In this document: in pieces, positions 1 to 22,319 of the stretch
Layout of the letters: every line of letters begins with the position of its first letter
Numbering within the stretch: the stretch's first letter is position 1
Origin: a bacterium
Lineage (GTDB): Bacteria > CG2-30-53-67 > CG2-30-70-394
Assembly (NCBI GenBank): GCA_024278555.1
Contig: JAJRSX010000077.1
Span: 1 to 22,319, forward strand
Direction of reading: 5' to 3'
Length of the DNA stretch: 22,319 nt
Notes under the pieces: generated by a model
Seen by the model: only the letters and a program-made list of their open reading frames with translations
Told to the model about the DNA's origin: nothing
The model's database searches: none
Translations under genes and position numbers: made by a program

Positions 1-543
1 GACCACCACCTGCGTCGCCCCCACATTCACCACCCCGCACGGACCCTCGGCGGGCAGGGCGCCGTAGCCGTCGACGCCGTTGAGGAGGCTGGTCACCGGG
101 TCGCCCACCAGGGTCGGCACCACCCCGGCCGCCTCCAAGAGGCCGAGGTGGGCGGTAATCGCCTCCTGCCGTACCGCCAGGACCCGGATCGGCCACGGGT
201 TACTGCCGGCCAAGGGGTAGCTGTCGAAGACGGCCTCCTCCACCGGGTACGGCAGGAGCGGCTCGAGGGCGAAGGGGAGTGCATCGCGCACCTTGGCCGT
301 CTCCTTGAACGGAAAGGAGAGGTCACGGGCCACCACCACCCCCGGCGGGAGCACGCTCGCCACCTTCTCCCCGAGGCAGCCGTGGCGCTGGAAAAAATCG
401 CCCAGGAAGGCGGCGTAGATGCCCCCTTCGGGCACCGGCTCACTATGGTAGGCGGTGACGCTCACCCCATCGCCGCCGGGGACGCCGCGCATCAGGCGTA
501 CGGCCCCACCGTCGATCTCCACCGCTGTGAGCTGCCTTGCCAT
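1..543 (-). CDS. gspL: Type II secretion inner-membrane protein GspL (3' end off window)
   Basis: GspL recruits the ATPase GspE to the inner membrane and links it to GspM, GspF and the pseudopilus. The first 181 codons are present, read from ATG at 543; the periplasmic part lies beyond the left edge. The visible part is the actin-like cytoplasmic domain. It opens MARQLTAVEIDGGAVRL and carries a stretch around residues 73-110 (DLSFPFKETAKVRDALPFA, then LEPLLPYPVEEAVFDSYPL) typical of GspL and related PilM-fold proteins. A second conserved turn near residues 150-175 reads VGDPVTSLLNGVDGYG and then CGVVNVGATQ. The start lies 5 bp after the gspK stop, with GGAGGAG overlapping that stop as ribosome binding site, so K and L are translationally coupled. 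A PilM-like name is the only alternative and the operon context argues against it. Confidence 0.86.
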   Translation of the reverse strand, partial: MARQLTAVEIDGGAVRLMRGVPGGDGVSVTAYHSEPVPEGGIYAAFLGDFFQRHGCLGEKVASVLPPGVVVARDLSFPFKETAKVRDALPFALEPLLPYPVEEAVFDSYPLAGSNPWPIRVLAVRQEAITAHLGLLEAAGVVPTLVGDPVTSLLNGVDGYGALPAEGPCGVVNVGATQVVV

Positions 544-548
544 ACGCC

Positions 549-1547
549 TTACTCCTCCCGCCAGTACAGGGTCTCCAACTTGCCGCTGGTCCCACGCGAC
601 ACCACCGTCGTGATCGTCCTCTGGGTGAGGTCCCCCCCCCCTGTCGCATCTGTGTTTCCCACCGCGCCGGTCGCATGGATGATGAAGTATTTGGACGTGG
701 TCGCAAGGACTCCGGCCGCCTGGGTCTGGATGGCATTGTACTCGTCCTGCGCCAGGATACCCCGGGTCTTCACCTGGATTGGAGTGGCAAACGGCTCGTC
801 AGTGCGGGCGTCGCGGATCTCGTTGCCCCGTTCCTCGTCGATCACCACCTCGCCCTTGGCATCGGCACCGGCAAGGGATTGGAGGATCCACGGCTTCTCC
901 TCGGCATCCGGGTCGGCGGTGTTGATGTTCACCCGTCCGTCGCCCCACACGGTGGTCAGGGAGAGGAGGCCGGGGAGGTCGTCGTGGCCGTAGAGGAGGT
1001 CGCGGTCGAACCCCTTCACCAGCGCCAGCTCACCGGGGCTCAACAGGGGCCGGTTGGGGATCACCACCGGCGGGTCGAGGCCACGGTAGTGGTTCTCCTC
1101 CGCCCCCTCCGGGCGCACCTGATCGTCCGGGTCGATCCAATCGATGACCGCGTCCACCAGGGCGGCGGCGTCGTCGCGACCGAGCCGGTTCAACAGCTCG
1201 GTGGCCACCCCGACGAGGGGCTCGTTGACCTTGGTCCCGGTGGCGTTGATCAGCCGGTTGAGGTCGAGCCTGCGGTTCGCGTCCACGATGGCGAGGGCGA
1301 CAAACCCCTCCTCCACGGGGATCACCGGCATCGCCATGGCCCACTGGTCCTCCATGCTGTCGCTCTTCTGGTCGTCGGTGCGGATGAGCGCCTTGGCCAC
1401 CTCCACCCCCGCCTCCGCCAGGTAGGCCGCCTGTACCGACTCGACATAGGAGCGCGCCAGCTCCAGCTCCACCTGGCCCGAGTAGTTGAACTGGATCACC
1501 AGCGCCGCCAGCAGCCCCACCACCACCAGGGTGAGGACGAGGGCCAT
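549..1547 (-). CDS. gspK: Type II secretion minor pseudopilin GspK (start uncertain)
   Basis: GspK caps the pseudopilus tip with GspI and GspJ. The body matches the family: a hydrophobic N-terminal helix (MALVLTLVVVGLLAALV), then YLAEAGVEVAKALI, a helical domain with LDLNRLINATG and LVDAVIDWIDPDDQ, and a C-terminal part with VNINTADPD. Position 5 of the mature protein is not Glu, as is usual for GspK. Coordinates given here start at the Met of the mature sequence (332 residues, the family's usual length). The prepilin peptidase site would be GERG|MALVL, so the real start must be upstream: the frame is open to 1910, with GTG at 1733 (62-residue leader, no ribosome binding site). A better start, ATG at 1641 after CAACAAGGTC, is one base out of frame. 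A G10 tract lies near the 3' end. Confidence 0.85.
   Translation of the reverse strand: MALVLTLVVVGLLAALVIQFNYSGQVELELARSYVESVQAAYLAEAGVEVAKALIRTDDQKSDSMEDQWAMAMPVIPVEEGFVALAIVDANRRLDLNRLINATGTKVNEPLVGVATELLNRLGRDDAAALVDAVIDWIDPDDQVRPEGAEENHYRGLDPPVVIPNRPLLSPGELALVKGFDRDLLYGHDDLPGLLSLTTVWGDGRVNINTADPDAEEKPWILQSLAGADAKGEVVIDEERGNEIRDARTDEPFATPIQVKTRGILAQDEYNAIQTQAAGVLATTSKYFIIHATGAVGNTDATGGGDLTQRTITTVVSRGTSGKLETLYWREE
632..641 (-). repeat. G10 homopolymer inside gspK
   Basis: Ten C on the plus strand read as ten G in the gspK coding strand (codons ACA GGG GGG GGG GAC). The frame is intact in this version; gain or loss of one G would scramble about the last 30 residues. Tracts of this length are known to be prone to polymerase slippage. 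Confidence 0.75.
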
Positions 1548-1552
1548 GCCGC

Positions 1553-1581
1553 GTTCGCCCCGGCCTGCGGCCGGGGCGAAC
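1553..1581. repeat. Perfect 13-bp-arm hairpin (loop TGC) abutting the GspK cleavage site
   Basis: Arms GTTCGCCCCGGCC (1553-1565) and its exact complement (1569-1581) flank the loop TGC. The hairpin starts 6 bp before the first codon of mature GspK and encodes the leader residues FAPAAGRGE. It has the same design (13-bp arms, GGCC-TGC-GGCC centre) as the hairpin at 3698-3726 before gspH. A shorter relative, CGGCCC-TGC-GGGCCG, lies at 1623-1637. REP-like element by appearance. Confidence 0.7.
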
Positions 1582-1759
1582 GGGGGGTGGGGGATGGGGG
1601 GTGAGGGGTGAGGGGGTGAAGCCGGCCCTGCGGGCCGCCATGACCTTGTTGTCTGGGAGCTTGGCGAAGAGAGAGAAAAACTCGGTGGCCGGCGCTGCCG
1701 ACCATCCGGCCCCCCCCCTCTGCCATCCCCCACGGGGAAGATCGGATCCGCGCCCGGGC
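1582..1759 (-). other. gspJ-gspK spacer: G-rich/C-rich inverted tracts around a diverged intercistronic repeat
   Basis: There is no gene in this 178-bp gap. Near the ends, G-rich runs on the plus strand (1581-1615) face C-rich runs (1710-1733, including C9 at 1710-1718), so the gap can fold on itself. In mRNA sense the centre reads TTCGCCAAGCTCCC, then ACAACAAGGTCATGGC (ATG at 1641). This matches the core of the gspI-gspJ element, which has CGCAACAAGGTGATGGC, so I read it as a diverged copy of the same repeat. The ATG at 1641 is one base out of phase with gspK. Confidence 0.55.
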
Positions 1760-2548
1760 TCACCGCTGCTCTCCCATGGGGATCTCCACGATCGACCGAA
1801 TTTCGATGGGCTCTGCCTTCTCCCCGTCCGCCGTCTCCTCCTCCTCCGGCGGCAGGAAGAGGGAGATCTGGACGACCCGCGGGAGGGTGTTGCTCTGGGT
1901 CGAGTTCCACTCGTCCACCCAGCCGGTGGGGCCGTAGTAGTGGAAGTCGATGCCGACGACCTGATCACTGAGGAGGTAGTCGATGCCGCCGCTCATGGGG
2001 TCGCCGTCGGGGGTCGCGTCCTCCCGCTTCACCAGGACGTAGGCGGACTCCCCCGCGGCGTCCAGACGGTAGGTCACCTCGGCCACGTCAGACTCCGGCA
2101 GCTCCGGGTGGAGCTTCAGGTGGGAGGCGTGGACCCAGGTGAGGCGGTCGGCGGGCCAGCCTTCGTCGGTGACCGCATTCTCGCCGACAAAGGTGAGGCG
2201 CGGGTCGTCGTTCACCCAGAGGGTGGAGCGCAGCTCCCGGTCGATCATCTCCAAGAGGATGCGTACCGCCTGCTCCCGGTCGCCGCGCCGCTCCATCCGC
2301 TGGAGCCCCCCTACCGTCGACCAGAGGGAGCCGTAGACGAGGGCGAAGACCATCCCCATGAGGCCGAGGGTGACCATCACCTCCACGAGGGTGAAGCCGG
2401 CGGCGCCGAATTCACGCCGGTAGAAAGCAGGTTTAGGCGAGTAGAACGTAGAACGTAGAACGTAGAACGGGGGGCGCATTTCCCGGCGATGGCGGGAAAC
2501 CAGCCCGGCCGCAGACCTGACGCCCGCTGCCAGCGGCTGCCGTGCCAT
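1760..2548 (-). CDS. gspJ: Type II secretion minor pseudopilin GspJ
   Basis: GspJ is a tip pseudopilin that assembles with GspI and GspK. The prepilin peptidase site is clear: REFGAAG|FTLVEVMVTLGLMG, with Glu at +5. It is followed by an amphipathic helix and a beta-rich domain with LLEMIDRELRSTLWVNDDP, DRLTWVHAS, LVKREDATPDGDP, the run QVVGIDFHYYG, and VVQISLFLPP near the end. The mature part is about 211 residues, normal for GspJ. The leader is abnormal: from ATG 2548 it is 51 residues, because the frame runs through the repeat at 2441-2621. Other in-frame starts are GTG 2581 (after GGGGGTGAT) and ATG 2479 (28-residue leader). None has an ideal ribosome binding site. ATG 2548 was chosen because the same ATGGCACGGCAG occurs in the gspI element. 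Confidence 0.85.
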   Translation of the reverse strand: MARQPLAAGVRSAAGLVSRHRREMRPPFYVLRSTFYSPKPAFYRREFGAAGFTLVEVMVTLGLMGMVFALVYGSLWSTVGGLQRMERRGDREQAVRILLEMIDRELRSTLWVNDDPRLTFVGENAVTDEGWPADRLTWVHASHLKLHPELPESDVAEVTYRLDAAGESAYVLVKREDATPDGDPMSGGIDYLLSDQVVGIDFHYYGPTGWVDEWNSTQSNTLPRVVQISLFLPPEEEETADGEKAEPIEIRSIVEIPMGEQR

Positions 2549-2621
2549 CACCTTGTTGCGGTTGCGAAAGAATCGCCTCACATCACCCCCGATCTACCGT
2601 CTACTGCCTACTGTCTACTGC
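2441..2621. repeat. Intercistronic repeat element, gspI-gspJ copy
   Basis: Left end: four perfect GTAGAAC heptamers (2441-2468). Right end: four heptamers of CTACTGY type (2594-2621), in inverse orientation. The core, read on the minus strand, holds TTTCGCAACCGCAACAAG, ATGGCACGGCAGCCGCTGG and GGGCTGGTTTCCCGCCA. It aligns along its length with the gspH-gspI copy and, inverted, with the gspE-gspF copy. The likely gspJ start codon (2548) sits in the core and the left heptamers are translated as part of the GspJ leader. Confidence 0.75.
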
Positions 2622-2628
2622 GGTTGCC

Positions 2629-3135
2629 CTACTTCACCCGAAAGGTCCGTACCCGCACCCGCTCGTTGGGGGCGTCGCCCCAGGAGACCTCGACGCTCAC
2701 CTCGTACACCTTCGCCTTGTCCGTGGAGTACGGCGTCTCCTCCACCCGGGTGGTCCAGTGGTAAGGCGGATCGGGTGCCTCAAAGTCGCCCTCCTGCTCG
2801 CCCGGGGCCGGGGTGCCGTCTTTCAGGGTATCGACCATTCGACTCTTCGCCAGGCGCGCCCCGGTGGCGAGTTGCTGGGCACGCGACGCCATGTCGACGG
2901 TCGAGGCGTGGAGCTGCAGGACCGCCACCAGGGTGGTCCCGAGGATGGCGACCGCGATGAGGACCTCGAGGAGGGTGAATCCCGCGGCGCCGAATTCACG
3001 CCGGTAGAGAATAGAAGGTAGAAAGTAGAAAGGGGGGCGCCGCTCTTCACCTCGGTGGGGAACCAGCCTAACCGCGGCCATGGTGGCTGCTGCCAGCGGC
3101 TGCCGTGCCATCAATCTGTCGCGTTTGCGAAACAT
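2629..3135 (-). CDS. gspI: Type II secretion minor pseudopilin GspI
   Basis: GspI is the organiser of the pseudopilus tip complex with GspJ and GspK. Seen: cleavage motif REFGAAG|FTLLEVLIAVAILG with Glu at +5, then LVAVLQLHASTVDMA, a polar linker, and a short beta-domain ending YEVSVEVSWGD...VRTFRVK, typical of GspI. The mature part is 116 residues, a normal length. The leader is 52 residues from ATG 3135 (preceded by GGGAAAAGA), 44 from ATG 3111 and 34 from ATG 3081; all three starts lie inside the intercistronic repeat, and no start codon exists in this frame nearer the cleavage site. The last nine leader residues (YRREFGAAG) are identical to those of GspJ. Confidence 0.85.
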   Translation of the reverse strand: MFRKRDRLMARQPLAAATMAAVRLVPHRGEERRPPFYFLPSILYRREFGAAGFTLLEVLIAVAILGTTLVAVLQLHASTVDMASRAQQLATGARLAKSRMVDTLKDGTPAPGEQEGDFEAPDPPYHWTTRVEETPYSTDKAKVYEVSVEVSWGDAPNERVRVRTFRVK

Positions 3136-3181
3136 TCTTTTCCCACCAGCCCCTTTCTACTTTCTACCTTCTACTTTCTAC
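3004..3181. repeat. Intercistronic repeat element, gspH-gspI copy
   Basis: Both ends are arrays of four 7-bp units (GTAGAAA type at 3004-3031; TTTCTAC type at 3154-3181). As inverted repeats they match at 26 of 28 positions. The core (minus sense) has TTTCGCAAACGCGACAG, ATGGCACGGCAGCCGCTGG, CAGCAGCCACCATGGCCGCG and GGCTGGTTCCCCACCG. In mRNA the two arms could pair, leaving all candidate gspI start codons in the loop. Confidence 0.78.
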
Positions 3182-3188
3182 CCACTTC

Positions 3189-3902
3189 CTACTGAATCCC
3201 CACCGGGATCTCTTCCAGGAAGCCGTCGAGGCGCCGCACCCGACCGGTGAGGGGCTCGATCACCAGGGTGTACTTATCCCCCTCCGCCTGCACGTGCAGG
3301 AGGGTGCGCTCGACATAGCCGTTCGGGAGGAAGGTGGTGAAGATCGTCTCCTCGCTCCCCTCGGGCCGCCTGCCCTGGAACTGGGTACGCACCTCCACCA
3401 GGTCGACCTTGCCGGGCCACCGCTGCTTCGAGGTCAGGCTCCCCTCATCCTCCTTCTCCTCGCCGGAGGGGGAGACATAGGTCACCCACAGGCTCTCCTT
3501 CTCCCGGTCGTAGTGGAGGCGGTAGGTCCGGTGGGTACGCACCGACCGGTCACGCACCAGGGCGGTGAGGGAGGCGAGGCGACGGGTGGCGAGGCGGATG
3601 TCGGAGGCAAACAGCGGCCGCATGAGGCGCGGCAGCATCACCCCGGCCATCAGGCCGAGGATCAGGACCACCACCATCACCTCCACCAGGGTGAAGCCTC
3701 GATTTCGGCCTGCGGCCGAAATCGAGATGGGGGTGGCGGGACGAAGGCCGGCCGTCACGGGCGGAGGAGGGGAGGGCCGGCACGATCTGGAAGGGAGGGG
3801 GGACAAGGGAACAAGCGGTCCGGATGACCGACGGCGAAGGGTCGGATACGAGATGCGAATGACGACCCGGCAGGGGCAAGAAAGAGAGGTGTCGCGATCC
3901 AC
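3189..3902 (-). CDS. gspH: Type II secretion minor pseudopilin GspH
   Basis: GspH is a minor pseudopilin that joins the tip complex to the GspG filament. Seen: GRNRG|FTLVEVMVVVLILGLMAG with Glu at +5, then SDIRLATRRLASLTALVRDRSVRT and a beta-rich domain with YRLHYDREKESLWVTYVS. The mature domain is 168 residues. GTG 3902 is preceded by CGGAGG at a workable distance but gives a 69-residue leader of low-complexity, Ser/Pro/Arg-rich sequence. GTG 3758 would give a more usual 21-residue leader but has no ribosome binding site. The leader's last residues (SISAAGRN) are encoded by a perfect hairpin. Confidence 0.82.
   Translation of the reverse strand: MDRDTSLSCPCRVVIRISYPTLRRRSSGPLVPLSPLPSRSCRPSPPPPVTAGLRPATPISISAAGRNRGFTLVEVMVVVLILGLMAGVMLPRLMRPLFASDIRLATRRLASLTALVRDRSVRTHRTYRLHYDREKESLWVTYVSPSGEEKEDEGSLTSKQRWPGKVDLVEVRTQFQGRRPEGSEETIFTTFLPNGYVERTLLHVQAEGDKYTLVIEPLTGRVRRLDGFLEEIPVGIQ
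3698..3726. repeat. Perfect 13-bp-arm hairpin (loop TGC) abutting the GspH cleavage site
   Basis: Arms CTCGATTTCGGCC (3698-3710) and the exact complement (3714-3726) flank the loop TGC. The base of the stem falls on the Gly codon of the prepilin cleavage site. Same layout as the hairpin next to gspK (1553-1581), but with different outer arms. Confidence 0.7.
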
Positions 3903-3957
3903 CAGGCCTCCGGCTCGCCACCCCCTTTCTACTTTCTACCTTCTACTACCCTCGCTC
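3727..3957. other. gspG-gspH spacer with one heptamer array
   Basis: Mostly untranslated or leader-encoding sequence. The right end (3926-3946) carries three 7-bp units (TTTCTAC, TTTCTAC, CTTCTAC) identical to units of the gspH-gspI element, but there is no matching array at the left end, which ends in the hairpin instead. A GGGACAAGGGAACAAG stretch lies near 3800. I cannot align the middle convincingly with the other copies; it looks like a chimaera or a decayed element. Confidence 0.5.
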
Positions 3958-4413
3958 CTACTCCAGGTTCCAGCTCTCGATATCGGCGAAGGCACCTTCG
4001 CCGCCGTCCTCGCCGTCGGCACCGTAGCTCTCGATGTCGTAGTCACGGCTGTGGATCCCCGGCGACAGGTAGATGTAGTCGTTGCCCCACGGATCCTTCG
4101 GCACCTTGTCGAGGTAGCCGTCGGCGTTGTACCGCAGGGGCAGGGGCGAGGTGGTCGGTGCGCTCACCAGCGCCTCCAACCCCTGGTCGGTGGTGGGGTA
4201 AAAGCCGTTGTCGGCCCGATAGAGCTTCAGGGCGTTCTCGAGCTGGCGGATGGTCACCGTGGCGGCGGTGCGTTTGGCCGTGTCGGTGCGACCGACAATC
4301 CGCGGCACCACGATGCTCGCCAGCAGCCCGAGGATGAGGACCACCACGATCACCTCGATGAGGGTGAAGCCCGCCTCATCCCGCCTCCGATCTACCTGCT
4401 CTCTCGTGTACAT
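3958..4413 (-). CDS. gspG: Type II secretion major pseudopilin GspG
   Basis: GspG is the repeating subunit of the pseudopilus that drives cargo through the secretin. It has a normal 15-residue leader, MYTREQVDRRRDEAG, cut before FTLIEVIVVVLILGLLASIVVP. The mature part has TIRQLENALKLYRADNGFYPTTDQ, KDPWGNDYIYLSPG and a C-terminal calcium-binding loop region (SYGADGEDGGEGAFADIESW), the family signature. Length 151 residues is standard. Start choice is secure: AGGAG lies 6 bases before the ATG, which is 7 bp downstream of the gspF stop. Among the pseudopilin genes here it is the only one with an ordinary leader and ribosome binding site. Confidence 0.95.
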   Translation of the reverse strand: MYTREQVDRRRDEAGFTLIEVIVVVLILGLLASIVVPRIVGRTDTAKRTAATVTIRQLENALKLYRADNGFYPTTDQGLEALVSAPTTSPLPLRYNADGYLDKVPKDPWGNDYIYLSPGIHSRDYDIESYGADGEDGGEGAFADIESWNLE

Positions 4414-4420
4414 CTTGCTC

Positions 4421-5653
4421 CTAGTGGATGAGCTCGTTGATCTCAAAGATGGGCAGCAGGATAGCGAGAACGATGAACAGCACCAAGAGACCGAGAACAA
4501 CGATCATCACCGGCTCCACCAGAGAGGTGAGGGCGGAGACGGTCACCCCGACGTCCTCCTCGTAGGCGGCGGCGACCCGGTCGAGCATCTCCTCCAGGGA
4601 GCCGGACCGCTCCCCCACGTCGACCATGTGCAGGACGATGGCGGGGAACTCACCGGTGGCGCGCAGCCCCGAGGCGATCCCCCCCCCCTCCTGGACGTGG
4701 GCGCGGACGTCGCCCACCGCGTCCTCGAAGATCCGGTTGAGGACGATGCTCTTGACGATGTCGAGGCCGGCCAGCAGCGGCACGCCGCTCGCCATGAGGG
4801 TGGAGAGGGTGGAGGCGAAACGGGCCACCACCACCTTGCGGATGAGGTTGCCGAAGAGGGGGATGCGCAGCTTGAAGCGGTCGATGGCGCGCCGCCCGGA
4901 GTCGCGCCGCCCCCACAGGCGCAGCCCCACCGCCACCGCCGCGATCACCAGGAAGATCACCCACCAGCGGTGCTCCAAAAAGCGGCTCACCGCCATCAGG
5001 ACCAGGGTCGGGGTGGGCAGATCGGCCTGCATATCGGTGAAGATCTTCGCCACCGACGGCACCACCTTGACGAGCAGGAAGACGACGACGCCGAGGCCGA
5101 TGGTCATCATCACCACCGGATAGGCCAGCGCCGACTGGACCCGGGCGCGCAGAACGGTCTGGGTCTCCATCAGATCGGCGAGGCGCGCCAGGACCACGTC
5201 CAGGGCGCCGCCCGCCTCGCCGGCGCGGACCATGTTGACCATCAGCGGCGAGAAGACCCGCGGGTGGGCGGCAAAGGCGTCGGCGAGGGAGGCACCGCCG
5301 TTGACCGACTCGCGCACAAGGGTGAGGGTGTGGGCCAGACGGCTCCCCTCGCCCTGCTCGATGAGGGCGTTGAGGGCCGCCACCAGGGGCATCCCCGCCC
5401 TCAAGAGGGTGCCGAGCTGGCGCACCGACAGGGAGATCTCCCGCGGGCTCACCCGGGCGAAGAGCTCAACGTTGATCCGCGCCAGGCGCGAGGACTGGGT
5501 CTCCGCCGAGCTCGCCCGCTCCTCCTCCACCTCGGTGGGGAAGACCCCCTGCTTGCGCAGCTTCGCCCGCACCCCCTGGGAGGAGTCGGCGTCCTCGACC
5601 CCCTTGACCCGCTTGCCGGTGGAATCGAGCCCTTCGTAACGGTAGACAGGCAT
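4421..5653 (-). CDS. gspF: Type II secretion inner-membrane platform protein GspF
   Basis: GspF is the polytopic membrane core of the assembly platform. At 410 residues it has the typical length. Seen: N-terminal MPVYRYEGLDSTGKRVKG; two GspF domains, the first with LGTLLRAGMPLVAALNAL and VRAGEAGGALDVVLARLA, the second with STLMASGVPLLAGLDI and VDVGERSGSLEEMLDRVA; and membrane segments near residues 178-198, 231-247 and 381-401. A G10 tract (4679-4688) encodes the Gly run at residues 322-325, in the second domain. The ATG is certain by homology, but no ribosome binding site precedes it, because a heptamer array begins 7 bp upstream. Confidence 0.95.
   Translation of the reverse strand: MPVYRYEGLDSTGKRVKGVEDADSSQGVRAKLRKQGVFPTEVEEERASSAETQSSRLARINVELFARVSPREISLSVRQLGTLLRAGMPLVAALNALIEQGEGSRLAHTLTLVRESVNGGASLADAFAAHPRVFSPLMVNMVRAGEAGGALDVVLARLADLMETQTVLRARVQSALAYPVVMMTIGLGVVVFLLVKVVPSVAKIFTDMQADLPTPTLVLMAVSRFLEHRWWVIFLVIAAVAVGLRLWGRRDSGRRAIDRFKLRIPLFGNLIRKVVVARFASTLSTLMASGVPLLAGLDIVKSIVLNRIFEDAVGDVRAHVQEGGGIASGLRATGEFPAIVLHMVDVGERSGSLEEMLDRVAAAYEEDVGVTVSALTSLVEPVMIVVLGLLVLFIVLAILLPIFEINELIH
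4679..4688 (-). repeat. G10 homopolymer inside gspF
   Basis: Coding-strand run of ten G (GAG GGG GGG GGG ATC) in the second GspF domain. The frame is intact here. A one-base slip would remove the last membrane segment. Confidence 0.75.
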
Positions 5654-5659
5654 GGGAAG

Positions 5660-5843
5660 CAGTAGACAGTAGGTAGTGGACAGTAGACAGGGGGTGGGGG
5701 TGCGGGTGGTCTTTCGCGAGCGTGAAAATGTTCGGGTACGGTGTTTGCTGGCAGCAGGGGCGATCGTCGCGGGGAGGCGATTTTCCCGCCGAAATCAGGA
5801 GGAACCTCCCCCCTGTCTACTACCTACTGTCTACTGTCTTCTG
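5660..5843. repeat. Intercistronic repeat element, gspE-gspF copy (core inverted)
   Basis: It fills nearly all of the 194 bp between the gspE stop and the gspF start. Ends are 7-bp arrays of CAGTAGA type; 5660-5683 and 5813-5836 match as inverted repeats at 23 of 24 positions. The core on the plus strand has CTTTCGCGAGCGTGAAAATG, then GCTGGCAGCAG, CGTCGCGGGGAGGCG and TTTTCCCGCCG. This aligns with the minus strand of the H-I and I-J copies, so this copy lies in the opposite direction relative to the operon. Confidence 0.72.
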
Positions 5844-5847
5844 TCGT

Positions 5848-7425
5848 TCACTCACTCGCCACCCGCAGGACCTCTTCGATGGTGGTGATCCCGGCGAGGA
5901 CCTTGCCGGCACCGTCTTGCAGGAGGGTGTGCATGCCGGCGCTGATCGCCGCCTGCTTCACCCGGCTCGCCTCGGCGTTCTCCATCACCAGGTGGCGGAT
6001 GGTCTCGTCGACCCGGAGGATCTCGTAGATGGCGATCCGCCCGGCGTAGCCGCTGTTGAAGCACTTGCTACAGCCGGTGCCGCGGCGAAGCTTCCCGGCC
6101 GCCGCCTGGGCGGCGTCGATCCCCAGGCGGGCGAGGCTCGTCGCCGGCGCCTCAAAGGGCTCGGCACAGCTTGGGCAGACCCGGCGCACCAGCCGCTGGG
6201 CAATGATCGCCTCCACCGATGAGGCGACCAAGAACGGCTCGATCCCCATGTCGATGAGGCGGGTGATGGCACTCGCTGCGTCGTTGGTGTGCAGGGTGGA
6301 GAAGACGAGGTGGCCGGTGAGCGACGCCTGGGAGGCGATCTCCGCGGTCTCCCGGTCGCGAATCTCGCCCACCATCACCACGTCCGGGTCCTGGCGGAGG
6401 ATGGAGCGCAGGCCGGCGGCGAAGGTGAGCCCCACCTTGGTGTTGACGTGGATCTGGCCGACCCCGGCGATCTGGTACTCCACCGGATCCTCGATGGTGA
6501 TGATGTTCTTGTCCGGCTGGTTGATCTCCTGGAGGATCGCGTAGAGCGACGTCGACTTGCCGCTGCCGGTGGGGCCGGTGACCAGGAGGATGCCGTGGGA
6601 GAGGTGGATCAGGTGGTCGATGATCTTTCGGTGGTGGGGGTCGAAGCCGATCTCATCCAGCCCGTAGAGGACCGTCTCCTTGTCCAGAAGCCGCATCACC
6701 ACCCGCTCCCCGAGGGCGGTGGGGATGACCGAGACACGGATGTCCACCTCCTTGTCCGCCACCTTGATCTTGATCCGACCGTCCTGCGGCAGCCGCTTTT
6801 CGGCGATGTTCAGGTTCGCCATCACCTTGATGCGCGAGGTGATCGGGGCGTGGAAGCGGCGCGGCGGCCGCAGGCGGGCGTAGAGGACGCCGTCGATCCG
6901 ATAGCGCACCACCACCTCCCGCTCGTACGGCTCGATGTGGACATCCGAGGCGCCCGCCTCCACCGCCTGGTAGAGGATCATGTTGATCAGCCGGATGATC
7001 GGCGCCGAGTCGTCGACGTCGAGCAGATCCTCGATCTCCTCCAGCTCCTCCTCCAGGGTCGCGTAGTCGCCGCTCTCCAGGGTGTCGACGGCGCTCTCCG
7101 CGGCATCCTCGCCGGCGTCGTGGAGCCGGTTGATGAGGCGGTGGACCTCGTGCTCGCTCGCCAACACCGGCTCCACCGGGCAGCCGAGGAGCTCGCCCAC
7201 CTCGTCGACGATGGCGAGGTTGGCCGGATCGCTCAAGGCGACCCGGTAGCCGCCGCCCACCGGTCCCACCGGCACGACGCAAAAGCGGCGCAGGTAGGCA
7301 CGCGGCAGCCGCTCGACCACGTGCGGATCGATCTCCCCCCCCTCGCCGAGCTCCTCCGCGTAGGGGATACCCAGCCGCGCCGCCACCGCCGCCAGCTCAA
7401 CCGATTCACTCGCCTCGTTCGCCAT
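5848..7425 (-). CDS. gspE: Type II secretion ATPase GspE
   Basis: Cytoplasmic hexameric ATPase that powers pseudopilus assembly. 525 residues. The N-terminal GspE/PilB-type domain (about 10-100) is joined by an acidic linker (115-140, EEELEEIEDLLDVDD) to the catalytic part, which contains SDVHIEPYE, Walker A GPTGSGKS (284-291), an Asp box region near IITIEDPVEYQ, Walker B DPDVVMVGEIRD (346-357) and the His-box TGHLVFSTLHTND. The zinc-binding Cys quartet CPSC/CSKC (417, 420, 452, 455) is typical of T2SS ATPases. The start is 13 bp after the gspD stop with a G-rich binding site. A G8 run occurs at codons 28-31. Confidence 0.96.
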   Translation of the reverse strand: MANEASESVELAAVAARLGIPYAEELGEGGEIDPHVVERLPRAYLRRFCVVPVGPVGGGYRVALSDPANLAIVDEVGELLGCPVEPVLASEHEVHRLINRLHDAGEDAAESAVDTLESGDYATLEEELEEIEDLLDVDDSAPIIRLINMILYQAVEAGASDVHIEPYEREVVVRYRIDGVLYARLRPPRRFHAPITSRIKVMANLNIAEKRLPQDGRIKIKVADKEVDIRVSVIPTALGERVVMRLLDKETVLYGLDEIGFDPHHRKIIDHLIHLSHGILLVTGPTGSGKSTSLYAILQEINQPDKNIITIEDPVEYQIAGVGQIHVNTKVGLTFAAGLRSILRQDPDVVMVGEIRDRETAEIASQASLTGHLVFSTLHTNDAASAITRLIDMGIEPFLVASSVEAIIAQRLVRRVCPSCAEPFEAPATSLARLGIDAAQAAAGKLRRGTGCSKCFNSGYAGRIAIYEILRVDETIRHLVMENAEASRVKQAAISAGMHTLLQDGAGKVLAGITTIEEVLRVASE

Positions 7426-7438
7426 CGATCCCCCCGCC

Positions 7439-10111
7439 CTACTGTCCGTCCGTGTCGTCGCCGGTGGCGGGCGGCGGCGTCTCAGGGGTGTAGCGATAGA
7501 TGGGGCTCACCGCGTCCGGGGTCGTCTCGGGCGACTCCGCCCCCTTCCCCTTGCCAAGGATCCGGTCGAGGGTCCGGCCGAACCAGCCACGCCTCTTGGG
7601 CGGCTCGAAGAGCGGTTGCTCCACCTCCTTCAAGTGCAGCTCCTCCGCGGCGGTCGGCGGCGGGCTCGGCACCGCCTCAGGGACGGCGGCGGCGGCGGGC
7701 TCTTCGAGGATCTGGTGCAGCCGTTGCATCAGCTCATCCCCCTCCGCCGTCCCCGCCGCCGGCGACTTTACTGCGGGGGACGCCGGCTGCGTCGCCGCGG
7801 CCGGCTGGGCCGGGGCGGCGGTCCCACCCTTCGCCTCCACCGACAGGAGGGAGCGCAGACGCTCGGTGAGATCCACCGGGGCGGCCGGCTGCGAAGCAGT
7901 CGGAGGCGCCGCCGGTGCGACCGCGGCCGGCGTGGCCGCAGGCATCACCGCCGCGGGAGCCGCCGAGGCCGAGGCCGGGGTCGGGGCGACCACCGCCGGC
8001 AGCGCCCCCTCATCGATCGGCGCGGCCGGGCCATCCGCCGCCGGCGCCGCCGACCTCTCTTCGCGCAGCCCCTGGGCGTCGATCCCCGGGAAGCCCTTCG
8101 GGAAGGTCTCCCGCATCATCCCCTTGAACTCCTCTCCCTGGAGCAGGTTGTTCTCTCGTGACCGCTCCTCGGTGAAGGGAGCCAGCGTCTCCGCCTGCTG
8201 GATCACGTGGGGGGTGATGAAGATCAACAGGTTGGTCTTATTGGAGCCCGTGTGGGTGGAGCGGAAGAGGGCACCGAGGAAGGGGATGTCGCCGAGGATG
8301 GGCACCTTGCTCTGGGAGTTGGTCACCTGGTTGGAGATGAGACCGCCGATGACGATGGTGTTGTTGTCCTTCACCACCGCCACCGTGTTGGCGCTCCGCT
8401 TCGAGGTGGTGGGCAGGCCGATGACCGACGAGTCGACCACATTAGAGACCTCCTGATTGAGCTCCAGCCGCACGTACCCCTCCTTGTTGATGTGCGGGGT
8501 GATCCTCAGCTTGGTGCCTACGTCGCGGAAATCGAAGGTGGAGACAACGTTCACCCCGGTGCCGGTGGAGGTGCCGGTCTGGAAGGGGATCGTCTGGACC
8601 GAGTCGAACTCTGCCTCCTTGTTGTCCAGGGTGAGGATCTGCGGGGTGGAGATAATGTTCGCTCCGCTGGTCCCCTTGAGTGCCGTCACCAGGGCACCGA
8701 GGCTCGGGAGGGTGACACCGTTGAACTCGATGGTGTCGCCGAGGAAGCCGATCGCCAACCCCTTGGGGATGGCGAGGGCGCCGGCATCCCCGGAACTCGC
8801 GGCGGCGAGGGAGTCTAGGGTACCGCTGTTGGTGGCATTGCCGATCGCCAGCCCGTTATCCCCGACCTTTCCAAGCGCACGCCACTCGACGCCGAGGTTG
8901 AAGTCCGTGGTCATCGCCACCTCGACGATCAGCGCCTCCACAAAGACCTGCAGGGGCTGGACGTCGAGCTCTTTGATCAGCGCCTCAATAGCGGCGTGTT
9001 CCTCGGGAGAGGCGGTGACGATGAGGGCGTTGGTCGCCGCATCCGGGACGATGGAGGCCCCCTCGCCGAGAACCCCTCTCGACCGACCGGCCCGGGCCGC
9101 CGCAGCCCCACGCGCCACGGGCGCCCGAGCGGCCGCGCCGCCCGCCTTCGCCTGGGCATTGACCACCCCGGTAAGGACACCGGCGAGATCCTCGGCCACC
9201 GCGTGCTGCAACCGGTAGATCCGCACCCGGCTGTTGTCCGCCGGCGGCGCGATGTCGAGCTGTTTGACCAGATCGCGCACCTTGGCGAGATCATTCTTGG
9301 TGGCGAAGACGATCAGCGAGTTGGTGCGCTCATCCGCGAAGACCTTCACCTCGGTCTCCGACAAGCCGGTCTTCGCCGCCGCGCCGCGCGCTCCCCGGCG
9401 CACCGGCCGTGGCGCCGCCTTCGCGCGGCTCCCCCCGAAGATGGAGGAGATCTGACCCGCCAACTTGTCCGCGGTGGCGTACTGGAGGGGGATGAGGGCG
9501 AGCTGCTGCTGGAAACCCGGGGTGTCGATCACCGCGACGATCTTGAGGATCCGGTCGATGTTCGACGCCACATCGGTGAGCAGGATCGTGTTCGCCGCGG
9601 CAAAGGCCTCCACATGGCTCGTCTTGGCGATGAGCGGCTTGAGCAGGGGGACGACGCGCGTCGCATCCACGTGCTCGAGCTGGATGAGCTGGGTCCGCAC
9701 CCGATCGTCCGTCGGCCCGCCCCCGGCGGTCACCATCGGCAGCCGCTTGGCCCGCGCCTCCGCCGCCGGGATGATCTTCACCACCCGCCCGGAGGGGACC
9801 GCCGCGAACCCCTTCACGTCGAGAATCGACAGGAAGATCTCGTACGCCTCGTCGGCGGAGACCGGCACCGGCGAGATCACCGTCACCTTCCCCTTTACCG
9901 CGTCGTCGACGATGAAATTCTTGTGGACGAGTTGGCTGATGAACTTCACCACCACCTTGATGTCCACGTCATTGAACTCGAGGGTGATCTTCTCCTTCGA
10001 GGCCGCGGTGGCGGGCGGCGCGGTGGCCACAAACCAGCCGAGGGCGACCACGCAGAGGAGGAGAGAGAGGAGGCGACGGCTCGCCATCGGCCGGCGGTCG
10101 AGAGGGGTCAT
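7439..10111 (-). CDS. gspD: Type II secretion outer-membrane secretin GspD, with long C-terminal extension
   Basis: GspD forms the outer-membrane channel. Signal peptide about 9-37 (LLSLLLCVVALGWF...ATAA). N0 follows (ITLEFNDVDIKVVVKFISQL), then N1 to N3 with Ala/Arg-rich inserts in the N2-N3 region (about 230-250 and 320-350), then the secretin domain (about 385-640) with the gate/beta-barrel signature VPILGDIPFLGALFRST near 603-620 and FITPHVI. The first 690 residues account for a normal GspD. A further 200 residues are Ala/Pro-rich with two short helices (LTERLRSLLS, ELMQRLHQIL), a basic segment RRGWFGRTLDRILGKGKG and an acidic tail. ATG 10111 was chosen; GTG 10117, which overlaps the gspC stop, is equally possible. 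Confidence 0.94.
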   Translation of the reverse strand: MTPLDRRPMASRRLLSLLLCVVALGWFVATAPPATAASKEKITLEFNDVDIKVVVKFISQLVHKNFIVDDAVKGKVTVISPVPVSADEAYEIFLSILDVKGFAAVPSGRVVKIIPAAEARAKRLPMVTAGGGPTDDRVRTQLIQLEHVDATRVVPLLKPLIAKTSHVEAFAAANTILLTDVASNIDRILKIVAVIDTPGFQQQLALIPLQYATADKLAGQISSIFGGSRAKAAPRPVRRGARGAAAKTGLSETEVKVFADERTNSLIVFATKNDLAKVRDLVKQLDIAPPADNSRVRIYRLQHAVAEDLAGVLTGVVNAQAKAGGAAARAPVARGAAAARAGRSRGVLGEGASIVPDAATNALIVTASPEEHAAIEALIKELDVQPLQVFVEALIVEVAMTTDFNLGVEWRALGKVGDNGLAIGNATNSGTLDSLAAASSGDAGALAIPKGLAIGFLGDTIEFNGVTLPSLGALVTALKGTSGANIISTPQILTLDNKEAEFDSVQTIPFQTGTSTGTGVNVVSTFDFRDVGTKLRITPHINKEGYVRLELNQEVSNVVDSSVIGLPTTSKRSANTVAVVKDNNTIVIGGLISNQVTNSQSKVPILGDIPFLGALFRSTHTGSNKTNLLIFITPHVIQQAETLAPFTEERSRENNLLQGEEFKGMMRETFPKGFPGIDAQGLREERSAAPAADGPAAPIDEGALPAVVAPTPASASAAPAAVMPAATPAAVAPAAPPTASQPAAPVDLTERLRSLLSVEAKGGTAAPAQPAAATQPASPAVKSPAAGTAEGDELMQRLHQILEEPAAAAVPEAVPSPPPTAAEELHLKEVEQPLFEPPKRRGWFGRTLDRILGKGKGAESPETTPDAVSPIYRYTPETPPPATGDDTDGQ

Positions 10112-10113
10112 GG

Positions 10114-11054
10114 TCACTGGATCTCGTAGGTGAGGGTCTGGGGCTGGCTACCGCGAAGGATGTCGATCTGGATCGAGCTCTCGTCCTTGAGCTGCTGATA
10201 CGCCTGGTAGGCACGGTCCGGGTCGCTGATGGCGAGGCCGTTGACCGATTGAATCACGTCGCCCCGCTTGAGGCCGAGCTTATCGAGCAACGAGCCGTAC
10301 CGAATCGACGCCACCCGGTAGCCGTTCGGCTGGCGCGCCGCGTCGAAGCTGGGGACGACGCGGATGTCACGCATCATCGTGGAGAGGTTCTGGAGCGACC
10401 CGGTCACCGTCTCCCGGTCCAGGAGGTAGGAGTTGGGGGCAACCTGGCGAATCCCCTCCGTCCCCGCCTTTTTCGGCACCGGCCGTCTGGTGGACCAGCC
10501 GACGCGAGAGGGCGCCCCGCCCCTTCCCCCCCCTCCTCCATGGCCAGCAGGAGAAGCTCGGCTCCCCGCCGAAGGACCACCTCACCGTGGCGGACCTCCT
10601 CCAGGACCACGCCGCTGCTCACCTCGTCACCCACACGGTAGAGCTCCTGCTTCCCGGAGTGGACGATCACCGCGTAGGCCACCGTCGGCGGTCCGGCCAC
10701 CGTGCCGAGGAGGGTGAGGCCGAGCTCCTTGGCGCTCTTCGCCACCGGCGCCGACGGCGACGCCGCAGCAGAAGGTGCGCCGCCTCCCGCGGGGGCCACC
10801 GCGACCACATCTTCACGCACCTTGGCTCCAAAGAGGTTGCGTGACACGAGGGGCTGATACCCCTGGCGCGCCACCCGCATGGCACTCGGTGGGGCGGCCG
10901 CGAGCCGTGCGGGCGGAGTCGCCGTCGGGCCGACGAGACGCAGGGTGATCAACCGCACGGCGAGATCACCACACAGCCACGCCGCCGCCACCACCAGACC
11001 CAGGTGGATCAGCAGGACGGTCTGACGAGGTAGGCCCTCGGTGGAAAGGATCAC
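10114..11054 (-). CDS. gspC: Type II secretion protein GspC, frame broken at a G8 tract
   Basis: GspC couples the inner-membrane platform to the secretin. Frame 1, from GTG 11054 (GGGAG upstream), gives a short cytosolic start, one membrane helix (TVLLIHLGLVVAAAWLCGDLAV) and the HR domain (SRNLFGAKV, then LGLTLLGTVAGPPTVAYAVI and YRVGDEVSSGVVLEEV). It then runs out of phase after 10533 and stops at 10404, giving 216 residues without a PDZ domain. Frame 2 (ending 10114) carries VAPNSYLLDRETVTGSL and a PDZ domain with YGSLLDKLGLKRGDVIQSVNG. One extra G in the tract at 10526-10533 joins them into a 313-residue protein of normal length. Either this is a homopolymer error, a lesion, or a slippage switch. 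A farther GTG at 11138 is less likely. Confidence 0.85.
10526..10533 (-). repeat. G8 homopolymer at the gspC frameshift
   Basis: Coding-strand GAG GAG followed by eight G, then AAGGGG. With nine G the frame continues into the PDZ domain through a Gly/Arg/Pro-rich linker (EEGGGRGGAPSRVGW). With eight it ends early. Confidence 0.8.
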
Positions 11055-11185
11055 AAAAGAGCTCCCAGGCACGCGGGGCGACGGCGCCCCCGTGAAGAGA
11101 TCGACACGTGGGGGCGCTCCCCCAACCTCCTCACCCACTCAAGCCACGGAAAACGGGGCGCCGGAGGGTAGGCAGCGGCCGAAAA

Positions 11186-11208
11186 GGGTGTCAAACGAGA
11201 TGACACCC
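11186..11208. promoter_or_regulatory. 8-bp-arm inverted repeat upstream of gspC (operator or second terminator)
   Basis: GGGTGTCA (11186-11193) and TGACACCC (11201-11208) with a 7-nt spacer. On the minus strand it is followed by TTTTC, so it could be a second terminator for the lipoprotein gene. The same arm contains TTGACA (11194-11189), which with an 18-nt spacer meets a weak TACCCT (11170-11165), a possible gspC-operon promoter; the repeat would then be an operator over the -35. I cannot decide between these. Confidence 0.45.
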
Positions 11209-11210
11209 AA

Positions 11211-11247
11211 ATAAATGGGCCCCGCCCCCCGAAAGGGGGCGGGGCCC
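11211..11247 (-). terminator. Rho-independent terminator of the lipoprotein gene
   Basis: A very stable 13-bp stem: GGGCCCCGCCCCC (11217-11229) with its complement at 11235-11247. On the minus strand it is followed by ATTTATTT. It lies 39 bp after the stop codon of the lipoprotein gene and before gspC. The T run is imperfect. Confidence 0.7.
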
Positions 11248-11285
11248 GCAGCGCGGCAGCGCAGCCCGCGACCAGAATCCTGCAT

Positions 11286-13853
11286 CTACTGCAGGGCGCC
11301 CTCGATCACCGCCGGGGGATCCGTCACCTCAGGCTTGTCCGCCCAGGTGAAGGAGATCGCCCCGATATCGGCCGTGGTGGGTAGGGTAAGGGAACCCGTA
11401 CCGGTGAACAGGGAGTCCACGTTGAGCGCTGAGCAGTCGCTGGCATTGACCGGCTTCATCACCTGCTCACCCTCAAGCGCCTTCACCACATACTGGTTGC
11501 CGTCCACATCGGTGAGGAGCACGCCGCTGTTCAGGGTCACCTCTGAGTACCAGCGGTGGGTGTTGGGATCCTCGATCCACGGGAAGCCGCCGAAGTCGTT
11601 GGGGCCGGCGTAGTCGAGGAGGTAGGCGGTGCCGGCGTGGCCGTTGGGATCGCCGTTCGCCTCGTCCGCCGCCTCCAGGGTGTAGTTGAAGTGGATCGGC
11701 TGATCGAAGGTAACCGGAGCGCCGGTGTCGTCGACCACCGTAACCAGATGGTCCCAGTCGCTGGAGCCGGTGGACCAACGGTAGGTCTCCGACAGGGTGT
11801 AGATCATCCACGGGTCGGTGACGCTGGATGCGTCCACCACCATGTCGCCCGACTCCATCCCCCAATCGACCCCGATCCCGGAGAGGTCGAGACCGTCGAG
11901 GGAGACATCGCCGTTGCTATCGGAGAGGTTGAGGGTCCCGTCGGCGCTGGTGAGGGTGTAGGTGTGCGGGGTCACCGCGCCGGTGGAGTAATCCATCGTC
12001 GTGTAAAAGAGGTCCTGATCCGAGGTCATCGCATCCACATCCGCCTGGGTCAGGCCGCCCTTGATGCACCGGTCGTAGCAGGTGAGGGTGGCGGTGGTGC
12101 CGCTCGGGAAGAGGGTTGTATCTCCCGGCATCACCTCTTCGCGGACGAAGTAGGTCACCTGGCGGCTCGCCGCGGCCACCGTGGAGTCGTGGATATAGAT
12201 CACGTTGCCACCGAGACCGTCGGCCCAGAAGTTAAGCTGCTCGCCATCCATACTCGGGGTGACGTCCATCGGGGAGGCGAGGGCCGTGATGTTCGGCCCC
12301 TGATCACCCCAGGTCACCGCACCGGTGATCTCGAAGGCATAGGTGGTCGGATTCACCTCCACCACCCAGTCCATCTGGCCGGCGAGGGCGGCGTCATAGT
12401 CCGGATCCCCCGACTGGAGGGGGTAGGGCATCCAGTACCACAGCTTCTGCCCCACCAGCTTGTCGATGGTGGCCGTATGGGAGGTGTTGCGCCCCAGCTT
12501 GCCGTGGGAGACGTGGACCGTGTAGCTCGCGCCGGAGCTGGTGCCGTCGAAGGTGTCGCGGACGATGGTGGTGCCGTCGGTGAGCGACGAGCCGTCGTCC
12601 ACCCACGGACCCCAGAAACCGAGGTAGCCGTGCGCCTGGCTGCCGTCCGTCTTGGTGAAGTGGAAGGGGAAGCCGCTCTTCAGCTTCACCCGGGAGCCGT
12701 CGGCCATGTCATAGAGGCCGTAACGCCACACCTGGGTATTGAAATCGACCCGCGACAGACAGGTCGAGACATCCGCCACATTGTCGTTGTCGGTGTCCTC
12801 GCCGCGCAGGAGGTTGGTGGCATTGAAGGCGACAGCGAAGGAGCCGTACATCTCCCCCATGGGGTCGATCTGGTGGCTGGATGTGCGGGCGACACCGCCG
12901 CTGCCGGTGGCGTCATCGAGGACCACGTTGGCCGCCGACTCCTGTCCCCACGGGGCACCCATGGTGGGATCGAGGGCCAGGCCATCCACCTCGACGTGGG
13001 TGAACTGGGGCTGGTTCATGGCATTGTCCACGGTGGAGAGGTTGCCCTTCATCATCTCTACCTGCGTTCCCGGGGTTCCACCCACCATGCTCCCATCAAC
13101 AACCCCGAGATAGTTCATGGAAAAGGAACCGAACGGCTTGGTGTCGCTCACCCCCTCGGTAGCGATGACCTCACCGATAATGTTCTGGCCATCACCCGGA
13201 TTGGTCGCGCCCGCCTTCCCCGGAACCCAGAACTTCACGATCATCGGTGAGGCATCGTCGGCGCGGGTGGAGAGGATGGTCCAACGGTTCAGGTGCACCA
13301 CCTGGCTGTCGTTGGTGGACTGTCCCTGCTCCACCCCACCGCCGGACTGGTTGCCCCCCTTCTCACAGGCATCCTCGTTGACCAGAGCGATGTACGCACC
13401 CTGGTTCACCATCTCCGATGCCTGGGTCTGATCCATCAAACAGAGGATCATGTTGACCGTGTCCAACGGCTCCATCGAGGGGTCGTAGGCGAAGGTCCGG
13501 GTGGGATCGACGTTGTAATCGGCGGTCGAAGCGAAGCCCGTGGTGTCGGCGAGGGAGGCGGCATGGACCGCGGCCGTGCCGGTGCCGCTGGAAGCGGTCA
13601 CCACGTCCATCTGCGTCGGCAGCTCCAGGCCGGAGACGGTGACCGTACCGCCGGTATCGGTGGTCGTGCCGGTCGTCGTGTCCGTCGTGGTGCCCGTTGT
13701 CGTATCCGTGGTGGTATCCGTGGTGGTATCCGTGGTGGTGTCGGTGGTGGTGTCGGTGGTGGTACCGCTCCCACTCCCACCGCCACCTCCACAGGCGGTA
13801 AGCCAAAGTGCGGCGGTGACCGCAGCGAGAAAATAGCCGAACTTCCTGAACAT
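11286..13853 (-). CDS. Large secreted lipoprotein of unknown function
   Basis: I do not recognise the family. 855 residues. A lipoprotein signal peptide ends in LTAC, with Cys at about 21 as lipidation site and no Asp at +2, which by the E. coli rule favours the outer membrane. A Gly/Ser linker and nine TTTD/TTTG tetrapeptides (about 31-66) form a stalk, then roughly 780 residues of acidic, Trp/Asp/Gly-rich, beta-type sequence. Possible calcium loops: DTDNDNVAD and DSNGDVSLDGLDLSG. Aromatic stretches include LGFWGPWVDDGSS, KLWYWMPYPLQ and THRWYSEV. No heme CXXCH motif and no enzyme signature were seen. The start is secure: AGGAGG lies 7 bases before the ATG. It lies 231 bp upstream of gspC on the same strand, which makes it a candidate T2SS substrate, by position only. 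Confidence 0.85.
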   Translation of the reverse strand: MFRKFGYFLAAVTAALWLTACGGGGGSGSGTTTDTTTDTTTDTTTDTTTDTTTGTTTDTTTGTTTDTGGTVTVSGLELPTQMDVVTASSGTGTAAVHAASLADTTGFASTADYNVDPTRTFAYDPSMEPLDTVNMILCLMDQTQASEMVNQGAYIALVNEDACEKGGNQSGGGVEQGQSTNDSQVVHLNRWTILSTRADDASPMIVKFWVPGKAGATNPGDGQNIIGEVIATEGVSDTKPFGSFSMNYLGVVDGSMVGGTPGTQVEMMKGNLSTVDNAMNQPQFTHVEVDGLALDPTMGAPWGQESAANVVLDDATGSGGVARTSSHQIDPMGEMYGSFAVAFNATNLLRGEDTDNDNVADVSTCLSRVDFNTQVWRYGLYDMADGSRVKLKSGFPFHFTKTDGSQAHGYLGFWGPWVDDGSSLTDGTTIVRDTFDGTSSGASYTVHVSHGKLGRNTSHTATIDKLVGQKLWYWMPYPLQSGDPDYDAALAGQMDWVVEVNPTTYAFEITGAVTWGDQGPNITALASPMDVTPSMDGEQLNFWADGLGGNVIYIHDSTVAAASRQVTYFVREEVMPGDTTLFPSGTTATLTCYDRCIKGGLTQADVDAMTSDQDLFYTTMDYSTGAVTPHTYTLTSADGTLNLSDSNGDVSLDGLDLSGIGVDWGMESGDMVVDASSVTDPWMIYTLSETYRWSTGSSDWDHLVTVVDDTGAPVTFDQPIHFNYTLEAADEANGDPNGHAGTAYLLDYAGPNDFGGFPWIEDPNTHRWYSEVTLNSGVLLTDVDGNQYVVKALEGEQVMKPVNASDCSALNVDSLFTGTGSLTLPTTADIGAISFTWADKPEVTDPPAVIEGALQ
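13656..13763 (-). repeat. 12-bp tandem repeat encoding (TTTD/G)x9
   Basis: Nine in-frame 12-bp units (ACC ACC ACC GAC and variants) encode Thr-Thr-Thr-Asp or -Gly, directly after the lipidated Cys and a Gly/Ser linker. Gain or loss of units would keep the frame and only change stalk length. Confidence 0.8.
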
Positions 13854-13894
13854 CGTGTGCCTCCTAGCTGGGGAAGAGGAAGATGAAAAGGGCC

Positions 13895-13919
13895 GTCACG
13901 TCCCACAACGGGACGTGAC
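13895..13919. promoter_or_regulatory. Perfect 10-bp inverted repeat upstream of the lipoprotein gene
   Basis: GTCACGTCCC (13895-13904) and GGGACGTGAC (13910-13919) with a 5-nt loop, about 42 bp before the lipoprotein ATG and 25 bp before its AGGAGG. On the minus strand it is followed by GGCCCTTTTC. It could be a 5'UTR hairpin (stability or attenuation) or an operator. It does not resemble any riboswitch I know. Confidence 0.6.
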
Positions 13920-13982
13920 ACTACTGAATTGGCAACACTCATCGGCACCCCTTCACAAACACATAACCGCGTTTATTGACAC

Positions 13983-14010
13983 TTGATAATGTTGTCGTTA
14001 TGGATATTTT
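13983..14010 (+). promoter_or_regulatory. Sigma70-like promoter for the cyclophilin gene
   Basis: TTGATA (13983-13988), 16-nt spacer, TATTTT (14005-14010). An overlapping alternative is TTGACA (13976) with TATGGA. It sits in the AT-rich patch (about 13940-14050) of the divergent 296-bp gap between the lipoprotein and the cyclophilin. The predicted 5'UTR is about 130 nt. The lipoprotein promoter should be in the same patch, but I see only a poor match on the minus strand. Confidence 0.5.
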
Positions 14011-14149
14011 TTTCGTGATCACAAACGACCCTTTTTCATCACGCATAATCTATCCGCACCACTTTGAAGCCACCGTCTTCCGCACCCGCCGGCGGGCGGC
14101 TACCGTATGGCTCACATCTATTTCCGTGACCCACCATCAGGAGATCCCC

Positions 14150-14746
14150 ATGTCCGACACCACCACCGATCCGGCCCTCGCCGCCATCGACCAGTTCATC
14201 GCCGAGCAGGCCATCGACCGCGACCAGGCAGGCTGGCGCGAACGTCTGCCGGCGCCACCCCAGGTCGTGTGCGATAGCGACCACCGCTACCTGTGGAAGC
14301 TCGAAACCAACAAAGGAACGATCACCGTCCGCCTCATGCCCGAGGTGGCGCCGATGCACGTGAGCTCGACCCTCTACCTCACCCGCCTCGGCTTCTACGA
14401 CGGCCTCTCCTTCCACCGGGTGATCACCGACTTCATGGCCCAGGGGGGCTGCCCGCGCGGCACCGGCACCGGCGGCCCCGGCTACCAGTACAACGGCGAG
14501 TTCGACCCAGCAGTACGCCACGACCGGCCCGGCCTCCTCTCCATGGCCAACGCCGGCCCCGGCACCGACGGCTCGCAGTTCTTCCTCACCTTCGTCCCCA
14601 CCACCTGGCTCGACGGCAAGCACACCATCTTCGGCGAGGTCATCGAGGGGCTGGAGGTCCTCCGGGCCCTGGAGCAGTGCGGTTCCGCCAACGGCCAGAC
14701 CAGCGAGCCCCTGGCCATCGAGGAGGCGACGATCGTGGTGAGGTAG
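14150..14746 (+). CDS. Cyclophilin-type peptidyl-prolyl cis-trans isomerase
   Basis: Catalyses prolyl bond isomerisation during protein folding. 198 residues: an extra N-terminal segment of about 50 residues, then a full cyclophilin domain (about 50-198). Catalytic and binding motifs seen: FHRVITDFMAQGG (Arg and Gln of the active site), MANAGPGTDGSQFF, and TTWLDGKHTIFGEV. The Trp before LDGKH is the residue linked to cyclosporin A binding in eukaryotic cyclophilins. No signal peptide, so cytosolic. Start ATG 14150 has AGGAG 7 bases upstream; the frame is open further upstream to 13976, but that part has no domain character. Transcribed alone, divergently from the lipoprotein gene. Confidence 0.93.
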   Translation: MSDTTTDPALAAIDQFIAEQAIDRDQAGWRERLPAPPQVVCDSDHRYLWKLETNKGTITVRLMPEVAPMHVSSTLYLTRLGFYDGLSFHRVITDFMAQGGCPRGTGTGGPGYQYNGEFDPAVRHDRPGLLSMANAGPGTDGSQFFLTFVPTTWLDGKHTIFGEVIEGLEVLRALEQCGSANGQTSEPLAIEEATIVVR

Positions 14747-14771
14747 GAGGGGGGTGCACCCCCGACCCAGG

Positions 14772-14793
14772 CATGAAGGGCCTGCCCTTCATG
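14772..14793. repeat. REP-like hairpin after the cyclophilin gene
   Basis: CATGAAGGGC (14772-14781), CT, GCCCTTCATG (14784-14793), perfect. The inner GAAGGGC-CT-GCCCTTC is identical to that of the hairpin at 19640-19663 after the RND gene. No T run follows, so it is not a standard terminator. A short GGGGGTGCACCCCC palindrome lies just upstream (14750-14765). Confidence 0.6.
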
Positions 14794-15274
14794 GCTGAGA
14801 GGATCAGCGGAAATAGCAATGCAGGCCAAGTACGGCGTCGCTCCACGCCTCGGCCGGGAGGTGGAGGGCTCCCGGAAGGGATCTTTCACCACAGAGAAAC
14901 GGAGGGCACAGAGAACTCCATTAGAAACACGACTTTGCGCCGTCCTCTTGCACGGCAACCCCGTGGCGCTCCGTTGCGAGGCCCAAGAGGAGGAACGCAC
15001 CTCTCCTTTGCAGTTCTCTGTTCCTTTGCAGTTCTCTGTGTCCTCTGTGTCTCTGTGGTGAAATCGCCTTCCAGGCTCGCGCCGTGATCACCTCGTGACT
15101 CCCTCGACCCTGTTAGCGGTCTCCCCTCCCCCCGGAATCTTGCCCTCTTTCCGATTGCCCGTCGCCGGGCATGAGCTAAGGACAATCGCCATCTCTTGAG
15201 ATGCCGGCGTCGGTCGGCTGAAGCCGACCCTACGGTCTGGTAACCCCATCTTGTTTCCGCTGATCCTCTGAGCC
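14793..15274. repeat. Nested inverted-repeat cassette, 482 bp, no gene
   Basis: This is most of the gene-free stretch 14747-15332. Outer pair: 14793-14813 against 15254-15274, 20 of 21 matching (centre AGAGGATCAGCGG). Inner pair: 14884-14917 against 15030-15063, 31 of 34 matching (TTTCACCACAGAGA ... ACAGAGAACT). Next to the right inner arm is an 18-bp direct repeat (CCTTTGCAGTTCTCTG, 15005 and 15023). A further hairpin, GGTCGGCT-GA-AGCCGACC, lies at 15212-15229. No convincing coding frame crosses it. It may be a decayed MITE-like insertion or a cluster of independent palindromic repeats. Confidence 0.65.
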
Positions 15275-15332
15275 TCAGGGTCGATGCCCCCCCGCCCGGG
15301 ATCGCGGGCGCAACCCACTCCTACCCTCCCCC

Positions 15333-16439
15333 ATGTTCCCCCTCCTCATCCTCATCCTCACCCTCCTCACCGCGCCCCTCCTCCCCGCCCTCGCCCGGCC
15401 GCCGGCGCCGGTGGTCACCGCAGTGGTGGAACGCGGCGCGACCCGCGCCGAGGTCGTGGTGGTGGGGAGCGTCGAGCCGGACCGCTCGGTGGCGGTTGCC
15501 GCCGAGGTGGCCGGCGCGGTGGCGGCGGTCGAGGCGCGGCGCGGCGACACGGTCGCCGAGGGGGAGGTCCTGGTACGCCTGCGGCCCCGACCGGTGGAGC
15601 TGCAGCTCACCGAGGCACGGGCACGTCTGGCGGAGGTGGAGGCGCGGCTCACCCGCGCCACCGCCGATACCGCGCGCAGCGAGCGCCTCTTCGCCCGCAC
15701 CCTGGTGGCGGAGCAAGAGGTGGACGCGACCCGCGCCGACCGCGACGCCTTGGGCCACCGGCGCGACGCGGCCAAGGCGCAGATCGCCCGCCTCGAAGAC
15801 AGCCTCGCCCACATGGTGGTGCGCGCCCCCTTCGCCGGGCGCGTGGTGGCGGAGCGCGCCGAGGTGGGGGCGTGGGTGGGGGTGGGCGACCCGGTGGCGG
15901 AGGTGGTCGCCCTCGACCCGGTGCGAATCCGCCTGCCGGTCCCCGAGCAGGCGGTAAGCGGTCTCAGGGTGGGCCAGCCGGTGACCATCCGTGCCAACGC
16001 CGTCGGCGAGAAGCGCACCGGCCGCATCGTCGCCATCGTCCCGCGCGCCGACGCCGAGGCCCGCACCTTCCCGGTGGAGGTGGCGGTGGCGAACCCGGAC
16101 GGCCGGCTGCTCCCCGGCATGGTCGCCCGCGCCCGGCTCCCCGGCCCGCGCCTCGCCGACGCGCTGCTCATCCCCAAGGACGCGGTCGTCGCCGGCCGCC
16201 ACGGCGACACGGTGGTGCGGGTCACCGACAACCTCGCCCGGATCGTGGCGGTGGAGGTGGTGGGAGAGACGGGGACCCGCGTGGCGGTGCGCCCGGTGGG
16301 TGACACGCTCGCCGCCGGCGACCGGGTGGTGGTGCGGGGCAACGAGCGGCTGCGCTCCGGCCAACGGGTCAGCGAGGCAAATACCACCGCGGAGGGTGGC
16401 GACGACACGGCCAAGGGCACCGTGGCCGGACCGCCATGA
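15333..16439 (+). CDS. RND efflux periplasmic adaptor (membrane fusion protein)
   Basis: Joins an RND pump to an outer-membrane channel. 368 residues. Signal peptide 1-21 (MFPLLILILTLLTAPLLPALA), apparently without a lipobox Cys. Then VVVVGSVEPDRSVAVAAEVAG, a lipoyl half (VEARRGDTVAEGEVLVRL), a helical hairpin (about 85-150, ARARLAEVEARLTRA ... TLVAEQEVDATRADRDA), the second lipoyl half (MVVRAPFAGRVVAERAEVGAWV), a beta-barrel (VRIRLPVPEQAV) and a membrane-proximal domain (IPKDAVVAGRHGDTVVRV). Its stop overlaps the start of the RND gene (ATGA). No good ribosome binding site or promoter is visible upstream; the preceding 586 bp are repeats. Confidence 0.93.
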   Translation: MFPLLILILTLLTAPLLPALARPPAPVVTAVVERGATRAEVVVVGSVEPDRSVAVAAEVAGAVAAVEARRGDTVAEGEVLVRLRPRPVELQLTEARARLAEVEARLTRATADTARSERLFARTLVAEQEVDATRADRDALGHRRDAAKAQIARLEDSLAHMVVRAPFAGRVVAERAEVGAWVGVGDPVAEVVALDPVRIRLPVPEQAVSGLRVGQPVTIRANAVGEKRTGRIVAIVPRADAEARTFPVEVAVANPDGRLLPGMVARARLPGPRLADALLIPKDAVVAGRHGDTVVRVTDNLARIVAVEVVGETGTRVAVRPVGDTLAAGDRVVVRGNERLRSGQRVSEANTTAEGGDDTAKGTVAGPP

Positions 16440-19400
16440 GCCCCATCGAGGCGGCGATCCGGCGGCCGGTGGCGGTGGCGGTGGGGGTCCTGCTCCTCGC
16501 CCTCTTCGGTCTGCTCGCCCTCGCCGCCCTGCCGGTCCAGCTCACCCCGGAGGTGACCCGGCCGCAGATCACCGTCTCCACCGACTGGCCGGGCGCGGCA
16601 CCGGCGGAGGTCGAACGGGAGGTCGTCCAACGCCAGGAGGACGCCCTCAAGGGGGTGGAGGGGGTGGTGGAGATGCGCTCCGCGTCCAGCGAGGGGAGCG
16701 GCCGGGTGGTCCTCACCTTCCGCCCGGGGACCGACATGGACGCCGCCGCCCTGCGCGTCTCCAACCACCTGAGCCAGGTGCGCACCACCCCGGTGGATGC
16801 GGAGCGGCCGGTGATCTCCACGGTGAACACGGAAAACCAGGCGATCGCCTGGTTCGCCCTGCGCGCCCTGCCGGGAAATACCGAGCCGGTGGACCACTAC
16901 CAGCGCCTCGCCGAGGACCTCATCAAGGCGCGCTTCGAGCGAGTCCCGGGGGTGGCCAGGTCGAACGTCTTCGGCGGCCGCGACCGGGAGCTGCAGGTAG
17001 TCGTCGACCCGGTGCGCCTCGCCGCCCACGGCGTCACCGTCGCCGAGCTCGCCGCCACCCTGGCGCGGGAGAGCGTCAACCGCTCCGCCGGCACCCTCGA
17101 CGAGGGCAAGCGGCGCTACCGGGTGCGCACGGTGGGCGAGCTCACCACCCCCGAGGCGGTGGCGCAGGTCGCCATCCCCACCGCCACCGGCGAACGGATC
17201 ACCGTCGGCGACATCGCCACCACCCGCCTCGGCTACACCCGCGCCACCTCCGTGGTCCACCAGAACGGCGTCCAGGCGGTCGCCCTCAACTGCCTGCGCG
17301 CCCCGGGCGCCAACGTCATCGAGGTGATGGCGGGGCTACAAGCCGCGGTGGCGGAGCTCAACACGGGGCCGCTGGCCGATCGCGGCCTGGTCCTCGAGCA
17401 GGTCTACGACGAGACCGGCTACATCCGTGCCGCCATCCACCTGGTGGTGCAGAACGTCTGGCTCGGCGGCTCCCTGGCCATCGGCGTCCTCCTGCTCTTC
17501 CTGCGCGCGGTGCGCCCCACCGCGGTGGTGGCGGTGTCGATCCCGATCTCGGTGGTCGGCACCTTCCTGGTGATGCGCGCCACCGGCCGCACCCTCAACG
17601 TGATCTCCCTTGCCGGCCTCGCCTTCGCCACCGGCATGGTGGTGGACAACGCCATCGTCGTGCTCGAAAACATCTTCCGCCACCACCAGCAGGGGGAGAG
17701 CCCGGCGCGAGCGGCGCTCGACGGCACCCGCGAGGTGTGGGGGGCGGTCCTCGCCTCGACCCTGACCACCATCGCCGTCTTTCTGCCGATCCTCTTCGTC
17801 GCCCAGGAGGCAGGGCAGCTCTTCCGCGACCTCGCCATCGCCATCTGCGGCGCGGTGGGGCTGTCGCTCGTCGTCTCGGTGACGGTGATCCCCGCCCTCG
17901 CCGCCCTGCTGCTGGCCGGCGGCCGGGCCGAGCGGGCCGAGCGGCGCGGGGCACCGTCGCGGATCGCCGCCGCCATCGGCGGCGCGGCCGCCACCATCAG
18001 CCGCCGGCCCCTGTTGCGCCTCGCCACCCTCACCGGACTCACCGCCGTCGCCGTCGCCCTCGCCGTGGCCCTGGCGCCGCCCCCCGAGTACCTCCCCGCC
18101 GGCAACCGCAACCTCCTCATCGCCATGCTCCTGCCGCCGCCGGGGATGAACCTGGGGGAGCTCCAGCGCATCTCCGACGGAGTGGAGCGCGATCTCGCCC
18201 CCCTGTGGGGTGACGACGCCGCCCTCCGCCACGGCGCCCCGGCGGTCGCCAACTTCTTCTCGGTCACCTCACCGCGGCGCCTCTTCATGGGGCTCGCCGC
18301 GCGCACCCCGGCGCGGGTGCGCGAGCTGATCCCGGTGGTCCGGGCGCGCCTGGCACGCGAGCCGGGGATGATCGCGGTGGTCACCCAGGCGTCGCTCTTC
18401 GGCCGGGTCGTCTCCGGCGGCCGTACCATCGACCTGGCGATCACCGGCAGCAGCCTGCCACCGATCCTCGACGTGGCGCGCGATGCCTACGGCCGCCTGC
18501 GCGACCGCCTCCCCGACGCCCAGGTCCGTCCCACCCCGGGGCTCGAGCTCGGCAACCCGGAGCTACGCCTCACCCCGAACCGCCTGCGCCTCGCCGAGAT
18601 GAGAGTGAGCGCCCGCGACCTGGCGCTCACCGTCGACGCGGTGGTCGACGGGGTGCGCGTCACCACCGTGCGGGTCGACGGCGAAGAGATCGACCTGAAG
18701 TTCGAGGGTGATCCGGCGGCGATCGCCCACACCCAATCCCTGGCGCGGCTGCCGATCCGCACCCCGGGCGGCCGGATCGTCCCGGTGGGAGAGCTCGCCT
18801 TCCTCCGCCTCGCCCCCGGCCCGGCGGAGATCCACCACCTCGAACGGGAGCGGGCGATCACCCTGCAGGTGCGGCCACCGCGCACCCTGCCCCTGGCCGC
18901 GGCGATGGCGCAGATCGACGCCGAGGTCATCACCCCCCTGCGCCAGGCGGGCCGTCTTGGCGGCGCGGTGCGGGCGCAGCTCTCCGGGACCGCGGACAAG
19001 CTGCGAACCACCTTCGACGTGGTAAAGGGCAACTTCGTCCTGGCGGTGGCGATCACCTACCTGCTCATGGCCGCCCTCTTCGATTCCTTCCTCTTCCCGG
19101 TGGCGATCCTCTTCTCCGTGCCCCTGGCGGTGGCCGGCGGCCTCCTCGGCCTGTGGCTGGTGAGCCACCTGATCGCCTACCAGGCGCTCGACATGCTCAC
19201 CATGGTCGGCTTCATCCTCCTCGCCGGCACCGTGGTGAACAACGCCATCCTCATCGTCCACCGGGCGCTCCAGCTCGGCCGCGCCGGGGTGGAGCGCCAC
19301 GCCGCCCTCGGCGAGGCGGTCACCGGCCGGGTGCGTCCCATCTTCATGTCGGTGGCCACCACGGTCACCGGCATGCTGCCCCTGGTCCTCTTCCCCGGCG

Positions 19401-19540
19401 CCGGCAGCGAGCTCTACCGGGGGCTCGGCGGGGTAGTGGTGGGCGGCCTGATCGTCTCCACCCTCTTCACCCTCCTGTTGGTCCCCGCCGCCTTCTCCCT
19501 GCTCACCGCCCTGCGCCTCCCCTTCCGCGGTGACGACTAG
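16436..19540 (+). CDS. RND efflux transporter permease
   Basis: Proton-driven inner-membrane pump of the HAE/AcrB superfamily, 1034 residues, full length. N-terminal MSPIEAAIRRPVAVAVGVLLL starts the first membrane helix. Two periplasmic porter loops follow (about 35-335 and 550-870), each after TM1 or TM7. TM4 carries GMVVDNAIVVLEN (about 400-412): the first of the AcrB Asp pair is kept, the second is Asn. TM10 has GTVVNNAILIVHRAL where AcrB has a Lys, again Asn. Both changes occur in a recognised branch of RND proteins, so I infer a working pump with a different proton-relay set. The substrate cannot be read from sequence. Translationally coupled to the adaptor; no outer-membrane partner gene in the same unit. 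Confidence 0.93.
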   Translation: MSPIEAAIRRPVAVAVGVLLLALFGLLALAALPVQLTPEVTRPQITVSTDWPGAAPAEVEREVVQRQEDALKGVEGVVEMRSASSEGSGRVVLTFRPGTDMDAAALRVSNHLSQVRTTPVDAERPVISTVNTENQAIAWFALRALPGNTEPVDHYQRLAEDLIKARFERVPGVARSNVFGGRDRELQVVVDPVRLAAHGVTVAELAATLARESVNRSAGTLDEGKRRYRVRTVGELTTPEAVAQVAIPTATGERITVGDIATTRLGYTRATSVVHQNGVQAVALNCLRAPGANVIEVMAGLQAAVAELNTGPLADRGLVLEQVYDETGYIRAAIHLVVQNVWLGGSLAIGVLLLFLRAVRPTAVVAVSIPISVVGTFLVMRATGRTLNVISLAGLAFATGMVVDNAIVVLENIFRHHQQGESPARAALDGTREVWGAVLASTLTTIAVFLPILFVAQEAGQLFRDLAIAICGAVGLSLVVSVTVIPALAALLLAGGRAERAERRGAPSRIAAAIGGAAATISRRPLLRLATLTGLTAVAVALAVALAPPPEYLPAGNRNLLIAMLLPPPGMNLGELQRISDGVERDLAPLWGDDAALRHGAPAVANFFSVTSPRRLFMGLAARTPARVRELIPVVRARLAREPGMIAVVTQASLFGRVVSGGRTIDLAITGSSLPPILDVARDAYGRLRDRLPDAQVRPTPGLELGNPELRLTPNRLRLAEMRVSARDLALTVDAVVDGVRVTTVRVDGEEIDLKFEGDPAAIAHTQSLARLPIRTPGGRIVPVGELAFLRLAPGPAEIHHLERERAITLQVRPPRTLPLAAAMAQIDAEVITPLRQAGRLGGAVRAQLSGTADKLRTTFDVVKGNFVLAVAITYLLMAALFDSFLFPVAILFSVPLAVAGGLLGLWLVSHLIAYQALDMLTMVGFILLAGTVVNNAILIVHRALQLGRAGVERHAALGEAVTGRVRPIFMSVATTVTGMLPLVLFPGAGSELYRGLGGVVVGGLIVSTLFTLLLVPAAFSLLTALRLPFRGDD

Positions 19541-19639
19541 CGGCCGGCATGACGCCGGGGCTACGGCGCCGGGTAGCCCCGCGACCCGGGAGGAAGTGGC
19601 CCATCAAGGGGGAGGAGCCGGCTCCTGCCGGCGATTCAG

Positions 19640-19715
19640 GCCCGAAGGGCCTGCCCTTCGGGCGGCTCAGGATTCAAGACCGCGCCCATGGCGCGGGTCG
19701 CGAGCGGGAGCTCGC
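19640..19715. repeat. REP-like hairpin cluster between RND gene and tetR
   Basis: Three hairpins in 76 bp: GCCCGAAGGGC-CT-GCCCTTCGGGC (19640-19663), CGCGCC-CAT-GGCGCG (19681-19695, partly overlapping ends), and GCGAGC-GGGA-GCTCGC (19700-19715), the last followed by TCCTACC. This is a common layout of bacterial REP elements. The first shares its core with the hairpin at 14772. The rest of 19541-19767 shows nothing else I can name. Confidence 0.6.
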
Positions 19716-19767
19716 TCCTACCTCGCCCCCACCTGCTCGGCGCCCCGGAACAGAACTTCGATTCTGC

Positions 19768-19790
19768 TATTGAAATGCTCACTTTCAATA
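19768..19790. promoter_or_regulatory. Probable TetR operator overlapping the tetR promoter
   Basis: Perfect inverted repeat TATTGAAA (19768-19775), 7-nt spacer, TTTCAATA (19783-19790), 16 bp before the tetR start codon. It overlaps a promoter TTGAAA (19770-19775), 17-nt spacer, CATACT (19793-19798), so a bound dimer would block transcription. This is the standard layout of a self-repressing TetR regulator. Confidence 0.68.
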
Positions 19791-19806
19791 ACCATACTCC
19801 CGAGTC

Positions 19807-20433
19807 GTGATCTCCTCCAACCCCTCCCCGCTGAACCGCCGTGAGCGCGAGCGTGCCGCCCGCCGCGGGGAGCTCCTCGCCGCCGCCGAGGCACTCTTCC
19901 ACGAGCGCGGCTACCAGGGGACCACCATGGCCGCCCTCGCCGAGGCGGTCGAGCTCCCCCTGGCGACCATCTACACCCTCTTCCCCGCCAAGGAGCAGAT
20001 CTACTTCACCCTCATCGAGGAGCGCGCCGCCGACCTCTTCGCCACGGTGGAGGCGGCCTCCAGCGAGGCCGAGCCGGGGCTGGCGCGGCTGCTCGCGGTG
20101 GTCGAGCGGGTGGTCGCCTTCTTCGAGGACCACCGCGCCTTCTTCCAGCTCTTCATCTCCACCCGCTCCGGCTTTGAGTGGACGGTAAAGGACGACCTGG
20201 GGGAGGCGGTGAACCGGATCTACAACCGGTACCTCGACCTGATGGAGTCCATCGTCACCGAGGCGATCGCCCGCGGCGAGGTAAAGCCGCTCCCGGCCGG
20301 CGAGATCACCCACGCCATCGCCGGCCTGATGAACGCCTTCATCTTCCAGTGGGTGGTGGAACGCACCGACCGCCCCCTGGCCGACCAGCTCCCGGTCCTG
20401 ACGGAGCTCCTGCTGCACGGAGTGGCCCCATGA
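19807..20433 (+). CDS. TetR-family transcriptional repressor of the adjacent efflux operon
   Basis: 208 residues. The N-terminal DNA-binding domain is canonical: RRGELLAAAEALFHERGYQG, then the helix-turn-helix TTMAALAEAVELPLATIYTLF and PAKEQIYF (about 15-65). The C-terminal ligand/dimer domain is all-helical (ARLLAVVERVVAFFEDHRAF ... ITHAIAGLMNAFIFQWVVE). GTG 19807 is the only reasonable start; there is no ribosome binding site between the promoter and the GTG, and the predicted transcript starts at most a few bases upstream, so it may be leaderless. It overlaps the tolC-like gene by ATGA, so it is first in a repressor-channel-adaptor operon that it probably represses itself. The inducer is unknown. 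Confidence 0.93.
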   Translation: MISSNPSPLNRRERERAARRGELLAAAEALFHERGYQGTTMAALAEAVELPLATIYTLFPAKEQIYFTLIEERAADLFATVEAASSEAEPGLARLLAVVERVVAFFEDHRAFFQLFISTRSGFEWTVKDDLGEAVNRIYNRYLDLMESIVTEAIARGEVKPLPAGEITHAIAGLMNAFIFQWVVERTDRPLADQLPVLTELLLHGVAP

Positions 20434-21791
20434 CCCGCCACCTCATCCCCCTCCTCATCCTGGCCGTGGCCGTGCCGGCCGCAGCGGGCGGGCGGCTTAC
20501 TCTCGGCCGCGCCCTCACCCTCGCCCGCTCCGGCCCGGTGGTGGCGGCGGCCGCGGCGGCGATCGACGAGGCCGCCACCCTAAGGGCCCAAGCGCGCAGT
20601 GCCTTTCGCCCCCACCTCGACCTCGCCGGGAGCTATGTGCAGCGGGCCCGCGACCCGGGGATCCGGGTGATGCCGGGCACCTTCGGAAACCCTGACGCCC
20701 TCGGCTTTCCGGCCAGCGAGCGCGATGTGTGGGTCGCCTCGGTGGAGCTCACCCAGCTCCTCTGGGACGGTGGCCGCACCCGCGCGCTGCTGGCCGCCGC
20801 CGGCCACGCCCGCGAGGCCGCGGCCGCCGGGCGCGAGGCGGCGGCGCGAACAGTGGAGCGGGCGACAATCGAGACCTACGCCGGGGCGGTGGCGGCGGCG
20901 CGACTCACCGAGGCGGCAGAGAAGCAGGTGGAGGAGCTCGATGCGGTGGTTGCCCAGGTGGAGGCCCTGGTAGACCAAGAGCAGCTCCCGGAGGCGGACC
21001 GGTTACAGGCACAAGCCGCGGCGGCCCAGGCCCGTCTGGTCCTCATCGACGCCCGCGCCCGCGAAGCCCGTGCCCTCGCCTCACTCGAGGAGCTGGTGGG
21101 GCAGGTGGTAACGACGGTGGCGCCCCTGCCGGAGCTGGCGGAGCCCGCCTCCCTGAACACCGCCGGGTGGGTGGCGCGCGCCGAGCGACGGCGGCCGGAA
21201 CTCACCGCCCTCGCGGATGAAGCGGCGGCGCGAACCGCCCGCGCGGCGGCGGCGCGGGCCGGCCGGCGGCCGAGCCTATTGCTCACCGGCGGCGCGAGCC
21301 ACGTGGAGGACGACTTCCAGCTCCACCAGAACAACGCCGAGGCCACCGTGGCAGTGCGCATCCCGATCTTCGAGGGGGGGCTGGCGAAGGCGCAGGCTGC
21401 GGAGCAGGAGGCGGCGGCCCGCCGAATCAACGCCCAGCTCGACGCGCTGCACCGCCAGATCCGCCGTGAGGTGGAAGACGGCGTCACCCGCCTGGGCGCG
21501 GCGCGCCAGACGGTGGCGACGAGCCACGCGGCCCGCGCCGCGGCAGAGGAGGCGCTGCGCCAGGCGCGGCTGCGCTACAAGGAGGGGCTGATTACCAACC
21601 GCGAGCTCCTCGACGCCGAGGCGGTGGCGGTGGCCGCCCGCCAGCGGCTGGCGGTGGCGGTGGCGGAGCGGGTCGCCGCCCGCCTCGCCCTGGAAAATCT
21701 GACCGGCCGCGACGTCACCGCCGCGGTGGTGACCCATGAGGAGGCGGCGCCCAAGGCCGCCCCGGCAGAGAGGGAGGCGAGCCATGGCTGA
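20430..21791 (+). CDS. TolC-family outer-membrane efflux channel
   Basis: Outer-membrane exit duct for a tripartite pump. 453 residues, typical length. Signal peptide about 1-20 (LIPLLILAVAVPAAAGG, no lipobox). Two OEP repeats: the first with LTLGRALTLARSGPVVAAAAA, FRPHLDLAGSYVQ and VELTQLLWDGGRTRALLAAA, then a long Ala-rich helical stretch (QVEELDAVVAQVEALVDQEQ); the second with RPSLLLTGGASHVEDDFQ, VAVRIPIFEGGLAKAQAAEQ, RLRYKEGLITNRELLDAE and ARLALENLTG. Starts inside the end of tetR (ATGA) and overlaps the next gene by 8 bp. It could also serve the RND pair upstream, which lacks a channel gene. Confidence 0.92.
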   Translation: MTRHLIPLLILAVAVPAAAGGRLTLGRALTLARSGPVVAAAAAAIDEAATLRAQARSAFRPHLDLAGSYVQRARDPGIRVMPGTFGNPDALGFPASERDVWVASVELTQLLWDGGRTRALLAAAGHAREAAAAGREAAARTVERATIETYAGAVAAARLTEAAEKQVEELDAVVAQVEALVDQEQLPEADRLQAQAAAAQARLVLIDARAREARALASLEELVGQVVTTVAPLPELAEPASLNTAGWVARAERRRPELTALADEAAARTARAAAARAGRRPSLLLTGGASHVEDDFQLHQNNAEATVAVRIPIFEGGLAKAQAAEQEAAARRINAQLDALHRQIRREVEDGVTRLGAARQTVATSHAARAAAEEALRQARLRYKEGLITNRELLDAEAVAVAARQRLAVAVAERVAARLALENLTGRDVTAAVVTHEEAAPKAAPAEREASHG

Positions 21792-22319
21792 CGAGACCCC
21801 GGACCCTGCGGTCGAGCCCTGTGAGGAGAGGCGGCCGCGTACCTGGCTGATGCGTCTCGCGCTGGCGCTCGTGTTGGTCGCCGGCCTCGTGTGGAGCGGC
21901 CGCTGGATGGCGTGGAGAATCGGCCATGTAACCACCAACGCGGGCTTCGTCGAGGCGGAGATCGCCAATGTGGCTCCGCAGGTGGCCGGCGAGATCCTCG
22001 CGGTGCGGGTAGTTGAGGGAGAGGAGCTCCGCAAGGGCGATCCCTTGGTGGAGATCGACCCGTCCGCACAGGAGCGGCGTGTGAAGCAGGGAGAGGCCAC
22101 GGTGGCCACCGCCCGGACCGGGGTGGAGCAGGCACGCCAGGGGCTGCTGTTGGCCCGCCGCCGGGTCCCGGCAGCGATCGCCGCGGCCAAGGCGATGGTT
22201 GCGGCGGCCCGCACGCAGGTGGCGAAGACACGCTCCAATCGCGACCGGTGGGATCGTCAGCTCGCCCGCTTCCAGACCCTGGTCGATGAGCATGCGGTTG
22301 GACGGGCCCGCTTCGAAGA
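21784..22319 (+). CDS. EmrA/HlyD-type membrane fusion protein (3' end off window)
   Basis: Periplasmic adaptor anchored by one N-terminal helix (about 21-42, LMRLALALVLVAGLVWSG) after a short Pro/Glu/Arg-rich cytosolic tail. Then TTNAGFVEAEIANVAPQVAG, equivalent to the EmrA start of the lipoyl domain (usual form DDAYV...VAPQVSG), VVEGEELRKGDPLVEIDP, and the beginning of a long coiled coil (ARTGVEQARQGLLLARRR onward). 178 codons are visible. The EmrA type suggests that the next gene, outside the window, is an MFS (EmrB-like) or ABC exporter, which I cannot see. Confidence 0.9.
   Translation, partial: MADETPDPAVEPCEERRPRTWLMRLALALVLVAGLVWSGRWMAWRIGHVTTNAGFVEAEIANVAPQVAGEILAVRVVEGEELRKGDPLVEIDPSAQERRVKQGEATVATARTGVEQARQGLLLARRRVPAAIAAAKAMVAAARTQVAKTRSNRDRWDRQLARFQTLVDEHAVGRARFE

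What the first reader, a model, noticed from the sequence alone, without database searches (positions are those of the whole stretch)
2441..5843. A family of ~180-bp heptamer-ended elements sits in successive gaps of one T2SS operon
Seen: three gaps (gspI-J 2441-2621, gspH-I 3004-3181, gspE-F 5660-5843) hold elements of nearly equal size. Each ends in arrays of a 7-bp unit (GTAGAAC, GTAGAAA or GTAGACA classes) in inverted orientation and has an alignable core (TTTCGC-A..CG.., GCTGGCAGC, TTCCC-CCG). The E-F copy has the core inverted relative to the others. A diverged core is in the J-K gap and a single heptamer array in the G-H gap. Gaps C-D, D-E, F-G and K-L are tight and repeat-free. Each copy has its own heptamer type at both ends, except I-J where the two ends differ, which suggests heptamer conversion or expansion. 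Inference: a non-autonomous mobile or recombinogenic repeat that colonised the spacers, or an RNA element selected there. I know of no description of this in T2SS operons.
Basis: partly seen in the sequence, partly recalled or inferred. Interest (0 to 1): 0.78.

Follow-up and report, generated by a model that had tools for sequence, protein, structure and literature searches.

The report
Hairpin-ended relatives of S23/IVP selfish elements
The repeats between these secretion genes belong to a scattered family of hairpin-like insertions whose protein-coding members carry the gene first known from insertions in ribosomal RNA, and such genes in many bacterial phyla are framed by the same kind of 7-letter repeat arrays, which suggests a widespread and largely unrecognised type of mobile DNA.

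Summary
Three ~180-bp elements in the I-J, H-I and E-F gaps end in inverted 7-bp arrays, and their cores align above shuffled background, the E-F core inverted. They are not T2SS-specific: the same arrays occur on 29 contigs of the genome (68 matches, 0 for the reversed control), several as 160-190-bp inverted pairs. A same-genus genome has the H-I element but lacks the I-J and G-H arrays and two dispersed copies, so these look like insertions.

The arrays also frame a coding version: a PF05635/TIGR02436 gene (23S rRNA intervening-sequence protein, IVP/S23, related to DGR Avd). This is general. Of 79 IVP loci from many phyla, 66% have a period-7 array directly upstream, against 11% of other genes; units differ between loci, but the two ends are inverted and matched. 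Cyanobacterial plasmids give filled/empty sites, one with a 5-bp duplication, and ~125-200-bp non-coding copies with the same ends.

Best reading: non-autonomous members of a mobile IVP/S23 element family. How they move is unknown; no reverse transcriptase was detected in the genome. Single pieces are known (23S IVS, heptamers in one IVS, heptamer repeats in several genomes). I found no paper joining them, in an open-licence library.

The parts
2441..2468 (+). I-J element, left array, GTAGAAC x4
2469..2590 (.). I-J element core (non-coding); aligns with H-I core (z=15.2) and inverted E-F core (z=6.8)
2591..2618 (-). I-J element, right array, GTAGACA/GTAGGCA/GTAGACG/GTAGATC, inverted to the left one
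3004..3031 (+). H-I element, left array, GTAGAAA/GTAGAAG class
3032..3153 (.). H-I element core; a diverged element lies at the same place in the same-genus genome G001
3154..3181 (-). H-I element, right array, GTAGAAA/GTAGAAG class
3926..3946 (-). single array in the G-H gap (GTAGAAG GTAGAAA GTAGAAA); gap is ~40 bp and array-free in G001
5662..5689 (+). E-F element, left array, GTAGACA/GTAGGTA class
5690..5813 (.). E-F element core, inverted relative to I-J and H-I cores
5814..5841 (-). E-F element, right array, GTAGACA/GTAGGTA class
1582..1615 (+). J-K gap: array of a second heptamer class (GGGGGTG/GGGGATG/GGGGTGA), the class that also frames the IVP gene on contig C165; membership uncertain
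2399..2479 (-). stretch reading MRPPFYVLRSTFYSPKPAFYRREFGAAG before the FTLVEV cleavage motif of GspJ: ATG at the core edge, then the array; probable use of the insertion as prepilin leader
   Evidence: start codon inferred, not shown

Best explanation
The window elements are short, non-coding members of a dispersed family of selfish hairpin elements whose coding members carry an IVP/S23 four-helix-bundle gene. Each element is a core (non-coding, or an IVP gene) between two inverted tandem arrays of a 7-bp unit (8-9 bp in some lineages). Shown by comparison: anatomy, dispersal, presence/absence between related genomes, the coding version in this genome and in its sister, the general IVP-heptamer association, and filled/empty sites with a short direct duplication in plasmids. 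Inferred: the family spreads by insertion into intergenic spots; a transcribed insertion folds into a stem that the operon tolerates, as RNase III-removed IVS are tolerated in rRNA; the IVP protein, a homologue of the DGR protein Avd with no recognised catalytic domain, recognises the arrays and helps copies move with host enzymes; slippage and conversion between the two arrays of one copy keep its ends alike and let units drift between copies.
For: Dispersal: 68 matches on 29 contigs, control 0; inverted pairs of 160-190 bp. Coding member in the same genome: IVP at C210:1314-1607 between GTAGAAA-class arrays, IVP at C165 between GGGGATG/GGGGTGA arrays; sister-genome IVP at C70:440-748 between GTAGACA arrays. 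79 IVP loci: period-7 score >=8 upstream in 66% vs 11% of other genes (Fisher p 3e-14), downstream 44% vs 16% (p 3e-5); the upstream flank matches the reverse complement of the same locus's downstream flank in 41%, vs 9% for other loci and 9% in direct orientation. Second sample of 28 IVP loci: 24 with 7-, 8- or 9-bp arrays upstream. Insertion: G001 lacks the I-J, G-H, C152 and C198 arrays and has H-I, C98, C10 and C153 copies. Plasmids: GTAAT duplicated at the Trichormus insertion, empty in three other plasmids; insertion between cas10 and cmr3 of PCC 7003, empty in PCC 7002; ~125-200-bp non-coding copies with matching CAGAATT/CAGGAGT arrays. IVP matches TIGR02436 over its cut-off and Avd (NF033474) below its cut-off.
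Against: No transposition was observed and no enzyme identified. In the window's genome the short elements share with its IVP element only the arrays and the adjacent G-run, not the core. A 5-bp duplication is clear at one site, likely at a second and ambiguous at others. About a third of the 79 IVP loci lack a clear upstream period-7 array at the threshold used, and downstream arrays are weaker. Many arrays in this genome are single, without a partner. The genome is a 211-contig assembly that breaks near some arrays.
Confidence: 0.72

Rival explanations
1. The elements are ordinary MITEs mobilised in trans by the DDE or other transposase of an insertion sequence; IVP genes are passengers caught between the same ends.
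For: Short, dispersed, inverted ends, non-coding copies; a 5-bp direct duplication at one site is typical of DDE transposition.
Against: The ends have no fixed sequence: units differ between copies and between lineages. The coding relatives found carry only IVP, in many phyla. No transposase-bearing parent with such ends was met; an exhaustive search was not made.
Confidence: 0.15
2. The arrays are simple heptamer repeats that arise and grow by replication slippage at hairpins; there is no mobile element, and the arrays around IVP genes are a local effect.
For: Heptamer repeats are over-represented in many bacterial genomes (PMC4692102); array length and unit vary at orthologous copies, so slippage surely acts on them.
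Against: Arrays come as inverted pairs around a core or gene and are present or absent as units; cores of dispersed copies are related; the upstream and downstream arrays of an IVP locus match each other.
Confidence: 0.07
3. A local RNA or DNA element with a regulatory role in the T2SS operon (stem loops tuning translation or mRNA stability between pseudopilin genes).
For: Five of the operon's gaps carry arrays; whole copies fold strongly (z -3.2, -8.6, -5.4); the H-I copy is kept in the sister genome.
Against: About 35 other sites in the genome carry the arrays; I-J and G-H arrays are absent from the sister operon; cores fold no better than shuffles; E-F lies in inverse orientation.
Confidence: 0.04
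4. The elements move through an RNA copy made by a reverse transcriptase, with IVP acting as Avd does in diversity-generating retroelements.
For: IVP is homologous to Avd (PMC10053308); IVS are known as RNA excised by RNase III (PMC4990558).
Against: No PF00078 reverse transcriptase in this genome, estimated 100% complete; a past or foreign enzyme cannot be excluded.
Confidence: 0.1

Closest known systems
23S rRNA intervening sequences (IVS) with S23/IVP ORF, e.g. that of Coxiella burnetii (PMC4990558)
   Same: IVP ORF between terminal inverted repeats that form a stem; the Coxiella IVS has tandem heptamers (GACAGAT) before the ORF; called a selfish element
   Different: Here the copies are intergenic and dispersed, the short ones lack the ORF, both ends are heptamer arrays, and units differ by lineage
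Heptamer repeats of Xanthomonas and Nostoc (PMC4692102), TAACTGA repeats of Beggiatoaceae (PMC4679880), heptanucleotide elements of Geobacter metallireducens (PMC2700814)
   Same: Intergenic tandem heptamers; Xanthomonas campestris has 70 inverted pairs and also an IVP protein, XCC0516 (PDB 2GSC)
   Different: Described as simple repeats or regulatory sites and not linked to IVP genes; PMC4692102 reports no general association with mobile elements
MITEs and REPINs (REPINs: PMC3116915)
   Same: Short, dispersed, inverted ends, non-coding
   Different: No fixed terminal inverted repeat and no recognised transposase partner
Cyanobacterial STRR heptamers and small dispersed repeats (Elhai et al. 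2008; from memory, paper not held)
   Same: Heptamer tandem repeats and very small mobile repeats in Nostoc and relatives
   Different: As I recall, not tied to IVP/S23 genes; could not be checked here
DGR accessory protein Avd
   Same: Homologous four-helix-bundle protein (NF033474 match; PMC10053308)
   Different: No reverse transcriptase in this genome; score below the curated Avd cut-off

Membership tests
IVS/S23 (IVP) elements | IVP/S23 ORF (PF05635/TIGR02436) in coding members | tested here: met
   Two in the own genome and one in G001, inside heptamer-ended elements; the window copies themselves are non-coding
IVS/S23 (IVP) elements | Terminal inverted repeats forming a stem | tested here: met
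   Whole-element folding z -3 to -9.5 for the paired copies of this genome, due to the arrays
IVS/S23 (IVP) elements | Location inside rRNA genes (defines IVS in the strict sense) | tested here: not met
   Window copies and those inspected are intergenic; hence relatives of IVS, not IVS
IVS/S23 (IVP) elements | Excision from RNA by RNase III | not testable with these tools
   Needs RNA data
MITE | Short non-coding dispersed element with inverted ends | tested here: met
MITE | Target-site duplication | tested here: inconclusive
   GTAAT clear at one plasmid site, TTCTA likely at another, others ambiguous; none defined in the window
MITE | Ends match a transposase-bearing parent element | tested here: inconclusive
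   Coding relatives found carry IVP only; no exhaustive transposase search was made
REPIN/REP | Conserved ~20-nt palindromes and a RAYT transposase | not tested
   No such palindrome noticed in the copies; RAYT genes not searched
Simple heptamer repeats (STRR/SSR) | Tandem units only, no inserted core or paired ends | tested here: not met
   Inverted pairs around cores or genes, present or absent as units
Diversity-generating retroelement | Reverse transcriptase | tested here: not met
   No PF00078 match in the genome

The most novel reading that the evidence does not exclude
IVP/S23 genes define a phylum-spanning class of mobile element with no recombinase of its own: its ends are locus-specific heptamer arrays rather than fixed sequences, recognised by a four-helix-bundle protein, and its non-autonomous copies are the source of many of the unexplained heptameric intergenic repeats of bacterial genomes.
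Probability: 0.42. Interest if true: 0.9.

Novelty: new variant of a known kind. Interest (0 to 1): 0.78.

Why it matters
IVP/S23 proteins are still called functionally uncharacterised (PMC11270868), and the function and origin of IVS are described as unclear decades after their discovery (PMC4990558). Heptameric repeats are over-represented in many bacterial genomes without explanation (PMC4692102). Joining the two gives both a testable identity: a protein and its cognate ends. It also cautions against reading IVP genes in cas or other operons as functional partners: 18 were listed in cas loci in PMC3936711, and here one such copy, between cas10 and cmr3, is an insertion missing from the sister plasmid. 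In the window, an insertion seems to have become the leader of a pseudopilin.

Tried and rejected
A profile of 18 diverse IVP sequences had no stretch conserved enough for the genome-contig scan; it was redone with three closer sequences, so the 79-locus sample leans to one IVP subgroup; the 28-locus sample comes from the independent 145-genome scan. A looser heptamer pattern was useless (more hits in the control). Core secondary structure as the conserved feature: rejected, cores fold like shuffles. Rfam: no match. Phage records: no IVP match. Reverse transcriptase in the own genome: none. E-F site in the relative: its contig ends before it. C37 site in the relative: contig end, undecided. 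Nostoc edaphicum nrdB-IVP-nrdA: no empty site found. Not tested: whether XCC0516 of Xanthomonas is flanked by GGGAATC arrays.

Full report
Observation. The window is the whole of contig C46 of a 3.06-Mb, 211-contig genome and carries a T2SS operon on the minus strand; GspF, GspE, GspG and GspK pass NCBIfam cut-offs, while GspI, GspH and GspJ match below them. With arrays masked, the I-J, H-I and E-F cores align far above dinucleotide shuffles, the E-F core inverted. The J-K core is marginal, but that gap holds an array of another heptamer class.

Not specific to T2SS. The pattern GTAGANNGTAGANNGTAGA with up to one mismatch hits 68 times on 29 contigs, and 0 times read backwards. Besides the three window copies, inverted pairs of 160-190 bp lie at C10, C37, C98, C152, C153 and C198; many other arrays are single. 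Their cores are related to the T2SS ones in several cases. The arrays point inwards: GTAGA units, a G-run, the core, a C-run, TCTAC units. Whole copies fold strongly because the arrays pair; cores fold like shuffles.

Presence and absence. In the same-genus genome G001 the operon is 79-88% identical. The H-I gap holds a diverged element, the I-J gap has no array, and the G-H gap is about 40 bp and empty. Elsewhere, the C198 and C152 sites have no arrays in G001, while the C10, C153 and C98 sites are occupied. The E-F site could not be compared.

Coding version. On C210 a pair of GTAGAAA-class arrays encloses not a short core but a PF05635 gene; the ortholog in G001 is enclosed by GTAGACA arrays, so the units of one insertion changed together at both ends. 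A second IVP gene, between what read as carA and carB, is enclosed by GGGGATG/GGGGTGA arrays, the class seen in the J-K gap. Of 145 genomes scanned, 53 have IVP matches.

General association. In 79 IVP loci from named genomes of many phyla, period 7 is the best period upstream in 56% and period 14 in 21%, against 10% and 6% of control windows. At score >=8, 66% upstream and 44% downstream, against 11% and 16% for the ends of other genes in the same loci (Fisher 3e-14 and 3e-5). The upstream flank matches the reverse complement of the same locus's downstream flank in 41% of loci, against 9% with another locus's flank and 9% in direct orientation: the ends are inverted and locus-matched. In 28 loci from the 145-genome scan, 19 have period 7, three period 8 and two period 9 upstream. 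One complete 0.79-Mb genome with five IVP copies has 62 strong period-7 arrays, and at most 8 for any other period from 4 to 12.

Insertion events. In cyanobacterial plasmids IVP genes sit in tight gene rows: cas10-IVP-cmr3, a row next to a TrbI/VirB10 gene, nrdB-IVP-nrdA. Three plasmids lack the Trichormus/Scytonema insertion; the empty site AAAAAGTAATTAAC becomes AAAAAGTAAT[element]GTAATTAAC, a 5-bp duplication. A second site in Nostoc plasmids shows a likely TTCTA duplication. PCC 7002 lacks the cas10-cmr3 insertion of PCC 7003. Non-coding copies of about 125-200 bp with matching CAGAATT/CAGGAGT arrays occur in the same group of plasmids, and one site holds different cores in two plasmids.

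Mechanism. Insertion and the IVP association are shown by comparison; movement itself is not. IVP resembles Avd, and its relatives with solved structures are 2GSC and 2RLD; the paper on 2GSC describes five four-helix bundles in its title (cited in PMC10053308). No reverse transcriptase was found in this genome, so a retro-route of its own is unlikely here. I take IVP to be the factor that recognises the arrays, with host enzymes doing the chemistry; this step is inference. In rRNA, the stem of an IVS is cut by RNase III (PMC4990558); whether intergenic copies are processed the same way is not known.

A side effect in the window. The GspJ frame upstream of its cleavage motif has an ATG at the edge of the I-J core, and the leader then runs through the GTAGAAC array; GspI of G001 has the same arrangement in its H-I element. 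The insertion thus probably supplies start codon and leader. The sequence CCGAATTCACGCCGGTAGA beside both the I-J and H-I copies suggests local copying from one gap to the other.

Literature. Pieces are known: IVS as selfish elements and heptamers in the Coxiella IVS (PMC4990558); heptamer repeats, inverted pairs included, in Xanthomonas and Nostoc (PMC4692102), in Beggiatoaceae (PMC4679880) and Geobacter (PMC2700814); IVP genes in cas loci (PMC3936711) and in CPR rRNA insertions (PMC11270868). Ten text searches found no paper joining IVP genes with heptamer ends. Most subscription papers and preprints are not in the library, so novelty is provisional.

Noticed in passing
window 14886-15064, within 14796-15276: A ~178-bp inverted-repeat element with CACAGAG-type units (TTTCACCACAGAGA...TCTCTGTGGTGAAA), nested inside an outer inverted pair GAGAGGATCAGCGGAAA/TTTCCGCTGATCCTCTGAG; similar CGCAGAGACGC-type units follow single arrays at C66, C68 and C188.
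   Followed up: partly
G066:C1 (loci L291-L330): A 0.79-Mb genome with 62 strong period-7 tandem arrays, many in nested or composite inverted elements, including GTAG-type units like those of the window.
   Followed up: partly
window 2399-2479 and L122 near 4303: Heptamer arrays appear to encode prepilin leaders of GspJ (window) and GspI (G001).
   Followed up: partly
contigs C1, C68, C72, C87, C169, C173 (loci L061, L091, L065, L067, L070, L084): Single arrays followed by a shared ~100-bp segment (GCCGGCCGC..GCGGCC, CCCCTCACCCC, often GCGAGCGAAGCGAGC), mostly just before a start codon: a second, one-ended type of repeat.
   Followed up: no
L274 and L280 (Nostoc plasmids), gap before the 441-bp CDS: Same insertion site and array ends but different cores, as if cores were exchanged between arrays.
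   Followed up: no
L271 (Nostoc C052 plasmid pC052_E), 560-830: Decayed IVP copy with the left array kept and the right end deleted.
   Followed up: no
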